This document shows, piece after piece, positions 1 through 64,000 of a DNA stretch of 64,000 bases. The DNA is taken from assembly GCA_001604005.1 (NCBI GenBank), contig LVAM01000005.1:62001-126000 (forward strand). Reading direction: 5' to 3'. Numbering within the stretch: the stretch's first letter is position 1; every line of letters starts with the position of its first letter. This DNA comes from Clostridiales bacterium Firm_07. Lineage in GTDB: Bacteria > Bacillota > Clostridia > Oscillospirales > CAG-272. Both the position numbers and the translations under genes were made by a program. The notes beneath the pieces are model-generated. The model ran no database searches, was not told where the DNA came from, and saw only the letters and a list, made by a program, of their open reading frames with translations.

Positions 1-1161
1 GACGGCGGGCACGGCGGCAATATCGTCTTTCGCGTGGAAAAAGGCGCAACCACACTGCTTTTCTTCCGCGATCACCGCAAATTCGTCGCCAAAAACGGCG
101 GCGACGGGAAAGGGGACAAGTTTCACGGCGCCACCGCGCCCGACGTGGTGATCCCCGTGCCGCTCGGCACGGTCATTCGTGACGCCGAGAGCGGCCGCAT
201 TCTGCACGATATGTCGGACGACGTGCCCTATGTTTGCTGTCGCGGCGGCAAAGGGGGATTCGGCAACCGCCGTTTCGCCACGCCCACACGGCAGATCCCG
301 ATGTTCGCGCGCCCCGGCGCCACGGGCGAGGAGAGGGAACTGATCCTCGAACTGAAAATGTTGGCGGACGTGGGACTTGTGGGGCTCCCCAGCGTCGGCA
401 AATCGTCGCTTCTCGCGCGCATCAGCGCGGCGCGCCCCAAAGTCGCCGCGTATCATTTCACCACCCTTTCCCCCAATCTCGGCGTTGTGAAAACCGGCGC
501 GGAGAGCGGCTTTGTGGCGGCGGACATTCCGGGGTTGATCGAAGGCGCCGCGGACGGCGCGGGGCTCGGGCACGCGTTTTTGCGGCACATCGAGCGTTGC
601 CGAATGCTGTTGCATATCGTGGACATTTCGGGCGAGGAGGGCAGAGACCCGCGTGAGGATTTTCGCGTCATCAACGAGGAACTGCGCCGGTACAGCGAGA
701 AACTTGCCGCCTTGCCGCAAATTTTGGTTGCCAACAAGTGCGACGCCGCGCCCCCCGATTTTGACCGCGCGGCGCTGGACGCCTTTGCGAAAAGCGAGGG
801 CTTGCCGATCTTTTATATCTCCGCCGCCACCGGCGAGGGGATACCCGATCTTTTGCACGCCGTGACCGAGCGGTTGAAAGAACTTCCGCCCATCGTCACT
901 TACGAAAGCGAAATCGAGGAAGAGGAAGAAGCCCCCGACACGCGCGAGGTGCGCGTGACGCGGCAGGGGAACGACTTTTTTGTCGAGGGCAAATGGCTGG
1001 TGAAACTGGTCGAGAGCGTCAACTTTTCCGATTATGAGTCCCGCGCGTATTTTGAGAAAAATCTCATTCGTTTCGGCGTCATCGACGCCCTTGCCGAGGC
1101 GGGGTGCGAGGACGGCTGTACGGTGCATATCGAAGATTTTCAATTTGATTTTGTGAAATAA
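1..1161 (+). CDS. obg: GTPase Obg/CgtA (5' end missing)
   Basis: Ribosome-assembly GTPase acting on the 50S subunit. The reading frame is open from base 1 and the glycine-rich Obg fold (GGHGG, NGGDGKG) is already under way, so the true start lies before the window; the GTG at 34 is internal. The G domain shows G1 GLPSVGKSS (about 379-405), G3 DIPG (about 521-532) and G4 NKCD (733-744). After an acidic linker (EIEEEEEAP) comes a C-terminal OCT domain (about 945-1158), as in Firmicutes and other Gram-positive Obg proteins. It is followed after 14 bases by ppa in the same direction, so the two are probably cotranscribed. Family assignment is secure. Confidence 0.96.
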   Translation, partial: DGGHGGNIVFRVEKGATTLLFFRDHRKFVAKNGGDGKGDKFHGATAPDVVIPVPLGTVIRDAESGRILHDMSDDVPYVCCRGGKGGFGNRRFATPTRQIPMFARPGATGEERELILELKMLADVGLVGLPSVGKSSLLARISAARPKVAAYHFTTLSPNLGVVKTGAESGFVAADIPGLIEGAADGAGLGHAFLRHIERCRMLLHIVDISGEEGRDPREDFRVINEELRRYSEKLAALPQILVANKCDAAPPDFDRAALDAFAKSEGLPIFYISAATGEGIPDLLHAVTERLKELPPIVTYESEIEEEEEAPDTREVRVTRQGNDFFVEGKWLVKLVESVNFSDYESRAYFEKNLIRFGVIDALAEAGCEDGCTVHIEDFQFDFVK

Positions 1162-1175
1162 GAGAGGAGAAAACG

Positions 1176-1706
1176 ATGAACATTTGGCACGACGTCAAGC
1201 CGGAGCGCGTCACTCCGACCGATTTTCTCTCCGTGGTGGAGATCCCGAAAGGCGGCAATTGCAAATACGAACTCGATAAAGACACGGGGCGTCTGCGCCT
1301 TGACCGCATTCTCTACACTTCCACGCATTATCCCGCCAATTACGGCTTTATTCCGCGCACGTACGCCGACGACGGCGACCCGCTGGACGTGCTGGTCATC
1401 TGCGCCGAACCGATCTATCCGATGACGCTGGTGCAGGTCTATCCCATCGGCGGCATTCGTATGCTGGACGACGGGCGCGTGGACGATAAGATCATTGCCA
1501 TTCCGTTTGCCGATCCCACCTATAACACCATCAAAACGGTGGACGGATTGCCCGTGCACATTTTCGAGGAAATTATGCACTTTTTCACGGTGTACAAGCA
1601 ACTGGAAAACAAGACGACCGACGTGCAGGCGCTTTACGGCCGAGAACACGCCGAGGAGATCGTGGCGGAAGCGATCGAGGGCTACCGCGTAAAGTTCGGC
1701 AAGTGA
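1176..1706 (+). CDS. ppa: Inorganic pyrophosphatase (family I, soluble)
   Basis: Hydrolyses pyrophosphate to two phosphates in the cytoplasm, pulling biosynthetic reactions forward. The 176-residue length matches bacterial family I enzymes. The metal-binding signature DGDPLD lies at residues 66-71 (D66, D68, D71), with further acidic ligands around 98-104 (LDDG..DD). The ATG at 1176 has an AGAGGAG ribosome site at normal spacing. It lies directly behind obg and is followed by a strong terminator, so it ends this operon. Many Clostridia rely on family II or membrane pyrophosphatases; this is clearly family I. Confidence 0.96.
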   Translation: MNIWHDVKPERVTPTDFLSVVEIPKGGNCKYELDKDTGRLRLDRILYTSTHYPANYGFIPRTYADDGDPLDVLVICAEPIYPMTLVQVYPIGGIRMLDDGRVDDKIIAIPFADPTYNTIKTVDGLPVHIFEEIMHFFTVYKQLENKTTDVQALYGREHAEEIVAEAIEGYRVKFGK

Positions 1707-1724
1707 TTTCCGCTTTGGAGCAAA

Positions 1725-1756
1725 CAAAAAACACCCCCGCGGGGGGTGTTTTTTTG
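1725..1756 (+). terminator. Intrinsic terminator after ppa
   Basis: An A-run, then arms ACACCCCC and GGGGGGTGT around a very short GC loop, then a run of Ts: a textbook rho-independent terminator 20-odd bases after the ppa stop. The symmetrical A and T tracts would let it work in both directions. Confidence 0.9.
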
Positions 1757-1767
1757 TTTGGTTCGCC

Positions 1768-1902
1768 TTATTTGCGATACCAATAATAATCGCAATAATC
1801 GTACGTCAAATGTTTTGCGTTTATCTCGGCGTTCGTCATATCCATATCTGCGCCGCTGGTCGCATTTTCTATCGGAAAAATATCAATGGTATTTGCAAAC
1901 AA
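1768..1902 (-). pseudogene. C-terminal fragment of an LRR (BspA-like) lipoprotein gene
   Basis: A minus-strand frame ending in TAA (1768-1770) encodes a tail that aligns with the end of the LRR lipoprotein at 50905-51588. Both have FANT, then ENA, then 33 residues aligned without a gap and ending in YWYR plus K or R; I count 14 of 33 identities by eye. Upstream of FANT the similarity stops, and no repeats, signal peptide or start with a ribosome site are present. The stretch is visibly AT-richer than the flanking genes. It reads as the decayed 3' end of a paralogue, left between ppa and mnmM. A short expressed peptide from the ATG at 1845 or 1839 is possible but has no good ribosome site. Confidence 0.6.
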
Positions 1903-1945
1903 ATTTTTCGATATATTTTTCCTATAAAAGACATATATACAAAAT

Positions 1946-1966
1946 GCCGCCCGCAGAGCGGGCGGC
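1946..1966. terminator. Hairpin terminator at the end of the mnmM gene
   Basis: Arms GCCGCCCG and CGGGCGGC enclose a five-base loop. On the minus strand it lies just beyond the methyltransferase stop and is followed by ATTTTGTATATAT; on the plus strand by GCGTTTTATTTTTT. It probably terminates the minus-strand operon and may also stop plus-strand readthrough. Confidence 0.65.
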
Positions 1967-1971
1967 GCGTT

Positions 1972-2547
1972 TTATTTTTTCTCGATCACGATAAAAAATG
2001 GTGACGTGGGGGAGTTGAGAATGCGGATGAGGGTACAGCAGATGGCGTGGCGATCAAGGGTGGAGAGATATTCGATCACCATTTTGCCCTCCGCGTCGCC
2101 CTCGGCGTGGCCGGGGTAGACCGCCACGGTCAGCACGCCGCCGTGCGCCAAGAGGTCGATCGCCGCCGAGAGCGCCGGCATCGTGGTCTCTCGCATCGTG
2201 GTGACGCTCTTGTCGCTCCCCGGCAGGTAACCGAGGTTGAACATTCCCGCGCGGATCGGGCCCTCGACAAACTCCCGCACGCGGTGGTGCGAGGCGAGGA
2301 TCAGGGTGTAGTTTTGCGGGCACCCTTCATTTTCAAGGCGCGCCCGTGTCGAATCGAGCGCAGATGGCTGTATGTCAAAGGCGAACACTTTGCCACTCTC
2401 TCCCACCGTGTGGGAAAGAAAGGCGGTGTCGTGTCCGTTGCCCATCGTAAAATCCACCGCCGTGTCGCCGACGCCGAGGTGGTTGCGGATAAACTGTTTT
2501 TGCAGATCGAGCAGGTCGATCATCTCGCCGTATTTCTTATTTTCCAT
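1972..2547 (-). CDS. mnmM: Class I SAM methyltransferase, MnmM/YtqB-like
   Basis: 191 residues. A Rossmann SAM-binding motif (VDFTMGNGHD, residues 31-40) is followed by an acidic strand end (FDIQ) and the family hallmark FNLGYLPGSDK (103-113). This pattern is that of the YtqB family (PF06962, once called 'rRNA methylase'), whose Bacillus member methylates nm5s2U to mnm5s2U in tRNA wobble positions. Substrate is inferred from the family. It is the last gene of a minus-strand group: its start at 2547 overlaps the end of the upstream esterase gene by 11 bases, so translation is likely coupled. MnmE, which works in the same wobble-uridine pathway, is encoded at 27616-28986. Confidence 0.82.
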   Translation of the reverse strand: MENKKYGEMIDLLDLQKQFIRNHLGVGDTAVDFTMGNGHDTAFLSHTVGESGKVFAFDIQPSALDSTRARLENEGCPQNYTLILASHHRVREFVEGPIRAGMFNLGYLPGSDKSVTTMRETTMPALSAAIDLLAHGGVLTVAVYPGHAEGDAEGKMVIEYLSTLDRHAICCTLIRILNSPTSPFFIVIEKK

Positions 2548-3511
2548 TTTTCAAAAAAGCGGGTAGCCGCTCTATCAGTCCGTCCGCTATGAACTGAAAA
2601 CCGAGGTCGTTGGGGTGGAGCCGCGCGTCCGCGAAAAAGGCGGGCAGGTGCGGGATCAATTCCACGCCGTCGATCAAATTGACGCCGTAACGCGCCGCCG
2701 CCTCACGTATGATGGTGCGGGCGTCTTCAAAGGAGCCGACACCCGTGATGCGGGTGTAATCCATACGGAAAAAAGGCAAAATTTGCACGATCGGCGCTTC
2801 CGGATATTTGTCGCGCAAGCGCGCGTAAGTGCCGTTGACGGCGGCAATAAGGCGTCCGCGCGTGGTTTGAGACCAGTCGTTCGTGCCGCACGCCGAGGTG
2901 ATGAGGTCGGGTTTGAACGGCAGTTCGTCATCCACGGCAAAGGGGTTGAAATACTCGCCGCTGATGCCTTGATTGATGATCTCGGCGCCGAGCGCGCGCG
3001 CCGTCTGATGCCCGTACGTCATCGAGGCGAACGAGGCGGAGGAGCCGTGCGTGATCGAGTCGCCGAGGAGCAACCACCGAAAGGCGGGAGCGGGCGGGAG
3101 ATCAAAGGCGGCGCCGTCGTCGAGCGACAGATCGAAGATCTGTCCCGCGGCGTGGTGCGGAAAATAGATCGTTACGTCGGAAGAAGGGGCGGGGAGCGCC
3201 ACTTCCACGCGCCCGCTCCTTGCCGTGCAGGGGGTGTGGGAGAAGAGCACGCCGTTGACGGTGACGTCGAAACTGTGCCCCGCGCCCGCTTCGGGAACGG
3301 CATAAAAGAAAGCAAGCGTATGGGAATTTGTGACAAAGTGCGCCGTGACGCCCGAAGTGTGGAACATCGCCTCACGGAAGCGGTTGCCCTCCGGATAAGC
3401 GATTTCGCGCACTTTTTTGCCGAAGCGCAAAGGGGCAAGGTGCCCGTTTCTTGTCGTGATCTCCACCGCGCCCGTCAGCGCGCGGCGCAGTTGATCGTCG
3501 GATAAGATCAT
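2537..3511 (-). CDS. SGNH/GDSL-family hydrolase, two-domain esterase (copy 1)
   Basis: 324 residues from the ATG at 3511, chosen because GGAGAA sits just upstream; an upstream in-frame start at 3571 would run into the neighbouring gene. An N-terminal beta-sandwich-like region (about 25-135) precedes the SGNH domain: block I GDSITHG (150-156, nucleophile Ser152), block II Gly in QGISG (181-185), block III GTND (209-212), block V D..H near DARLH (His299). Two-domain SGNH esterases of this type deacetylate plant polysaccharides (carbohydrate esterase 2-like). No signal peptide is visible, so it should act in the cytoplasm, perhaps on imported oligosaccharides. It is a tandem paralogue of the next gene, which is also 324 residues. 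The substrate is not known. Confidence 0.85.
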   Translation of the reverse strand: MILSDDQLRRALTGAVEITTRNGHLAPLRFGKKVREIAYPEGNRFREAMFHTSGVTAHFVTNSHTLAFFYAVPEAGAGHSFDVTVNGVLFSHTPCTARSGRVEVALPAPSSDVTIYFPHHAAGQIFDLSLDDGAAFDLPPAPAFRWLLLGDSITHGSSASFASMTYGHQTARALGAEIINQGISGEYFNPFAVDDELPFKPDLITSACGTNDWSQTTRGRLIAAVNGTYARLRDKYPEAPIVQILPFFRMDYTRITGVGSFEDARTIIREAAARYGVNLIDGVELIPHLPAFFADARLHPNDLGFQFIADGLIERLPAFLKNGK

Positions 3512-3525
3512 CGTACGGTTCTCCT

Positions 3526-4500
3526 TTACAGATACGGTTTCATCGCGCCGTAGAGCGCGGCGGCGTAACATTTGAAGCCGAATTCGTTCGGGTGCAGGTA
3601 ACCGTCGCCGAACGCTTCCGGAATATGCGGCACCATATCTTCTCCCGAAATGACCGTTACGCCGTGCGCGGCGGCGGCTTCGCGCGCCACCGCCACGCCG
3701 TCGGCAAAGGTGCCGACGGCGGTCACGCGGTCAAAGTCCATACGAAAGATCGGCGTTACGGCAAAAATTTTTGCCGTCGGATAGGCGGCAAGCAGACGGT
3801 CGTAGAAGGCGTTCGCCGCCGTTTCCATCTCCGCGCGGCTTTTTGCCGCGTGCGACCAGTCGTTGGTGCCGTATGCCACCGTGATCACGTCGGGGTGAAA
3901 AGGCGGGTTTTCTTCCACGATGGCGGGATCGAACCACGCGCCGCCCACACCGAGGTTGCGGAGACTCGCCCCCAGTTTGTCGGCGAGCAGATACGAATAA
4001 CTTTGCGAGGGGTAACGCGCGTCGTATCCTTGCGTGATCGAGTCGCCGTAGGCAAGGTAGTTCAATTCTTTTCGGATCGGTTCCACGGCGGCGCCGTCGT
4101 TTACAGACACTTCGCGCAGCCAAACCTCAAAAAGAGCGGGAAAATAAAGCACGAGATCGTGCGTGCCCGCGGGCAGGGAAAGCGTCTTTTCCGCCGCCAC
4201 CTCCGAGAGGTCTTCGTGCCCCCAGTGGAAGAGAAGTTGCCCGTCGATCGTGGCGTCAAAGAAGCAAAAAAACCTGCTGGTCGCGGTTTTCGCGCGATAG
4301 GCGATACGCAGTGTGTCGGCGTCGGTGCGCATCAAAAGGCGCACGCCTGACATCGCGCGGGGATGGGGCATATCCATAGCGGCGTAATGCGCCTCACCCT
4401 CTTTCCCGTATCGGCAAAGATGCAATTCTCCCGCTTCGTTTTCTTCACAGCGCACGGCGCCCTCGGAAAGATTCCACAGTTGTTCGTTTGTCAGTTTCAT
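3526..4500 (-). CDS. SGNH/GDSL-family hydrolase, two-domain esterase (copy 2)
   Basis: 324 residues, same length and domain order as the neighbour at 2537-3511: N-terminal beta-rich domain, then GDSITQG (152-158, nucleophile Ser154), GTND near residue 211, and LHPNEFG with the catalytic His near residue 300. No signal peptide. The start ATG overlaps the stop of the upstream DUF6062 gene (ATGA, 4497-4500), a coupled arrangement. The two copies differ throughout, so the duplication is old and they may have different substrates. The divergent uxaC gene and nearby uxuA-uxuB suggest a role in removing acyl groups from uronate-bearing oligosaccharides; that is inference. Confidence 0.85.
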   Translation of the reverse strand: MKLTNEQLWNLSEGAVRCEENEAGELHLCRYGKEGEAHYAAMDMPHPRAMSGVRLLMRTDADTLRIAYRAKTATSRFFCFFDATIDGQLLFHWGHEDLSEVAAEKTLSLPAGTHDLVLYFPALFEVWLREVSVNDGAAVEPIRKELNYLAYGDSITQGYDARYPSQSYSYLLADKLGASLRNLGVGGAWFDPAIVEENPPFHPDVITVAYGTNDWSHAAKSRAEMETAANAFYDRLLAAYPTAKIFAVTPIFRMDFDRVTAVGTFADGVAVAREAAAAHGVTVISGEDMVPHIPEAFGDGYLHPNEFGFKCYAAALYGAMKPYL

Positions 4501-5231
4501 TTTCCGTTCTCCTTGTTTTGCGGTGTTGTATGCAGATCCGAGCGCAGAAAGCGAATGGCGCGCTCCACGCTGTCTTTTGAATTTTTCCAGGGTTCGTTTT
4601 CATAGCGATAATCGAATTTTTTGCAAAACCAACTGACGTCGTCAAGCAGCGTGCCGAGATAATTTTCGGTCACGCGGCGCACGATCTCGGTGAAATTTTG
4701 CAAAGGCTTTTTCGCGAGCCGCTCCGATGCGGTCGAGAGAAGCAGTTGACAGTGCGGCAGGCAAAAATAAGGTTGCGCGCCGAGTTTCGCGGCAAAGTTT
4801 TCGTCTTTCTCAAAAAGCAGCGCCACGGTTTCCGCCATGTGACGGAAGTGGAACTCAATGCGCGAGCAGACGTAGCAGGAGTTCATCAGTGCCGAGATAC
4901 GTTTCACGGGTTTGGCTTGCGGCGCGCCGAAAAGCGACATCAGCCCCTTGCCGGAAAGATCTTTTTGCAGTTCCGCCAGGTGACTTTCCAGAGTCAGCGC
5001 CATTCCGAGCCGATTTTTGCGCACGAACATCATATCGTAATGCGTGCGGCAAAAGCCTTCTTCGTTGGTTCTGATCCGCACGTCGGGCTCCATCATCGAA
5101 GCGCCGAGAATGAGATCCAGTTCGTTTTCTTCCAGTTTGCGATACAGCGCGCACATCGGGCAGCCGCACGATGGGTTTGCCGCCGACGCCTCAAACGCCT
5201 CGTTGACGGGAATGGTGTAGATTTGCTCCAT
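4497..5231 (-). CDS. DUF6062-family cysteine-rich protein
   Basis: 244 residues, start at 5231. No enzymatic motif is recognised. It has paired Cys/His clusters: CGCPMC (about 22-27), FCRTHYD (about 60-66), CYVC (about 118-121) and CLPHC (about 156-160), which look like metal-binding sites, perhaps two zinc or Fe-S centres. The pattern matches the DUF6062 family found in Clostridia, whose function is unknown. No signal peptide or membrane segment is visible. It is the first gene of the minus-strand group read from the consensus promoter at 5260-5288 and overlaps the downstream esterase gene by four bases. Confidence 0.7.
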   Translation of the reverse strand: MEQIYTIPVNEAFEASAANPSCGCPMCALYRKLEENELDLILGASMMEPDVRIRTNEEGFCRTHYDMMFVRKNRLGMALTLESHLAELQKDLSGKGLMSLFGAPQAKPVKRISALMNSCYVCSRIEFHFRHMAETVALLFEKDENFAAKLGAQPYFCLPHCQLLLSTASERLAKKPLQNFTEIVRRVTENYLGTLLDDVSWFCKKFDYRYENEPWKNSKDSVERAIRFLRSDLHTTPQNKENGK

Positions 5232-5259
5232 AAATATCCCCTTTCCGAAAACTTATTTC

Positions 5260-5288
5260 ATTATAATATCTTTTTTGATAAATTGCAA
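5260..5288 (-). promoter_or_regulatory. SigA-type promoter for the DUF6062-esterase-mnmM operon
   Basis: Minus strand: TTGCAA, 17 bases, TATAAT, about 30 bases before the start at 5231. It is divergent from the uxaC promoter 57 bases away. Confidence 0.8.
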
Positions 5289-5344
5289 CGCTTTGCTCGC
5301 ATAGTTTACAAAAATTTTAACGCGCTTTGCCTTCGGCGATTCGG

Positions 5345-5373
5345 TTGACTTCCCCTTTGTTTCGTGCTACAAT
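5345..5373 (+). promoter_or_regulatory. SigA-type promoter for uxaC
   Basis: TTGACT, 17 bases, TACAAT, with TGC immediately before the -10 (extended -10). It lies 24 bases before the uxaC start. No operator palindrome is obvious. Confidence 0.8.
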
Positions 5374-5396
5374 CAATAAAAAAGGAGGATTGTCCG

Positions 5397-6779
5397 ATGA
5401 GTTATATGCGCCGCAACTTTTTGCTGACCAATAAAACAGCGGAACGGCTGTATTTTGATTATGCCGAGAAAATGCCTGTTTTCGACTACCATTGTCACCT
5501 TTCCGAAAAGCAGATCTTAGAAAACAAGGCTTTTGAAGACCTCTTTGAAATTTGGCTTGCGGGAGACCACTATAAATGGCGCCTGATGCGTCATTTCGGC
5601 GTGAGTGAAGACTACATCACGGGAGAGAGGAGCAACAAGGAAAAATTTACGGCGTATTGCACGGCGCTCGGCACGGCGTTCGGCAATCCGCTCTACCACT
5701 GGTCGCAGATGGAACTGGAAGCGTTTTTCGGTTGCACGACCGAGATCAATGCCGAGAATGCCGAGGCGATCTGGGAGGAGTGCAACGCATACATACGGAA
5801 AAACGCCCTGACGCCGCAAAAACTGATCGAGGCGTCGCACGTGAAGATCCTTTTCACCACCAACGAGATCACCGACGATCTTACGGTTTTTGACCGCATT
5901 GCCGAGAAAGATTACAAATTCCGCGTGATCCCCGCGTTTCGCGCCGACGGCATTTTGAACGTGGAAGACGGGACGTACAATGCCCGGATCGACCGCCTTG
6001 GGGCGGGGGACGATCTTGACGATCTCATGGCTCGCGTCGAGGCGCGGCTCGGAGAGTTCATCAAGCGCGGCACGGTTGCTTCGGATATGGCGGTGACGGC
6101 GGTTTCGCCCGTGCCGGAAAAGAGCGCGGCGCAGGCGCTTTTTGCCAAGCGGCGGCAGGGAGAGAGGTTGACTGCGGCGGAGTGCGACGTTTTGCGCGGG
6201 TATCTTACTTACGCCCTCTTTCGATTGTACGCCAAATACGACGTCGCCGCCGAACTGCACGTCGGCGCGATGCGCAACAACAACGCGGCGATGCTGGGTA
6301 AGATCGGCGCCAACACGGGATTTGACAGCATTGCCGAGGAAGACGGCATACGCAATATGTCAAGGCTTTTTGACCGCCTCAACACGGAAAACGCTTTGCC
6401 GCGTACCGTCGTTTTCAATTTGAACCCCAAAATGAACGCGGAGATTATGGCCTTGCTCGGCTGTTTTCAATCCGACGCGGCGCGGGGGAAAATGCAATAC
6501 GGTCCCGCGTGGTGGTTTCTCGACAACAAGGTGGGTATGGAAAAACACCTTGCCGATCTGACGGCGATGGGGCACCTCGGCACGTTCGTGGGTATGTTGA
6601 CCGACAGTCGTTCGTTCCTTTCCTATCCCCGCCATCATTATTTCAGAAGGATCCTTTGCAACTATCTCGGCACGTTAATGGAAAACGGCGAGATGACGGC
6701 AAACGAAGCGTTTGTCGGCAAGGTGGTGGAAGATATTTGTTATCGCAACGCGATACGGTATTTCGGTATTTCGGAATAA
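5397..6779 (+). CDS. uxaC: Glucuronate (uronate) isomerase
   Basis: Interconverts D-glucuronate and D-fructuronate (and galacturonate/tagaturonate), the first step of cytoplasmic hexuronate breakdown. 460 residues, normal for the family. The amidohydrolase-like metal site is seen as FDYHCHL (about 29-35), with further family blocks such as ELHVGAMRNNN and YPRHHYFRRIL near the end. The ATG at 5397 is preferred over one at 5364 because AAAGGAGGA lies just before it and the 5364 codon falls inside the promoter. It converges on uxuB/uxuA and shares their terminator. Together the three genes take glucuronate to 2-keto-3-deoxygluconate; KDG kinase and aldolase are not in the window. Confidence 0.95.
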   Translation: MSYMRRNFLLTNKTAERLYFDYAEKMPVFDYHCHLSEKQILENKAFEDLFEIWLAGDHYKWRLMRHFGVSEDYITGERSNKEKFTAYCTALGTAFGNPLYHWSQMELEAFFGCTTEINAENAEAIWEECNAYIRKNALTPQKLIEASHVKILFTTNEITDDLTVFDRIAEKDYKFRVIPAFRADGILNVEDGTYNARIDRLGAGDDLDDLMARVEARLGEFIKRGTVASDMAVTAVSPVPEKSAAQALFAKRRQGERLTAAECDVLRGYLTYALFRLYAKYDVAAELHVGAMRNNNAAMLGKIGANTGFDSIAEEDGIRNMSRLFDRLNTENALPRTVVFNLNPKMNAEIMALLGCFQSDAARGKMQYGPAWWFLDNKVGMEKHLADLTAMGHLGTFVGMLTDSRSFLSYPRHHYFRRILCNYLGTLMENGEMTANEAFVGKVVEDICYRNAIRYFGISE

Positions 6780-6780
6780 A

Positions 6781-6815
6781 AAACCCCGCAAACTTCAATG
6801 AAGTTTGCGGGGTTT
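6781..6815. terminator. Bidirectional terminator between uxaC and uxuB
   Basis: A perfect 16-bp stem (arms 6781-6796 and 6800-6815) with a 3-base loop, an A-run on one side and TTTTT on the other. It serves both convergent genes. Confidence 0.93.
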
Positions 6816-6826
6816 TTGCATAGGGT

Positions 6827-7648
6827 TTATACGCCGCTGTATGCCGCAAAGCCGCCGTCAACGGGGATCACCGTTCCCGTGACAAAGCCGCTTGCCGTGT
6901 CGTCGGCGAGCCACAGGAGACAACCGAGAAGGTCGGTTACCTCTCCGAATTTTTTCATCGGCGTGGCGGCAAGGATCTTTTCGGTGCGCGCGGTGGGTTT
7001 TCCGTCGGCGTCAAAGAGCAGGGCGCGGTTCTGATTTGTGACGAAAAAGCCGGGCGCGATGGCGTTGCAGCGAATGCCGCAGGGCGCAAAATGCACCGCG
7101 AGCCATTGCGTAAAGTTGCTGATGCCCGCTTTTGCCGCCGAGTACGCGGGGATCTTGGTCAGCGGTCTGTATGCGTTCATACTCGACACGTTGATGATGT
7201 TGCCGCCGCCGTTTACCATATCTTTTGCAAACACCTGCGTGGTGAGGAACGCGCTTGTGATATTGAGATCAAAGACAAATTTGATCCCGCTCTCGTCCAG
7301 CGCGAAAAAGTCCTTCACGCCCGCGGTGTCCGGCGTCATGTACTCGTTGTCGGTGGTGGCTCTCGGGTTGTTTCCGCCCGCGCCGTTGATGAGAAAATTG
7401 ACCTTTCCGAACTTTTTGTTGATCTCCTCTTTCGCCGCTTCAATGTTTTCTTTATCGAGACAGTTGCATTTGACCGCCACGGCGTTCTCTCCGATCTCGT
7501 CGGCGTATTTCTGCGCCGCTTCGAGATTGATGTCAAGAAGCGCCACGCGCGCGCCGCACGCGGCGAGCGCTTTGGCAAACTCCGAGCAGATGATCCCGCC
7601 GGCACCCGTGACAGCCACGACTTTGTCGCTCAAATCGATCTTAAACAT
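6827..7648 (-). CDS. uxuB: D-mannonate oxidoreductase (fructuronate reductase), SDR type
   Basis: NAD-dependent interconversion of D-fructuronate and D-mannonate. 273 residues. Classical short-chain dehydrogenase motifs: VTGAGGIICSEFA cofactor turn (about 14-26), NGAGG (about 88-92), catalytic Ser in VSSMNAY, then YSAAK (Tyr-x-x-x-Lys), and a C-terminal VDGGF. It is the Firmicutes SDR form (Bacillus YjmF type), not the long-chain E. coli UxuB. Its start overlaps the uxuA stop by 8 bases, so the pair is coupled. Identity is supported by the family-typical sequence and by position between uxuA and uxaC. Confidence 0.9.
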   Translation of the reverse strand: MFKIDLSDKVVAVTGAGGIICSEFAKALAACGARVALLDINLEAAQKYADEIGENAVAVKCNCLDKENIEAAKEEINKKFGKVNFLINGAGGNNPRATTDNEYMTPDTAGVKDFFALDESGIKFVFDLNITSAFLTTQVFAKDMVNGGGNIINVSSMNAYRPLTKIPAYSAAKAGISNFTQWLAVHFAPCGIRCNAIAPGFFVTNQNRALLFDADGKPTARTEKILAATPMKKFGEVTDLLGCLLWLADDTASGFVTGTVIPVDGGFAAYSGV

Positions 7649-8690
7649 ATTTTTTCTCCTTTATGCTTTTTTCAACTGCTTCAAAAAGTCCCTGCAAATA
7701 GCACGCGCCCATCGCGCGGTCATAGAGCCCGTATCCGGGTTTCGCGTCCTCGCCCCACACGTTTCTGCCGTGGTCGGGGCGCAAGTAGCCGTCAAAGCCG
7801 TTCAGAACAAGCGCTTTGACGATGGCGTAAATATCCACGTTGCCCACCGCCGTCTGATGTCCGTTTTCGTAAAAATCGGTGTCGTTGACGAAGGTGAGTT
7901 GGCGCAGATGCGCGAAACAGATGCGATCCGCGTATTTCGCCGCCATACGGGGGAGATCGTTGAATCTGCCCGCACCGAGGCTTCCCGTGCAGAAGGTGAT
8001 GCCGTTGTGTTTGTTCGGCACGGCGGCGAAGAGCCGATCGTAATCTTCTTCGCGCCCCACGATGCGCGGCAAATCGAAGATATCCCACGGGGGATCGTCG
8101 GGGTGTATCGCCATATTGATCCCCGCCTCGTCGCACGCGGGCATAATGGCGTTCAGAAAGTATACGAGATTCTCAAAAAGAGTCTCGTGCGTCATACCTT
8201 CGTAGCGTTTGAGCAACCCGTTTAACTCCTCGGCGGTGTAGCTTTCGTCCCAGCCCGGCAGGCGCAGATTGCGCTTGTCCAGTTTGGCGAAATCCGCTTC
8301 GCTGTACGAAAGCGAAGTGCTGCCGTCGCGGTGACGATAATATAGGTTTGTGCGGAACCAGTCAAAAACCGGCATAAAGTTGTAGCAGATGCACTTGACG
8401 CCGACTTTGCCGCAATTGAGAATATTTTGCCGATATGCCGCGATGTATTTGTCTCTTGTCGGCAGTCCCAGTTTGATGTCCTCGTGCACGGGGACCGACT
8501 CGATCACTTCCATGGCAAGCCCCGCGTCGTTTGCCGCCTTTTTGAGTTTGAGAAGTTTGTCAAGATCCCAGACCTCGCCCACGGGCGTGTCGTACACCGC
8601 GGTGACGACGCCGGTCATTCCTTGGATCTGCTTGATGTACGAGAGCGGGATGCAGTCCTTTTCCCCGTACCACCGGAAAGTCAGTTTCAT
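7641..8690 (-). CDS. uxuA: Mannonate dehydratase
   Basis: Dehydrates D-mannonate to 2-keto-3-deoxy-D-gluconate in a Mn/Fe-dependent reaction. 349 residues from the ATG at 8690, which follows an AGGGGGAA ribosome site; the longer frame from 8852 would start upstream of the promoter. Recognisable blocks are MKLTFRWYGEKDCIPL at the start, IHPDDPP, and LRPDHGRNVWGE near the C terminus, which carry metal-binding His and Asp residues of this TIM-barrel family. It is first in the uxuA-uxuB operon, with a good promoter at 8725-8753. Confidence 0.95.
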   Translation of the reverse strand: MKLTFRWYGEKDCIPLSYIKQIQGMTGVVTAVYDTPVGEVWDLDKLLKLKKAANDAGLAMEVIESVPVHEDIKLGLPTRDKYIAAYRQNILNCGKVGVKCICYNFMPVFDWFRTNLYYRHRDGSTSLSYSEADFAKLDKRNLRLPGWDESYTAEELNGLLKRYEGMTHETLFENLVYFLNAIMPACDEAGINMAIHPDDPPWDIFDLPRIVGREEDYDRLFAAVPNKHNGITFCTGSLGAGRFNDLPRMAAKYADRICFAHLRQLTFVNDTDFYENGHQTAVGNVDIYAIVKALVLNGFDGYLRPDHGRNVWGEDAKPGYGLYDRAMGACYLQGLFEAVEKSIKEKKYV

Positions 8691-8724
8691 AGCGTTCCCC
8701 CTTACGACGATATCGCCTATTTTA

Positions 8725-8753
8725 TTTATATCACACAAAGCCGGATAATGCAA
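8725..8753 (-). promoter_or_regulatory. SigA-type promoter for uxuA-uxuB
   Basis: Minus strand: TTGCAT, 17 bases, TATAAA, with TGA before the -10. A short CGATATCG palindrome at about 8707-8714 lies downstream and could be an operator half; that is only a suggestion. Confidence 0.7.
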
Positions 8754-8826
8754 CGGTACGGCGAAAAAACAAAAAAATACGATCGCCCGCCGCCGATACG
8801 ACATCAAGAAAAAATCGTCGCCTCCG

Positions 8827-8856
8827 GTATCGTTCACGCTTTTTTGCGGCAAACTA
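8827..8856 (+). promoter_or_regulatory. Possible forespore (SigF/SigG-like) promoter
   Basis: GTATC, 16 bases, GGCAAACTA. This resembles the forespore sigma-F/G pattern (GTATA-like -35, GG.AA..TA -10) better than SigA. It would start transcription about 15 bases before the small gene at 8879. Weak evidence because the motifs are short. Confidence 0.25.
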
Positions 8857-8878
8857 ACAAAAAACGGAGGTGGACGAT

Positions 8879-9049
8879 ATGCAAAACAAAGTGATGCGGG
8901 TGGGTGGCATTGTAGCGGCGATTTCCCTGGCGGGCGCCGTCGGACTTATGTTGCGGACGCGGCGCGGAAAGAAAATGCTCAAAAACGCGGGCGATTTTGC
9001 CGAGGGCATCGGCGACGATCTGCACCGGTATATGCGAAAGATGCGTTGA
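8879..9049 (+). CDS. Small single-pass membrane protein (56 residues)
   Basis: ATG at 8879 follows a strong CGGAGGTGG ribosome site. The product has one hydrophobic segment (about residues 8-25, VGGIVAAISLAGAVGLML) followed by a strongly basic stretch (RTRRGKKMLK) and a short amphipathic tail ending in RYMRKMR. By the positive-inside rule the C terminus should be cytoplasmic. It faintly resembles YtxH-like small membrane proteins but no family is claimed. The upstream motif at 8827-8856 may mean expression in the forespore. It is a stand-alone gene between uxuA (divergent) and the HAD hydrolase. Confidence 0.7.
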   Translation: MQNKVMRVGGIVAAISLAGAVGLMLRTRRGKKMLKNAGDFAEGIGDDLHRYMRKMR

Positions 9050-9070
9050 CGCCGCAAATTTCATTTTTTC

Positions 9071-9109
9071 TTCATAAATAGCGTTTATACTGAAAAAAAC
9101 GCTTATGAA
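9071..9109 (+). promoter_or_regulatory. Leader inverted repeat before the HAD hydrolase gene
   Basis: TTCATAAATAGCGTTT and AAAACGCTTATGAA form an imperfect inverted repeat just before and touching the ribosome site of the gene at 9120. It contains TATACT in the loop, so it may instead be an operator over the -10 region of a promoter whose -35 is weak. Confidence 0.35.
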
Positions 9110-9119
9110 GGAGCGGAAA

Positions 9120-9908
9120 ATGGGAAAGTTCGACGGCTTTTTGCTGTGCAGCGATTATGACGGCACGCTCGGAGAGGGCGGCGGAGTCTCGGAAGAGAAC
9201 AAGCGCGCCATTGCCGAATTTGAAAAAAACGGCGGGATGTTTACTATTGTCAGCGGCAGGCACCCGCACTATTTGCGGCAATTGGTGGAGAAAAACGGCA
9301 TTTCGGTCAACGCGCCGCTGGTGGGGTATAACGGCGCGTGGATGGTGGATGCCGACGCCAAGCGAGAAGTCTTTTGCGGCGGCAGAGAAGATCTCGATAT
9401 GATCGACTTCATCGCGCCTTTTTACGAGAGGGACGAGCGCATCCAAGTCATCAGTCCGCACACAAGGGAGACTTACTTTTTGCATTGCGAGCGCGGGGGC
9501 AAGATCGACAACGTCGCGACGCTGCGTCGCCTCTCGCGCCCGCCGATCTTTGCCCTGATCGCCGTGACCGAGAACGAAAAGGACGCCGAGGACGTGCGGG
9601 ACGATCTGATCGCGGCGGCGGGCGCACGGTATGAGATCGCCCGCAGTTGGCCGACGGGGATCGAGATCATTCCGTCCGACGCGGGGAAAGGATCGGCGCT
9701 TTGTCGCCTGCGGCAGATGACGGGCGCACGCGTCGTCGTGGCGGCGGGAGATTTTGAAAACGATCTCGGTATGATGGCGTCGGCGGATATTTCCTATGCC
9801 GTAGCCAACGCGCTCCCTTCGCTTCGCGCGCGTGCCGCGCGCGTGACGGTCGATTTCCGCGAGCACGCGATCGCCGCGATCATAAAGGATCTGGAAAACG
9901 ATACATAA
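9120..9908 (+). CDS. HAD-superfamily (Cof-type, subfamily IIB) phosphatase
   Basis: 262 residues. Motif I SDYDGT gives the nucleophile Asp12 and Asp14; TIVSGRH is motif II; a Lys lies before motif IV AGDFENDLGM, which holds the metal-binding Asp residues. The cap between motifs II and III is the C2 type of Cof/YidA sugar-phosphate phosphatases. The start at 9120 is preferred over 9105 because AAGGAG lies inside the first codons of the longer version. Substrate unknown; likely a small sugar phosphate or flavin-type phosphate. It is followed by a bidirectional terminator and is probably monocistronic. Confidence 0.88.
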   Translation: MGKFDGFLLCSDYDGTLGEGGGVSEENKRAIAEFEKNGGMFTIVSGRHPHYLRQLVEKNGISVNAPLVGYNGAWMVDADAKREVFCGGREDLDMIDFIAPFYERDERIQVISPHTRETYFLHCERGGKIDNVATLRRLSRPPIFALIAVTENEKDAEDVRDDLIAAAGARYEIARSWPTGIEIIPSDAGKGSALCRLRQMTGARVVVAAGDFENDLGMMASADISYAVANALPSLRARAARVTVDFREHAIAAIIKDLENDT

Positions 9909-9942
9909 AAAGACGTTGCCGCACACGCGGCAACGTCTTTTG
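9907..9942. terminator. Bidirectional terminator between the HAD gene and the lipoprotein gene
   Basis: Stem AAAGACGTTGCCGC with its complement around an ACAC loop, flanked by A and T runs. It lies between two convergent genes. Confidence 0.9.
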
Positions 9943-9950
9943 CGTTTGGA

Positions 9951-10949
9951 TTATGTTTTGTTGGTGACGACTTTTTCGGCGGAGATGTTGAGCGGGGCGG
10001 GCTCGGAGAGCGGCGGGATAAAGTTTTTCTTGAAAGCGGCAAAGGCGCTTTCCGCCGCGTTTTCTCCAAACAGGATCTGAATGGTGGCACCGGGGTGTTT
10101 GGAGCCGTCCTCATAGGTCACTTCGGTGGGTTTGGCGGAGATGTAATATTCGTTTGCGCCGAGTCTGCGCGCCATATCGCCGTCCGAGCGCGCGGTGTTG
10201 CCGATCAGGATCTCATAATCGTACCAGTCGGTCAGATCCGAGTCGATGACAAGTTCGTATCCCGTTTCTTTGGCAATGTGGGAAAACATCGAGGAAGCGA
10301 TCTGTTTTGCCGCCGCGTTGTTCTTTTCGTACACGAGATAATAACTGTCGATGCGCGCGTCAAACAGAACGGCGGAAGAATAGGAATATCTGCCGTTTAC
10401 GGTGGCGTTGTCTTTCGAGGTGAAGGTGAGGTTTTGCGGGATTTTATCCGCTACGGCGAATTTGTCGCCCTGCTTGTAGACGAAACTGCTGAGGAACGTG
10501 GAAACGGCTTTTGCCGTGCCTTCCTCACCGCCGCCGCCCAGCACCAGTTTGTCGCCGACGACCGCCATCGTGTAGTCCGCGCAAAGGAGATCTTTCAGAG
10601 TGTCATTGCTCTCTTTTCGCGTCGTTACGCCGACAAGGATCTCTTTGCGGTCGTTGGTCACTTCGGGATCGCGGTCGGTAAAGCATTCCTCAACGGTGAT
10701 GTCGGTGCCGAGATAGACGTTGAAAGCGTCGCGCAAGCGCGCCACCGCGTCGATCACCGAGTCGCCCGCGCGATAATCGCGCACGATGACGTATTCGGTT
10801 TTGCTTTTTTGGACGATGGACAGCGTGGTCACGGTTTCGTTTGTCGTATTGCTCGGTGTGTCTTCGACCGGTTCCTTTTTGCAGGCGGCAAGCGCCAATA
10901 CGCAGAAAACGACCGCCAGCATCAGCGAAAGAATGCGCAGTTTTTTCAT
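9951..10949 (-). CDS. Lipoprotein with two copies of a GH67-N-like alpha/beta module
   Basis: 332 residues from the ATG at 10949 (AGGAG ribosome site; a longer frame to 11009 is unlikely). The lipoprotein signal ends in LALAAC with Cys23 as lipid anchor. A Thr/Asn/Glu-rich linker follows. The rest appears to be two related halves: each has an entry strand (TEYVIVRD / DSYYLVYEK), a helix with Ala/Ile/Leu spacing, a strand-turn EILVGVTTR / YEILIGNTAR, a second strand with display of D/E and a closing glycine-rich strand and helix (KLVLGGGGEEG / IQILFGENAA). This resembles the N-terminal domain of GH67 alpha-glucuronidases, a fold found without the enzyme in many clostridial surface proteins. 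No catalytic domain is present, so binding to a sugar or cell-wall ligand is a guess. A related module is in the lipoprotein at 29036-31087. Confidence 0.75.
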   Translation of the reverse strand: MKKLRILSLMLAVVFCVLALAACKKEPVEDTPSNTTNETVTTLSIVQKSKTEYVIVRDYRAGDSVIDAVARLRDAFNVYLGTDITVEECFTDRDPEVTNDRKEILVGVTTRKESNDTLKDLLCADYTMAVVGDKLVLGGGGEEGTAKAVSTFLSSFVYKQGDKFAVADKIPQNLTFTSKDNATVNGRYSYSSAVLFDARIDSYYLVYEKNNAAAKQIASSMFSHIAKETGYELVIDSDLTDWYDYEILIGNTARSDGDMARRLGANEYYISAKPTEVTYEDGSKHPGATIQILFGENAAESAFAAFKKNFIPPLSEPAPLNISAEKVVTNKT

Positions 10950-11128
10950 CGTTTTTCTCCTTTGGATTTCGGGTAAAGCGCGTGCCGCGCTTTGCGTAAA
11001 CTTACTCATAGTATAATTTATTATACCAAATGTGCCTTTCCTTGTAAAGCACTTTTCGCAAATTTGGTCATTTTACACGAAACGGACGCGCGGCGAATGG
11101 GAAAAATTCCGAAAGCGGGGAGCAAATC

Positions 11129-11157
11129 TTGACGCGGGCGCGGAAAAAGAATATACT
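11129..11157 (+). promoter_or_regulatory. SigA-type promoter for the acetyltransferase-dinB pair
   Basis: TTGACG, 17 bases, TATACT. Transcription would begin near 11164, which rules out the upstream start codons of the next gene and supports the ATG at 11194. Confidence 0.75.
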
Positions 11158-11193
11158 GAACTTGACAAACCGAAAGGGAAAGGGGGCGCGGAC

Positions 11194-11931
11194 ATGCCGT
11201 TTGACGCAAAAGAAAAGGCAGATTGCCGGGCGCTGTATTTGTCGGCTTTTCCGCTTGAAGAAGCCGATTTTACCGACAGACTTTTTGCGCTTTTTTCGGA
11301 CTGTTTGCGGGTAAAACGCGTAGAAGGGCGCGTTGTCTCGATGCTTTTTTCGATCCCTTACGACGTGCGCACGGAAAGCGGCACGCTGCCCGCGCGCTAT
11401 CTTTACGGCGTGGCGACCGCGCCCGACTGTCGCGGTCGGGGATTTGCCCGCGCGCTGATCGCCGCGGAAGCAGGCAAAAACGCGGTCTTCCTTTGCCCTT
11501 CCGACCCCTCGCTTTTTGCCTTCTACCGCAAATGCGATCTTACGCCTTTCTCGCCTGTCGTGGCGTTTTCGGGCGCGGCTTGCCCGCGAGCCGGCGCGCC
11601 GGCGTGCCGCGCGCTTTCGCCCGCGGAATATCTCGCCGCGCGTGAGGAAAAACTGCTTTTTCCGCATTGCGTGCCGAGCGCGGCGTTTTTGTCGCTGGCG
11701 CTGCCTGACGGCGGTTTTGCGGCGGTGGGGGACGCGATTTTTATGTACGGTCGCGAGGAAAATGAGATCTTTTTCTCGGAGTGGTGGGGCGAGAGAACGC
11801 TTTTGCCGCACGCGGCGGCGTTGCTCGGCGGCAGTCGGTTTTCGTTTCGCGCACCCGACGCGCGCGGCGTGCCGCTGGGTATGATGCGGGGATTGCCGCC
11901 CGATACCGTTTTTACGGCGGCGATGGATTGA
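11194..11931 (+). CDS. GNAT-family N-acetyltransferase
   Basis: 245 residues. The acetyl-CoA loop is LYGVATAPDCRGRGFA (about residues 69-84), the R/Q-x-x-G-x-G/A signature, followed by the helix ARALIAAE and the beta-strand NAVFLCPSD. The C-terminal half (about 130-245) is a second, GNAT-like but less conserved domain, as in two-domain Eis-like acetyltransferases of Firmicutes. Substrate unknown. The start at 11194 fits the promoter at 11129-11157 and has an AAAGGGGG ribosome site. Only 8 bases separate it from dinB, so the two are cotranscribed. Confidence 0.82.
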   Translation: MPFDAKEKADCRALYLSAFPLEEADFTDRLFALFSDCLRVKRVEGRVVSMLFSIPYDVRTESGTLPARYLYGVATAPDCRGRGFARALIAAEAGKNAVFLCPSDPSLFAFYRKCDLTPFSPVVAFSGAACPRAGAPACRALSPAEYLAAREEKLLFPHCVPSAAFLSLALPDGGFAAVGDAIFMYGREENEIFFSEWWGERTLLPHAAALLGGSRFSFRAPDARGVPLGMMRGLPPDTVFTAAMD

Positions 11932-11939
11932 GGTGAAAA

Positions 11940-13160
11940 ATGGAAGATCGTGTGATATTGCACTGCGATTGTAACGGCTTTTTCGCCTCGGTGGAAATTC
12001 TTTCCAATCCCGAACTTGCCGCCGTGCCGATGGCGGTGACGGGGGATCCCGCGTCACGTCACGGCATCATTCTCGCCAAAAACGATCTGGCGAAAGCGCG
12101 CGGCGTCGTCACTGCCGAGACCATTTGGCAGGCAAAGGCCAAATGCCCCGATCTGGTATGCGTTTTGCCGCATTACGAACGCTATGTCGAGATCTCGCAC
12201 CGTATCAACGCCATTTATCTCGAATATACCGATCTCGTCGATCCTTTCGGCATCGACGAGTCGTTTCTCGACGTAACGGGAAGTCTGAAACTCTTTTCGC
12301 TGACGCCGAAAGAATTGGCGGATCTCCTGCGCCGTCGCGTGCGCGAGGAGATCGGCGTCACGATCTCGGTGGGCGTCAGTTTTTGCCGTGTTTTTGCCAA
12401 ACTGGGCAGTGACTATAAAAAACCCGACGCGACAACGGTCTTTGACCGCGAGAATTATCGTGAAAAGATCGATCCTTTGCCGGTGGAAGCGATGCTTTTC
12501 GCCGGCAAGCGCACGGCGAAAACGCTGTTGTCGCTGGGGATCCTGACGATCGGCGATCTTGCCGCCGCCGACCGGCATTTGCTGAACGTGCGCCTCGGCG
12601 AGGCGGGCGATACGCTTTGGCGCTACGCGAACGGGCTCGACGACGAGCCGGTGCGTTCGTATTTCGACCGTCCCGCGCCCAAATCGGTGGGCAAGGGAAT
12701 GACTTTTCGCCGAGATATACACGGCGAAGCGGAAATCCGGGCGGGGCTGTTTTCTCTTGCGGAGTCCGTCGCGGTGCGCCTTCGCGCGGCACAGCGCAAA
12801 TGTACGGTGGTACAGTTGCAAGTGAAGAACGCGAATTTCAATACCGTACAGCGACAATGCACACTGCCGCGCGCCACGTGGCTGCAAAAAGACATTGCGG
12901 AAGCGGCGATGAAACTTGCCCGCGCGGCGGGTTGTATGCAAACGCCGATCCGCACGCTGACAGTGACCGCCGCGGGACTTGTCGGATCGGGAGAGGGCGA
13001 GGAGCAGTTGACGATGTTTGATTCGTCGCACGAAAAGGATCGGCGGCAGGAGGCTGTGGAAGACGCGATGGCAAAAATACGACAAAAGCACGGTCGGGGC
13101 AGTATCACGCTGGGCTGTTACGAAAACCCCGAGATCGGCGTGACCAAAAAAGAAGAGTGA
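11940..13160 (+). CDS. dinB: DNA polymerase IV (Y-family)
   Basis: Error-prone translesion polymerase. 406 residues. The palm holds the metal-binding Asp10 in HCDCNGFFASVE and the pair Asp106-Glu107 in FGIDESFLD. GVSFCRVFAKLGSDYKKPD is the usual fingers/palm block, followed by a helix-hairpin-helix thumb and little-finger domain. Near the C terminus EQLTMFD is a good sliding-clamp-binding motif. No LexA box is recognised upstream; it is cotranscribed with the acetyltransferase and ends at a shared terminator. Confidence 0.94.
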   Translation: MEDRVILHCDCNGFFASVEILSNPELAAVPMAVTGDPASRHGIILAKNDLAKARGVVTAETIWQAKAKCPDLVCVLPHYERYVEISHRINAIYLEYTDLVDPFGIDESFLDVTGSLKLFSLTPKELADLLRRRVREEIGVTISVGVSFCRVFAKLGSDYKKPDATTVFDRENYREKIDPLPVEAMLFAGKRTAKTLLSLGILTIGDLAAADRHLLNVRLGEAGDTLWRYANGLDDEPVRSYFDRPAPKSVGKGMTFRRDIHGEAEIRAGLFSLAESVAVRLRAAQRKCTVVQLQVKNANFNTVQRQCTLPRATWLQKDIAEAAMKLARAAGCMQTPIRTLTVTAAGLVGSGEGEEQLTMFDSSHEKDRRQEAVEDAMAKIRQKHGRGSITLGCYENPEIGVTKKEE

Positions 13161-13193
13161 AAAAGCGCTTCCGCTTTTGCGGAAGCGCTTTTT
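13160..13193. terminator. Bidirectional terminator between dinB and spoIIE
   Basis: A perfect 15-bp stem (AAAAAGCGCTTCCGC and complement) around TTTT. It lies between the convergent dinB and spoIIE stops. Confidence 0.93.
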
Positions 13194-13195
13194 CG

Positions 13196-15544
13196 CTATG
13201 CGCTTTCTTTTTCCGCCGCCTCGGGCGCGGCGTTCCCGATCTCGGTGATGAGCACCGAGGTGTCGTCTTTGCCGTCGGTGTCGGCGCGGTTCAGGACTAG
13301 ACGGGCAAAGGATTCCGCGTCCCCCACCCACTTGGTTTTGAGCAAGTCGGAGAGCCACGGGCAATCCTCGTCGCCGTCGGTCACGCCGTCGCTCACCTGT
13401 ACGATAACGTCGCCGGGGAGGACCGAAAAACGGATACGCTCGGCGTCGAGCGATTCGAGAATACCGATCGGCGCGGTGCGGGAAAAGAAGCGCGTCACTT
13501 CGCCGTCGCGCAGCAGAAAACTCGGTGCCGCGCCGCATTTGAAGAGCGAAGCTTCACCGTTTACGCGGTCGATCATCAAAAGATCCACGGTCGTGCTGGA
13601 TTCCGCTTCGCGCGCGCCGCGCGAGGCGAGAAAGGCGTTGAGCATACGCAACGTGGTTTCGGGGCGGTTGCCCGATACCAGCATACGCGAAAGGAACGTG
13701 CCGGCAAGCGCGGAGGTCAGCGCCGCCGCGTTGCCGCTGCCCATACCGTCGCAGAGCAGGGCGAAATCCTTGCCCGTGTCGCTTTGAAAAGAAGTGACGG
13801 TATCCCCGCAATAACGGCTGTTTTTCTTGTTTTTCGCGCGCGTATCCCGTACCGAAGAGGAGAAAAAGCGTTCGCGCTCCGGAAAAACGATGTCGAAAAC
13901 GCCGTCGCTTTCGCGTATTTCCGGTTCTCCGAGCGCAAAACGGCAGATTTTCACGATGCGTTCGCGCAATTCCCGGATTTTGAGATGCCTGCCCGGTGAT
14001 CGGAGCCCGCGCAGGATCACGCGGCGATATTTTTCGCCGCAAACCGTCGCGGATTCCAAGAAATAGCCTTGCGCGGAGAGCTTTTCCGCGATTTTCGCGC
14101 CTTTCGCGGTGTCCGCCGCGAAGTTTTCCTTTTCTTCATCCATCGTTTCCCGCATCACGCGGGAGAGCGCGGCGTAGTCGCTTGCCACCACGGAAGTTTT
14201 ATCGCCGCGCAGGGTGTTTTCGGTCAGACGCACGGCGCCGGCGTTGATGCGTTCCAAAATTTCGGGCAGAGCCGCACAGCGCGCGATCAAGGGAGCGGGC
14301 AGTTCCTCGCGCCCCACGGAGCCTTTTTCCTGCAAACGGAGCGCGAGACCGCCCACTGCCGCCGCGGTTTGCGTGTATTCCCGCCCCCAGCAGATATCCC
14401 GATGGGCGCAGTTTGGGCAAACGCTGTCAAAGGATTGATCGCACAGGTGTTTGAGATCCCCGCCGCCCGGTCGGCGCAGGCGATTCGAGAGTTCGAAAAA
14501 CGTGCCCGACAGATCCGAAAGCGCCCCCGATATGTCACAAAGGCGCGCGGCAAACGCCGCTTGTTCTTCGGCTTTTGCGGCGAGCAGGGCGTTTCGCCGC
14601 GCCGTCACACCCGCGCGGTGCGCGGGAGAGCCCGCCACAAGCCCGGCGCTGTCTCCCGCAAGAAACAGCGCGCCTGCCGTCAGGAGCGATGGAAGCAGGC
14701 GGTAAATGCCCTCCGTGCCCGAAAGCGCAAAAATATACGCCGTCGCCGCCGCCGCGCCCGCAAGCACGCCGCCGCCCCGACTGCTTTTTTGGAGAAGCCC
14801 GAAACCGATCGCCGCAAGGAGAAAGGCGGGGGCAAATTTGGGCATAAACGCCAAGCCGGAAAGCGCCCCGCCGATCGCGCCGTAGAGCATATCCCGATGC
14901 GCCGTCAGGAGAAAAGCGATGCCCGCCGCCGCGACGCTCGCGGGAAAGATGCCGAAAATCTCCACGTCGCGCAAAGCGAAGATCGACGCGAGCGTCAGCG
15001 CCGCGACGCCCACCTCAAAGGCGTGGGGAAAGGGCTTGTCCTTTTTTTCGGAGATGCCCGAAAAGAAAAAGGTCAAAAGCGCCGCGCTTGCCACGGCGAG
15101 CAGAAGCCCAAAGAGATAATAATAGCGGAAATTGCCGCGCCACAGTCGAAAAAAACCGCCGATCAGCACCGCGAACGCCGCCGCGGCGGCGCGAAATCCG
15201 ACGCGCTCCGTGAAAGCGGGGATCGCCTTTTTGTCTTTCGTCAAAAAAAGCGAGAGGAGAAGACGGCAAAAGAGCGTGACGCCGATGGCGAGCAGGGAAT
15301 CGTAATCTTTTGTGAAAAGGCAAAAGAGCACGCCGCCCGCCGCGGCGGCGGGCGCAAGGCGGTCGAGCCCCGCGATGAGCGCCACGCCGAAAGGGCGCAC
15401 GCCGAAAAGCAGTTCCGCACTGCAAAGCAGCGCTCCCAGCGCCGCGAAAAGCAGATAAGCGACCGCCGTTTCGGCGAGAGACGACTCGTTTGAAAACAAG
15501 ATGGAACGCCGTTCTTTTTTTGGTTTTCTTTGTGTATCCGTCAT
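13196..15544 (-). CDS. spoIIE: Stage II sporulation protein E, PP2C-type phosphatase
   Basis: Membrane phosphatase that dephosphorylates the anti-anti-sigma factor SpoIIAA and so activates sigma-F in the forespore. 782 residues from the ATG at 15544, which has AAGGAGG before it. About ten hydrophobic segments occupy roughly residues 25-310. A central regulatory/linker region contains a Cys cluster (CDQSFDSVCPNCAHRDICWG). The C-terminal PP2C domain shows LLCDGMGSGNAA, VSDGVTDGDED and GKDDTSVLI, which supply the metal-binding Asp residues. Its length fits the family. The upstream promoter has the unusual 21-base spacer seen at Spo0A-activated promoters. This gene is strong evidence for a spore former. 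Confidence 0.95.
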   Translation of the reverse strand: MTDTQRKPKKERRSILFSNESSLAETAVAYLLFAALGALLCSAELLFGVRPFGVALIAGLDRLAPAAAAGGVLFCLFTKDYDSLLAIGVTLFCRLLLSLFLTKDKKAIPAFTERVGFRAAAAAFAVLIGGFFRLWRGNFRYYYLFGLLLAVASAALLTFFFSGISEKKDKPFPHAFEVGVAALTLASIFALRDVEIFGIFPASVAAAGIAFLLTAHRDMLYGAIGGALSGLAFMPKFAPAFLLAAIGFGLLQKSSRGGGVLAGAAAATAYIFALSGTEGIYRLLPSLLTAGALFLAGDSAGLVAGSPAHRAGVTARRNALLAAKAEEQAAFAARLCDISGALSDLSGTFFELSNRLRRPGGGDLKHLCDQSFDSVCPNCAHRDICWGREYTQTAAAVGGLALRLQEKGSVGREELPAPLIARCAALPEILERINAGAVRLTENTLRGDKTSVVASDYAALSRVMRETMDEEKENFAADTAKGAKIAEKLSAQGYFLESATVCGEKYRRVILRGLRSPGRHLKIRELRERIVKICRFALGEPEIRESDGVFDIVFPERERFFSSSVRDTRAKNKKNSRYCGDTVTSFQSDTGKDFALLCDGMGSGNAAALTSALAGTFLSRMLVSGNRPETTLRMLNAFLASRGAREAESSTTVDLLMIDRVNGEASLFKCGAAPSFLLRDGEVTRFFSRTAPIGILESLDAERIRFSVLPGDVIVQVSDGVTDGDEDCPWLSDLLKTKWVGDAESFARLVLNRADTDGKDDTSVLITEIGNAAPEAAEKESA

Positions 15545-15581
15545 AGGAGACCTCCTTGCCGTTCTTGCGGCTTTTTTCTTC

Positions 15582-15614
15582 ATTATAGGCGGCAAAGAGA
15601 GCAAAAGAGGTCAA
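15582..15614 (-). promoter_or_regulatory. spoIIE promoter with a 21-base spacer (Spo0A-type)
   Basis: Minus strand: TTGACC, 21 bases, TATAAT, about 40 bases before the spoIIE start. Near-consensus hexamers with a 21-base gap are typical of Spo0A-P-activated SigA promoters such as Bacillus spoIIE and spoIIG. A TGTCGAT at 15672-15678 (plus strand) matches 6 of 7 bases of the 0A box TGTCGAA. Confidence 0.6.
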
Positions 15615-15748
15615 AAATCGCCGCCGAAAAAGGGCAGAGCGAAAGCCATCGCGCCAAAAGCGGGGGGAGTGTGTCGATACGACGCGAAAGACCTCGAAAC
15701 AAGGCGAACGATTTTTGCCCTCGGGAGGTATATTTTGCGAAAAGCAAC

Positions 15749-15776
15749 TTGAAAACCCGCGAAAATGTGCTATACT
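15749..15776 (+). promoter_or_regulatory. SigA-type promoter for the SLOG gene
   Basis: TTGAAA, 16 bases, TATACT, with TGC before the -10, 24 bases before the GTG start. Confidence 0.7.
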
Positions 15777-15799
15777 GAAAACGAAAGGGGGGAGGACAA

Positions 15800-16273
15800 G
15801 TGCCAAGCTGTTGTTTTACAGGCCATCGTACCATCGCAAAAAAGGCGATGCTGCCGCTGGCGCGGGCGTTGGACAAAACGCTTGCCGATCTGTTTGCCGC
15901 CGGCGTTACGGATTTTTATACCGGCGGCGCGATCGGGTTCGATACGCTGGCGGCGCTCCGCGTGCTTGCTCTGCGTGAAAAAGAACCTTCCTGTCGATTG
16001 ACGCTCGTGCTTCCCTGCCGCGATCAGAGCAAACTTTGGGATGAGGGGGCACGCGCGCTTTACGAGGATATCCTTGCGCGCGCCGACGAGGTCTTCTATG
16101 TGCGGGAGCACTATACGCCGGATTGTATGCGCGCGCGCAACGAGGCGCTGATACAGGGTAAAGATATTTTGGTGGCATATCTCACGCGCAGTCGCGGCGG
16201 CACGGCAAGTACCTATCTTGCCGCGCTTCGCGCGGGGCTTGACGTTATCAATCTCGCCGAGCAATGTTTGTAA
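15800..16273 (+). CDS. SLOG-family protein (DUF1273/YpsA-like)
   Basis: 157 residues, GTG start preceded by GGGAGG. The Rossmann-like SLOG nucleotide-binding motifs are CCFTGHR at the N terminus, TGGAIGFDTLAAL in the middle and SRGGTASTY near the end. The family includes YpsA and is related to DprA and LOG; members are thought to bind nucleotide-derived ligands. The precise function is not known. It is monocistronic between spoIIE (divergent) and the DUF1846 gene. Confidence 0.8.
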   Translation: MPSCCFTGHRTIAKKAMLPLARALDKTLADLFAAGVTDFYTGGAIGFDTLAALRVLALREKEPSCRLTLVLPCRDQSKLWDEGARALYEDILARADEVFYVREHYTPDCMRARNEALIQGKDILVAYLTRSRGGTASTYLAALRAGLDVINLAEQCL

Positions 16274-16330
16274 AAAAGTGATCTTCTTTTTGTGTAAAAC
16301 GGCGAAATTCAAAAAAAATGTCGAAATCGC

Positions 16331-16359
16331 TTGTCCTCAAATTCTCCTTATGCTATAAT
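16331..16359 (+). promoter_or_regulatory. SigA-type promoter for the DUF1846 gene
   Basis: TTGTCC, 17 bases, TATAAT, with TGC before the -10. Transcription starts near 16366, so the in-frame ATG at 16318 cannot be used. Confidence 0.8.
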
Positions 16360-16398
16360 GTTTTTATTGTAATAAAGAACAGCGCGGGAGGTGTTTTG

Positions 16399-17883
16399 AT
16401 GTATCGCGTAGGTTTTGACAATGACAAGTATATCCGGACGCAATCCGGACATATTCACGAGAGAATTTCGCAGTTTGGCTCGAAACTGTATCTGGAATTC
16501 GGCGGCAAACTGTTTGACGATTATCACGCCTCGCGCGTGCTTCCCGGCTTTGAGCCGGACAGTAAGATCCGTATGCTGTTGCAACTCTCCGCCGAGGCGG
16601 AGATCGTCATTGCCATCAACGCCACCGATATTGAGAAAAACAAGGTGCGCGGCGACCTTGGCATCACCTACGATCAGGACGTGTTGCGCCTTATCGACGC
16701 CTTCCGCGGTTTTGGGCTTTACGTGGGCAGCGTGGTATTGACACGCTACGAAGGGCAGAGCGCGGCGCTCGCTTTCCAAAAACTGCTGGAAATGCGGGGT
16801 CTTAAAGTCTATCGGCATTATTCGATCCCCGGGTACCCCACCGACGTCAAAAAGATCGTGAGCGACGAGGGATACGGCAAAAACGACTACATCGAGACGA
16901 CGCGCTCGCTCGTGGTGGTCACGGCTCCGGGCCCCGGTTCGGGCAAAATGGCGGTGTGCCTCTCGCAACTCTATCATGACAACAAGCGGGGCATCCGCTC
17001 GGGGTACGCCAAATTTGAGACTTTCCCCATTTGGAATTTGCCCCTTGAACACCCCGTCAACCTCGCCTATGAGGCGGCGACGGCGGACCTGAGCGACGTC
17101 AATATGGTCGATCCTTTCCACCTTGCCGCGTATGGCAAAGTGACGGTCAACTATAACCGCGATGTGGAGATTTTCCCCGTGGTGCGCGCGATGCTCGAAC
17201 ACATTTACGGCACCTGTCCCTATCAGTCGCCCACGGATATGGGCGTCAATATGGCGGGATTTTGCATTTTTGACGACGCCGCCGTGCAGGAAGCCGCGCG
17301 CGACGAGATCGTGCGGCGCTACTATCAGGCGCTGTGCAGTTATCGCAAAGGCGATAACGACGGATCGGAAGCCGAGCAGATCAAAATGATCATGGCGAAC
17401 GCACACCTTGACGAGACGCAACGCCCCGTCATCGCGGCGGCGCTTGCCCTTGCCGAAGAGACGGCGGAACCTGCCGCGGCGATTCAACTCTCAAACGGCG
17501 AGATCGCGACGGGCAAAACCTCCAAATTGCTCGGCGCGGCGTCGGCGGCGCTTCTCAACGCCTTGAAAAAAGCGGCGGGGATCCCCAAAGAGATTGACCT
17601 CATCTCTCCCGAGGTTTTGGAGCCTGTCTCGACCCTTAAAATCGAACGGCTCGGCAATCGTAACCCGCGGCTTCACCCCGACGAGGTGTTGATCGCTCTC
17701 TCGATCTGCGCCGCCAAAGAGGAGCCCGCGCGCCGCGCGCTGGAGAGTTTGCCGAAACTGCGGCATTGTGAAGCGCACTCGAGCGTGATTATGTCCAACA
17801 ACGACCTTGCCACGATGAAAAAACTCGGCATACAAATGACCTGCGAGCCGCGCTATCAGACCAAAAAACTCTATCACGGTTGA
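16399..17883 (+). CDS. DUF1846-family protein
   Basis: 494 residues, ATG at 16399 after GGGAGG. The sequence matches the DUF1846 family throughout, including the start (YRVGFDNDKYI.TQS..I.ER), INATDIEKNK.RGDLGITYD, APGPGSGKMAVCLSQLYHD and the basic C terminus. The P-loop-like GPGSGKMA and the conserved length suggest a nucleotide-binding enzyme, but the biological role has not been settled. It is widely conserved in Firmicutes. Strong own promoter and terminator, so it is monocistronic. Confidence 0.9.
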   Translation: MYRVGFDNDKYIRTQSGHIHERISQFGSKLYLEFGGKLFDDYHASRVLPGFEPDSKIRMLLQLSAEAEIVIAINATDIEKNKVRGDLGITYDQDVLRLIDAFRGFGLYVGSVVLTRYEGQSAALAFQKLLEMRGLKVYRHYSIPGYPTDVKKIVSDEGYGKNDYIETTRSLVVVTAPGPGSGKMAVCLSQLYHDNKRGIRSGYAKFETFPIWNLPLEHPVNLAYEAATADLSDVNMVDPFHLAAYGKVTVNYNRDVEIFPVVRAMLEHIYGTCPYQSPTDMGVNMAGFCIFDDAAVQEAARDEIVRRYYQALCSYRKGDNDGSEAEQIKMIMANAHLDETQRPVIAAALALAEETAEPAAAIQLSNGEIATGKTSKLLGAASAALLNALKKAAGIPKEIDLISPEVLEPVSTLKIERLGNRNPRLHPDEVLIALSICAAKEEPARRALESLPKLRHCEAHSSVIMSNNDLATMKKLGIQMTCEPRYQTKKLYHG

Positions 17884-17895
17884 TCTTCAAGTGAT

Positions 17896-17931
17896 AAAAC
17901 AGCCGTCACGGTTTTCCGTGACGGCTGTTTT
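17896..17931. terminator. Bidirectional terminator between the DUF1846 gene and cotJC
   Basis: A perfect 16-bp stem (17896-17911 and 17916-17931) with a TTTT loop, AAAA and TTTT at the ends. Confidence 0.93.
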
Positions 17932-17941
17932 GTGTTGGCGA

Positions 17942-18553
17942 TCATTCGCGCGGCTGTATCTTGTCGTAAACAGGATTGAAGGCGTAAAAATTGCGGCTGT
18001 CAAGGCGCTCCTGCGTTCTTGTGAGCGCGTCGCCGAAGCGCTGAAAGTGCACGATCTCGCGTGCCCGCAGATAGCGTAAGGGTTCGGTGACGTCGGGATC
18101 GTCGGAAAGGCGAATGAGGTTTTCGTAGGTCGTGCGCGCCTTTTGTTCGGCGGCAAGGTCCTCGGAAAGATCGGTTATGACGTCGCCCTTGACCGCGAAC
18201 GCACGGGCGTTAAAGGGTGTGCCGTCCGCGCCCGCGGGATAGACGCCCGTAGTGTGGTCGGTAAAATACGCGGCAAACGGGCTTTTGGCGATCTCCTCCT
18301 CCGAGAGGTTGGCGGTCAGTTGATGAAGGATCGCCGCCACAATTTCAAGGTGCGCCAATTCTTCGGTACCCACGTCGGTCAGCATTCCCGCCACGTCGCG
18401 GTAGGGCATCGCGTAGCGTTGATTCAGATAGCGCATACTTGCGCCGAGTTCGCCGTCAGGTCCGCCGAGTTGCGAAACGATGATGTGCGCAAGGCGCGCG
18501 TTTGGGTTTTTGATGCGCACGGGATATTGCAGTTTTTTCTCGTAGATCCACAT
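17942..18553 (-). CDS. cotJC: Spore coat protein CotJC (manganese-catalase-like)
   Basis: 203 residues. The ferritin-like four-helix fold of manganese catalases is recognisable by DVGTEELAHLEIV (metal ligands Glu and His, about residues 61-73) and the later AREIVHFQRFGDAL block with its Glu/His. CotJC is an inner coat protein. It is the third gene of a cotJA-cotJB-cotJC operon, starting 12 bases after cotJB. The order and sizes match the Bacillus/Clostridium operon. Confidence 0.94.
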   Translation of the reverse strand: MWIYEKKLQYPVRIKNPNARLAHIIVSQLGGPDGELGASMRYLNQRYAMPYRDVAGMLTDVGTEELAHLEIVAAILHQLTANLSEEEIAKSPFAAYFTDHTTGVYPAGADGTPFNARAFAVKGDVITDLSEDLAAEQKARTTYENLIRLSDDPDVTEPLRYLRAREIVHFQRFGDALTRTQERLDSRNFYAFNPVYDKIQPRE

Positions 18554-18565
18554 ATCTTTCTCCTT

Positions 18566-18847
18566 TCAGCCCATATTGGCGACAAGTTCCCACGGCCACG
18601 GAGTCTTGATCCAATCCCACGAGACGGCGTTTTCGCTTGCCGTCGCCGTCAGCGGGCCGACGGTCGCTTCATATTGCTTTGCGAGTTGTTGCCGTTTCTC
18701 TTTAAGCGTGCGGTAAAAGGCGAGGGCTTCCGCACAACTCGGGTAGGCGTCGAGATAAAGGTTGGTTTCCACAAGGCAAAAGTCAACCTTTTGCAGTTCG
18801 TCAAGAAGCCGCGCGCCGTTCGCGGCGTTTTTGTTCATCATATCCAT
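18566..18847 (-). CDS. cotJB: Spore coat protein CotJB
   Basis: 93 residues. The family pattern is visible: an LLDELQKVDFCLVETNLYLD helix, DAYPSCAEAL and a tryptophan-rich end (SWDWIKTPWPWE). CotJB is a small coat protein needed with CotJC. Start at 18847, 12 bases after cotJA. Alternative start at the second Met (MNK) is possible and would change only three residues. Confidence 0.93.
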   Translation of the reverse strand: MDMMNKNAANGARLLDELQKVDFCLVETNLYLDAYPSCAEALAFYRTLKEKRQQLAKQYEATVGPLTATASENAVSWDWIKTPWPWELVANMG

Positions 18848-18859
18848 CGCGTTCTCCTT

Positions 18860-19132
18860 TCAGCGCCTTGTCAGCGTCTTGCCCTCAAAGGGCTTGTATA
18901 ATTCCGCGAACATCGTGCCGCGCGAGAGGGCGACGGCGGGATCGAACAGTTGCCGCCAAGATTGTTTCGGGGTATATACCATAGCGAGCGCGCGCCGATC
19001 GCCGCCGTTTTCGGGGATGTTCGCTTCTGCCATCGTCGGCACGGCGCGCGGCGTCGGCTTTGCCGTGCCGCGCAAAACTTGCCGCAAATACCGCTCTTCC
19101 GAGCGCCACGCGGCGGATCTGTTGTCAAACAT
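18860..19132 (-). CDS. cotJA: Spore coat-associated protein CotJA
   Basis: 90 residues from the ATG at 19132, after AAAGGAGAT. The C-terminal half carries the family motif LAMVYTPKQSWRQLFDPAVA followed by LSRGTMFAELYKPF, typical of CotJA. The first 45 residues are basic and not conserved. It is the first gene of the coat operon; the likely promoter is at 19181-19209. Confidence 0.9.
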   Translation of the reverse strand: MFDNRSAAWRSEERYLRQVLRGTAKPTPRAVPTMAEANIPENGGDRRALAMVYTPKQSWRQLFDPAVALSRGTMFAELYKPFEGKTLTRR

Positions 19133-19180
19133 TCAGGGGATCTCCTTTGTTGTTTTCAGAGAGCAAAGCCCTCTGCTGAC

Positions 19181-19209
19181 AGTATATGCCCGCTGTCGAA
19201 AGGTGTCAT
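19181..19209 (-). promoter_or_regulatory. Promoter of cotJABC (SigA-like, overlapping a SigE-like -10)
   Basis: Minus strand: ATGACA, 17 bases, TATACT. The same place reads CATATACT, close to the sigma-E -10 (CATACA.T), but no good sigma-E -35 is seen. In Bacillus this operon is read by sigma-E, so which factor is used here is open. Confidence 0.5.
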
Positions 19210-19220
19210 AAAGCGACGAA

Positions 19221-19244
19221 AAAAGCGCCGAGGTCGGCGCTTTT
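19221..19244 (-). terminator. Terminator of the small membrane-protein gene
   Basis: Arms AAAAGCGCC and GGCGCTTTT with a short loop, followed on the minus strand by TTTTTT. It separates the islet from cotJABC. Confidence 0.8.
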
Positions 19245-19257
19245 TATAATCGTTATG

Positions 19258-19632
19258 TTACTTTTTGTTTGCGTTGTCTTGCTTATCGGAATTGCCGCTC
19301 TCTGGCTCGGATAAACCATTAGATCTGATATACATACTGAGATAGATGCTGACGGTAAGACTAATCGCAAGAATGCAGATGCCAATAACAAGGTATGTTA
19401 TGGAATTAGAGTAAGGGGACAAACTCCGAAGCCATTTGATGCCGGCTTGGGATACATCGGAAAAGTCGGCGCTTGTCCTGAACTGATATTCTTGATAAAT
19501 ACCGATGAGAAGAAGAATGGCTCCGATCACGGAAAACACATCGTTTGCCACCCATATGGCAAACAAGGTGGGGGAGCGTTTTGATACTATCTTCATATCA
19601 ATTTTCTTTTTGTTGGTTGTTGAGTTTTTCAT
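19258..19632 (-). CDS. Small two-pass membrane protein of unknown function
   Basis: 124 residues, start at 19632 after GGAGAAAAAAC. The basic N terminus (about 1-22) is followed by one hydrophobic segment (about 26-46), a roughly 30-residue loop, a second segment (about 77-100), and a polar tail rich in Asn, Ser, Asp and Lys. Both ends should be cytoplasmic. No family is recognised. The gene is visibly AT-richer than its neighbours, suggesting separate origin. It lies at the end of a transcript read from the perfect promoter at 19857-19885 and so is probably repressed by the XRE protein encoded at 19933. Confidence 0.65.
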   Translation of the reverse strand: MKNSTTNKKKIDMKIVSKRSPTLFAIWVANDVFSVIGAILLLIGIYQEYQFRTSADFSDVSQAGIKWLRSLSPYSNSITYLVIGICILAISLTVSIYLSMYIRSNGLSEPESGNSDKQDNANKK

Positions 19633-19655
19633 TTGTTTTTTCTCCTGTTGCTATA

Positions 19656-19819
19656 TTAGAATACAATACGAATGAAGTCAGCCCTTTTGGGATATATTGG
19701 CAATTTTTGAGCGCCGAACTGTTGCGCTTGTATCAATCTTCGGGTACAGAAAGATGAATTGGCACTGATAATAATTTACTTGTCGCACCGTTCACGATAA
19801 AAATGATTTTGTACTGCAT
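19656..19819 (-). pseudogene. Small ORF, probably frameshifted
   Basis: The first ORF on the transcript from 19857-19885. An AAAGGAGG ribosome site precedes the ATG at 19819; the frame codes for 28 residues (MQYKIIFIVNGATSKLLSVP and 8 more) and stops at 19733-19735. Shifting by one base at that stop opens another 26 codons to 19656 (LIQAQQFGAQKLPIYPKRAD and 6 more), which read like a continuation. The ancestral product would be about 54 residues. Either the gene is broken, or the 28-residue peptide is the functional product, or there is programmed frameshifting. No family recognised. Confidence 0.4.
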
Positions 19820-19856
19820 CGTGTTCAGAAACCTCCTTTTCTGTAATTTCGCCTAT

Positions 19857-19885
19857 ATTATACTGCAATTTGCGGTATTTGTCAA
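19857..19885 (-). promoter_or_regulatory. Perfect consensus SigA promoter of the islet operon
   Basis: Minus strand: TTGACA, exactly 17 bases, TATAAT. Two operator-like repeats overlap it, one from the -10 through the spacer and one starting at the edge of the -35. So strong a promoter is expected to be held off by a repressor. Confidence 0.85.
19860..19878. promoter_or_regulatory. Operator-like palindrome O1
   Basis: ATACTGCAATTTGCGGTAT is a 19-base near-palindrome (8 of 9 base pairs around a central T). It covers part of the -10 and the spacer of the minus-strand promoter. Likely binding site of the adjacent XRE protein. Confidence 0.65.
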
Positions 19886-19903
19886 TACTGCATTTTGCGT
19901 TAT
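19885..19903. promoter_or_regulatory. Operator-like repeat O2
   Basis: ATACTGCATTTTGCGTTAT matches O1 at 17 of 19 bases, in direct orientation, 25 bases away centre to centre, with weaker dyad symmetry. It lies against the -35 of the minus-strand promoter and 30 bases before the xre start, so it may also serve autoregulation. Confidence 0.65.
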
Positions 19904-19932
19904 GGGAAAATTTATAAAAAGGGGGCGAGGTT

Positions 19933-20142
19933 ATGTTTCGACGCATACGCGATTTGCGCGAAGACCACGATATGACGCAAAAAGAAATTGCCGCAAAGTT
20001 GAATTGTTCTCAACAGGTATATAGCAATTATGAATTGGGACAGCGCGACATTCCCACGGACATTTTAATAAAACTTTCCAAATTATACGGTGTTTCGGTT
20101 GATTATATCCTCGGGATCAGCGATGTTCCGAGAATACGATGA
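19933..20142 (+). CDS. XRE-family helix-turn-helix repressor
   Basis: 69 residues, almost entirely a Cro/C1-type DNA-binding domain: RIRDLREDHDMTQKEIAAKL with recognition-helix region CSQQVYSNYELGQ (about 25-37) and a closing LSKLYGVSVDYILG. No ligand-binding or protease domain follows, so any signal must come from outside. ATG at 19933 follows a GGGGGCGAGG stretch. It is divergent from the small-ORF/membrane-protein transcript and is the obvious candidate to bind O1 and O2. AT-richer than the surrounding chromosome. Confidence 0.88.
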   Translation: MFRRIRDLREDHDMTQKEIAAKLNCSQQVYSNYELGQRDIPTDILIKLSKLYGVSVDYILGISDVPRIR

Positions 20143-20182
20143 AACGGCTTGCAAAGTACCGCTCTTTTGTAAATTTCACGAA

Positions 20183-20218
20183 AAAACAGCCCTTGAAGAA
20201 AACTTCAAGGGCTGTTTT
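20183..20218. terminator. Bidirectional terminator between xre and ppdK
   Basis: A perfect 16-bp stem (AAAACAGCCCTTGAAG and complement) around AAAA. It serves both convergent genes. Confidence 0.93.
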
Positions 20219-20247
20219 GGCGTCTTGCCGACAAGCGGCAAGGGAAA

Positions 20248-22887
20248 TTATTGTTTGTCTTTCAGGGCTGCCTGTGCTGCCGCGAGGCGAGCGATCGGCA
20301 CGCGGAAAGGCGAGCAGGAAACGTAGGAGAGCCCGATCTTGTGGCAAAATTCCACAGAGGAGGGATCGCCGCCGTGTTCACCGCAAATGCCGCAGTGCAT
20401 ATCGGGACGCACGCTCTTGCCGAGTTTCACTGCCATCTCCATCAATTTGCCGACGCCGACCTGGTCGAGTTTTGCGAAAGGATCGCTCTCGTAGATCTTG
20501 GTGTCGTAGTAAGAGGGCAGGAACTTGCCGGCGTCGTCGCGGGAGAAGCCGAAGGTCATCTGCGTCAGGTCGTTGGTGCCGAAGCAGAAGAAATCCGCCT
20601 CTTTGGCGATCTCGTCGGCAGTCAGCGCCGCGCGCGGGATCTCGATCATCGTGCCGACCTCGTATTTGAGGTTCGCGCCCGCAGCCGCGATCTCGGCGTC
20701 GGCGGTCTTCACCACGATGTCTTTCACATATTTGAGTTCTTTCACCTCGCCGACCAGCGGGATCATGATCTCGGGGACGAGTTTCCAGTCGGGATGTTTC
20801 TTTTGCACGTTGATCGCGGCGCGGATGACGGCTTTCGTCTGCATCACGGCGATCTCGGGGTAGGTAACGGTCAGGCGGCATCCGCGGTGACCCATCATCG
20901 GGTTCGCCTCGTGGAGACCCTGGATGATGCCCTTGATCTCAACGACCGATTTGCCCTGTGCTTTGGCGAGGGCTTCGATCTCGGCTTCCTCGGTGGGAAC
21001 GAATTCGTGGAGCGGGGGATCGAGGAAACGAATGGTGACGGGGTTGCCTTCAAGCGCCTCGTAGAGGGCTTCGAAGTCCGCCTGCTGCATCGGCATGATC
21101 TTGGCAAGAGCCGCTTCGCGCTCGGCCACTTTGTCGGCGCAGATCATCTCGCGGAACGCGGCGATACGGGAGGGCTCGAAGAACATATGTTCGGTACGGC
21201 AAAGGCCGATGCCCTCGGCGCCGAGTTCGCGGGCTTTCTTCGCGTCGCGGGGGGTATCCGCGTTGGTGCGGACTTTCAGTTTGCGGTATTGATCCGCCCA
21301 CGCCATAATGCGGCCGAAGTTGCCGCCGATCTGTGCGTCAACGGTGGGGATCACGCCGTCGTAAATCTTACCGGTAGAGCCGTCGATGGAGATGAAGTCG
21401 CCCTCGTGGAAGGTCTTGCCGGCGAGTTTGAACTGTTTGTTCTCCTCGTCCATCACGATGTCACCGCAGCCCGAAACGCAGCAGGTGCCCATGCCGCGCG
21501 CCACGACAGCCGCGTGGGAGGTCATACCGCCGCGCACGGTGAGAATGCCTTGCGCCGCTTTCATACCGGTGATATCTTCGGGAGAAGTTTCAAGACGAAC
21601 GAGCACCACTTTCTTGCCGGCCTTCTTCCAAGCCTCAGCATCGTCGGCGGTGAAGACGATCTGACCGCAAGCGGCACCGGGGGAAGCACCAAGGCCTTTG
21701 CCAATAGGCGTTGCGGCTTTGAGGGCTTTGGCGTCGAACTGCGGGTGCAGGAGCGTGTCAAGGTTGCGGGGGTCGATCATCAAGACCGCCTCTTCGGGGG
21801 TTCTCATACCCTCGTCCACCAGGTCGCAGGCAATTTGCAGAGCCGCTTGCGCGGTGCGTTTGCCGTTGCGGCACTGCAACATATACAGTTTGCCGTTTTC
21901 CACGGTAAACTCCATATCTTGCATATCGCGGTAGCGGGTTTCCAGAATGCCGCAAACGTCAACGAACTGTTTGTAAGCGTCGGGGAATTGCTCCGCCATT
22001 TGGGAAATGGGCATCGGGGTACGCACGCCGGCGACCACGTCTTCGCCCTGCGCGTTGACAAGGAATTCGCCCATCAGTTTTTTCTCGCCGGTGGCGGGAT
22101 CGCGGGTGAAAGCGACGCCGGTGCCGGAGTTGTTGTTGAGGTTACCGAAGACCATCGGCATCACGTTGACGGCAGTGCCCCAAGAATAGGGAATGTCGTT
22201 GTCGCGGCGATAGACGTTGGCGCGGGGGTTGTCCCAAGAGCGGAACACGGCGCGGATGGCTTCGTAGAGTTGTTCTTTCGGGTCGCTGGGGAAGTCTTTG
22301 CCGAGTTGTTTCTTGTATTCGGCTTTGAATTGTCCCGCGAGCTCTTTAAGGTCGGCGGCGGTGAGGTCGATGTCAAAGGTCACGCCCTTCTTCGCTTTCA
22401 TCGCGTCGATCAGTTGCTCAAAATATTTTTTGCCGACTTCCATCACCACGTCCGAGAACATCTGGATAAAGCGGCGGTAGGAGTCGTATACGAATCTTTC
22501 AAATTTGGGGTCGGGGTTCTTCGAGATCATCGCGGCGACCACTTCGTCGTTCAAACCGAGGTTGAGGATGGTATCCATCATACCGGGCATCGAAGCGCGC
22601 GCGCCGGAACGAACGGAGACGAGCAGGGGATTTTCAAGATCGCCGAACTTTTTGCCGTTGATCTTTTCCATCTCGGCAACGTTCTTCATAATCTCCGCCA
22701 TAATCTCGTCGTTGATGCGTCTGCCGTCCTCATAATACTGGGTGCAGGCTTCGGTGGAAATGGTGAAGCCCTGGGGAACGGGAAGACCGATCTTGGTCAT
22801 CTCGGCGAGGTTGGCGCCTTTGCCGCCGAGTAGCTCACGCATAGAGGCGTCGCCTTCGGTGAACAGGTAGCAATACTTCTTGGACAT
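20248..22887 (-). CDS. ppdK: Pyruvate, phosphate dikinase
   Basis: Interconverts pyruvate + ATP + Pi and PEP + AMP + PPi; in anaerobic Clostridia it links glycolysis and gluconeogenesis and saves energy with PPi. 879 residues, full length. N-terminal ATP-binding domain (GGKGANLAEM at about 23-32, SVRSGARASMPGMMDT), then the swivelling phosphohistidine domain (GGMTSHAAVVARGMG, catalytic His), then the C-terminal PEP/pyruvate barrel ending with MHCGICGEHGGDPSS, which contains the catalytic Cys. Own promoter at 22964-22992; ATG follows a GGAGGTAAAAA site. The PPi it makes or uses connects to the pyrophosphatase at 1176. Confidence 0.97.
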   Translation of the reverse strand: MSKKYCYLFTEGDASMRELLGGKGANLAEMTKIGLPVPQGFTISTEACTQYYEDGRRINDEIMAEIMKNVAEMEKINGKKFGDLENPLLVSVRSGARASMPGMMDTILNLGLNDEVVAAMISKNPDPKFERFVYDSYRRFIQMFSDVVMEVGKKYFEQLIDAMKAKKGVTFDIDLTAADLKELAGQFKAEYKKQLGKDFPSDPKEQLYEAIRAVFRSWDNPRANVYRRDNDIPYSWGTAVNVMPMVFGNLNNNSGTGVAFTRDPATGEKKLMGEFLVNAQGEDVVAGVRTPMPISQMAEQFPDAYKQFVDVCGILETRYRDMQDMEFTVENGKLYMLQCRNGKRTAQAALQIACDLVDEGMRTPEEAVLMIDPRNLDTLLHPQFDAKALKAATPIGKGLGASPGAACGQIVFTADDAEAWKKAGKKVVLVRLETSPEDITGMKAAQGILTVRGGMTSHAAVVARGMGTCCVSGCGDIVMDEENKQFKLAGKTFHEGDFISIDGSTGKIYDGVIPTVDAQIGGNFGRIMAWADQYRKLKVRTNADTPRDAKKARELGAEGIGLCRTEHMFFEPSRIAAFREMICADKVAEREAALAKIMPMQQADFEALYEALEGNPVTIRFLDPPLHEFVPTEEAEIEALAKAQGKSVVEIKGIIQGLHEANPMMGHRGCRLTVTYPEIAVMQTKAVIRAAINVQKKHPDWKLVPEIMIPLVGEVKELKYVKDIVVKTADAEIAAAGANLKYEVGTMIEIPRAALTADEIAKEADFFCFGTNDLTQMTFGFSRDDAGKFLPSYYDTKIYESDPFAKLDQVGVGKLMEMAVKLGKSVRPDMHCGICGEHGGDPSSVEFCHKIGLSYVSCSPFRVPIARLAAAQAALKDKQ

Positions 22888-22926
22888 TTTTTACCTCCAA
22901 AATGTTACTTTTTTTCGGGTTAAAAC

Positions 22927-22948
22927 GCAAAAACGGCATAAGCCGTTC
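22927..22948 (-). promoter_or_regulatory. Hairpin in the ppdK leader
   Basis: On the minus strand AACGGC-TTAT-GCCGTT followed by TTTGCGTTTT sits a few bases after the expected transcription start. It resembles a weak intrinsic terminator or attenuator, but the T tract is interrupted. Confidence 0.35.
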
Positions 22949-22963
22949 TGCGCGTTACACGCT

Positions 22964-22992
22964 ATTATAGCACAAATCACCGCAAAACGCAA
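22964..22992 (-). promoter_or_regulatory. SigA-type promoter for ppdK
   Basis: Minus strand: TTGCGT, 17 bases, TATAAT, with TGC before the -10. About 77 bases lie between the -10 and the start codon. Confidence 0.75.
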
Positions 22993-23062
22993 GGCTTTTT
23001 TACCAAAAAATGAAAAAATACGCGCGCGCGACGCGCGTTTTTAAGAAAATACCGAAAAGCCC

Positions 23063-23092
23063 TTGACAAAAGTTTTCTTTTCAGTATATAAT
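23063..23092 (+). promoter_or_regulatory. SigA-type promoter for rpmH
   Basis: TTGACA, 18 bases, TATAAT: consensus hexamers, as expected for a ribosomal-protein gene. The leader of roughly 70 bases ends in AAGGAGGTG. Confidence 0.88.
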
Positions 23093-23170
23093 GAATAGGT
23101 CACTGTAAAAGCGTGCAATCGGTCACGGTCCGATACGCTTCCGATTTTCTATGATGAAGGAGGTGCCGAA

Positions 23171-23305
23171 ATGCTTAGAACTTACCAGCCCAAAAAGCGG
23201 CAGAGAAAAAAGGAGCACGGTTTCAGAAAGAGAATGAGAACTGCGGATGGCAGAAATGTTCTGAAAAGAAGACGCGCAAAAGGCAGAAAAAGACTCACCT
23301 ATTAA
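23171..23305 (+). CDS. rpmH: 50S ribosomal protein L34
   Basis: 44 residues, a complete L34. The family signature is clear: [20 protein letters not shown] at the start and the basic end [15 protein letters not shown] at 23171 follows AAGGAGGTG. It heads the conserved rpmH-rnpA-yidD-yidC-jag-mnmE group. The usual divergent neighbour dnaA is absent; ppdK occupies that place. Confidence 0.97.
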
Positions 23306-23329
23306 GTCTTGATGCTTTGATAGAAAAAC

Positions 23330-23377
23330 GACCGGTGTCATCATTCGCAAGGAGAAGGTGGGCACCGGCTTTTTTCT
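23330..23377 (+). terminator. Terminator-like hairpin between rpmH and rnpA
   Basis: ACCGGTG pairs with CACCGG across a 25-base loop, followed by CTTTTTT. It could trim or partly terminate the rpmH transcript so that L34 mRNA exceeds rnpA mRNA. Confidence 0.5.
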
Positions 23378-23425
23378 CAAAAACGGAACGTATGTTTTTT
23401 CCACGGAAGCGGAGTGATCGGTGAT

Positions 23426-23806
23426 ATGAAATTCGACGCAATCAGAGAGCATCATTTATACAGCAAAACTTTTGCCAAAGGCGAGCGCGCCGTGGGCAAA
23501 ATGATGGCGGTGTACGTACAGCGGGATTATCTTGCGCAAAAACTGCAAAAGGCGGATCCCCGCCGCCGCGCTTTCAACCGCGTGGGGCTGTCGGTCGGCA
23601 AAAAGATCGGCGGCGCCGTTCGGAGAAACCGCGCAAAGCGGCTTTTGCGCGAGGGCTACCGCGCCGTGCGCGCGGCGGGCGTGAAGACCGGCTTTTTGGT
23701 GGTGATCGCCGCACGCGAGGAGATCGTCGGCAAAAAAGCGCAAGCCGTCACGCGCGAAATGATGCGCCTTTTCGAGCGCCTCGGTCTTTTGGAGGCGCCG
23801 CGATGA
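23426..23806 (+). CDS. rnpA: Ribonuclease P protein component
   Basis: Basic protein subunit that helps the RNase P RNA mature tRNA 5' ends. 126 residues from the ATG at 23426; the in-frame GTG at 23414 overlaps the GGAG ribosome site and is not favoured. The start [20 protein letters not shown] and the RNR-type motif [18 protein letters not shown] (about 70-87) are diagnostic. The stop overlaps the yidD start by four bases. Confidence 0.95.
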
Positions 23807-24162
23807 AATATCTTTGTATCTGGCTGATTCGTTTTTACAGAAAATGCCTATCGCCATTAAAACGCAAACCCTGCTGCCGGTTTGTGCCCACTTGTTCCGA
23901 GTACGCCATCGAGGCGTTTCAAAAGCGCGGCTTTTTCGTCGGTTTCGCGCTGACGGTGTGGCGCGTATTGCGGTGCAATCCGTATGCGGCGGGCGGTTAT
24001 GATCCCGTTCCGGAAACGGGATTTCGCTATCGCGGTCCCCGCGATATCCCCGATCCTTTGTGCCGAGAAGAGGGCGGCACGACAGATTTTGCCCCTTCAA
24101 ATGAGAAAAACGCGGCGTCGACCGCATCGAATTTTTCTACTGAGGAAAGGAAAGACAAATGA
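23803..24162 (+). CDS. yidD: Membrane protein insertion efficiency factor YidD
   Basis: 119 residues. The family core covers the first 70: an amphipathic N terminus ([17 protein letters not shown]), then [20 protein letters not shown] with its Cys pattern, and [17 protein letters not shown]. It assists YidC-dependent insertion. The C-terminal 45 residues are a polar, low-complexity extension not needed for family identity. Starts inside the rnpA stop (ATGA) and its stop overlaps the yidC start, so three genes are coupled. Confidence 0.94.
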
Positions 24163-25745
24163 AGAAACATCATTTTTTAGGCAAGGCGCTGTTCCTTTTG
24201 CTGGCGTTCTGTCTCGTCGCGGCAACGTTGGTTTCCTGCAACAAAAGCACGACGTTGGATACCGCCTGGACAAGCGCCGATACCGACGCCCCCACGTATT
24301 TCGCGCGCATTTTGCCGATGAGCGACGAGGCGCGTGAAAAATTCACCGCCGCGTCGCGCGGCTACAATATGAGCGCGGAAGGTTTCGTCGATCCCGAAGA
24401 AGCCCCCGATCTCGGTTTTGTGGATCTTGACGGCGCGCGCGCCGCGCTGGAACTTGTCAAACCGAGCGACGACGCGTCGATCGCGAAGTTTACGGAGTTT
24501 CGCGACAATCTGACCGAGGACGAGGTGAAAACGACGGTGGAGAAGATGAAGACCACCGTGGATCTGACGCCGACCTCCGGTATCAAAATGATCCTTGTCT
24601 GGATCGGTAAATTCCTGCAACTGCTCACCAAAATGACCGCGGGATACTATGTGTGGGCGCTCTTTATCTTCGCGCTGATCGTGGAGATTTTGATGCTCCC
24701 CTTCGGCATCAAACAGCAGAAGAACTCGCAAAAACAGGCGAAACTGCGCCCGAAAGAACTGGCGATCCGCAAAAAATACGCGGGTAGGACCGATCAGGTC
24801 TCCGCGCGCAAAATGCAGGAGGAGATCCAGCGCCTTTATCAGCAGGAGGGCTTCAATCCGATGGGCGGATGCCTGCCGCTCCTTATCCAAATGCCGATCC
24901 TGATCGCGCTTTATAATTTGGTGGTGGATCCGCTCCAATACGTGCTCGGAAAAGGACAGGGGCTCTCGGCCGCGCTCTCTTCGTATTGCACCACCGCCCG
25001 TGCGGCGGGCGGGCTCGGTGTGTCGCTTTCCAAGAGCCGCGGCACCATCGAACTGCTTTCCAAAGTGACCGATAAACTGGAAGGTTTTGCCAATTTCGGT
25101 TATTTCGGCAACTCCGCTGCCTGCGCCGCCGAACTTGAAGGCGTAACGGTGCCGAACTTCAACTTTCTCGGTATGAATACCGGTCTGATCCCCGGTTTCC
25201 ATAAGCCCTATATTTTGCTGTTGATCCCCGTGCTGACGTTCGTTTTCTATTTTGCGAGTATGAAACTCAATCGCAAACTTACCTTCCAACCCACGGCAAA
25301 CGATCCGCAAATGGGCTGTTCCAACAATATGATGGACATCACGATGCCGCTGATGAGCGTGTATATCACCTTCATCGTGCCTGCCGCGGTTGGCATTTAC
25401 TGGATCTTCAAATCCATTCTCTCCACCGGCAAGCAATTCGCTCTTGCCAAATTGATGCCTCTGCCCACCTATACGGAGGAGGATATCAAAGCCGCGGAGC
25501 GCGAACTGAAAGGAAAATCGAAAGGCGATCGCTCCGGCGCCGCCGAAAGGATCGCGGAAGGTCGTGTGATCCGCTCGCTCCACCATATCGACGATGACGA
25601 CGATCTTCCCCCGCGCGGCGCGGTGATCGAAGACGACGAAGACGACGAGGCGGAAGAAGCCGCGCCAGAGGCGACGGAGAAGGCGCCCGAAAACAAGATG
25701 TCGGCGCCGCTGAAACAGGATCGCAAAACAGACAAAAAGAAATGA
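24159..25745 (+). CDS. yidC: Membrane protein insertase YidC/SpoIIIJ (Oxa1 family), long form
   Basis: 528 residues, much longer than Bacillus YidC (about 260). Lipoprotein-type signal with LVSC (Cys27), then a 110-residue extracytoplasmic region, a membrane segment (about 141-185) and the cytoplasmic coiled loop [16 protein letters not shown] and [20 protein letters not shown], then [14 protein letters not shown] and two further segments. The loop between the second and third segments is about 80 residues longer than usual. The tail is acidic ([15 protein letters not shown]). Where most relatives have an Arg or Lys in the first core helix (…R..LLP), this one has Glu176 ([10 protein letters not shown]). 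Encoded between yidD and jag, as in most Firmicutes. Confidence 0.93.
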
Positions 25746-25757
25746 GGATATAAAAAT

Positions 25758-26450
25758 ATGAAAAAAACAGTTGAGATCAGCGCCAAGACAGTTGAGGAGG
25801 CAGTGGAAAAAGCGGTTGCGGCTCTCGGCGCGCCAAACGCGGACGCGATCGCCTTTGAAGTGGTCGACGAGCCGAAAAAAGGATTTCTCGGCATCGGTGC
25901 CACACCCGCCCGCATTTCGGCTTCGTATACTTCCACGGGCGCCGAGGCGGCGCTCGACCTGATCCGCGATCTTGTCGCGGGGATGGGACTGGACGCAACC
26001 GTTACGATGCAGGACAAAGACGAGGACAGCAAACTGATCGCCGTCAAGGGTGAGAGCGCGGGCGTGCTGATCGGACACCACGGCGACACGCTGGATTCTC
26101 TCCAATATCTTGCCAACCTTGCCGCCAACAAACGCATCGAGAGCGACAAGAGAGACTATTGCCACGTCACGGTGGACGTGGAAAATTATCGCCTGAAACG
26201 CGAGGAGACCCTGCGCGCCCTGGCGCGCAGAATGGCGGAGAAGGTGCTGCGTTACCGCAAGAGCGTGATGCTGGAACCGATGAACCCCTACGAGCGCCGG
26301 ATCATTCACTCCGAGGTGCAGAAGATCGCGGGCGTTTCCACCAACTCGGTGGGAAGCGAAAACAACCGCAAGGTCGTGCTTTATTTGGATGATGAAGCGG
26401 CCGCCGCTCCCGCGAAAAACGAAAGAGAAGAAGAGTTCGGCGAGTTTTGA
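25758..26450 (+). CDS. jag: RNA-binding protein Jag/KhpB
   Basis: 230 residues with the three expected parts: Jag-N domain (about 1-50, KTVEISAKTVEEAVEKA … EVVDEPKKGFLGIG), KH domain (about 75-150, with IGHHGDTLDSLQYL carrying the GxxG-type loop), and R3H domain (about 150-215, RRMAEKVLRYRKSVMLEPMN and ERRIIHSEVQ). KhpB binds small RNAs and mRNAs and influences cell elongation; SpoIIIJ-associated in name. 12 bases after yidC, same operon. Confidence 0.95.
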   Translation: MKKTVEISAKTVEEAVEKAVAALGAPNADAIAFEVVDEPKKGFLGIGATPARISASYTSTGAEAALDLIRDLVAGMGLDATVTMQDKDEDSKLIAVKGESAGVLIGHHGDTLDSLQYLANLAANKRIESDKRDYCHVTVDVENYRLKREETLRALARRMAEKVLRYRKSVMLEPMNPYERRIIHSEVQKIAGVSTNSVGSENNRKVVLYLDDEAAAAPAKNEREEEFGEF

Positions 26451-26474
26451 TATCGCCGAACGGAAAGGAACGCT

Positions 26475-27614
26475 ATGAAACGCATCCTTTTATCCGTGCT
26501 TTGCGTCGCCTTTTGCGCCGCCTTGTGCCTGACCGTATTTTTGATGCCCGCCGCCACCGCGCCGAGCAACTTTACGGTGACGCTGTATGAAGGCGACAAC
26601 GCGCGGGAACTGACCGACGCCACGGCATACACATTGCCCGTGTCCACGCCGCCGGAGGGAAAAATCTTTGTCGGTTGGCGTACCGTGCCCTCATTTCCGG
26701 GGCACGCCCTGCCCTGTCTTTTCCCGGCGGGCACCGTTGTGGCGGAGGGTGACGACACGACGTATTATGCCGTGTATATCGGTATGGAAACGCGCCCCGA
26801 GGCCGAGATGAGAATGACGGAATCCGATCTCGGACTGCGCTTTATCACCGAGTTCGACAAGGCGGATCTGACGCTTTTGCGCACCCTTTGCGCGGTTTCT
26901 TACGGTACGTTGATCGCGCCGAGCGATTATGTCTATATCGCGCGCGGCGTGCTGTCGCCCGAGGCGCTGGCAAGCGTCGGAAAGACCAAATATCTCGACG
27001 TTGCCGCCAACACGCCGTATGCCGAGAGCGAGGATACCGAGACCATCGCCGGTTCGGTGGTTTCGATCCTCTCCTATAACCGCTATCTGTCTTTCTGCGC
27101 GGCGGGCTATCTCACCGTTACCTATACGGGCGGCGCGCAAACGACTTTTTACGCGAGCGCCGACGCCGACGTGCACAACTGCCTTTACGATCTTGCCGTC
27201 GAGGCGTTTTGCGACCGCACCGAAGAAGCCGACGACACACACGTCTATCAGACGGAAAAGGGATATTCGCCCTATGCCGCCGAGACGTTGGAAACTTTCC
27301 GACAGATACTCGACAGCGTGGTGAAAGTGGCGTATGTCAACGATCCGAAAAACAAAAGCGCCATGATCGCGCAGATCTATCCCGAAAGCGACGTGTACAG
27401 CGCGCCCTATACGGCGACTTACAGCGAATCGCGGGGCAGATTTACCCTGCGCGTCAAAGACGGGCTTGACTATACTTTCTCGGAAGATATGGCGGTGACC
27501 GTCGTCAACGACGCGCAATGGCGCACTTCCAAAAAACCGAACTCCAAATGTCAGATCCAAAGCAGCGGCAAGGTGATGACGATCCAGTGCAGTTCGGGAA
27601 CACCCAATTATTAA
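26475..27614 (+). CDS. Secreted protein with InlB-like and clostridial surface modules
   Basis: 379 residues. A signal peptide covers about residues 1-28 (hydrophobic core VLCVAFCAALCLTVFLM, cleavage near ATA). Residues 30-105 form a beta-grasp-like repeat with the KIFVGWRT … YYAVYI pattern of Listeria-Bacteroides (InlB B) repeats. From about 110 to 265 comes a module seen in many clostridial extracellular proteins, with SDLGLRFITEF, GTLIAPSDYV, KYLDVAANTPY and an AGSVVSILSYNRYLSFCAAG block. A C-terminal region of unknown type follows. No catalytic motif is evident. Its place between jag and mnmE, where no gene normally lies, is odd; it has a GGAAAGGAA site of its own. Confidence 0.7.
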   Translation: MKRILLSVLCVAFCAALCLTVFLMPAATAPSNFTVTLYEGDNARELTDATAYTLPVSTPPEGKIFVGWRTVPSFPGHALPCLFPAGTVVAEGDDTTYYAVYIGMETRPEAEMRMTESDLGLRFITEFDKADLTLLRTLCAVSYGTLIAPSDYVYIARGVLSPEALASVGKTKYLDVAANTPYAESEDTETIAGSVVSILSYNRYLSFCAAGYLTVTYTGGAQTTFYASADADVHNCLYDLAVEAFCDRTEEADDTHVYQTEKGYSPYAAETLETFRQILDSVVKVAYVNDPKNKSAMIAQIYPESDVYSAPYTATYSESRGRFTLRVKDGLDYTFSEDMAVTVVNDAQWRTSKKPNSKCQIQSSGKVMTIQCSSGTPNY

Positions 27615-27615
27615 A

Positions 27616-28986
27616 ATGATGGAAATAACAGATACGATCGCCGCCGTTTCCACACCGCGCGGAAAAGGCGGGATTGCCGTGATCCGCATTTCGGGCGCCG
27701 ACGCGCGCGAAGTGCTCTCTCGCGTTTTCGCCGCAGGAGTTTCTCCTGCGGCGTCTGCACGTCGCGCGGTATACGGGAAAATACTCGGAGAGGACGGCGG
27801 CGTGATCGACGAAGGGATCGCCACCTTTTTTGCCGCGCCCGCCTCGTTTACGGGCGAGGACGTGGCGGAGATCGCCTGCCACGGCGGTATTCTGCTGACA
27901 GAGGCGGTGCTTGCCTCGGTGTTTCACGCGGGCGCGCGCCCCGCGCGCGCGGGCGAGTTTACCCGCCGCGCGGTGATGAACGGCAAAATGACGCTTTCCG
28001 CGGCGGAGGCGTTGGGCAGTTTGCTTGACGCCGCGGGCGCGGGACAACTGGCGCTTGCGCGCGGCGGCATGGCGGGGCATTTGTCGGGGGCGGTGCAAGC
28101 GCTTTATGACCGCGTCGGGCTCCTGCTTGCCGACGCTTACGCCAAGATCGATTTTCCCGACGAGGATCTGAACACGAAAAGTACCGCGGAACTGATCGCG
28201 GAGATCGGAGAGATCGGCAAAGCGGTGGAGAAACTGCTTGCCACATACCGCACGGGGCACGCGGTCGGCGAAGGCGTGCGCACCGTCATTTGCGGGGCGG
28301 TCAACGCGGGGAAATCCACGCTTTATAACGCTCTTGTGGGCCACAACGCCGCCATCGTGACCGACGTCGCGGGGACCACGCGGGATATTCTCACCGAAAC
28401 CGTACCGCTCGGCAAGGTGACGTTGCGTCTTTTTGACACGGCGGGCTTGCGTGAGAGCGACGATACGGTGGAAAAAATCGGTGTTTCGCGTGCGCGGGAA
28501 GCGATGAAGGACGCCGAACTGGTGTTGGCGGTGTTTGACGCGAGTAAGGAAGCTGACGCGCAGGCGTGCGCCTTTATCGCGGAACTGCAAACGTTGCCGG
28601 GGACCGTGATCGCGGTCTTAAATAAAGCAGACCGTCCGGTCTCTTTCCGACGGGAATTGCTTGACGGATTTGCCGCCGTGGTGACGGTCAGCGCCGCCGC
28701 GGGAGATATTGCGCCCTTGCGGGAGGCGGTGGAAAGACTGTATCTCTCGGACGCGATCTCGCTTTCGGAAGACGCCGTGGTTTCCAACGCGCGGCAGTAC
28801 GCGGCACTCTCACGCGCCGCCGAGGCGCTTTCGCGCGCCGAAACGGCGCTTCGCGAGGGGGTGACACCGGACGCCGCGCTGATCGACGCGGAACTTTCTA
28901 TGGCGGCACTCGGCGAAGTGGACGGCAGGGCGGTGGACGAACGCATCGTCGAAAACATTTTTTCGCATTTTTGCGTCGGAAAATGA
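27616..28986 (+). CDS. mnmE: tRNA modification GTPase MnmE
   Basis: With MnmG makes the cmnm5/nm5 modification of wobble uridines. 456 residues. N-terminal tetrahydrofolate-binding domain (about 1-120), helical domain interrupted by the G domain: G1 GAVNAGKST, G2/G3 region VAGTTRD and DTAGLR, G4 NKAD. The C terminus is FCVGK with the conserved Cys453. The first ATG (27616) comes one base after the stop of the upstream secreted-protein gene and no ribosome site is visible, so translation is probably coupled. The usual partners mnmG and rsmG do not follow; a convergent lipoprotein gene does. Confidence 0.96.
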   Translation: MMEITDTIAAVSTPRGKGGIAVIRISGADAREVLSRVFAAGVSPAASARRAVYGKILGEDGGVIDEGIATFFAAPASFTGEDVAEIACHGGILLTEAVLASVFHAGARPARAGEFTRRAVMNGKMTLSAAEALGSLLDAAGAGQLALARGGMAGHLSGAVQALYDRVGLLLADAYAKIDFPDEDLNTKSTAELIAEIGEIGKAVEKLLATYRTGHAVGEGVRTVICGAVNAGKSTLYNALVGHNAAIVTDVAGTTRDILTETVPLGKVTLRLFDTAGLRESDDTVEKIGVSRAREAMKDAELVLAVFDASKEADAQACAFIAELQTLPGTVIAVLNKADRPVSFRRELLDGFAAVVTVSAAAGDIAPLREAVERLYLSDAISLSEDAVVSNARQYAALSRAAEALSRAETALREGVTPDAALIDAELSMAALGEVDGRAVDERIVENIFSHFCVGK

Positions 28987-29001
28987 AAACGGCGCAAATG
29001 A

Positions 29002-29032
29002 AAAACGCACGGACTTAAAGTCCGTGCGTTTT
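29002..29032. terminator. Bidirectional terminator after mnmE
   Basis: Inverted repeat AAAACGCACGGACTT and complement with a tiny loop, flanked by A and T runs; lies between mnmE and the convergent lipoprotein gene. Confidence 0.92.
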
Positions 29033-29035
29033 GTG

Positions 29036-31087
29036 TTATTTCGGAATATTCAGCCACGAGGTGAGCGTCACCTTGTAGATGCGATCGTCGGGATTGGCGG
29101 CGCATCCGATGTAAAAATCTTTGCCGATGTGCCAGATGTTTTCGCTCTCGATGGTGATCTCGGGCAAGTTCTTGGTAAAGCAATAGTTGCCTTCCCAGTC
29201 GTACACGATGATCTGATTGCGTCGCTCCGAGGAGATCCATTGCACGAAATACACGTATTGATCGTCGCAATCCACGCCCTGCGTGGTGATCTTGGTGGTA
29301 CAATACTCGGCGGAGGGCGCCACGCGGAAGCGCTTTTCAAAGGTCAGCGTATCGGGGTTGACGATGGCGTAATGCGCCCAGGAGGAACAGCCGATGATGT
29401 AGCGGTCCCTTGCGGCGTTGTACTGCATACTGAAAATATTGCAGGGCATCGTGGCGCTTCCGATATATTCAAGCGTTTCGGGATCGATATAGGAGATGCG
29501 GTTTCGGTTGTTGCCGTTGTGTACCACGATCAGTTGATTGGTTTTGGAATTATAGCAGGCGTCGTTGCTGTGATCGAGCTCCATTTCCTCGCTCAATTTG
29601 ATCAGTTTTTTGGTTATCACGTCGATCTTGGCGATGCGGGTGCGGTGCACCGAGGTGTCGTCATAGTTGTTGTTCTGATCTTCCAGACAGCAATAGGCGT
29701 AGCGCCCGTCGGTGCAGCCGCCCTGGAACGCGACGCGCGTGGGGAGAGAGGGCAGCGCCTTTTTTGCCGTTTGGAAAACGTTGATGTATTCGGTGGCGTA
29801 AAGCCCGTCGGTATTGAGCCCCGTATTCCAGCCGTTGAAAGCCTCGGAAGGCTCCGTATAGGTGCCCTCCGGCGTGAAATCCACCGCCACTTTCGTCAGC
29901 GTGGTGCCGCTTTTCACCCAGCCGATATAAAAATCACCGTTTTGGATCAGGAAGAACGAAGGCGTTACGGCTATCGGACACGGCAAGGGCAGATAGCGTC
30001 CCGCGGTGAGATTGTACGTGACAAGCAGAGGTCCGTCCTCACTGTCAAAGAGCGCGTAAATGTTTTTCGAGTCGGCAAGCAGATCGACAAAATCCTCCGC
30101 GCCCACGGGTGTGGGCAGGGTCACGCCGTCGCCGACCGCTTCCCATTTGTAATTGAAGTTCCGGTAAATATCCGAACCTTTTTGGTGGGCGAGAAAAGCG
30201 TTTTCGCTGTCCCGATAGGCAATGCCGTCCACCTGCGCGGCAAGGTAATAGGTACGGTGGAGTTTCAGCGTTGCGGAGTCGATCTCACTGACGGCGTCCG
30301 CCTCGTTTCCACCGTGCGCCACGTAAAGAAAGCCGTTGAGCGTGTTATAGCACATAGAGACCGCGCGACCGAGCGGCAACACCTCGCTTTGCGCCAACAA
30401 AGCGCCCGTGTTGTCGCATTTGAGAATCTTCACTTGTCCCGCCGCGTCCGCCGCCGCCAGGAAAAAGTTTGTCCCGTCGCTTGTTCCGGCGCGCACACGA
30501 TTGAATTTGTCGGTATCTTTCAGCTTAAAAGAGGAGAGCGCCGTCGGCGTCACGTCGGCGCCGGCGATCAGCACGTCACAAGGTTCGGCGGTCGGGATAT
30601 GGACGCTTTTTTGCACCGAAAACGAAGCGGGAACGGTCAACAGCGTGCTGTCGCCCGCAAAACCGAGCGTATCGTAAAGCGAGGCAAAATACTGCGCCGC
30701 GCGCAGCAACGCGTCGTCACCGCTGGCGGCAATGACGATCTTTTTGCCCGAGGTTGAGATGGAGAAAGAATCCCCTTCCTTCGGAAGCGCCGCTTTCGCC
30801 TTTTCGGATGCCGAACGGTTGGTTTCCCCGATCAAGATCTCGGTCGCGCTTTCCGAGGCGCGTGTGTCGATCTGAGGTTTGAACGCCGCGCCGCACATCT
30901 CTGAGAGGCAATTGCTGATGATCTGCGCCGCGTCGCGTCCGGTAGCGGAGCTTTGCGCATAGATCACCGTATACGATGTTTGACCGTTTTCCGCGATCGT
31001 CAGCGTGCCGGATCTTTTGCCCAGATCGCAGGCGGCAAGAGGAAGAACGAGGCAGAGCGTCAATAAAAATATGAAGATTTTTTTCAT
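29036..31087 (-). CDS. Large lipoprotein: GH67-N-like module plus beta-propeller-like region
   Basis: 683 residues from the ATG at 31087 (AAAGGAG upstream; the in-frame ATG at 31105 is not favoured). Signal peptide with lipobox LPLAAC (Cys about 20). Residues 25-150 repeat the layout of the modules at 9951-10949: TSYTVIYAQSSA, a helix, ATEILIGETNR, a strand-helix closing with KIVIAASGDDAL. The remaining 500 residues are beta-rich with repeats of the type ISYIDPETLEYIGSA, AIVNPDTLTFEKRF, SEIDSATLKLHRTYY and IVYDWEGNYCF, the look of a seven-bladed propeller that tracks ligands on the cell surface. No catalytic residues are recognised. It lies 14 bases after the activase genes and may be the end of that transcript; a link in function is not evident. 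Confidence 0.7.
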   Translation of the reverse strand: MKKIFIFLLTLCLVLPLAACDLGKRSGTLTIAENGQTSYTVIYAQSSATGRDAAQIISNCLSEMCGAAFKPQIDTRASESATEILIGETNRSASEKAKAALPKEGDSFSISTSGKKIVIAASGDDALLRAAQYFASLYDTLGFAGDSTLLTVPASFSVQKSVHIPTAEPCDVLIAGADVTPTALSSFKLKDTDKFNRVRAGTSDGTNFFLAAADAAGQVKILKCDNTGALLAQSEVLPLGRAVSMCYNTLNGFLYVAHGGNEADAVSEIDSATLKLHRTYYLAAQVDGIAYRDSENAFLAHQKGSDIYRNFNYKWEAVGDGVTLPTPVGAEDFVDLLADSKNIYALFDSEDGPLLVTYNLTAGRYLPLPCPIAVTPSFFLIQNGDFYIGWVKSGTTLTKVAVDFTPEGTYTEPSEAFNGWNTGLNTDGLYATEYINVFQTAKKALPSLPTRVAFQGGCTDGRYAYCCLEDQNNNYDDTSVHRTRIAKIDVITKKLIKLSEEMELDHSNDACYNSKTNQLIVVHNGNNRNRISYIDPETLEYIGSATMPCNIFSMQYNAARDRYIIGCSSWAHYAIVNPDTLTFEKRFRVAPSAEYCTTKITTQGVDCDDQYVYFVQWISSERRNQIIVYDWEGNYCFTKNLPEITIESENIWHIGKDFYIGCAANPDDRIYKVTLTSWLNIPK

Positions 31088-31101
31088 ATCACACACTCCT
31101 T

Positions 31102-32382
31102 TCAAGTCGGTTCGACTTGGTTTGTTTTTTCGGTTTCGGCAAGGCGATTGGCGTTTGCCAACATCAGTTTCAGGCGGTTTTCCTGATTGATGCGCGAGGC
31201 GCTGGCGTCATAATCAATGGCGACCAGGTTGACGTTGGCGTGACGCTCGCGGATCACCTTCATCATACCTTTTCCGACGATGTGGTTGGGCAGACACCCA
31301 AAGGGTTGTGCGCACACCACGTTGCGAAAGCCGCTTTCGATCAGTTCGATCATCTCGGCGGGCAGCAGCCACCCCTCGCCCATCTGCACGCCCTCGCTGA
31401 TATAGCCCTTGATGGCGGCGCGCGTTTTCTCAAAATCGACGGGCGGGATAAAATGACTGTTTTCGCGGTACAATCGAATAAAATCGAGTTGCTTTTTGTG
31501 TATATACCGATAGATAACGCCCATCAGACGCGCCGATTTGCGTTTCATTCCGTAAAGGCGCGCGTCGGTCACGGCGGTGTTGACCGAGTACATCAGGAAA
31601 TCAAGGAGCCCCGCCATAAAAGTTTCCGCGCCTTCCGCGACGAGAAAATCTTCGAGATTGTTGTTGCCCAGCGGCGAGAACTTTACAAAGATCTCGCCCA
31701 CGATGCCGACGCGCACTTTCGGTATCTCGGCGCGCGGGATTTTGGCTTCAAAGTCCCGCAGGATCTCGGCGTAAGTCTTTTTTACGGTGCGATAGGGGAC
31801 GGAGCGTCCTTTATCCATTTGCAGTGCCAGTTTCTCGACCCACTCCTCGGCGAGCGCCTTGGTCTCTCCGGGCGTTTTTTCATAGGGGCGGCACTGATTG
31901 ACCAAATTGAGGAGAAGATCGCCGTAATAGACGCCGTACAGCATACGTTTGAGCAATGCGGGGGTGATCTTGAAGCCAGGATTTTTCTCCATTCCCGCCA
32001 AGTTCAGAGAAATGACGGGGACTTGCGCGAAACCCGCCTTAGCAAGGGCTTTGCGCAAGAGAGGGATATAATTGGACGCGCGACAGCCGCCGCCGGTCTG
32101 CGTCAGTAAGAGGGCGGTTTTGTCGGGATCGTATTCTCCGCTCGAAAGCGCGCGCAGAAACTGCCCGATGATCAGCAGTGCGGGATAGCAGGTGTCGTTG
32201 TGCACGTACCGCAGTCCGTAATCAATGATCTCGCGGTCGGTGCTCTCCAACAGCACCGCGTGGTAGCCGTAGGAGTTCATCACACGGGCGAGGAGTTTGA
32301 AATGCATCGGCAACATATTGGGGAGAAGAATGGTATACTCCTTTTTCATTGCCTTGGTAAAGAGAACGCGCTCTTCGCTCAC
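31102..32382 (-). CDS. Acyl-CoA dehydratase activase-related protein, C-terminal half
   Basis: 426 residues, GTG start at 32382 sharing GTGA with the stop of the upstream gene. It matches the C-terminal portion of the ~1400-residue activase-related proteins of Clostridia (2-hydroxyacyl-CoA dehydratase-like part): YVHNDTCYPALLIIGQF, TQTGGGCRASNYIPLLRKAL, GEIFVKFSPLGNNNLEDFL and AQPFGCLPNHIVGKGMMKVI. The conserved Cys residues in NDTCYPA, GGGCRAS and FGCLPNH probably hold an Fe-S cluster. In many relatives this is fused to the preceding protein; here it is separate. The metabolic role of these large proteins is unknown. Confidence 0.85.
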   Translation of the reverse strand: MSEERVLFTKAMKKEYTILLPNMLPMHFKLLARVMNSYGYHAVLLESTDREIIDYGLRYVHNDTCYPALLIIGQFLRALSSGEYDPDKTALLLTQTGGGCRASNYIPLLRKALAKAGFAQVPVISLNLAGMEKNPGFKITPALLKRMLYGVYYGDLLLNLVNQCRPYEKTPGETKALAEEWVEKLALQMDKGRSVPYRTVKKTYAEILRDFEAKIPRAEIPKVRVGIVGEIFVKFSPLGNNNLEDFLVAEGAETFMAGLLDFLMYSVNTAVTDARLYGMKRKSARLMGVIYRYIHKKQLDFIRLYRENSHFIPPVDFEKTRAAIKGYISEGVQMGEGWLLPAEMIELIESGFRNVVCAQPFGCLPNHIVGKGMMKVIRERHANVNLVAIDYDASASRINQENRLKLMLANANRLAETEKTNQVEPT

Positions 32383-35336
32383 GGTGTCTGTCTCCTTTCT
32401 TCGCTTTCAAGCGCCCCCAGCAGACTGCGCAAGCGGATATTGACCGCGCCGAGATTGGTGATCTCGTCGATCTTGATCTGTGTATAAAGTTTGCCTTTTT
32501 TCTCCAAGATCGAGCGCACCTCGTCGGTGGTGATGGCGTCGATGCCGCAGCCGAAGGAAACCAACTGCACCAGCTGCGCGTTGTCCTGCTCGGTGACGAA
32601 GCGCGCGGCGTTATAAAGTCTTGCGTGATAGGTCCACTGATTGAGCACCTGCACTTTTTGAGGCTCCGAGGCAAGATGCGCCACCGCGTCTTCCGTTACC
32701 ACGGCAAAGCCGAGTGAGGCGGCAAGTTGGTCGATGCCGTGTCCCACCTCGGGATCAATGTGGTAAGGACGGCCGCAGAGAACCATCAGTTTGCCGCCGC
32801 GCGCCTTGGTCTCCCGCACGGCGCGTTCGCCCTCGCGCCGCACAGCCGCCATATGCGTCGCGTATGCGGCATAGGCGCTTTTCACGGCGGCGGCGACGGC
32901 GGCTTCTTCAATGCCGCCGAACTCGGAGGCAAAGAAGGCGACAAGTTCGCGCGTCAGTTCTTTTTCGTCGTTGATATTCAGATACGGGTAGAAAAAGCGC
33001 GTGCCCGCGAGCGAGTCCATATTATTTTTCAAAATCTCGGAGTAATACGCCACCACGGGGCAGTTATAGTGGTTGTCCCCGCGTTTTTCGTCCACGTTGC
33101 GCGTAAGGGACGGATAAAAGATCGCGTCCACGCCCGCTTCAAGGAGCGTTTCAATGTGTCCGTGCATCAGTTTTGCGGGATAGCACGCCGTGTCGGAGGG
33201 AATGCTGTATTGTCCTTTCGCATACAGCGCGCGGGAGGAAAAGCCCGAAAAGCGCACGCCGAAGCCGAGCGCGTCAAAGAGCGCGTACCAAAAAGGACCG
33301 AGCTCATACATACCCAGCGCCAGCGGCAACCCGATGGTGAAATCGCGCGTGCCTTTTTTGGGCGTGAGCGCGGCGAGCAGTTCCCGTTTGTAGGCGTGCA
33401 GATTGGGCAGGGGATTTTCCGGTATCGGTCTGCCGGCTCCGCGTTCACACTTATTGCCCGAGATATAGCGACTGCCGTCGGCAAAGGTGTTGACGGTGAG
33501 ACTGCAATGGTTGGTACAGCCTTGGCAGAGCACGGCGCGCGAAGTGTGCGCGAAAGCGGCGAGTTCGTCTTTGGTTAAGATCGTGGATCTTTCGGGACGG
33601 TGCGCCATAGCGTAAAGCGCCGCGCCGTATGCGCCCATCAGCCCCGCGATGGCGGGACGAACGACGTTTTGCCCGATCTCGTGCTCGAAACTGCGCAGTA
33701 CCGCGTCGCTGTGGAAAGTGCCGCCCTGCACCACGATGTGTGCGCCGAGTTCGCGCGCGTCCCGCGCACGAATGACTTTATAAATGGCGTTTTTGACGAC
33801 GGAAACCGACAGCCCCGCCGAAATGTCGCCCACCGTTGCGCCGTCTTTTTGCGCTTGCTTGACGGAGGAGTTCATAAAGACGGTACAGCGCGAGCCGAGA
33901 TCCACGGGGGATTTGGCGAAAAGCCCGAGCGCGGCAAACTCCGAAGCTTCGTATCCGAGCGCCCGCGCGAAAGTTTCGATAAAGGAGCCGCACCCCGAAG
34001 AGCAGGCTTCGTTGAGCATAATACTGTCGATGGCGCCCTGCCGTATTTTGGCGCATTTGATGTCCTGACCGCCGATGTCGAGAAAGAAATCGACGTTCGG
34101 CTCAAAAAAGCGCGCGGCGGTAAAGTGCGCCAGGGTTTCGACAAGACCGAGATCGATGTGGAAAGCGTGGCGGATCAATTCTTCGCCGTAACCCGTCACG
34201 GCGCCGCCCCGCAGTGTCACCCGATCGCCGCAAAGGCGATAGATCTCTTCCAGTTGTTCTTTCACGATCGACACGGGATTGCCGCGGTTGGAATTGTAAT
34301 ACGTATAAAGAATTTCTTTTTGGTCGCTCAATAAGAGCAGTTTGGTCGTCGTGGAACCGCAGTCGATACCCAGATACGCGTCGCCGCGGTAGGCGGCAAG
34401 ATCCGCCCGCTTGACGGTGGCGCGCGCGTGACGCGCGCAAAACGCGGCGTATTCCGCTTCATTTTCAAAAAGCGGGGGGAGCGACGAGGTCGCGCTCTCG
34501 GCGTTGGCGCTGTCCTTGACGCGCGCTTTCACGTCGGCAAACGAAAAGGTTTCTTTTTGCTCGGCGGCGTACAGCGCGGCGCCCAGCGCCACCGCGATGC
34601 GCGCGTAATCGGGAAAGATCGCGTTTTCGGGAGAAAGCGACAGCACTTCTAAAAACTGACGGCGAAGCCCTTCGTTGAAAGAAAGAGGACCGCCGAGGAA
34701 GACCACTTTACCGGCGATACGCCTGCCTTGCGCCAGACCCGCCACGGTTTGGTTGGCGACGGCGCGGAAGATGCTGGCGGCAATATCGGCTTTTGCCGCG
34801 CCTTGATTGAGGAGCGGCTGCACGTCGGTTTTGGCGAAAACGCCGCACCGCGAAGCGATGGGATAAATGCGCTCGTGTGAGAGGGAAAGGCGGTCCATTT
34901 CCTCGACCGAGAGGTCAAGAAGCGTTGCCATCTGATCGATAAAGGCGCCGGTGCCGCCCGCGCAGCTGCCGTTCATACGCTCGTCCATACCGCCGTCGAA
35001 AAAGATGATCTTGGCGTCCTCGCCGCCCAGTTCGATCACCACGTTGGTGTCGGGTTGCAATCGGCGGATGGTCTCACCGGTGGCAAACACTTCCTGCACG
35101 AAAGGCAGATCGGCGGCGCGGGCAAGTCCCAGTCCCGCCGAGCCGGAAATGGCGATTTTCAGCGGAACGTTCCCCACGAGATCTTCGATGCGTTCGAGTA
35201 TTTCCAGCGTTTTGCCGCGCACTTGCGAAAAATGGCGTTCATAGCATTGATAAAGCGTTTTTCCGTCCTTTTGCAGGACTGCTTTGGCGGTCGTTGAGCC
35301 GATATCAATGCCAAGCAAAAAACAAGAGTTGTTCAT
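32379..35336 (-). CDS. Acyl-CoA dehydratase activase, double BcrAD/BadFG domains plus DUF2229
   Basis: 985 residues. Two ASKHA (actin-like ATPase) domains of the BadF/HgdC type: first GIDIGSTTAKAVL (about 9-21) with GGEDAKI and NGSCAGGTGAF; second GIDCGSTTTKLLLL (about 325-338) with DIGGQDIKCAK and NEACSSGCGSF, whose Cys residues hold the [4Fe-4S] cluster of dimeric activases. Then CQGCTNHCSLTVN with more Cys, and the DUF2229 region with SDTACYPAKLMHGH and LCGRPYHIDPEVGHGI. Relatives couple ATP hydrolysis to one-electron transfer. It has no dehydratase genes beside it, so the acceptor is unknown; the next gene is its split C-terminal part. Confidence 0.87.
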   Translation of the reverse strand: MNNSCFLLGIDIGSTTAKAVLQKDGKTLYQCYERHFSQVRGKTLEILERIEDLVGNVPLKIAISGSAGLGLARAADLPFVQEVFATGETIRRLQPDTNVVIELGGEDAKIIFFDGGMDERMNGSCAGGTGAFIDQMATLLDLSVEEMDRLSLSHERIYPIASRCGVFAKTDVQPLLNQGAAKADIAASIFRAVANQTVAGLAQGRRIAGKVVFLGGPLSFNEGLRRQFLEVLSLSPENAIFPDYARIAVALGAALYAAEQKETFSFADVKARVKDSANAESATSSLPPLFENEAEYAAFCARHARATVKRADLAAYRGDAYLGIDCGSTTTKLLLLSDQKEILYTYYNSNRGNPVSIVKEQLEEIYRLCGDRVTLRGGAVTGYGEELIRHAFHIDLGLVETLAHFTAARFFEPNVDFFLDIGGQDIKCAKIRQGAIDSIMLNEACSSGCGSFIETFARALGYEASEFAALGLFAKSPVDLGSRCTVFMNSSVKQAQKDGATVGDISAGLSVSVVKNAIYKVIRARDARELGAHIVVQGGTFHSDAVLRSFEHEIGQNVVRPAIAGLMGAYGAALYAMAHRPERSTILTKDELAAFAHTSRAVLCQGCTNHCSLTVNTFADGSRYISGNKCERGAGRPIPENPLPNLHAYKRELLAALTPKKGTRDFTIGLPLALGMYELGPFWYALFDALGFGVRFSGFSSRALYAKGQYSIPSDTACYPAKLMHGHIETLLEAGVDAIFYPSLTRNVDEKRGDNHYNCPVVAYYSEILKNNMDSLAGTRFFYPYLNINDEKELTRELVAFFASEFGGIEEAAVAAAVKSAYAAYATHMAAVRREGERAVRETKARGGKLMVLCGRPYHIDPEVGHGIDQLAASLGFAVVTEDAVAHLASEPQKVQVLNQWTYHARLYNAARFVTEQDNAQLVQLVSFGCGIDAITTDEVRSILEKKGKLYTQIKIDEITNLGAVNIRLRSLLGALESEERRQTP

Positions 35337-35376
35337 TCTATGTCTCCTACCGCCCTATGGCGGCCTATGTGCAAAA

Positions 35377-35775
35377 TTAAGGTACGCGATAGAGGAATGT
35401 CGCGCGACAGCGCGGACAGACGACTTCGCGCACGCCCGCCTCTCTTGTCAAGCGCAAAATGCGGCGGCAAGAGGGACAGCGTGTGAAAAGATGCTCGGGA
35501 TCACGGCGGCGGCAACGGGCAAGCTGCCACGTTTCCGGGATAAAACGAATGGGAGCGAGAAAGATCTCGTTTTCACGCCGTCGCCAGGGACTGCGCGAGA
35601 AAAAGCGCAGCAAAAAGATGACGACGAGCGGGATCGCAAAAAATTGCGTGATAAATGACCTTGTGATCCAAAACAGTAAAGATGCGGCAATATAAAGGAG
35701 CAGCAGGAAAACACCCAGCGCGTCCATACCGTAGATCGGCAGGCGCTTTTCGCGTTTCTTTTCGGTGTCCCGCAT
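35377..35775 (-). CDS. Membrane protein with C-terminal zinc ribbon
   Basis: 132 residues; ATG at 35775 after AAGGAG. Two adjacent hydrophobic segments (about 17-37 and 41-58) are followed by a basic stretch and a C-terminal zinc ribbon with paired CPSC (about 100-103) and CPRC (about 120-123). No family is recognised with certainty; similar small zinc-ribbon membrane proteins occur in Clostridia with unknown function. It is between ftsH and the activase genes, all on the minus strand with short gaps. Confidence 0.7.
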   Translation of the reverse strand: MRDTEKKREKRLPIYGMDALGVFLLLLYIAASLLFWITRSFITQFFAIPLVVIFLLRFFSRSPWRRRENEIFLAPIRFIPETWQLARCRRRDPEHLFTRCPSCRRILRLTREAGVREVVCPRCRATFLYRVP

Positions 35776-35792
35776 ATCCTTGCTCCTTTGCT

Positions 35793-35817
35793 CCCCTCCG
35801 GCGTTTCGCCGGAGGGG
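35793..35817. other. Strong hairpin between ftsH and the zinc-ribbon gene
   Basis: An 11-bp stem CCCCTCCGGCG with its complement around a three-base loop. On the minus strand, the coding direction, no T tract follows, so it is not a standard terminator. It may stabilise or process the mRNA between the two parts of the cluster. Confidence 0.55.
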
Positions 35818-35826
35818 GATTTTCCT

Positions 35827-37836
<2,010 letters not shown>

Positions 37837-37850
37837 GGATTCCTCCGTGT

Positions 37851-38402
37851 TCAGGATTTGGAATAGATCTCGGGTTTGAGAACGCCCACTATGGGGAGAT
37901 TGCGGTAGCGCTCGTCATAGTCAAGGCCGTAACCGACCACAAACTCGTCGGGGATCTCGGCACCGCGATAGCGGGGGACGCAGGGCACTTCCCGACGCGA
38001 CACTTTGTCAAGCAGTACGCAGCAGTCGATGCTGTGCGCGTGCCGCTCGCGGAAGAGTTGCATCAGCATCGAGAGCGTTCTGCCGCTGTCCACGATGTCC
38101 TCGATGATCAGAAAATCGCAAGCGGCAAAGTCCGTGCGTTTGAGGTCGAGATGTACGTAGATCTGTCCCGTAGACGTCGTGCCGGAATAATAGGAGGAAA
38201 CCTTCATAAATTCCAGTTCCACCGGTCGGTGGATTTTTTTGAGCAGATCGCCGAAAAAGACAACGGCGCCTTTGAGAATGCACACCAGCACCAGTGGGCG
38301 CGAAGTGTCGGCATAGTCGCGGTCGATCTCGGCGGCAAGTCGGTCGGTGATCTCTTCGATTTGTTTTTCGTCCAACAGAACGTATTTGAGGTCGTTCAAC
38401 AT
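37851..38402 (-). CDS. hpt: Hypoxanthine phosphoribosyltransferase
   Basis: Salvages hypoxanthine and guanine to IMP and GMP. 183 residues. The PRPP-binding signature is [14 protein letters not shown] (about 95-108), with [11 protein letters not shown] and the C-terminal [15 protein letters not shown]. Start at 38402 overlaps the tilS stop by 7 bases. In Bacillus, HprT and TilS share an operon and jointly activate ftsH; the same order is seen here. Confidence 0.96.
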
Positions 38403-39778
38403 AGATTCGGTCCTTTCTCCGAGGGTGGAAATTCGGGGTTCATATACAGTGTGAGTACGGTATCGGGGCGATCTTTCGCGCCGTCACGCAGTTTGGCAAA
38501 GGGAGCGGCAACGATGCCGTCGTCGTCCAGAAGCAACGGGATCCGTCGGCGCAGATCAAGCGGGAGCGCGGTCCATTCCGGCAGTTTGCGCACTTCTTTG
38601 TGCACGCCGCCGGAGAGGATCCTGTCGCCCGCGCGGCGCGGGCGCAATCGTAGCCTTCCGTTTATTATAGCGGAAGAAAAATAAACAGATGTGGAATATT
38701 TGTAAAATCCCTTCGTTTGCGGGAGAGAATTTTCGGAAAGTTTTGCAAGAATGACCAAACTGCCGTCCGGCAGTGGGTTCTCCCCCGTGTCGATCTCTAC
38801 TTCATACGAGATCGGCTCGGCGGCGCGCGGCGCGCGCGTCAGCCTGCCGTCCTCCGCACGCACAAGCACACCCGGAAGCGCAAGTTCTTTGTGCGGTTTT
38901 GCGCTTTTGCAAAATTTCGCCAATGCGTGCAGGTGTACGCCTTCCGGCGGCAGCGGCAACCACAGTTTCATCACGCGGGAAAAGATCGGCGGCGGGAGCG
39001 CGGCAAGCGCGGCAAGGCGCGGTTCTTCGCCTTCGTTTCGCAAAAATTCGGCGGCAAGGTGTGAGAGATACTCTTCGTCTTCCCGCAACGTTTCGGCACA
39101 GCGTGCCGCGCGGCGGGCAAACTCGCCGTCAAAAGAGGCGAGACGCGGCATCACGTCCAGCCGCAGTCTGTTGCGTTTGCAAAACGGCTCTTCGTTGGTG
39201 CTGTCGGTGATAAAGGGCAGTTCGCATTCCGTCAGGTATTGTCGGAGGTCGTCGCGGGTGAGAAGCAGAAGCGGGCGTACCGCAAACATACCGTCGCCGA
39301 GCGCCCGGCAGGGGGGAATGCCGCAAAGCCCGCCGAGACCGCAACCGCGCGAGAGATTGAGGAGCATCGTTTCAAACTGATCGTCGGCGTGATGCGCCGT
39401 CAGAAGAAGCGGGATATTTTTCTCGCGCATAAACGCGGTAAAGGCGGCATAGCGCGCCTCGCGCGCGGCGGTTTCAAGACTTTGCCGCTTCGCGCGCGCG
39501 AGCGCGGGAACGTCCAGGTGCGTCACGTAAAAGGGGACGCCGAGTTTTTCGGCGATCTCGCGGCAAAACCGCTCGTCACGGTCGGCCTCCGCGCCGCGAA
39601 TGCCGTGATGGATGTGCAGCGCGACAAGGTTCCGGTCGCCGGAGAGCATCGCCAGCAACGCGACCGAATCCGCGCCGCCCGAAAGCGCCAATACCATCGG
39701 CGTGTCGGGGGGCAGGGCGGCAAGCGCGCGGGGATCTTTGAAAGACGCCGGCAGGGGCGGTTTTTTCGGGTACGGCAT
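38396..39778 (-). CDS. tilS: tRNA(Ile)-lysidine synthase
   Basis: Adds lysine to C34 of the AUA-reading tRNA-Ile, an essential reaction. 460 residues. The PP-loop ATP-binding motif is LALSGGADSVALL (about 30-42), with HHADDQFETMLLNLSRG (HxxDDxxET) and later CNRLRLD-type motif CKRNRLRLDVMPRL. A C-terminal TilS domain ends the protein. The ATG at 39778 overlaps the dnaB stop (TGATG) and is preferred to the GTG one codon earlier. Confidence 0.95.
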   Translation of the reverse strand: MPYPKKPPLPASFKDPRALAALPPDTPMVLALSGGADSVALLAMLSGDRNLVALHIHHGIRGAEADRDERFCREIAEKLGVPFYVTHLDVPALARAKRQSLETAAREARYAAFTAFMREKNIPLLLTAHHADDQFETMLLNLSRGCGLGGLCGIPPCRALGDGMFAVRPLLLLTRDDLRQYLTECELPFITDSTNEEPFCKRNRLRLDVMPRLASFDGEFARRAARCAETLREDEEYLSHLAAEFLRNEGEEPRLAALAALPPPIFSRVMKLWLPLPPEGVHLHALAKFCKSAKPHKELALPGVLVRAEDGRLTRAPRAAEPISYEVEIDTGENPLPDGSLVILAKLSENSLPQTKGFYKYSTSVYFSSAIINGRLRLRPRRAGDRILSGGVHKEVRKLPEWTALPLDLRRRIPLLLDDDGIVAAPFAKLRDGAKDRPDTVLTLYMNPEFPPSEKGPNLC

Positions 39779-41145
39779 CACGGGGCTTCCAGCGTGTCTT
39801 CGATGGTGCGGAATTTGGTAAAGGCGGGAATCCAGCCCATTTTGATGTTGCCCGTCGCACCGTGGCGGTTCTTTTGGATCAGCACTTCCGCCGTACTGCC
39901 CTCGCCCGCGTCGGGCGCGCGATCGGTTTTATAATATTCTTCGCGGTAAAGGAACATGACGACGTCGGCGTCCTGCTCGATCGCGCCCGAATCACGCAGA
40001 TCCGAGAGTTGCGGGCGCTTGTCGGTACGTCCTTCGGGACCGCGCGAGAGTTGCGCACAGCAAATGACGGGAACGTGCAAATCTTTTGCCAACAGTTTCA
40101 GTCCGCGTGAGATCTCACCGACCTCAATGGCGCGGTTGTCAAAACGGCGTTCGCTTTCCATCAGCTGCAAATAGTCTACCACGACAAGACCGAGATTTTT
40201 CACATTCCGCAATTTGGCTTTCATACCGGTCACGGAAATGCCGGAGGTGTCGTCGATGAGGATGTCGGCTTTGGAAAGCGGACCCGACGCCGCGGCAAGT
40301 TTGTTCCAGTCCTCACTGGACAACTGCCCCGAACGCAGATTGTAGTTGTGCACCATCGCTTCTCCGGAAAGCAGGCGGGAAACGAGTTGCTCCGCCGACA
40401 TTTCAAGAGAAAAAATGCAAACGGTTTTTTTGGTGGAGGTCGCCACGTTGGCGGCGATGTTCAGGGCAAAACTGGTTTTGCCCATACCGGGGCGCGCACC
40501 GATCAGAACCAGGTCGCCCTCTCCCATACCGACAAGCACGCGGTCGATGCCGGAAAAACCGGTCTGTGTGCCGAGCGCGGCGGTTTTATCTTCCGCAAGT
40601 TGATGGAGGTGCGCATAGACTTCGCGGAGCACCTCGCTGATGTGCCGGAAAGCGCGGGAGTTTCTGCCCGCGGCGATATCGCTGAACTCACCCTGCGCAT
40701 AGTCGAGGATGCGTGTCACTTCCTCGCCCTCGCCATAGGACATTTCCGAAATCTCGTTGCAGGTTGCGATGACGCGGCGGCGCAGACTCTCTTCTTTGAC
40801 GATGCGGGCATAATCCGCGATGTTCATCGCGCTGGGCGTCGCTTCCACAAGCGAGGCAACGTAAGCCTCTCCGCCCGCTTTTTCGTAAACGCCTTTGCGG
40901 ACGAGCATATCGATGAGCGTGATGACGTCGATTTCGCGGCTGGCGTCAAAGAGTTCGCGCATCGCCGTAAAGATCTCGGCGTGTTCGCGCAGATAAAAAT
41001 CCTCCGCGCCGATAACGGTCAGCACTTGCGTGATGGATGCCGGATCAATGAGGATCGAGCCAAGCAACGCACGCTCGGAAGGGATCGAGGCGGGAAGTTT
41101 GCGCACCAGATCCGCCGTGCCGTATTCCTGATTTTTGTTTGCCAT
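39778..41145 (-). CDS. dnaB: Replicative DNA helicase
   Basis: 455 residues. N-terminal helical collar domain with PPS-like start (LPASIPSERALLGSILID), then the RecA-like motor: Walker A GARPGMGKTSFALN, CIFSLEMSAEQL, Walker B LVVVDYLQLM, and CAQLSRGPEGR. C terminus carries the AEVLIQKNRHGATGNIKM block. No intein is present. One base separates it from rplI upstream, as in the conserved yybS-gdpP-rplI-dnaB order. Confidence 0.97.
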   Translation of the reverse strand: MANKNQEYGTADLVRKLPASIPSERALLGSILIDPASITQVLTVIGAEDFYLREHAEIFTAMRELFDASREIDVITLIDMLVRKGVYEKAGGEAYVASLVEATPSAMNIADYARIVKEESLRRRVIATCNEISEMSYGEGEEVTRILDYAQGEFSDIAAGRNSRAFRHISEVLREVYAHLHQLAEDKTAALGTQTGFSGIDRVLVGMGEGDLVLIGARPGMGKTSFALNIAANVATSTKKTVCIFSLEMSAEQLVSRLLSGEAMVHNYNLRSGQLSSEDWNKLAAASGPLSKADILIDDTSGISVTGMKAKLRNVKNLGLVVVDYLQLMESERRFDNRAIEVGEISRGLKLLAKDLHVPVICCAQLSRGPEGRTDKRPQLSDLRDSGAIEQDADVVMFLYREEYYKTDRAPDAGEGSTAEVLIQKNRHGATGNIKMGWIPAFTKFRTIEDTLEAP

Positions 41146-41146
41146 C

Positions 41147-41593
41147 TTATTTTTCCGTCACAATGAGGTGGATCTTGCCGTCCACGCCGTTATACAGGCG
41201 CACGTCGAGATCAAAATTGCCGTATGTTTTGATGGGTTCGGGGATGGCGATCTTGCGTTTGTCCACCGTGACGCCGTGTTCGTTTGCCAGCGCTTCCGCG
41301 ATTTCTTTCGCCGTGACGGAGCCGTAAAGTTTTCCGTCCGCGCCGGCGCCCATTTTAATGACGATCTGAATGCCCTCCAACACTTTGGCGGTGTCAAGCG
41401 CGGCGGCGCGCTCGGTCTCGATTTTGTGCTTCTCCGCCGCCTGTTTGTTTTGCAATTCGGTCAACGCCTGTTTGTCGGCGGCGATCGCCAATTTGCGGGG
41501 GAAAAGGAAGTTGCGGGCGTAACCGTCCGAAACCTCGATCAGTTGGTCTTTTTTGCCTTGTCCTTTAACGTCTGCTTTGAGAATGACTTTCAT
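41147..41593 (-). CDS. rplI: 50S ribosomal protein L9
   Basis: 148 residues. N-terminal domain [20 protein letters not shown] followed by [16 protein letters not shown] (the L9 signature), a long central helix rich in Lys/Glu/Ala, and the C-terminal domain [15 protein letters not shown] … IKTYG. The ATG at 41593 follows a GGGAC/AAAGGGA site; a longer frame to 41659 would overlap gdpP and is not used. Between gdpP and dnaB in one operon. Confidence 0.97.
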
Positions 41594-41615
41594 TGTATCG
41601 GTCCCTTTCTTTCGG

Positions 41616-43760
41616 TCAGTCGGCGCGTTTCGCGTTTTCCTGATCATTAAAATATTCATTGATCGCCGCGGCGAGGTCTTCTTTCGCCCGGGCGAGCATT
41701 TTGCCGTTCAGCGCGGCACCTGCCGAATCGAATCTGCCGCCGCCGCCCAGTTTTTCCAAAATGAGCTGTACGTTGACGGTGCCGTCGGAACGTCCGGAAA
41801 TGTGGACGGCGTCTTCGGTTTCCACAAGCGCGAACGCGGCGCACACACCTTTGACGCCCAGCAATTTTTCGGCTTCTTTCGCCGCCGCCACGCGGTCGTC
41901 CGAGCCTCTGCCCGTGCCGTGGCTCCAGGTCATACCCACCGTGTCGTTTTGCAGCAGCGTACAGCCCGAGAAACTGCGCTCGCACACGTAGTCGGCATAA
42001 TCTTCATTGAAAAATCCGTGCACGTATTCGGCGTTCGCGCCCTTGCTGAACAAAAAGCGCGCCGCGTCCAGAGTGCGGGTGCCGGTGTTGCGGGTAAACC
42101 CGGCGGTGTCGAGCATAATGCCCGAGAGCATCACGCTTGCCACCTCGTCGCTGACCAGAGCGCCGGTCTCGGTCACGTTGGTCACTTCGCATTGTTCCAG
42201 CATTTCGGTCACCAGTTCCGATGCGGAGGAGGCGCCGGGCTCGATATAGTTGATGATCGGTTCAAAATCGTATTCGCCGGTCTGACGGTGGTGGTCGATG
42301 ATGGCGATTTTGCCGGATATCTGCTTGACGCTTGCCGCCACGTCGGGGGCTTCGATGATCTGAAAGTTATTGGCGTCGGTAATGACGAGCAGTGTGCCGG
42401 GACGAATGAGCCCCAACCCCTGATGCCCCGAAATAAAGAGGTCGGCATAGGTGCGCGAGGCGGTAAGACGCTTGGTTGCGATGCGGAAGTTGGAGTTGTC
42501 CGTGTCAATGATGATTTTGGTCGGCACACCGGCGAAAAGCCCGAGTTGCGCGACACCGAGGCAGGAGCCGATCGAGTCGAAATCGGGTTTGCGGTGTCCC
42601 ATCACCAGCAAATTGTCGGCTTCCGAAATCTTCGGAAGCAGAAAGTTGGCAACCATACGCGACTGCACTTTCGTGCGCCGCGCCAGCGTGCGGATCTGTC
42701 CGCCGTAATATTCGATACCGCCCTCGCGGCGCACGGCGACCTGGTCGCCGCCTCGTTGCAGGGCGAGGTTCAGCGCGCTTTCCGCATCCTTCGCGCGTTC
42801 TTCCATCGACGCGTCGGAGAGGGAGATGCCGGCGGAAAGCGTAACGGGAATGCCGTATTCGCCGAGACGAATGTTGCGCACGCCGTCAAGAAGCGAGCTG
42901 AACTTGTCTTTCTCGCAGAGTTTCAGTTTCTCTTGCGAGAACAGCACGAGATAGCGGTTGCGCTCGTATTCCAGCATAAAGCCGTTCAGATCCGCCACCC
43001 ATTGGAGAAGAAGGTCGTCCACACGGCGCGCGATGTCGCGGTAATTTGCGTGCGTGTATTGCGCCAACTCTTCAAGGTTGTCAATGTCCACGTACGCCAC
43101 GGCGGGCATATCCCGCTCCATTTTGTTTTTCAATTGCGTCAGCTTCGTCACGTCGGTAAAGGTGACGAGAAAGTTGGTTTCACCCTCCACGTTGAGCCGA
43201 TGCGCGCGGGCAATATAATAACCGCCTTTGATGCGCACCTGCACGCCGTCTTCTTCGGCATCAGTGCCTTTTTTCGCGTCCTGCGCGGCGTCCGCGGGGG
43301 TGTGCTGCTCCTCTCTCGCGTGTTCTCCGAGTATTTTCTCCGCGGCGGAGGAACCCGAACAAATGTCGGAAAGAGAGCCGCGAAAGAAGGGATCGCGCGC
43401 GCCGATGAGTTCCTGCAAGGCGTTGTTGACGGCGCGCACGCGTCCGGTCTCGTCCACGATGGCATAAGGGAGTTTGACAACGTATTTGAACATATTGTGC
43501 ATTTTGGTGTTGAGCGACTCAAACAGTACCTGTTCGCCGTGCTGTTTGAACTGCTTCAACTTGAAAAAGAGGAAGGCAAGCGCCGAGAGCGCGAGATACA
43601 GCGCGAAAAACGCAAGGGCGGTCACGCCGCCGGGCATGGATTTGAGTACGAAACGCTCCAAAATGAGATAGGTGCCCAAAAACAGCGCGCCGAAGACGAT
43701 CAACACGATCAGCTGCGCGGTGGAACTGTTTTTCGGAGAACGGTCTGGATATTTCGGCAT
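41616..43760 (-). CDS. gdpP: Cyclic-di-AMP phosphodiesterase GdpP (YybT)
   Basis: 714 residues from the ATG at 43760 (AAAGGAGAGTG before it). Two N-terminal membrane segments, a PAS-like domain (about 80-185), a degenerate GGDEF domain (about 190-325) without the GGDEF motif, and the DHH-DHHA1 phosphodiesterase: [12 protein letters not shown], a second metal site, IIDHHRQ, and the C-terminal GGGG motif. In the DHHA1 motif the usual GGGGH reads GGGGR. It hydrolyses c-di-AMP at the membrane and controls osmotic and wall homeostasis. Five genes downstream follow with minimal gaps. Confidence 0.94.
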
Positions 43761-43764
43761 AAAA

Positions 43765-44940
43765 TCACTCTCCTTTTTCTTCGGAAGGCGGGAAAAACGC
43801 GGCAAGCAGGATCCGCACCGCGCCGACGGCGGCGGTAACGGCAAATCCCGCCGCGGGATTGCTCCACAGGAAGTAGGCTAAAACGAGGATCAGGATAAAC
43901 GACAGACAGGAACGCGCCGCCCCGCCGAGAATGACGCGAAGGCCCGCCAGAACCAGGATAGGCTCCAAAACGAGCGCCACGTTCCGGCACACGGCGGCGA
44001 AAACGCCGTCACCGCCAACAAGGGAGAGAAGCGACGCGATCAGAAAGATCGCGGCACATTCGGTGCTGACGTTGAGCGCGGTGAAACGGAGCGGCAAACG
44101 CGGTACGGAGCGAAATGCCAAAAAGAGCGTCATCAGAACGCGCCAAGCATAAAACGCCGTGACGGTACAAAGCACAAGAAAAAGCGCGGGAGAAATATTG
44201 ATGAGCGTCGCCGCGACGGTTTGCGGCACGAGCGCGGAAAACGGAAAGTCTATACCGGCCTCGGCATACAGCGCGCTTGCCGTTTCAAAAAACGACGCAA
44301 TGGTGTTTTCAATCGCGCCGGTCGCCGCGGCGGGCAGGGCGGAAAAAGACGCGCCGAAGCGAAGGAGCGTGATCGCGCCGGCGATCAGCAGTGCGGCGGC
44401 AAGCGTCCCCGCGCCGATCACGACCGCGGTGGTTTGGGGCAGATATCGGGCAACGGCAAACGCTATGGCGATGGCAAACACAAGCGGCAGGAGCGAGAGC
44501 AGCGCGTGGAAAATATCGCCGGTGAGCAAAAACGCGAGGAGAAACGCCGCAAGCGGCAAGAGCGCAATGAGCGGCAGTTTCTTTTTGTCGCGGTAATGGA
44601 GAAGGAGAAACGCGCCGCACGCACCGCCGAGAAGCAAAGCGAAAAGCGAGGCGGGGAGAAGCAGCGGATTGCCCGCCGGCAGGACGCCCGAAATGCCGTA
44701 GAGAAAAACCGCGGGGATCAAATAAAACAGCATCGCAAAAAGCGAGCGAACGAGCAGATAAAGAAAAACAAGGGACGTGACGCAGAAAAGCAGGGAAACG
44801 CCGTGATTTTCCGCTAACGGTAAGACAAGCAGCGAAAAGAAAAACACGGCGGCGGCAACGCCGGTTCGCGCGGTATCGGGCGGAGCAAGCATATCGATGA
44901 AGTTTGCCCCTTTTTGTTCGGTCGTGATTTGGGGAGTCAT
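43765..44940 (-). CDS. yybS: YybS/DUF2232 membrane protein
   Basis: 391 residues, very hydrophobic, about nine to ten membrane segments starting at residue 25. No catalytic motif. The DUF2232 (YybS) family is normally directly upstream of gdpP in Firmicutes, as here, with a 4-base gap. Its function is unknown; the constant association with gdpP, rplI and dnaB is the main clue. It is the first gene of the operon, with promoter at 44983-45011 and ribosome site AGGAGGGCGG. Confidence 0.85.
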   Translation of the reverse strand: MTPQITTEQKGANFIDMLAPPDTARTGVAAAVFFFSLLVLPLAENHGVSLLFCVTSLVFLYLLVRSLFAMLFYLIPAVFLYGISGVLPAGNPLLLPASLFALLLGGACGAFLLLHYRDKKKLPLIALLPLAAFLLAFLLTGDIFHALLSLLPLVFAIAIAFAVARYLPQTTAVVIGAGTLAAALLIAGAITLLRFGASFSALPAAATGAIENTIASFFETASALYAEAGIDFPFSALVPQTVAATLINISPALFLVLCTVTAFYAWRVLMTLFLAFRSVPRLPLRFTALNVSTECAAIFLIASLLSLVGGDGVFAAVCRNVALVLEPILVLAGLRVILGGAARSCLSFILILVLAYFLWSNPAAGFAVTAAVGAVRILLAAFFPPSEEKGE

Positions 44941-44982
44941 TTCCGCCCTCCTGAACTCAAATAATAAAAACAGTTATACTGT

Positions 44983-45011
44983 ATTATAACATAAAAGTTG
45001 CGCCTTGTAAA
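44983..45011 (-). promoter_or_regulatory. SigA-type promoter of the yybS-gdpP-rplI-dnaB-tilS-hpt-ftsH operon
   Basis: Minus strand: TTTACA, 17 bases, TATAAT, with TGT before the -10. An ACAGTATAACTGT near-palindrome follows within the start region. No other clear promoter is seen before ftsH. Confidence 0.75.
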
Positions 45012-45114
45012 CACCCAAAGTGCCGAAAACGCGAAATTTACGGCGATTTTTCCGCGCGGTGCCCCCGCGTTTCGCGCAAAAAACAAAAAAATTTGAAAAA
45101 ATCCTCGTTTCCTC

Positions 45115-45143
45115 TTGCAAATAAGGAAAAAATATGCTATACT
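45115..45143 (+). promoter_or_regulatory. SigA-type promoter of the rimP-nusA-infB operon
   Basis: TTGCAA, 17 bases, TATACT, with TGC before the -10. The leader of about 90 bases contains a GC-rich inverted repeat (GGGAGCG ... CGCTCCC) before the rimP ribosome site. Confidence 0.8.
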
Positions 45144-45242
45144 ACTTGCAGTATGGAGATTTCGGAGGGAGCGGGCCGCGCGGTTCGCTCCCCCGTTGTT
45201 TGTCGCACAAACGAGAAAAAGCGACGAAACAAGGAGGAGAAT

Positions 45243-45710
45243 ATGGCTTCTGCCAAAACAGTTTGCGACACGGTCCGCACCGCAATCGAGCCGATCGCGG
45301 CGGGTCTCGGACTTACCCTGTGGGATGTGGAATTCGTCAAAGAGGGCGCGCGGCAGGTCCTGCGCGTTACCATCGACAAAGCAAGCGGCGTTACCATCGA
45401 CGATTGCGAGCAGATGCACCGCGCCATTGATCCCGTTCTTGACGAATTGGATCCCATCGACGTCCCGTATCATCTCGAAGTCAGCTCCCCCGGGGTGGAG
45501 CGCGAATTGCGCACCGACGCGCATATCGACGCGTTTGTCGGAGAGCGCGTAAGCGTGCGGCTTTTTGCCCCCGTGGACGGCAAAAAACGCTTGGAAGGCA
45601 TTTTGCGGGGGCGCGGCGAGAACGGCGAGATTTTGCTTGAAGCGGGAGCGCAAATGCTGACGCTGCCGCGTGCCGGCGTCGCCAAAATACAAACTGTGTT
45701 TGATTTTTAA
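45243..45710 (+). CDS. rimP: Ribosome maturation factor RimP
   Basis: Needed for 30S subunit maturation. 155 residues from the ATG at 45243, after AAGGAGGAGA; a frame from 45093 would begin before the promoter. Family blocks: LGLTLWDVEFVKEGARQVLR, VTIDDCEQMHRAIDPVLDE and YHLEVSSPGVERELR. First gene of the conserved rimP-nusA-ylxR-ylxQ-infB operon. Confidence 0.96.
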   Translation: MASAKTVCDTVRTAIEPIAAGLGLTLWDVEFVKEGARQVLRVTIDKASGVTIDDCEQMHRAIDPVLDELDPIDVPYHLEVSSPGVERELRTDAHIDAFVGERVSVRLFAPVDGKKRLEGILRGRGENGEILLEAGAQMLTLPRAGVAKIQTVFDF

Positions 45711-45739
45711 CCAACTCATCAAGAGGAAAGGATAAAACT

Positions 45740-46780
45740 ATGAGCAAGAAGAGCAACAAGGAATCGGTCGTCAACGCCCTGCAACTGTTGGAGCGTGAAA
45801 AAGGGATCCCGCAGTCGTATATGCTGGAAAAGATCGAAGCGGCACTGGTCTCGGCATATCATAAAGAGTATGGAAACAATGCCGACGTGCGCATCGAATT
45901 TGACGCCGAAAAAGACGACATTCGGGTTTTCCAGCAAAAGACCGTCGTGGAAGAAGTGACCGACGAGGAAAAGGAAATCTCGCTTGCCGACGCGAAAAAG
46001 ATCAGCCGCCGCAACACGCTCGGCAAACTGATCGAGATCCGCGTCGATCCCGAAAACTTCCGCCGTCTTTCCACCGCCGCCGCCAAATCGGTGATCATTC
46101 AGGGTATCCGCGAGGGCGAGCGTATGGTGATGCAGGAAGCGTATGAAAATCAGCGCGACGAGATCCTGACCGCCACGGTGAGCAAAGTGGATCCGGTGAG
46201 CGGCAACGTGGTGCTGGAAACCGGAAACGGCCGCGCGGTGCTCTTGCACAGCGAGCAGATCCCGGGCGAGGATTTCGTTGTGGGCGACCACATCAAAGTT
46301 TTCGTGATGGAAGTCAACAAAGAAGCGCGCGGGCCGCTTGTCACGCTGTCGCGCTGCCACGCGGGACTTGTGCGCCGTCTCTTTGAACTGGAAGTGCCGG
46401 AGATCGCCGACGGCGTGGTTTTGGTAAAAGGCGTTTCGAGAGAAGCGGGCGTGCGCAGCAAAGTTGCCGTTGCCTCCCGCGATGAAAACGTTGATCCCGT
46501 GGGTGCCTGCATCGGCAACCGCGGTATGCGTATTGCCGGTATCGTGGACGAACTGCGCGGAGAAAAGATCGACATTATCCCGTACAGCGACGTTCCGGAA
46601 GAGTATGTTGCCGCCGCGCTTGCTCCCGCAAGAGTCAACTCGGTGGAGATGACGGGCGAGCGCGCCTGCCGCGTTTTGGTCGATCCCGATCAACTTTCTC
46701 TTGCCATCGGCAGAGAGGGACTCAACGCGCGTCTTGCCGCGCGTCTGACGGGCTACAAAATCGACATTAAGGCCGAATAA
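45740..46780 (+). CDS. nusA: Transcription termination/antitermination factor NusA
   Basis: 346 residues, the short Gram-positive form without C-terminal acidic repeats. N-terminal RNA-polymerase-binding domain (about 1-125), S1 domain (about 130-200), and two KH domains with the block GACIGNRGMRIAGIVDELRGEKIDIIPY cut here to its core GNRGMRI, and LAIGREGLNARLAARLTG. ATG at 45740 follows AAGAGGAAAGGA. It is in its usual place between rimP and ylxR. Confidence 0.96.
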   Translation: MSKKSNKESVVNALQLLEREKGIPQSYMLEKIEAALVSAYHKEYGNNADVRIEFDAEKDDIRVFQQKTVVEEVTDEEKEISLADAKKISRRNTLGKLIEIRVDPENFRRLSTAAAKSVIIQGIREGERMVMQEAYENQRDEILTATVSKVDPVSGNVVLETGNGRAVLLHSEQIPGEDFVVGDHIKVFVMEVNKEARGPLVTLSRCHAGLVRRLFELEVPEIADGVVLVKGVSREAGVRSKVAVASRDENVDPVGACIGNRGMRIAGIVDELRGEKIDIIPYSDVPEEYVAAALAPARVNSVEMTGERACRVLVDPDQLSLAIGREGLNARLAARLTGYKIDIKAE

Positions 46781-46800
46781 GTGCCCAAACGGTATTGAAA

Positions 46801-47076
46801 ATGGAGCAAAAAAAGAAAAAGATCCCCGAGCGGCAGTGCCTTGGTTGCGGCGTGCACAGACCGAAGAGCGAAATGCTCCGCGTGGTGCGTGCTCCCGACG
46901 GTGAAGTGTCGCTTGATTTCACCGGCAAAAAATCCGGTCGCGGCGCCTATATCTGCCCGGACGTTGCGTGTTTTCGCAAGGCGCGCCGCGCCCGTCGCTT
47001 ATCCGGAGCGCTGGAATGCGAGGTCCCGGAGAGCGTCTGGGACGCGATGGAGGCGGAAATTGAGCGACGCGGATAA
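46801..47076 (+). CDS. ylxR: YlxR-family RNA-binding protein
   Basis: 91 residues. Characteristic RQCLGCGVHRPKSEMLRVVR start and RGAYICPDVACFRKARR core with Cys residues. The family is a small RNA-binding protein between nusA and infB; in Bacillus-group species RnpM (YlxR) binds RNase P RNA. The ATG at 46801 is taken; a TTG two codons earlier is possible. Ribosome site is weak, so translation may be coupled to nusA. Confidence 0.9.
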   Translation: MEQKKKKIPERQCLGCGVHRPKSEMLRVVRAPDGEVSLDFTGKKSGRGAYICPDVACFRKARRARRLSGALECEVPESVWDAMEAEIERRG

Positions 47077-47407
47077 AACCGAAAAGATTTTGGGTTATCT
47101 CGGCCTTGCCGCCAAGGCAGGCAAGGCGATCGCGGGCGTTCCTCTTATCCGTGCCGCGCTCTCGCGCGGGCGCGGCGACAAGCCGCTCCTCATCGTGCGC
47201 GCCGCGGACAGCGCCGAAAACTCGACCGTGCGCGTCGAGAATTGCGCCGCGTTTTACGGCGTGCCGCTGCTCGTCGTAGAGGCAAGCACGGAGCGGCTCG
47301 CAAGGGCGGTGGGAAAGCGAAACGCCGCCGTGGCGGCGGTCGGTGTGTGCGACGAACATCTCGCAAAAGCGATCCTGCAACTGCAAAAAACGGACATTTC
47401 AATCTGA
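47060..47407 (+). CDS. ylxQ: YlxQ-family L7Ae-like ribosomal protein
   Basis: 115 residues if started at the TTG at 47060, which is preceded by GGAGG at the right distance and overlaps the end of ylxR by 17 bases. The L7Ae/L30e RNA-binding fold is indicated by EKILGYLGLAAKAGKAIAG, PLLIVRAADSAENS and the C-terminal VGVCDEHLAKAI. It is the standard gene between ylxR and infB. The TTG start is inferred; no ATG or GTG upstream fits. Confidence 0.85.
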   Translation: MSDADKTEKILGYLGLAAKAGKAIAGVPLIRAALSRGRGDKPLLIVRAADSAENSTVRVENCAAFYGVPLLVVEASTERLARAVGKRNAAVAAVGVCDEHLAKAILQLQKTDISI

Positions 47408-47412
47408 TAAAA

Positions 47413-47437
47413 GGAAAATCCCGACGGCGGGATTTTC
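47413..47437 (+). promoter_or_regulatory. Intra-operon hairpin between ylxQ and infB
   Basis: GAAAATCCCG-ACGG-CGGGATTTTC, a 10-bp stem. The T run is inside the stem and short, so it may be a weak terminator or an mRNA processing element before infB. Confidence 0.5.
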
Positions 47438-47498
47438 AGCGGTAAAGAACAATCATTTGTAGCGCGTTCCGTCGGACTCGGAGCGCGAGGGAGGAAAT

Positions 47499-50222
47499 AT
47501 GGCATATAAAATCAATCAACTCGCAAAGGATTTCGGCATCAAGAGCAAAGAGATCACCGAACTGATGACGGCGCACGGCTTTGAGTGCAAAACCACGCAA
47601 AAGGCGTTGGAGCCGGTCGAATTCGACGTTGTTTTTGAAACTCTGACGCGGAAAGCACAGATCAAAAACATCGACGATTATCTCTTCGGGGATACCTATA
47701 TCCCGACCAAAGCGCCCGAAAAGGCGGCAAAAGCGCCCAAAAAGGCGGAAAAAGGGCCGGAGAAGGTCGAAACCCCCGTTGCCGAAACCGCGCCTGCCGT
47801 TAAAGAGTCGGCGGCGCAAAAGGAGGTCGCTTCCGCACCGGTTTCTCCCGCCCCCGCGGCAAAAGCGACGCCCGAACCCGAAAAGAGCGCAAGCGAGGCG
47901 AAGTCCGCGCCCGCCGCTCCCGCGCGCCCCGCGCCCCGCACGTATAATATTCCGCAAAATCTGCGCGCAACGATGCAGCGCCCCGCCGCTCCCACCACGG
48001 GCGCGACGCAAAACCGTGCGCCTTCCTCTTTCGCACCGCGCACCGCGCCGATGGGCGATCGCCCGCCGCGCGCGCCGTTTGACCGCGCGGGTGCTTTCGG
48101 CGGCGCACGCCCCGCGCCTTCCGCGCCCCAGCGTTCGCAGCGCCCGCAAAATAAAGGAAACGGCGGTTTCCGCGACAAGGACGAGGGGGGCGGACGCATT
48201 CCGCGCGAACATTTCCAAGTGCAGGCGATCGTGCGCGGTCAGACGCCCAAAGGCGTCAGCGCGCAAAAAACGCGCGGCACGCGTATCGTCGATATGCGCG
48301 GATCAAGTGTGGATCTTTCCAAATACGACGAGCGCCTTGACAGTTTCGTGCCCGACGCCGTGCGCGACGCGCGCGGCGGCAACCAACGCTTCAAAAAACA
48401 GCAGGTCGGCACGCACGCGATGACCTCCGGCAAGCGCGGAAAGGGGCAAAAATCCGCCGCGCCCGCTACCAAACAGGCGTCGCGCGTCACGCTTCCCGAT
48501 GAGATCACGGTGGGCGAACTTGCCTCCCGTATGAAAATATCCCCCGCAACGGTCGTCAAAAAACTGATGGAGATCGGTATGATGGCGACGATGAACCAAA
48601 CCATCGATTATGATACCGCGTATCTCATCGCCTCCGAACTCGGCGTGGAAGCCACGCACGAGGTGGTGGTCAGCATCGAGGATAAACTCTTCGAGGCGAC
48701 CGAGGACAGCGCGGAAGAATTGGAAGAACGCGCGCCCGTCGTGTGCGTGATGGGTCACGTCGACCACGGCAAGACCTCGCTGCTCGACGCCATTCGTCAC
48801 ACGCACGTGACCTCGGGCGAAGCGGGCGGCATCACCCAGCATATCGGCGCTTACCGCGTCAAAATCAAGGGGCGTGACATTACCTTCCTTGACACCCCCG
48901 GCCACGAAGCGTTTACCGCGATGCGTGCCCGCGGCGCGCAAGCCACCGACATTGCGATCCTGGTCGTGGCGGCGGACGACGGTATTATGCCGCAGACCGT
49001 TGAGGCGATCAACCACGCCAAAGCGGCGGGCGTCGATATCATCGTCGCCATCAATAAAATGGATAAACCCACCGCCAATCCCGATCTCGTCAAGCAGTCG
49101 CTGACCAACTACAACCTCGTTCCCGAGGAGTGGGGCGGCGACGTCATCTGCGTGCCGGTCTCGGCGCTGACGGGAATGGGCATCGACGATCTTTTGGAGA
49201 GCGTCTTGCTTGTGGCGGATATGAAAGAATTGAAAGCCAACCCCAACCGCCGCGCGAAAGGTATCATCATCGAATCCAAACTGGATAAAGGTTGCGGTCC
49301 CGTCGCCACCGTGCTGGTGCAAAACGGCACGCTCCGCGCCGGCGATATCGTCATCGCGGGCACGGCGGTCGGTCGTGTGCGCACGATGAAAGACCACACG
49401 GGCAGGCTCGTAAAAGAAGCGGGTCCCTCGGTGCCGGTGGAGATCGTCGGTCTTGCCGAAGTGCCGGAAGCCGGCGACGAATTTGCGGCGGTCGAGGACG
49501 AGAGAATGGCAAGGACCCTTGCCGATCAGCGCCGCGCCACCGCGAAAGAAGAGGGCTTCAAAGCCAACGCGCGCGCCAACCTCAACGATTTGTTTGCGCA
49601 GATCTCGGAGGGCGTCAAGGAACTCAACATCATCGTCAAAGCTGACGTGGCGGGCTCCGCCGAAGCGGTGAAGCAGTCGCTGGAAAAGATCTCCAACGAA
49701 GAAGTGAAAGTCAACGTCATTCACGCGGCGGTGGGCGGTATCATCGAGGGCGACGTGATGCTCGCGGCGGCTTCCAACGCCATCATCGTCGGTTTCAACG
49801 TGCGTCCCGATAAGGCGGCGATGGATTCCGCCGAGCGACAGAAAGTGGACATTCGCACCTACCGCATCATTTACGAGTGCATCGAGGAGATCACCGCCGC
49901 GATGAAAGGTATGCTTGCGCCCAAATTCCGCGAGGCGATCCTCGGACACGCGGAAGTGCGGCAGACCATCCACGTGCCGAACGTCGGTTTTATCGCCGGC
50001 TCTTACGTGCGAGACGGCAAGATCACCCGCGCGTCTCAGATCCGCGTACTGCGCGACGGCGTTGTGATCTTTGAGGATAAGATCGCTTCTTTGCGCCGTT
50101 TCAAGGACGACGTGCGCGAGGTGGCGGACGGTTACGAGTGCGGTATCGCGCTGGAAAGATTCAACGATATCAAAGAGGGCGATATTCTGGAAGCCTTCGT
50201 GATGGAGGAAATTCAGCAATAA
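47499..50222 (+). CDS. infB: Translation initiation factor IF-2
   Basis: 907 residues. N-terminal IF2_N domain (about 1-55), a 250-residue low-complexity linker rich in Ala/Pro/Lys/Arg (about 65-320), a second IF2_N-like subdomain, then the G domain with [15 protein letters not shown] (about 420), DTPGHEAF and NKMD, and C-terminal domains that bind initiator tRNA. ATG follows GAGGGAGGAAAT. The following gene is a Nudix hydrolase, not rbfA. Confidence 0.97.
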
Positions 50223-50250
50223 AGATTGCAATTTCCGAAAGGAGGTTTCA

Positions 50251-50676
50251 ATGGTCTGGGAAAAATCTTGCGGTGCGTTGGTTTTGCGCCGCGAAGGCGA
50301 CAAATACTATGTGTTGATGATCCGCCACAAGCAAAAGGGCAATCGCTCTTTTCCGAAAGGACATATGGAAGAGGGCGAGAGCGAATACACGACGGCGCTG
50401 CGCGAGGTGATGGAAGAGACCTCTTCCCGCGTGGCGATCGTTTCGGATTTTCGCGCGACGGTGGAATACAGCCCCTCGCCGGGCGTGATGAAAGAGGTCG
50501 TATATTTTCTCGCGTTTACCACCGATCCGACCATTCGCCCGCGTGAGGGCGAGATCGCCGAGGTGGAGTGGATCCCGCTGGAAGAGGCAGAAGCGAGCCT
50601 TGCGCACGAAAACGACAAAACGGTATTTCGTGCGGCAATGGAGCGTATGCAGCGAATGACTTGCGCGATCAAATAA
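50251..50676 (+). CDS. Nudix hydrolase
   Basis: 141 residues; ATG after AAAGGAGGTTTC. The Nudix box is GHMEEGESEYTTALREVMEE, matching GX5EX7REUXEE, but the position after it, usually T/A then G, reads TS, so the final Gly is Ser. The start KSCGALVLRREGDKYYVLMI and PKGHMEEGE are typical of diadenosine-tetraphosphate-type Nudix enzymes of Firmicutes. Substrate unproven. It follows infB by 28 bases and may be cotranscribed with it. Confidence 0.88.
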   Translation: MVWEKSCGALVLRREGDKYYVLMIRHKQKGNRSFPKGHMEEGESEYTTALREVMEETSSRVAIVSDFRATVEYSPSPGVMKEVVYFLAFTTDPTIRPREGEIAEVEWIPLEEAEASLAHENDKTVFRAAMERMQRMTCAIK

Positions 50677-50705
50677 AAAAGCCGTTTTTGCGGCGGGAGG
50701 AAAGA

Positions 50706-50840
50706 ATGAAAGAGCGTTATCAAAAACCGTCAGCCCTGATTCTCCCCTTGTTTTCCGTCGATGTGATCGCCACGTCGCCGGGCGGGGGAAGCAGCGTGAC
50801 GCCGAATCCGGACCCCGCGCTGCCGGATATCGACTGGTAA
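50706..50840 (+). CDS. Small peptide of the 'KP…DVIATS' type (44 residues)
   Basis: ATG at 50706 follows GGGAGGAAAG, a strong site. The product starts MKERYQKPSALILPLFSVDV and continues IATSPGGG, then a Pro/Asp-rich end with DPALPDIDW. This layout (basic start, KP, a hydrophobic stretch, D[VI]I.TS, Gly-rich turn and acidic tail) recurs in unannotated clostridial small proteins, by my recollection; I cannot name a family. It could be a secreted or modified peptide precursor, or a cytoplasmic protein. No modification or export genes are beside it. It lies 64 bases before the LRR lipoprotein gene. Confidence 0.65.
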   Translation: MKERYQKPSALILPLFSVDVIATSPGGGSSVTPNPDPALPDIDW

Positions 50841-50904
50841 AAACCAAACGCGAAATGTTTTCAAAGATCCGACAGCACCGCATTTTTCGGAAAGGAGAAA
50901 ACAG

Positions 50905-51588
50905 ATGAAACGCAGATTGCAAAAGATTTTGATTTTATGCCTTGCCGTGTGTTTGACGGCGTTTGCCTTTGCCGCGTGTAAAGAAAAAACCGACACGCCG
51001 CCCGTCAACAACAACGTGAGCGACGCGTCAAACGGCAACACGCCGCCCGTTTCGCCGCCCGCCTATACGCAAAATCTCACCTACGTGCTGAACGGCGAAG
51101 GGACGGGATATATCGTCAGCAAAGGCAGCGTGGCGGGAGGCGATATCGTCATTCCGTCCGAATATGCCGGTTTGCCGATCGTGGGCATCGGCTCGTTTAC
51201 GCAATGCGATCCCACAAGCGTAACGATCCCGGCGAGCGTAAGGAGCATCGAGGCAAACGCGTTTTACGGCTGCACACACCTGCGCACGGTCACTTTTGCC
51301 GAGGGCAGTCAGCTTGCCGGTATCGGCAACGCCGCGTTTATGTATTGCATAGACCTTGCAGAGATCGTGATCCCGTCGGGCGTGACAAGCATCGGCAGGA
51401 AGGCGTTTGCGGGCGATCACCACGTCAAAATGACGCTTGCCGACGTCACTTTCGCAAACACCGCGGGGTGGTATCGGAGCAACACGGAAAATGCCGCCGA
51501 GGGTGAGGATGCCGACGTTTCGGATCCCGCCGTCAACGCAAATAATTTGAAAGAAAATTATACCGAACAATATTGGTATCGGCGATAA
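50905..51588 (+). CDS. LRR (BspA-like) lipoprotein
   Basis: 227 residues; AAAGGAG before the ATG. Lipoprotein signal with AFAAC (Cys25). A Pro/Asn/Ser linker (about 30-55) is followed by several LRR_5-type repeats: VTIPASVRSIEANAFYGC, EIVIPSGVTSIGRKAFAG and VTFANTAGWYRSNTE. The last 35 residues (ADV.DPAVNANNLKENYTE, then QYWYRR) form a conserved tail. Such proteins are surface-exposed in gut Clostridia and may bind host or microbial partners. A decayed copy of the tail lies at 1768-1902. Terminator at 51614. Confidence 0.82.
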   Translation: MKRRLQKILILCLAVCLTAFAFAACKEKTDTPPVNNNVSDASNGNTPPVSPPAYTQNLTYVLNGEGTGYIVSKGSVAGGDIVIPSEYAGLPIVGIGSFTQCDPTSVTIPASVRSIEANAFYGCTHLRTVTFAEGSQLAGIGNAAFMYCIDLAEIVIPSGVTSIGRKAFAGDHHVKMTLADVTFANTAGWYRSNTENAAEGEDADVSDPAVNANNLKENYTEQYWYRR

Positions 51589-51613
51589 TGATCGCGCGAT
51601 TTTGTATCAAAAG

Positions 51614-51643
51614 AAAAAAGCACACCATATGGTGTGCTTTTTT
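51614..51643. terminator. Bidirectional terminator between the LRR gene and asd
   Basis: A perfect 30-base palindrome: AAAAAAGCACACCAT and its complement. It lies between the two convergent stops. Confidence 0.93.
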
Positions 51644-51669
51644 CATATTTTGCCTTGCGTTTCGACGCG

Positions 51670-52752
51670 TCAGATCTCGTCGAAATAGCCCTCTTTTTCC
51701 AGCAATTCGGCGATGAGCACCGCGCCGCCCGCCGCGCCGCGGAGCGTGTTGTGCGACAGCCCCACGAACTTCCAGTCAAAGAGCGTGTCTTCGCGCAGTC
51801 TGCCCACCGTCACGCCCATACCGCCGTAAATATCGCGGTCAAGCGCCGCCTGCGGGCGGTTGTCTTCCTCAAAATAGGTGACGAATTGCGCGGGCGCGTG
51901 GGGGAGTTTCAGCGCCTGCGGCTTGCCCGAAAAGTTTTTCCAGGCGTCAAGGATCTGCTCTTTGGTGGGCTTTTTGCGGAACTTGACAAACACCGCCGCC
52001 GTGTGACCGTCCGTCACCGGCACGCGGATGCATTGCGTGGTGATGACCGGTTCTTTGGCTTTCACGATCTCGCCGTTTTCCACTTTGCCCCAAACGCGCA
52101 ACGGCTCCTGTTCGCTCTTTTCTTCCTCGCCGCCGATAAAGGGGATCACGTTGTCGATCATTTCGGGCCATTCGCGGAAGGTTTTGCCCGCGCCCGAGAT
52201 CGCCTGATAGGTGGTGGCGACCACTTCGTAAGGTTCAAATTGAAGCAGGGGCGTCAGCGCAGGAACGTACGATTGAATGGAGCAATTCGGCTTGACGGCG
52301 ATAAAGCCGCGCTTGGTGCCGAGCCGCTTTCTTTGCGCCGCGATCACGGCAAGATGCGCGTCGTTGATCTCCGGGATCACCATCGGCACGTCGGGCGTCC
52401 AACGGTGCGCGGAGTTGTTGGAAACAACGGGGATCTCGGCGCGCGCGTAGGCTTCTTCCAGGGCGCGGATCTCCTCTTTTTTCATATTGACGGCGCAGAA
52501 AACCACGCTGCATTTTTCTTTCATCGCCGCGATATCGGCGGCGTCGATCACCACCATATCGGCAAACTGTTCCGGCATCGGCGTTTGCAGTTTCCAGCGC
52601 GATCCCACCGCTTCTTTATAGGTTTTTCCGGCAGAATTGGCGGAGGCGGCAAGCGCGGTCACTTCAAAATACGGATGGTCCGAAAGCAGTGTGAGAAATC
52701 TCTGCCCCACCATACCCGTCGCGCCGATCACGCCTACTTTCCGTTTCGTCAT
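51670..52752 (-). CDS. asd: Aspartate-semialdehyde dehydrogenase
   Basis: Reduces aspartyl phosphate to aspartate semialdehyde for lysine/diaminopimelate, threonine and methionine synthesis. 360 residues. NADP turn [11 protein letters not shown] (about 7-17). The active-site block is VKPNCSIQ with the catalytic Cys157, and the general-base His block lies in the C-terminal half. It is the archaeal/fungal-type branch, common in Clostridia, rather than the E. coli branch. Promoter at 52787-52815. Confidence 0.93.
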
Positions 52753-52786
52753 TCAAAACACCTCGTTTTCAAGAAGAATTGAGCAT

Positions 52787-52815
52787 ATTTTATCATAAGA
52801 TCATACTAAAATCAA
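52787..52815 (-). promoter_or_regulatory. SigA-type promoter for asd
   Basis: Minus strand: TTGATT, 17 bases, TAAAAT, with TGA before the -10. The leader is about 30 bases; no riboswitch fits. Confidence 0.7.
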
Positions 52816-52833
52816 GGGATTTGCGCAATTTTT

Positions 52834-53712
52834 TCATTTTTCGCCTTTTTTCTCGCAAAGGAGGCGGTAAAGTTCGCTTTTCGGTATACCGCACTCGCGC
52901 GCCGCCGCCTTGATGGCGTCCATACGCGAAAGGCCGTTGTTCTCATAATATGCGACCGCTTCTTCAGGTGCGCGAAAGGCTTTCGGCGCGGTCGCTTTGT
53001 CCCCTTCGATCACCAACACGTATTCGCCGCGCGGCTCCTTTTCGGCGTAGATCGCCGCCGCTTCGCCCAGTGTCACGCGCAGTACTTCCTCGTTCTTTTT
53101 GGTTAGTTCACGGCACAGCGCCGCGCGGCGTTCGGGCGAGAGCGCCGCGCAAAGGTCCGCGAGCGTGCTTTTCAGTTTGTGCGGTGCTTCGTAGACGATC
53201 ATCGTGTCGGTCACCGTGGCAAGGCGCGCAAGGCGTTCCCGCCGTTTGGCGCGCTCCACGGGGAGAAAACCCTCAAAATAAAAATGCGCGGTGGAGAGAC
53301 CCGAAAGCGTCAGCGCCGTGACGGCGGCGCAGGCGCCGGGGAGCGACGTCACGGGTATGCCCGCCGCGGCGCAGAGCGCCACAAGGTCCTCGCCGGGGTC
53401 GCTGACGGCGGGCGTACCCGCGTCGGTGACGAGCGCGCACGCTTCTCCCGCTTCAAGACGGCGCAAGATCTGTGCGCCGCGCTCCTTTTTGTTGTGTTCG
53501 TGATAGGAGACCATCGGGCGGGAAATGCCCAGCAACGTGAGCAGTTTTCCGGTGTTGCGCGTGTCCTCGGCGGCGATAAAATCCACTTCGGAGAGCACTT
53601 TGACGGCGCGTTCGCTGACGTCCGCGAGATTGCCGATCGGCGTGGCGACAAGATAGAGCGTGCCGCCGCGGATCGCGTTTTTTTCTTCACTGTTTTGGGT
53701 TTTGAGGGGCAT
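52834..53712 (-). CDS. rsmI: 16S rRNA (cytidine-1402 2'-O) methyltransferase
   Basis: 292 residues from the ATG at 53712 (GAAAGGAG before it). The tetrapyrrole-methylase fold begins LYLVATPIGNLADVSERAVK, then AAEDTRNTGKLL, VTDAGTPAVSDPG and SLPGACAAVTAL. It corresponds to Bacillus YabC, which follows holB, yaaT, yabA and yabB; here the amidase gene on the plus strand separates it from trmN6. Confidence 0.95.
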   Translation of the reverse strand: MPLKTQNSEEKNAIRGGTLYLVATPIGNLADVSERAVKVLSEVDFIAAEDTRNTGKLLTLLGISRPMVSYHEHNKKERGAQILRRLEAGEACALVTDAGTPAVSDPGEDLVALCAAAGIPVTSLPGACAAVTALTLSGLSTAHFYFEGFLPVERAKRRERLARLATVTDTMIVYEAPHKLKSTLADLCAALSPERRAALCRELTKKNEEVLRVTLGEAAAIYAEKEPRGEYVLVIEGDKATAPKAFRAPEEAVAYYENNGLSRMDAIKAAARECGIPKSELYRLLCEKKGEK

Positions 53713-53786
53713 AGGAAAAACTCCTTTCGGCTGTGGCGCGCCGCACGGGGCGGGCATAAAATGGGAGATGAGAAAGGGGGCTTTTT

Positions 53787-54350
53787 GTGGCGATCAAAGT
53801 ATATATCGACCAGGGACATAATCCCGTCAATCCCAACGCGGGCGCGGAGGGGAACGGGCTGCGGGAGCAGGACGTCGTTTTTGAAATCGGCGTGCGCCTT
53901 GCGGCACTGCTCCGCGCCAACGGCAATTTTGAGGCGAGGCTCTCCCGCCCGACAAAGGAAACGCAGCTCGGCACTTCCACGGCGACGAGTTTGTCGACAA
54001 GGGTGCGGGAAGCCAACGACTGGGGCGCGGATTTCTTCATCAGTTTGCATACCAACGCCTCGGACAACGCGGGCGCGACCGGTGTGGAAGCGTTCGTGTA
54101 TTCCACGGCGTCGAAAGGATACCCGTTGGCGCTGGATATCGTCAATGCGCTGGAAGAGGAGACGGGGCTCTACAACAGGGGCGTTTTCGCGCGGTCGGGG
54201 CTTTACGTTCTGCGCCGCAGCGCGATGCCGGCGGTCCTTGTCGAACTCGGCTTTATCACCAACCCGCGCGACGCGCGGCTGATGAGTGAGAGCCCCGAAC
54301 TTTTTGCCCGCGGTGTGTATCAGGGAATATTGCGCTACACAGGCGTGTAA
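53787..54350 (+). CDS. N-acetylmuramoyl-L-alanine amidase (Amidase_3)
   Basis: 187 residues, GTG start at 53787 behind AAAGGGGG. The zinc ligands of the family are visible: His11 in IDQGHN, Glu27 in LREQDVVF and His88 in ISLHTNAS, with the catalytic Glu in VLVELGFITN. There is no signal peptide, so the protein is either exported by another route, acts after cell lysis, or works inside (as in CwlD-like spore cortex roles, which normally have a signal). It is inserted, in the opposite direction, in the conserved rsmI-trmN6 interval. Confidence 0.9.
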   Translation: MAIKVYIDQGHNPVNPNAGAEGNGLREQDVVFEIGVRLAALLRANGNFEARLSRPTKETQLGTSTATSLSTRVREANDWGADFFISLHTNASDNAGATGVEAFVYSTASKGYPLALDIVNALEEETGLYNRGVFARSGLYVLRRSAMPAVLVELGFITNPRDARLMSESPELFARGVYQGILRYTGV

Positions 54351-54370
54351 AACGCATCACGTCAGGGCAC

Positions 54371-55135
54371 TTATTCCGCAAAAATCCCCGTGCGATAGAT
54401 CGCGGCGGCGCGCTCGGTCAAGATGAGCGCGCCGTTTTCGTCTTTTTCACGCAAAACGAGCGTGGGCAACACGCGCACGCCGCCGGCGGCGCCGGATCGC
54501 GCTTCGACAAGGACGATCGAAGGCGCGCTTTCTTTTGTGTCCTGCACCAAAACCAGACGTTTGGGCGTCAGTTTTGCCGCCGCCAGAGCCGAAAAAAGAT
54601 CGTCAAGACGCGAGGCGAGATAGACGCAGTAAAACTTTCCGCCGTAACGGAGAATGCGGGAAGCGGCGGCGGCAAAATCCGAAACGCCCCCGAACACCTC
54701 GTGCCGCGCGATCTGTTTGGCGGCAAAAGGCGAGGCGTAGCCGCAGTCGGTCTTCATATACGGGGGATTGGCAAGCACGATGTCCGCCGCACGGGGCAGA
54801 TCACTGACCGTGAGCGTGCGCAAATCGGCGGAAAGTACCGAAACAGTATCGGAAAAACCGCAGTTTTCTATATTTTTGCGGGCAAGTTCGGCAAATTCGT
54901 TTTGTATTTCCACGCCGACGACGCGCCCGCATTTGTTTCTTGCCGCAAGGAGGAGAGAAACGACGCCGGTGCCGCAGCCGAGATCGACCGCCGTCGCGCG
55001 GCGGTCGGGGCGGCAGAACGCAGAGAGCAAAAAGGCGTCCGTGCCGAAAGTAAGCCCCTTCTTTTTTTGCAAAAGGGCGATGTTTTCATTGACGGTGTCC
55101 AGGCGCTCGTCCTCGCGGGGAGAGAAAACCGGCAT
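54371..55135 (-). CDS. tRNA1(Val) adenine-37 N6-methyltransferase-like (TrmN6/YabB)
   Basis: 254 residues, ATG at 55135 after AAGGAGG. SAM motif VDLGCGTGVVS (about 50-60), acidic strand end VGVEIQNE (about 73-80) and the amine-methylating tetrapeptide NPPY (123-126). The position in the holB-ricT-yabB-rsmI cluster identifies it as the YabB orthologue, which resembles E. coli TrmN6. Substrate is inferred from the family. Confidence 0.85.
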   Translation of the reverse strand: MPVFSPREDERLDTVNENIALLQKKKGLTFGTDAFLLSAFCRPDRRATAVDLGCGTGVVSLLLAARNKCGRVVGVEIQNEFAELARKNIENCGFSDTVSVLSADLRTLTVSDLPRAADIVLANPPYMKTDCGYASPFAAKQIARHEVFGGVSDFAAAASRILRYGGKFYCVYLASRLDDLFSALAAAKLTPKRLVLVQDTKESAPSIVLVEARSGAAGGVRVLPTLVLREKDENGALILTERAAAIYRTGIFAE

Positions 55136-55157
55136 AAGACCTCCTTGTTGCGAAAAC

Positions 55158-55185
55158 GGCGCGAAGCGGAGTTCCGCTTCGCGCC
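55158..55185 (-). terminator. Terminator after the ferredoxin gene
   Basis: A 13-bp stem GGCGCGAAGCGGA with its complement around two bases; followed in the minus direction by GTTTTCG. Confidence 0.75.
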
Positions 55186-55204
55186 GCGATCGCCGCGTTA
55201 TGAA

Positions 55205-55378
55205 TTATTCGGCAGGATTGGGAGCGCCGACGGGGCAGACGCCTGCGCAGGAGCCGCAGTCAATGCAGAGATCGGGATTGATCTCAAATTTGCCGTCTCC
55301 TTCGCTGATCGCGCCGACAGGGCACTCACCGGCGCAAGCGCCGCAAGCGATGCATTCGTTCGAAATCTTGTAAGCCAT
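55205..55378 (-). CDS. 2[4Fe-4S] ferredoxin
   Basis: 57 residues with two clusters: CIACGACAGECP (Cys 9, 12, 15, 19) and CIDCGSCAGVCP (Cys 38, 41, 44, 48). This is the classic clostridial-type low-potential electron carrier. ATG at 55378 follows AAAGGAGG. It has its own promoter and a strong terminator. It occupies the slot between ricT and trmN6 where Bacillus has yabA. Possible client enzymes in the window include the activase at 32379-35336, but no direct link is shown. Confidence 0.96.
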   Translation of the reverse strand: MAYKISNECIACGACAGECPVGAISEGDGKFEINPDLCIDCGSCAGVCPVGAPNPAE

Positions 55379-55409
55379 AGGACAATCCTCCTTTTAGATT
55401 TGCAAATTC

Positions 55410-55438
55410 ATTGTAGCACATTTTGCGTCAAAAGAAAA
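55410..55438 (-). promoter_or_regulatory. Extended -10 promoter for the ferredoxin gene
   Basis: Minus strand: TACAAT preceded by TGC (TGCTACAAT); the -35 region (TTTTCT) is poor, so recognition probably depends on the extended -10. Confidence 0.6.
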
Positions 55439-55516
55439 TAGATTTTCGCAAAAAATGCGGAAAAATATTTTTGCGCGCGGCAAGGAAACGTATATCCCCC
55501 GCAACGTGGCGGGATT

Positions 55517-57040
55517 TTACTTTTCTTCGGTCTCCTCGGCGGGTTCTTTCGCCGCGTTCTCTTCCGCCTTGGCGCGCGCCGCCGCGTTTTTCGCCAGCAC
55601 GCGGACAAGGTCGCGATGGTATGCGCGGGGCGCGTCCTGCGGGGCACTGTCAAGGCGCACCTTGACCGTCTGTGCAAGGGGTGCGGTGTCCACGACCACG
55701 CCTTGCCCGTCGGGGGTTTCCACCACAGAGCCTTTTGCGGGCGTCAGTTTGGATTCCGCCACGTAAGTTTCGTGTTCATAACGCAGACAGCACATCAATC
55801 TGCCACAGCAGCCGGAGTTTTTCGCGGCGTTGATCGACAGCCCCTGATCTTTTGCCATTTTGACCGAGATCTGTCCGAAATCCGAAAGGAAAGTGGCACA
55901 GCAGAAAGGTCTGCCGCACATACCGATGCCGCCCACCAGGCGCGCCTCGTCGCGAATGCCGATCTGCCGCAGTTCGATGCGCGTATGGAAGATCGAGGCG
56001 AGCGAGCGTACAAGATCGCGGAAATCCACTCTGCCTTCCGAGGTGAAATAAAAGAGCAGTTGCGAATTATTGAAAGTATATTGCGCGTCGGCAAGTTTCA
56101 TATCCAATTTGTATGCCGCGATCTTTTCGGCGCAGATCTTCATTGCCTCTTGCTCTTTTTTGCGATTTTCCGCGTCGTGCGCGAGATCTTCTTTCGTGGC
56201 GCGGCGCAAAACGGCGCGCAACGGCTGCACGATGCATTTTTCCGCGATCAGGCGGCGCGGCATCGTCACTTCCGCCATCTCCTCACCGCGCGCGGTGTCG
56301 ACGAGCACGGCGTCGCCGGGTTTGCAGTCGATGCCTTTCGGATCAAAGAAATACACTTTTCCCGCGCCGCGGAAACGCACGCCGACCACTTCCACGGCGT
56401 TGCCTTCTGGTTTGGGAAAACCGCAGGGGATATCATCCGTCAGATACGCGGCGGTCGCAATGTCCACCGGCGGCAGATCGATCTCGTCTTCGCCCGTCGC
56501 CTCTTTGCGCTCTTTGGGGGGCAGAAAAGACAGCGACGCGGAAAATTCTTCGTCGAGTTCGCGGCGAAGTTCGGCGGAAATGCCGTTTTTATCGTTCGCT
56601 TGCGGGGAAAAGGTCTCACGGCGATCGTTTGGCTCTGCTCCGTGCCGCCGATCCTTTTTGAAGGGTTTTTGCGCGTTGTTCCGGTCGCCTTTTTGGCGGA
56701 GATCCGGTTTGCCGCCCGCTTCGGCAGATACCGGGTTTTGCGCGGCGTCCCGCGGGTTTTGCTGGTTTTGCGCCGGATTTTGCATCGGACGGTTGCCGCC
56801 GCGGCGACGGTGGCGGTTGCGGTGCTTGGCGTTGCTGGCGCCCGGCGCGCCTTCCGCGCGCGCCGGCGCCGCGGAAATCGGAGCCGTTTTCACATCGCGT
56901 TCCTGCCGCGCCCCGCTTTGCGGGTTGCCCGCATTCTGCGGGGGCGGGTTAAAGTTGCCGGGGCGCACCGAAATGCGCTGCCCGTTTTCCTGTCGTTCGC
57001 CGGTGTTTTGGCGGAACGGAAATCTTCTTTTGTTTTCCAT
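55517..57040 (-). CDS. ricT: PSP1/RicT (YaaT) regulatory protein with long N-terminal extension
   Basis: 507 residues from the ATG at 57040; a GTG/ATG-rich start 15 bases earlier is possible. The first ~195 residues are low complexity, rich in Arg, Asn, Gln, Pro and Ala, and include RHRRRGGNRP. The C-terminal ~280 residues are the PSP1 domain: VEVVGVRFRGAGKVYFF, GDAVLVDTARGEEMAEV, then the Cys clusters CGRPFCCATF and CCGRLMCCLRYE that hold Fe-S clusters in the Bacillus RicAFT complex. RicT promotes mRNA processing, biofilm and sporulation. It lies beside holB as in Bacillus. The extension is unusual in length. Confidence 0.88.
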   Translation of the reverse strand: MENKRRFPFRQNTGERQENGQRISVRPGNFNPPPQNAGNPQSGARQERDVKTAPISAAPARAEGAPGASNAKHRNRHRRRGGNRPMQNPAQNQQNPRDAAQNPVSAEAGGKPDLRQKGDRNNAQKPFKKDRRHGAEPNDRRETFSPQANDKNGISAELRRELDEEFSASLSFLPPKERKEATGEDEIDLPPVDIATAAYLTDDIPCGFPKPEGNAVEVVGVRFRGAGKVYFFDPKGIDCKPGDAVLVDTARGEEMAEVTMPRRLIAEKCIVQPLRAVLRRATKEDLAHDAENRKKEQEAMKICAEKIAAYKLDMKLADAQYTFNNSQLLFYFTSEGRVDFRDLVRSLASIFHTRIELRQIGIRDEARLVGGIGMCGRPFCCATFLSDFGQISVKMAKDQGLSINAAKNSGCCGRLMCCLRYEHETYVAESKLTPAKGSVVETPDGQGVVVDTAPLAQTVKVRLDSAPQDAPRAYHRDLVRVLAKNAAARAKAEENAAKEPAEETEEK

Positions 57041-57079
57041 AGTTCTCACTTTCATTTTGCCGCACGCGGCAAGGTCGTT

Positions 57080-58129
57080 TTATACGGTATAGAGTTTTGC
57101 GAAAAGTTGCGCCGCCGAAAGGCGCAGATTGGCGCTTTCCGAAAGAGCAAGGAGCGTTTTTCCCACTTCTTTTTGCATGGCGAGCAGGCGGGCAAGCGGG
57201 ATCTTTTCCGCCCATTCCGTCGCCGCCTCTTGGTCGGTAAAGAAGGTGATCGGCGCGTTTTCCGAGCGGGAGAGCCGCACGAGGTCGCAAAGGGCGTTTT
57301 CGAGCATCAGGGTAAAGGCTGTGGCTTCGTCGCGGTTGTCAAAACGCTCAAAGAGCGTGAGAAGCACGCGGTCTCCGTCGCCGCCCGCGCAAAGCGCGGC
57401 GGCGACGTCCGTCACGCACCGGCGGCGCTCCAAAAGAGGCGCGCGCGTTTTTTCATCAAGCAGTTCTTCCGCTTTGCCGATACAGCCGTCGGATAAGCGC
57501 AAGATCGCCGCAAATTCGTCGGGATGCTCGCGCGCAAGACGTTCGGCGGCGGCGCGAAGTTGCCGGTCTTCGCAACGAAACCGGAGAAAATCGGCCGTTT
57601 CTTGCTCCGAAACCGGCGCAAGACGCAATACCGGCGCGCGGGAACGAATGGTTTCGAGGAGCAACCCCGCGTTTTCGGTCAGCAATAAAAACAATACGAA
57701 AGGGGGCGGCTCTTCCAGTGTCAGGAGAAACGCGTTTTGCGCCTGCGCGTTCATCGTATGCGCGTCGGCGATGATATAGACTTTGAAGGGCAGATCGTTC
57801 GGCACGACGTTAAGCGAGCGCCGCAGATCGCGGATCGCGTCGACCGGCAAAAAGGCGCGGTCGGCGGGGCGGGAGAGCGTGATGACGTCCGGCGAATAGC
57901 CCGCGCGTATTTTGCGGCAGGCGGGACATTCTCCGCAAGGGATCGGACGGTTTCCCGTGCGCTCGCGACAGGCAAGCGCCATCGCGATCTCTTTTGCCAA
58001 AGTATGTTTTCCGCTGCCGCGCGGTCCTTCAAGAATATAGGCGTGAGAGAGCGTGTCGCCGCGCAGTTCCGACGCAAGACGGCGGCAAAGCGCGTCGTTG
58101 CCGACGATCGCCGAAAAGCATTCCGACAC
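57080..58129 (-). CDS. holB: DNA polymerase III subunit delta'
   Basis: 349 residues from the GTG at 58129, which has GAGGTG six bases before it; the longer frame starts inside the promoter. AAA+ clamp-loader subunit: Walker A-like GPRGSGKH (35-42, with His in place of Thr/Ser), zinc motif C54, C65, C68, C71 (PCGECPACR), and the later VYIIADAHTMNAQAQNAFL and LEEPPPFVLFLLLT. The GKH variant suggests weak or no ATP binding, as in other delta' subunits. First gene of holB-ricT. Confidence 0.9.
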   Translation of the reverse strand: MSECFSAIVGNDALCRRLASELRGDTLSHAYILEGPRGSGKHTLAKEIAMALACRERTGNRPIPCGECPACRKIRAGYSPDVITLSRPADRAFLPVDAIRDLRRSLNVVPNDLPFKVYIIADAHTMNAQAQNAFLLTLEEPPPFVLFLLLTENAGLLLETIRSRAPVLRLAPVSEQETADFLRFRCEDRQLRAAAERLAREHPDEFAAILRLSDGCIGKAEELLDEKTRAPLLERRRCVTDVAAALCAGGDGDRVLLTLFERFDNRDEATAFTLMLENALCDLVRLSRSENAPITFFTDQEAATEWAEKIPLARLLAMQKEVGKTLLALSESANLRLSAAQLFAKLYTV

Positions 58130-58168
58130 CGCAAACACCTCGCTTCCCGCATTTCTATATACTATTTC

Positions 58169-58197
58169 AGTATACCATAGTTTATAAAAAAAGTCAA
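58169..58197 (-). promoter_or_regulatory. SigA-type promoter for holB-ricT
   Basis: Minus strand: TTGACT, 17 bases, TATACT, with TGG before the -10. Transcription starts near 58162. Confidence 0.8.
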
Positions 58198-58312
58198 TGC
58201 CGAAAAAGCGAATCCCACGCGTTTGCGTATAGTTGTTTGAAATAGGCAAAAACTAATACCGTTTGCCGGGGTATTTGCCGTTGCGCATACATATGACCAA
58301 GGAAGGATTTTT

Positions 58313-59482
58313 ATGTCAAAACGAAAAGAATGCGTGGCAATGTTGCTTGCGGGCGGCGCGGGCAGCAGACTTTTTGCCCTGACAGACAAAAACGCGAAAC
58401 CTGCCGTTCCTTTCGGCGGCAAATACCGCATCATTGATTTCGCGCTCTCCAATTGCGTGCGCTCGGGGATCGACACGGTGGGGGTGCTGACGCAATATCG
58501 CCCGCAATTGCTGCACGAATATATCGGGGCGGGACAGCCGTGGGATCTTGACAGGATCTGCGGGGGCGTGCGGATTCTGCCGCCGTTTTCCTGTCGGGCG
58601 GGCGCGGATTGGTACAGCGGAACGGCAAACGCCATTTATCAAAATTTGGATTTTATTGAGCAATATGACGCGGAGTATGTGTTGATCCTGTCCGGAGACC
58701 ACATTTACCGTATGGATTACGGGAAAATGTTGGAGCGTCACAAGCAAAGCGGCGCGGCTTGCACCATTGCCGCGATCCGCGTGCCGATGCGGGAGGCAAG
58801 CCGCTTTGGTATTATGACGCTGGGAGAGGGCGGCGAGATCTTGCGCTTCGCCGAAAAGCCGCGCGAGCCCGAAAGCGACATCGCTTCGATGGGGGTTTAT
58901 GTTTTCGGGCGGGAAAAATTGACGGAATATCTCATTGCCGACGCCGCCGCGCGGCGTTCCGCGCACGACTTCGGGAAAAACATCATACCGGCAATGCTCC
59001 GAGCGGGAGAGAAAATGGCGGCGTTTCTTTTCGACGGATATTGGCGCGACGTGGGGACGGTGCGCTCGCTTTGGGAGTGCCATATGGATCTTTTGGGCGA
59101 GGACCCCGCACTGCTGTTGCCGCGCGGGAACGATCGCGTTCTTTCACGCAGTGAAAACGCGGCGCCGCATTATATCGGAAAAGGCGCAGTCGTGAAAAAC
59201 GTCGCGCTTACCGACGGGTGCGAGATCTACGGAAAGGTCGAGGAGAGCGTGCTCGGCACGGGCGTGACTGTCGGGGCGGGCGCGACGGTGCGGTATTCGG
59301 TTTTGATGGGCAACAATACGGTGGGCGCCGACGCGCGCGTGCTTTTCACGGTGGCGGATGCCGGCGCCGAAATCGGAGAGGATGCCGCGGTGGGCGATGA
59401 GAGCGGAGAGATCACGGTGCTTTGCGAGGGCGCGCGCGTGGAGATCGGGGAGAGTTTTGCCGAAAAAGGGGGAGAACAATGA
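58313..59482 (+). CDS. glgC: Glucose-1-phosphate adenylyltransferase (ADP-glucose pyrophosphorylase), catalytic subunit
   Basis: Makes ADP-glucose for glycogen. 389 residues. N-terminal nucleotidyltransferase with [20 protein letters not shown] (pyrophosphorylase signature) and [29 protein letters not shown], then [10 protein letters not shown], and a C-terminal left-handed beta-helix. ATG follows AAGGAAGG. Pairs with glgD, which overlaps it by four bases. The promoter is not clear. Confidence 0.95.
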
Positions 59483-60591
59483 AAGTCGCCGGACTGATCT
59501 TTTCGGATATGCGGAGCGCGGGGCTTTCGGAACTGACAGCCGTACGCACGGCCGCCGCCATTCCGTTCGGCGCGCGGTATCGTCTGGTGGACTTTCCGCT
59601 GTCCGCTCTGGTCGCGGCGGGGATATCGGATATCGGCGTATGGACGAGATCCGAATACCGTTCGTTGATCGCGCACGTCGGAAACGGAAAAGATTTCGAT
59701 CTGGCGCGCCGCAACGGGGGTATACGGATCCTGCCGCCTTTTCTCAACGGGGTAAGGGGGCGGGAAACGCGAAAAAATCGCGTGGAGGCGCTCTTTGACG
59801 CGCTGGATTTCATCGAGCATACCGACGCCGAAACGTGGGTGCTGTGCGACACCGACACGGTTTTTAATCCCGATATCGGCGCCCTGCTTGCCGTGCACGA
59901 GAAAAAAGAGGCCGATCTTACGATGCTGACGGTCAGTTTGCCGGTGGGAAAAAGTACGCCCGCCGTGCCGATCGCCGACGCGAGCGGAAGACTGCTGTCC
60001 ATCGGCAGATATGCGGGAGAGGGCGACGTCTGCACGGTTTGCGGCGAGATCTATGCCGTGCGTCGGACATATCTTTGCCGCGCGGTGCGCGAAGCGTTTG
60101 AGAGGGGCGAGCAGGATTTTTACCGCGGCGTGATCGGCAGAAATCTGCAAAAAGATCGCGTTTTCGTTTCGCATCATAACGGGTTTTCGGCGCGTATCGA
60201 CTCTTTGGAGGCATATTTCGCCGCGTCTATGGCGCTCCTTTCCTTTGACGTGCGCGCCGACTTGTTTGCGCACAAGGATCGTCCCATACTGACCAAAATT
60301 TGCAATTATCCCCCGACACGGTATCTGAAAACGGCGCGCGCGGAAGACGTTTTATGCGGCGACGGCTCCGTGATCGCGGGGAGCGTCGAACATTCGATTA
60401 TTTTTCGCAACGTGGAGATCGGGCGTACAAGCGTGGTGCGAAACTCGATCCTGATGTCGGGTACGGTCGTTGAAGAGGGCGCCGTGCTCGACGGTGTGAT
60501 CGCCGACAAAAACGTGACGGTGCGCGCCGGCAGAACGCTGACGGGGAGAGCGGATCTGCCGCTTTTTTTGGCAAAAGGCAGCACGATATAA
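59479..60591 (+). CDS. glgD: GlgD, regulatory subunit of ADP-glucose pyrophosphorylase
   Basis: 370 residues from the ATG at 59479 (GGGGGAGAAC before it), overlapping the glgC stop. It is GlgC-like but lacks the catalytic GGAGSRL loop; the N terminus reads [20 protein letters not shown], the typical GlgD form. [31 protein letters not shown] and the C-terminal beta-helix are kept. In Firmicutes GlgD is catalytically weak and raises GlgC activity. No glgA or glgB follows here. Confidence 0.93.
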
Positions 60592-60596
60592 GCGGC

Positions 60597-60625
60597 TTGC
60601 AAAAAGCGGCGGAGTGTGTTATACT
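60597..60625 (+). promoter_or_regulatory. SigA-type promoter for the epimerase gene
   Basis: TTGCAA, 17 bases, TATACT, with TGT before the -10, a few bases after the glgD stop. Confidence 0.78.
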
Positions 60626-60666
60626 GTTTTTGAAACCGCGCAAAGCGCGGAAAGGAGAAAACGGTT

Positions 60667-61572
60667 GTGAAATCTGTAGTGATGACCGGCGCGACGGGCG
60701 CGGTCGGCACGGCGCTTGTTCGTGCGTGTATCGAGAAAGGCGTGCGCGTTCTCGTTCTTGCAAGAGAGGGATCCGCGCGCAACGAGAATATTCCGAACCA
60801 CCCGCTTGTCGAGGTGCGTTTTTGCGATCTTTCGGAACTTGCCGCCTTGCAGGCGCGCGACGGCGAGCGCTACGACGCCTTTTATCATTTTGCGTGGGCG
60901 GGTACGACCGGCGCCGCACGCAACGATTTTTATTTGCAGAATCAAAACGTACGGTATGCACTTGACGCCGTCGGCGCGGCAAAGCGGCTCGGCTGTTCGG
61001 TTTTTGTGGGCGCGGGCTCGCAAGCCGAATACGGGCGCTTTGAAGGAGCGCTGACGCCCGAAACGCCGACGTATCCCGAGAACGGATACGGCATTGCCAA
61101 ACTCTGCGCCGGCGCGATGACGCGCGAAGCGGCGCATGCGGCGGGAATGCGGCACGTCTGGATGCGGATACTCAGCGTTTACGGTCCGTTTGACGGCGCG
61201 GGCAGTATGGTGATGAGCACCGTCTCAAAACTGAAAGCGGGCGTCTCGCCGCAATTTACAAAAGGCGAGCAACTCTGGGATTATCTTTACAGCGACGACG
61301 CCGCCGAAGCATTTTTCCGCGCCGCCGAGCGCGGCAAAGACGGCAAAGTTTACGTGCTCGGCTCCGGCAAGGCGATCCCGCTTCGCCGCTACGTCGAAAT
61401 GATCCGCGACGCGGCGGCGCCCGATTTTCCCCTTACGTTCGGAGAGATCCCGTATGCCGAGCGGCAGGTGATGCATCTGGAAGCCGACATTTCGGCTTTG
61501 ACGGCGGACACGGGGTTCATTCCGCAATATACTTTTGAGGCGGGTATTCGCGCACTGCTGAAAACGCTTTGA
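60667..61572 (+). CDS. NAD-dependent epimerase/dehydratase (sugar-nucleotide type)
   Basis: 301 residues, GTG start at 60667 after GAAAGGAG. Extended SDR: cofactor turn TGATGAVGTALV (about 7-18), YHFAWAGT, VGAGSQAEYG, and catalytic ENGYGIAKL (Tyr-x-x-x-Lys). Then MRILSVYGPFD and a C-terminal substrate region. It most resembles NDP-sugar epimerases or 4-reductases of the CDP-abequose type; the exact sugar is not known. It has its own promoter and terminator. Confidence 0.85.
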   Translation: MKSVVMTGATGAVGTALVRACIEKGVRVLVLAREGSARNENIPNHPLVEVRFCDLSELAALQARDGERYDAFYHFAWAGTTGAARNDFYLQNQNVRYALDAVGAAKRLGCSVFVGAGSQAEYGRFEGALTPETPTYPENGYGIAKLCAGAMTREAAHAAGMRHVWMRILSVYGPFDGAGSMVMSTVSKLKAGVSPQFTKGEQLWDYLYSDDAAEAFFRAAERGKDGKVYVLGSGKAIPLRRYVEMIRDAAAPDFPLTFGEIPYAERQVMHLEADISALTADTGFIPQYTFEAGIRALLKTL

Positions 61573-61573
61573 C

Positions 61574-61612
61574 AAAAATCCCCCGAAACGCATCGCGTTT
61601 CGGGGGATTTTT
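61574..61612. terminator. Bidirectional terminator between the epimerase gene and proA
   Basis: An 18-bp stem (AAAAATCCCCCGAAACGC and complement) with a 3-base loop, A and T runs outside. Serves both convergent genes. Confidence 0.94.
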
Positions 61613-61627
61613 TGCTTTTTGGGGGTG

Positions 61628-62881
61628 TCAGCGTACCGCGCCGTCGCCCCGGACGAGAAACTTGACCGTGGTAAGCGCCGCGGGTCCCATCGGCCCGCGC
61701 GCGTGCAGTTTTTGCGTGGAAATGCCGATCTCGGCGCCAAGGCCGAACTCGCCGCCGTCGGTAAAGCGCGTGGAAGCGTTCCGATATACGGCGGCGGCGT
61801 CCACCATGCCGAAAAAGCGTGCCGCCGTGTCGTCGTTTTGCGTGATGATCGCCTCGCTGTGGTGCGTGCCGTATTTTGCGATATGGGCGAGAGCTTCTTC
61901 CACGGAATCCACCACGCGCACCGACATTACGTAGTCGTTGTATTCGGTGGCGTATTCTTCCTCGGGCATCGGCTCTACCGCGGGCAGAATACGCCGGGAG
62001 GCGGGGCAGCCCCGCAAAACGAGATTCCAATTTCTTGTCGCCGCCCAAAAGCGCGGCAGGAAAGAGGGCGCGATGTCGCGGTGGAGGAGCAAGGTCTCCG
62101 CCGCATTGCAGACCGACGGGCGCTGGCATTTGGCGTTGATCGCCACGGCAAGCGCCATATCTTCGTTCGCGTCGCGGTCGACGTAGACGTGGCAAACGCC
62201 CGCGCCGGTTTCGATCACGGGCACTTTCGCGTTTTCCACACAGTGGCGGATCAGTCCCTTGCCGCCGCGCGGAATGAGCACGTCGATCAGTCCGCGCATC
62301 GAGAGAAGCGCGTCCACACCGGCGCGATCGGTCGAAGAAACGAGAGAGATGAGATCGGGGGAGAGCCCGAGCGCGGAGATCGCGCCTTTCAGCGCGCTGA
62401 CAATCGCAAGATTGCTGTGTATCGCTTCTTTGCCACCCCGCAAAACCACCGCGTTGCCGGTTTTCACGGCGATCGCCGCGGCGTCCGCCGTTACGTTGGG
62501 ACGCGCTTCAAAGACGATGGCGACAACACCGAGCGGCACGCGCACTTTTGTGATGCGGATCTTGGGAGAGCCGTGCAGCGTTTCCCTTTCGGCGAGCGGA
62601 TCGGGCAGGGCGATCAGTTCTTCCATCGCCGACGCCATACCGTTGATGCGCTCGTCGTTCAACGAAAGACGGTCGAGCATCGTGTCCGGCACCCCGTTTT
62701 CCTTTGCGCGCGCCAGGTCTTCCTTGTTGGCGGCAAGAATGTCGGCGGCGTTTTCCCGCAGAGCCGTTGCCATTGCGCGCAACGCGCGATGGCGCGTTTC
62801 GGTGTCGGTCACGGCAAACGCGGGCGCGGCGGCGTGTGCCGCCGCGCACAGCGCGCGGATCTCCTCAAAAATTTCTGACAT
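61628..62881 (-). CDS. proA: Glutamate-5-semialdehyde dehydrogenase (gamma-glutamyl phosphate reductase)
   Basis: Second step of proline synthesis. 417 residues, normal. Aldehyde-dehydrogenase-like fold; NADP-binding region with VPLGVVAIVFEARPNVTADA; catalytic Cys in AINAKCQRPSVCNAAETLL, cut here to its core QRPSVCNA; C terminus LHARGPMGPAALTTVKF. proB is not in the window. It starts two bases after the flavin-reductase stop, so the two genes are cotranscribed from 63445-63473. Confidence 0.95.
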   Translation of the reverse strand: MSEIFEEIRALCAAAHAAAPAFAVTDTETRHRALRAMATALRENAADILAANKEDLARAKENGVPDTMLDRLSLNDERINGMASAMEELIALPDPLAERETLHGSPKIRITKVRVPLGVVAIVFEARPNVTADAAAIAVKTGNAVVLRGGKEAIHSNLAIVSALKGAISALGLSPDLISLVSSTDRAGVDALLSMRGLIDVLIPRGGKGLIRHCVENAKVPVIETGAGVCHVYVDRDANEDMALAVAINAKCQRPSVCNAAETLLLHRDIAPSFLPRFWAATRNWNLVLRGCPASRRILPAVEPMPEEEYATEYNDYVMSVRVVDSVEEALAHIAKYGTHHSEAIITQNDDTAARFFGMVDAAAVYRNASTRFTDGGEFGLGAEIGISTQKLHARGPMGPAALTTVKFLVRGDGAVR

Positions 62882-62883
62882 AT

Positions 62884-63405
62884 TTACTCCTTTTTGCTGA
62901 AAACCGATTCAATTTCGGCAATATACATTTGGTGAAAATCGTCCGTGCGATAGTTTTGCAACAGTTCTTTGTTGATAAAGCCTTCTTCGAGAAAAGGCGC
63001 GGCGTAGAGCTTGCGGCAGAAAAGTACGGTGCGCGCCTCGCCGACAAAGGGCACGCCCTCGTTTTCAAGTGGGGTAAGACCGCTTGCTTTCCATTTATCG
63101 ACGTTTTTTCCCGAAAGAGTGCCGCAGGTAAGGAGCGCCGCTCTCTTTTCTTCCGGCAGGAAAGAAAGCGAAAATGCATCGGAAGATTCAAGGAGAGAAA
63201 AAGTGAAGCGTTGGGGGCGCACGAATAAGAACGCGACGGGCAGATTCCAAAGGATACCGTACCCGCCCCACGAAGCAGTCATCGTGTTGACGGCCTCTTT
63301 GCCGTACTTGGTTTTTCCCTTCGCCGTGATCAGCATCCATTCTTTGCCGATCTTCTCAAAAATGCCGTCGAAGGCGGCGAGCGAGATCTTGTCGAAGTTT
63401 TGCAT
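62884..63405 (-). CDS. Flavin reductase-like (FMN-binding split-barrel) protein
   Basis: 173 residues from the ATG at 63405 (AAAGGAG before it); a much longer frame to 63786 would cross the promoter. The split-barrel signature is EKIGKEWMLITAKGK followed by NTMTASWGGYG and LWNLPVAFLFVRPQR; members bind FMN and may reduce flavin or serve as electron transfer proteins. The usual start (FDKISLAAFDGIFEKIGKEW) fits a common clostridial group. Cotranscribed with proA; a functional link is not evident. Confidence 0.85.
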   Translation of the reverse strand: MQNFDKISLAAFDGIFEKIGKEWMLITAKGKTKYGKEAVNTMTASWGGYGILWNLPVAFLFVRPQRFTFSLLESSDAFSLSFLPEEKRAALLTCGTLSGKNVDKWKASGLTPLENEGVPFVGEARTVLFCRKLYAAPFLEEGFINKELLQNYRTDDFHQMYIAEIESVFSKKE

Positions 63406-63444
63406 ATTCACTGCTCCTTTCATTTTATTTTTTGCTCTGTTTAC

Positions 63445-63473
63445 AGTATAGCATACGCCGCCCCGATTTGCAA
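63445..63473 (-). promoter_or_regulatory. SigA-type promoter for the flavin reductase-proA operon
   Basis: Minus strand: TTGCAA, 17 bases, TATACT, with TGC before the -10. The 353-base interval 63406-63758 holds this and the divergent promoter at 63623; I see no gene in it. Confidence 0.8.
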
Positions 63474-63622
63474 GTGCGCGTATCGGGAGAAAAGACGTCT
63501 TAAATGTTGCAATTTTTTGAATTTTTTGCCTTTTTTTCTTTACAAAGCGCATTTGCTCCCCAAAAACTTCCCAAAAAAGAGAAGACGACCGAAAAAAACC
63601 GGCAAAAAGTTCAAAAAAAGAA

Positions 63623-63651
63623 TTGACAACGCGCGTCTTTTTTGTTACAAT
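63623..63651 (+). promoter_or_regulatory. SigA-type promoter for the lipoprotein gene at 63759
   Basis: TTGACA, 17 bases, TACAAT, with TGT before the -10. A leader of about 100 bases follows; it contains two ribosome-site-like AAAGGAG stretches and a small GC hairpin (CCGCC..GGCGG) shortly before the start codon. Confidence 0.82.
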
Positions 63652-63758
63652 AGGTATACAAAGGAGAAGTTTCCGCGGCGACACGCGATCGCCCGGTGGT
63701 TTCCCGAAACAAAAAAAGGAGGCAGTCCCCGCCGCTCGGGCGGAGACAAACGCACGGT

Positions 63759-64000
63759 ATGAAGACTTTTGCCAGATTGCTTGCATTGACGCTGGCGTGC
63801 TTGATGCTGATCATTCCCATCATCGGCTGTAAAGACGACGATGACGATGATGCAGGGAAAGGCAACCTCGTCAATGCGGAATATGACGAAAACGGCTTGA
63901 AAATGGACAGTCTGCCTGCCGATTTGAACTATCTCGGCAGAAAGATCAACGTTCTCCACTGGAACAACCCCGGTCACCAGGAGTTCGACGTGGAGAGCGT
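63759..64000 (+). CDS. Lipoprotein, probable ABC-type solute-binding protein (3' end beyond the window)
   Basis: The first 80 codons are present. MKTFARLLALTLACLMLIIP and the lipobox IIGC (Cys24) form a lipoprotein signal, followed by an acidic run DDDDDD and a Gly/Asn linker. The mature start (LGRKINVLHWNNPGHQEF) resembles the first beta strand of sugar-binding extracellular proteins of carbohydrate ABC transporters. The classification rests on this short stretch. ATG at 63759 lacks a strong ribosome site in the usual place. Confidence 0.6.
   Translation, partial: MKTFARLLALTLACLMLIIPIIGCKDDDDDDAGKGNLVNAEYDENGLKMDSLPADLNYLGRKINVLHWNNPGHQEFDVES

Follow-up and report, generated by a model that had tools for sequence, protein, structure and literature searches.

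In Bacillus subtilis, the ImmR repressor of ICEBs1 binds both the promoter of its own gene and the divergent promoter of its target, as described in two papers (PMC4207663, PMC6540685). These promoters are about 130 bp apart and six regions are bound by ImmR, according to the first paper (PMC4207663), and the second reports that ImmR is inactivated by ImmA (PMC6540685). For plasmid pLS20, PMC4207663 describes RcoLS20, an Xre-family regulator that forms a switch at overlapping divergent promoters and whose operators are separated by 75 bp, with DNA looping. Participation of XRE regulators in phenotypic switching is described for Photorhabdus in PMC7905540.

The locus compared here with these systems is a 0.9-kb islet located in a 64-kb stretch of DNA, hereafter called the window, from a draft genome of 1.66 Mb that is 82% complete. 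The nearest solved relative of its XRE protein is ImmR itself (7t8i, E 1.3e-14), and both are small XRE repressors, in the islet by prediction, for which the regulator and target promoters are divergent. In contrast to ICEBs1, the islet shows two predicted operators interleaved with overlapping promoters and, unlike those of RcoLS20, these operators adjoin each other. Scanning of the ten neighbouring genes (13199-25742), which encode SpoIIE, YpsA, DUF1846, Mn-catalase, CotJB, CotJA, pyruvate phosphate dikinase (PPDK), RnpA, YidD and YidC, revealed no ImmA-like protease, integrase or mobile-element gene, and an ImmR-type arrangement with ImmA beside the repressor was rejected, the gene next to xre being the convergent PPDK gene. 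The logic of a helix-turn-helix repressor acting on adjacent palindromic operators of unequal strength is that of CI in phages 434 and lambda. The islet differs from 434/lambda CI in that its 69-aa XRE protein has no C-terminal domain, that no Cro-like partner is found in the window and that the target is a predicted membrane protein. Literature searches, made in a library that lacks most subscription journals, brought up no title or abstract devoted to this operator or cassette.

The AT-rich islet and its genes

As noticed in a first, sequence-only reading, the islet is AT-richer than its surroundings (39.9% GC versus 57.1% for the window), and an AT-richness as high is found in only 0.07% of the overlapping segments of equal length in the 64 kb. 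It is flanked by a CotJA/CotJB/Mn-catalase operon on one side and by the PPDK gene on the other. Its only plus-strand gene, xre, stands alone and faces away from the divergent transcript, as had been proposed, and the minus strand carries a 28-aa and a 124-aa ORF.

19220..19245, minus strand: hairpin that probably terminates the divergent unit (-22.2 kcal/mol and z -6.1 for the fold of 19205-19258).
19258..19632, minus strand: 124-aa predicted two-pass membrane protein, with hydrophobic stretches in residues 22-47 and 74-103.
19733..19819, minus strand: 28-aa ORF at the head of the divergent transcript, preceded by AAGGAGG (19832-19838).
19857..19885, minus strand: divergent promoter, -35 TTGACA (19885-19880), 17-bp spacer, -10 TATAAT (19862-19857), 12/12 consensus positions.
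19860..19878, no strand: predicted operator O1, core ACTGCAATTTGCGGT at 19862-19876, conserved in homologues.
19882..19911, plus strand: predicted xre promoter, inferred for the window, -35-like TCAATA (19882-19887), 18-bp spacer, -10-like GAAAAT (19906-19911).
19885..19903, no strand: predicted operator O2, whose core (19887-19901) differs from the family consensus at one position.
19933..20142, plus strand: XRE (HTH_3) repressor gene, 69 aa (Pfam HTH_3 at residues 5-59, 61.6 bits for a cut-off of 23).
20183..20218, plus strand: hairpin, a probable terminator that separates xre from the convergent ppdK-like gene (-34.3 kcal/mol and z -6.2 for the fold of 20143-20225).

The XRE fold is evident from the sequence, the HTH_3 domain scoring above its curated cut-off. 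Homologues with 75-85% identity were found in 5 of 20 congeners and, among the named records listed, the closest XRE proteins belong to Clostridia/Oscillospiraceae metagenome bins, many of them from the ruminant gut. PADLOC returned only HTH, regulator-type and candidate models for this protein, and the antitoxin matches in NCBIfam were far under cut-off. A role as a restriction-modification controller (C) protein was rejected despite a match to the Control_protein model (2.3e-7), none of the ten scanned neighbours being a restriction-modification gene. The small ORF with a strong ribosome site and the two-pass membrane protein of the sequence-only reading were both recovered, the latter as a prediction from its two hydrophobic stretches. 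When the segment was shuffled by mononucleotides, 0.56% of the shuffles contained an ORF as long as 124 aa.

The two end hairpins look like terminators, with a U-run pairing with an A-run; neither appeared in a consensus scan, and Rfam gave no match over 19100-20300. When empty sites were sought, the PPDK gene was present in 17 of 21 genomes; four loci (L074-L077) were unreadable, the end of this gene being not located or at a contig edge. Where readable, the stretch beyond the PPDK gene varies among congeners, so that no clean insertion point could be drawn.

Predicted operators and promoters in the window and in homologous loci

The two 19-base near-palindromes previously pointed out, O1 and O2, are identical at 17 of 19 positions, start 25 bp apart and are the sole matches in the window at up to three mismatches (four strand-wise matches, against a maximum of one in 100 shuffles); they form the only operator cluster detected there. 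The pair was omitted by a repeat finder at default settings because its exact seed is only 9 bases long. Across the genome to which the islet belongs, 12 strand-wise operator-like matches were counted, four of them in the islet, for three with the reversed control; the best site beyond the islet has two mismatches (C19:329547) and the others have three.

The sequence-only reading had O1 and O2 covering the -10/spacer and the -35 of a perfect promoter. This holds for O1, which extends over the spacer of the divergent promoter and the edge of its -10, but hardly for O2, which overlaps the divergent -35 by a single base; this -35 sits in the gap between the operators, and the promoter whose spacer contains O2 is the one predicted for xre. 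The promoter itself, announced as the most perfect one, is TTGACA-N17-TATAAT; no other site in the 64 kb reaches 12/12 with a spacer of 17 bp. Another 12/12 match, with an 18-bp spacer (TTGACA-N18-TATAAT), is located at 23063 (plus strand), upstream of the RnpA, YidD and YidC genes. A scan of 4 kb found three promoter-like sites, a number expected by chance (mean 2.8); the two besides the divergent promoter score 10 and 9. The xre promoter of the window looks weak and the divergent one ideal, as judged from their boxes.

To what extent this arrangement recurs was assessed in genome contigs, where the scan for XRE found at least 578 relatives, of which the best 80 were kept; these 80 loci are a sample of one XRE subfamily because the scan patterns included the recognition helix. 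The sequence ACYGCAWWWTGCRGT, with at most three mismatches each time, was found twice and exactly 25 bp apart in 68 of the 80 best loci, and at least one site with no more than one mismatch in 72. No pair and no single site was obtained in 2000 dinucleotide shuffles; mononucleotide shuffles gave 0/1600 for pairs and 1/1600 for single sites, and none of the 80 downstream control regions had a site. The pair was retained in 64 of 76 loci after removal of the four that repeat the congeners from which the ACYGCAWWWTGCRGT pattern was defined, and the two best sites per locus were 25 bp apart in 64/80. The exact 25-bp pair is absent from the other 12 loci: L092 and L116 show no operator match within 220 bp although their recognition helix is complete, L146 has an altered helix and no operator, and the remaining ones show single or weak sites or a different spacing. 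Repressor/operator control by the XRE protein, as predicted in the sequence-only reading, is strongly supported by this recurrence. The distance from O2 to the XRE match is variable (25 to 71 nt).

The pair is present in all five congeners with a 75-85% identical XRE protein, with two mismatches in G007. A search for the pair only, allowing up to three mismatches, found it in 19 of 395 family genomes and 12 of 71 genera, for none with the reversed pattern, and in 17 of the 19 loci retrieved, the XRE N-terminal motif was located 39-58 bp beyond the pair; the motif was not found in L059 and in L062, the latter a three-mismatch match. Exact operators outside pairs were few (three in 18 of the 19 pair-bearing genomes, G320 being left out, and three in five genomes without a pair), which argues against a regulon of perfect sites. 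In one genome (G341:C13:63792-66396), two operator pairs are separated by 2.5 kb and may belong to two copies of the switch.

Sixty-nine loci, the 68 and the window, were aligned. On the minus strand, O1 directly adjoins a TATAAT or TAAAAT, and the 10-bp gap contains TTGAC; O1 is therefore in the spacer of the divergent promoter. In 62/69 loci, the best match to this promoter keeps one offset and a spacer of 17 bp; the score is at least 10/12 in 51/69, compared with 14 of 1725 shuffled segments. On the plus strand, the best -10 match falls at one offset after O2 in 47/69 loci (TATAAT in 39/69) and a weak TCAATA overlapping the same gap is found in 35/69; the spacer of the predicted xre promoter therefore contains O2. 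The conserved palindromic operators thus overlap both predicted promoters, at the common offsets in 62/69 (divergent) and 47/69 (xre) loci, as in an autoregulated divergent repressor switch. The match to the consensus is closer for O1 than for O2 in 35 loci, less close in 2 and equally close in 32 (p = 1e-8). The left half of O2 reads ACAACA, not ACYGCA, in 23/69 loci (for instance L104, L112, L114, L119, L155 and L159), as if the affinity of O2 were tuned separately.

Diversity of the divergent genes

Of the 69 aligned loci, 68 yielded a divergent ORF, referred to below as the cargo (none in L151), with ORFs called greedily and not by a trained gene finder. In the window, the 28-aa ORF starts 45 nt from O1, and 38/58 cargos start at 25-70 nt. 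This ORF was searched in Pfam, NCBIfam, PHROGs, PADLOC and the fetched XRE loci, and had no relative among the latter (best E 4.9). The 124-aa protein had no match above cut-off in the same four databases, and PADLOC matched neither product; ABCC10_N (E 0.0019), Tetraspanin, holin and PTS-accessory matches were under cut-off and discarded. It was found in none of the 20 congeners, and pattern scans of viral and genome contigs did not recover it. The 394 other genomes of the family gave a single short match (39 residues, E 5.5e-4, in a 395-aa frame), which was judged to be due to chance. By these searches, the 124-aa membrane protein appears so far unique to its own genome within the collections covered.

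The cargos differ between loci. Those 62 that remain when the window is included and six dubious ORFs are excluded form 43 clusters, and even locus pairs whose XRE proteins are at least 85% identical share a cargo cluster in only 4 of 50 cases. Four of the five congeners with the pair have a recognisable divergent gene, each unlike that of the window and unlike one another's; none was clear in G007. The divergent gene of G006 seems, by eye, to own a separate promoter, which pure cargo control leaves unexplained, and those of some loci, such as L101 and L140, are unconvincing.

By a crude hydropathy rule, a hydrophobic segment was predicted in 47 of 67 cargos, the window being excluded; for the other ORFs of these loci the figure was 130 of 354 (odds ratio 4.0, p = 7e-7). 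The proportion was 47/61 after dropping the dubious ORFs (L100, L101, L119, L130, L140 and L154) and 30/42 with one count per cluster (p = 2e-5). Among the matches listed, which cover the first 25 of 74 Pfam families, the 62 cargos include Zn_Ribbon_1 (11), BspA-type LRR_5 (7), DUF4352 (3), choline-binding repeats (2) and HTH_3 (2), as well as single cases, among them an AMP-binding enzyme and a glycosyltransferase. In PADLOC, beyond HTH/RmrA regulator models, the 62 cargos matched just two RT-Protease_XI models, with one member each. A test named in the sequence-only reading, recurrence of the operator repeats and the membrane protein beside XRE genes of other genomes, gave a mixed outcome: the XRE gene and the operator pair do recur, but the 124-aa protein does not in the collections covered, and the association with membrane proteins holds only for the class, other cargos being enriched in hydrophobic segments. 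As judged from these comparisons, the cargo is exchanged under a constant switch and is often, though not exclusively, of the envelope type.

Proposed mechanism, alternatives and operator specificity

Comparison of the loci shows conserved operators, spacing and promoter boxes together with diverse cargos biased towards hydrophobic segments, and a regulatory reading of these sequences is well supported by it. Taken together, these data make it very probable that the islet is an autoregulated local repressor switch of the CI/ImmR kind, acting mainly on its divergent neighbour. Dimers of the 69-aa XRE protein would bind O1 and O2 in the manner of CI or ImmR. Since O1 lies in the spacer of a divergent promoter of consensus strength, its occupancy would shut off the transcript of the 28-aa and 124-aa ORFs; O2 lies in the spacer of the weaker xre promoter, so that higher occupancy, extending to O2, would limit xre itself. 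As O1 is better conserved than O2, less XRE protein should be needed to repress the cargo than to repress xre, and the two promoters, which share the -35 region between the operators, should compete for RNA polymerase. In the window, autoregulation may be weak because of the broken base in O2 and the GAAAAT -10 of xre. In the course of evolution, the regulator-operator unit would be kept and the divergent gene swapped, often for another envelope protein.

The shared -35 and the graded operators could also create two stable states, with only some cells displaying the envelope protein. The overlapping, symmetric promoters fit such a bistable heterogeneity switch, as do the Photorhabdus XRE regulators involved in phenotypic switching (PMC7905540) and the switch that an Xre regulator forms with overlapping divergent promoters in pLS20 (PMC4207663). 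Against it, the cargo of the window matches no DNA-binding family, so that the islet lacks a Cro-like counter-repressor, and only the two HTH_3 matches point to one among the 62 homologous cargos. Moreover, negative autoregulation alone usually damps expression and does not split it. We regard bistability as unlikely.

Somewhat less likely still, the islet might be the remnant of an ICE or prophage immunity module, in which an ImmR/CI-type repressor has outlasted its lost element and the divergent ORFs are debris of early genes. The proximity to ICEBs1 ImmR and the related XRE proteins in phage and plasmid records (162 and 77, respectively) are in agreement with this origin, to which may be added a divergent ORF beside the operator of another locus that resembles, by eye, a tyrosine recombinase (L125:418-1191, minus strand). 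However, the ten scanned neighbours, CotJ and PPDK among others, are of chromosomal type and include neither an integrase nor an ImmA-like protease, and the viral scan found just three relatives, two without an operator at up to two mismatches (L162 and L163) and one whose record starts at the match (L161). The operators are, in addition, under clear constraint in 68/80 loci.

A toxin-antitoxin or phage-defence module, with a toxic 28-aa or 124-aa product kept silent by XRE, is very improbable: the small membrane product, the strong and probably repressed promoter and the existence of antitoxins among XRE proteins (here with NCBIfam matches far under cut-off) speak for it, but these labels of the sequence-only reading found no support, as the genes are divergent and not co-directional as in a type II antitoxin-toxin operon, the cargo of the window is unmatched in PADLOC with few defence matches among the 62 cargos, and the genes opposite homologous switches do not form one toxin family but encode zinc-ribbon proteins, BspA-type repeats and various enzymes.

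Other XRE subfamilies of the genus were analysed for a similar layout. From 93 matches, 72 loci were used, of which 11 were not located by the motif and dropped, leaving 61; the palindrome words were 15-base only, so that even-length palindromes would escape. A palindrome pair of their own, beyond shuffles, was present in 24/61 loci, with a spacing of 25 bp in 23 of these; the other 37, including the QQ-helix locus L192 and the QN locus L027, had no pair beyond shuffles. The palindromes vary by XRE subfamily, and the residue after the first Gln of the recognition helix appears to follow the second base of the first operator: Q goes with AC (9/9), N with AT (9/9), T with AA (3/3) and P or S with AT (2/2), one locus being without such a Gln. 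As subfamily members are related, these counts represent about six independent cases. A QQ helix with operators starting with AC recalls 434, the parallel being with Gln28 and Gln29 of the 434 repressor. The 25-bp layout with different palindromes in some XRE subfamilies of the genus suggests local switches insulated from each other. That gut Clostridia own a repertoire of mutually insulated, CI-like plug-in switches of one architecture, with several operator specificities set by a few residues of the helix and a freely exchanged envelope or surface cargo giving regulated or cell-to-cell variable surfaces, is a possibility that we put forward tentatively.

A so far anonymous class of stand-alone XRE proteins would in this way be given a regulatory role, with site and target predicted and the geometry fixed, and the assignment could be extended to hundreds of relatives (at least 578). 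The apparent link between helix residue and operator base would offer a natural specificity code and orthogonal repressor parts and, should the cargos prove to be surface proteins that are replaced while the switch stays the same, this would be an unstudied mode of envelope control in gut bacteria. The wider pattern, in which a standard switch is combined with several operator specificities and a cargo that can be exchanged, is what deserves follow-up.

An XRE protein of a Paenibacillus popilliae plasmid (L224:2870-3200) is 64% identical, has QR in place of QQ in the helix and has no ACYGCA operator; a different palindrome, AGCGATAATTTCGCT, was seen upstream by eye. As a single case, it does not prove a helix/operator code. 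In a plasmid record of Subdoligranulum variabile TSDC17.2-1.1 (L223:2910-3210), an XRE gene is accompanied by O1 ACTGCAATTTGCGGT and O2 ACAACAAATTGCGGT, 25 bp apart; its divergent ORFs overlap, and the 88-aa one seems, by eye, to have two membrane segments.
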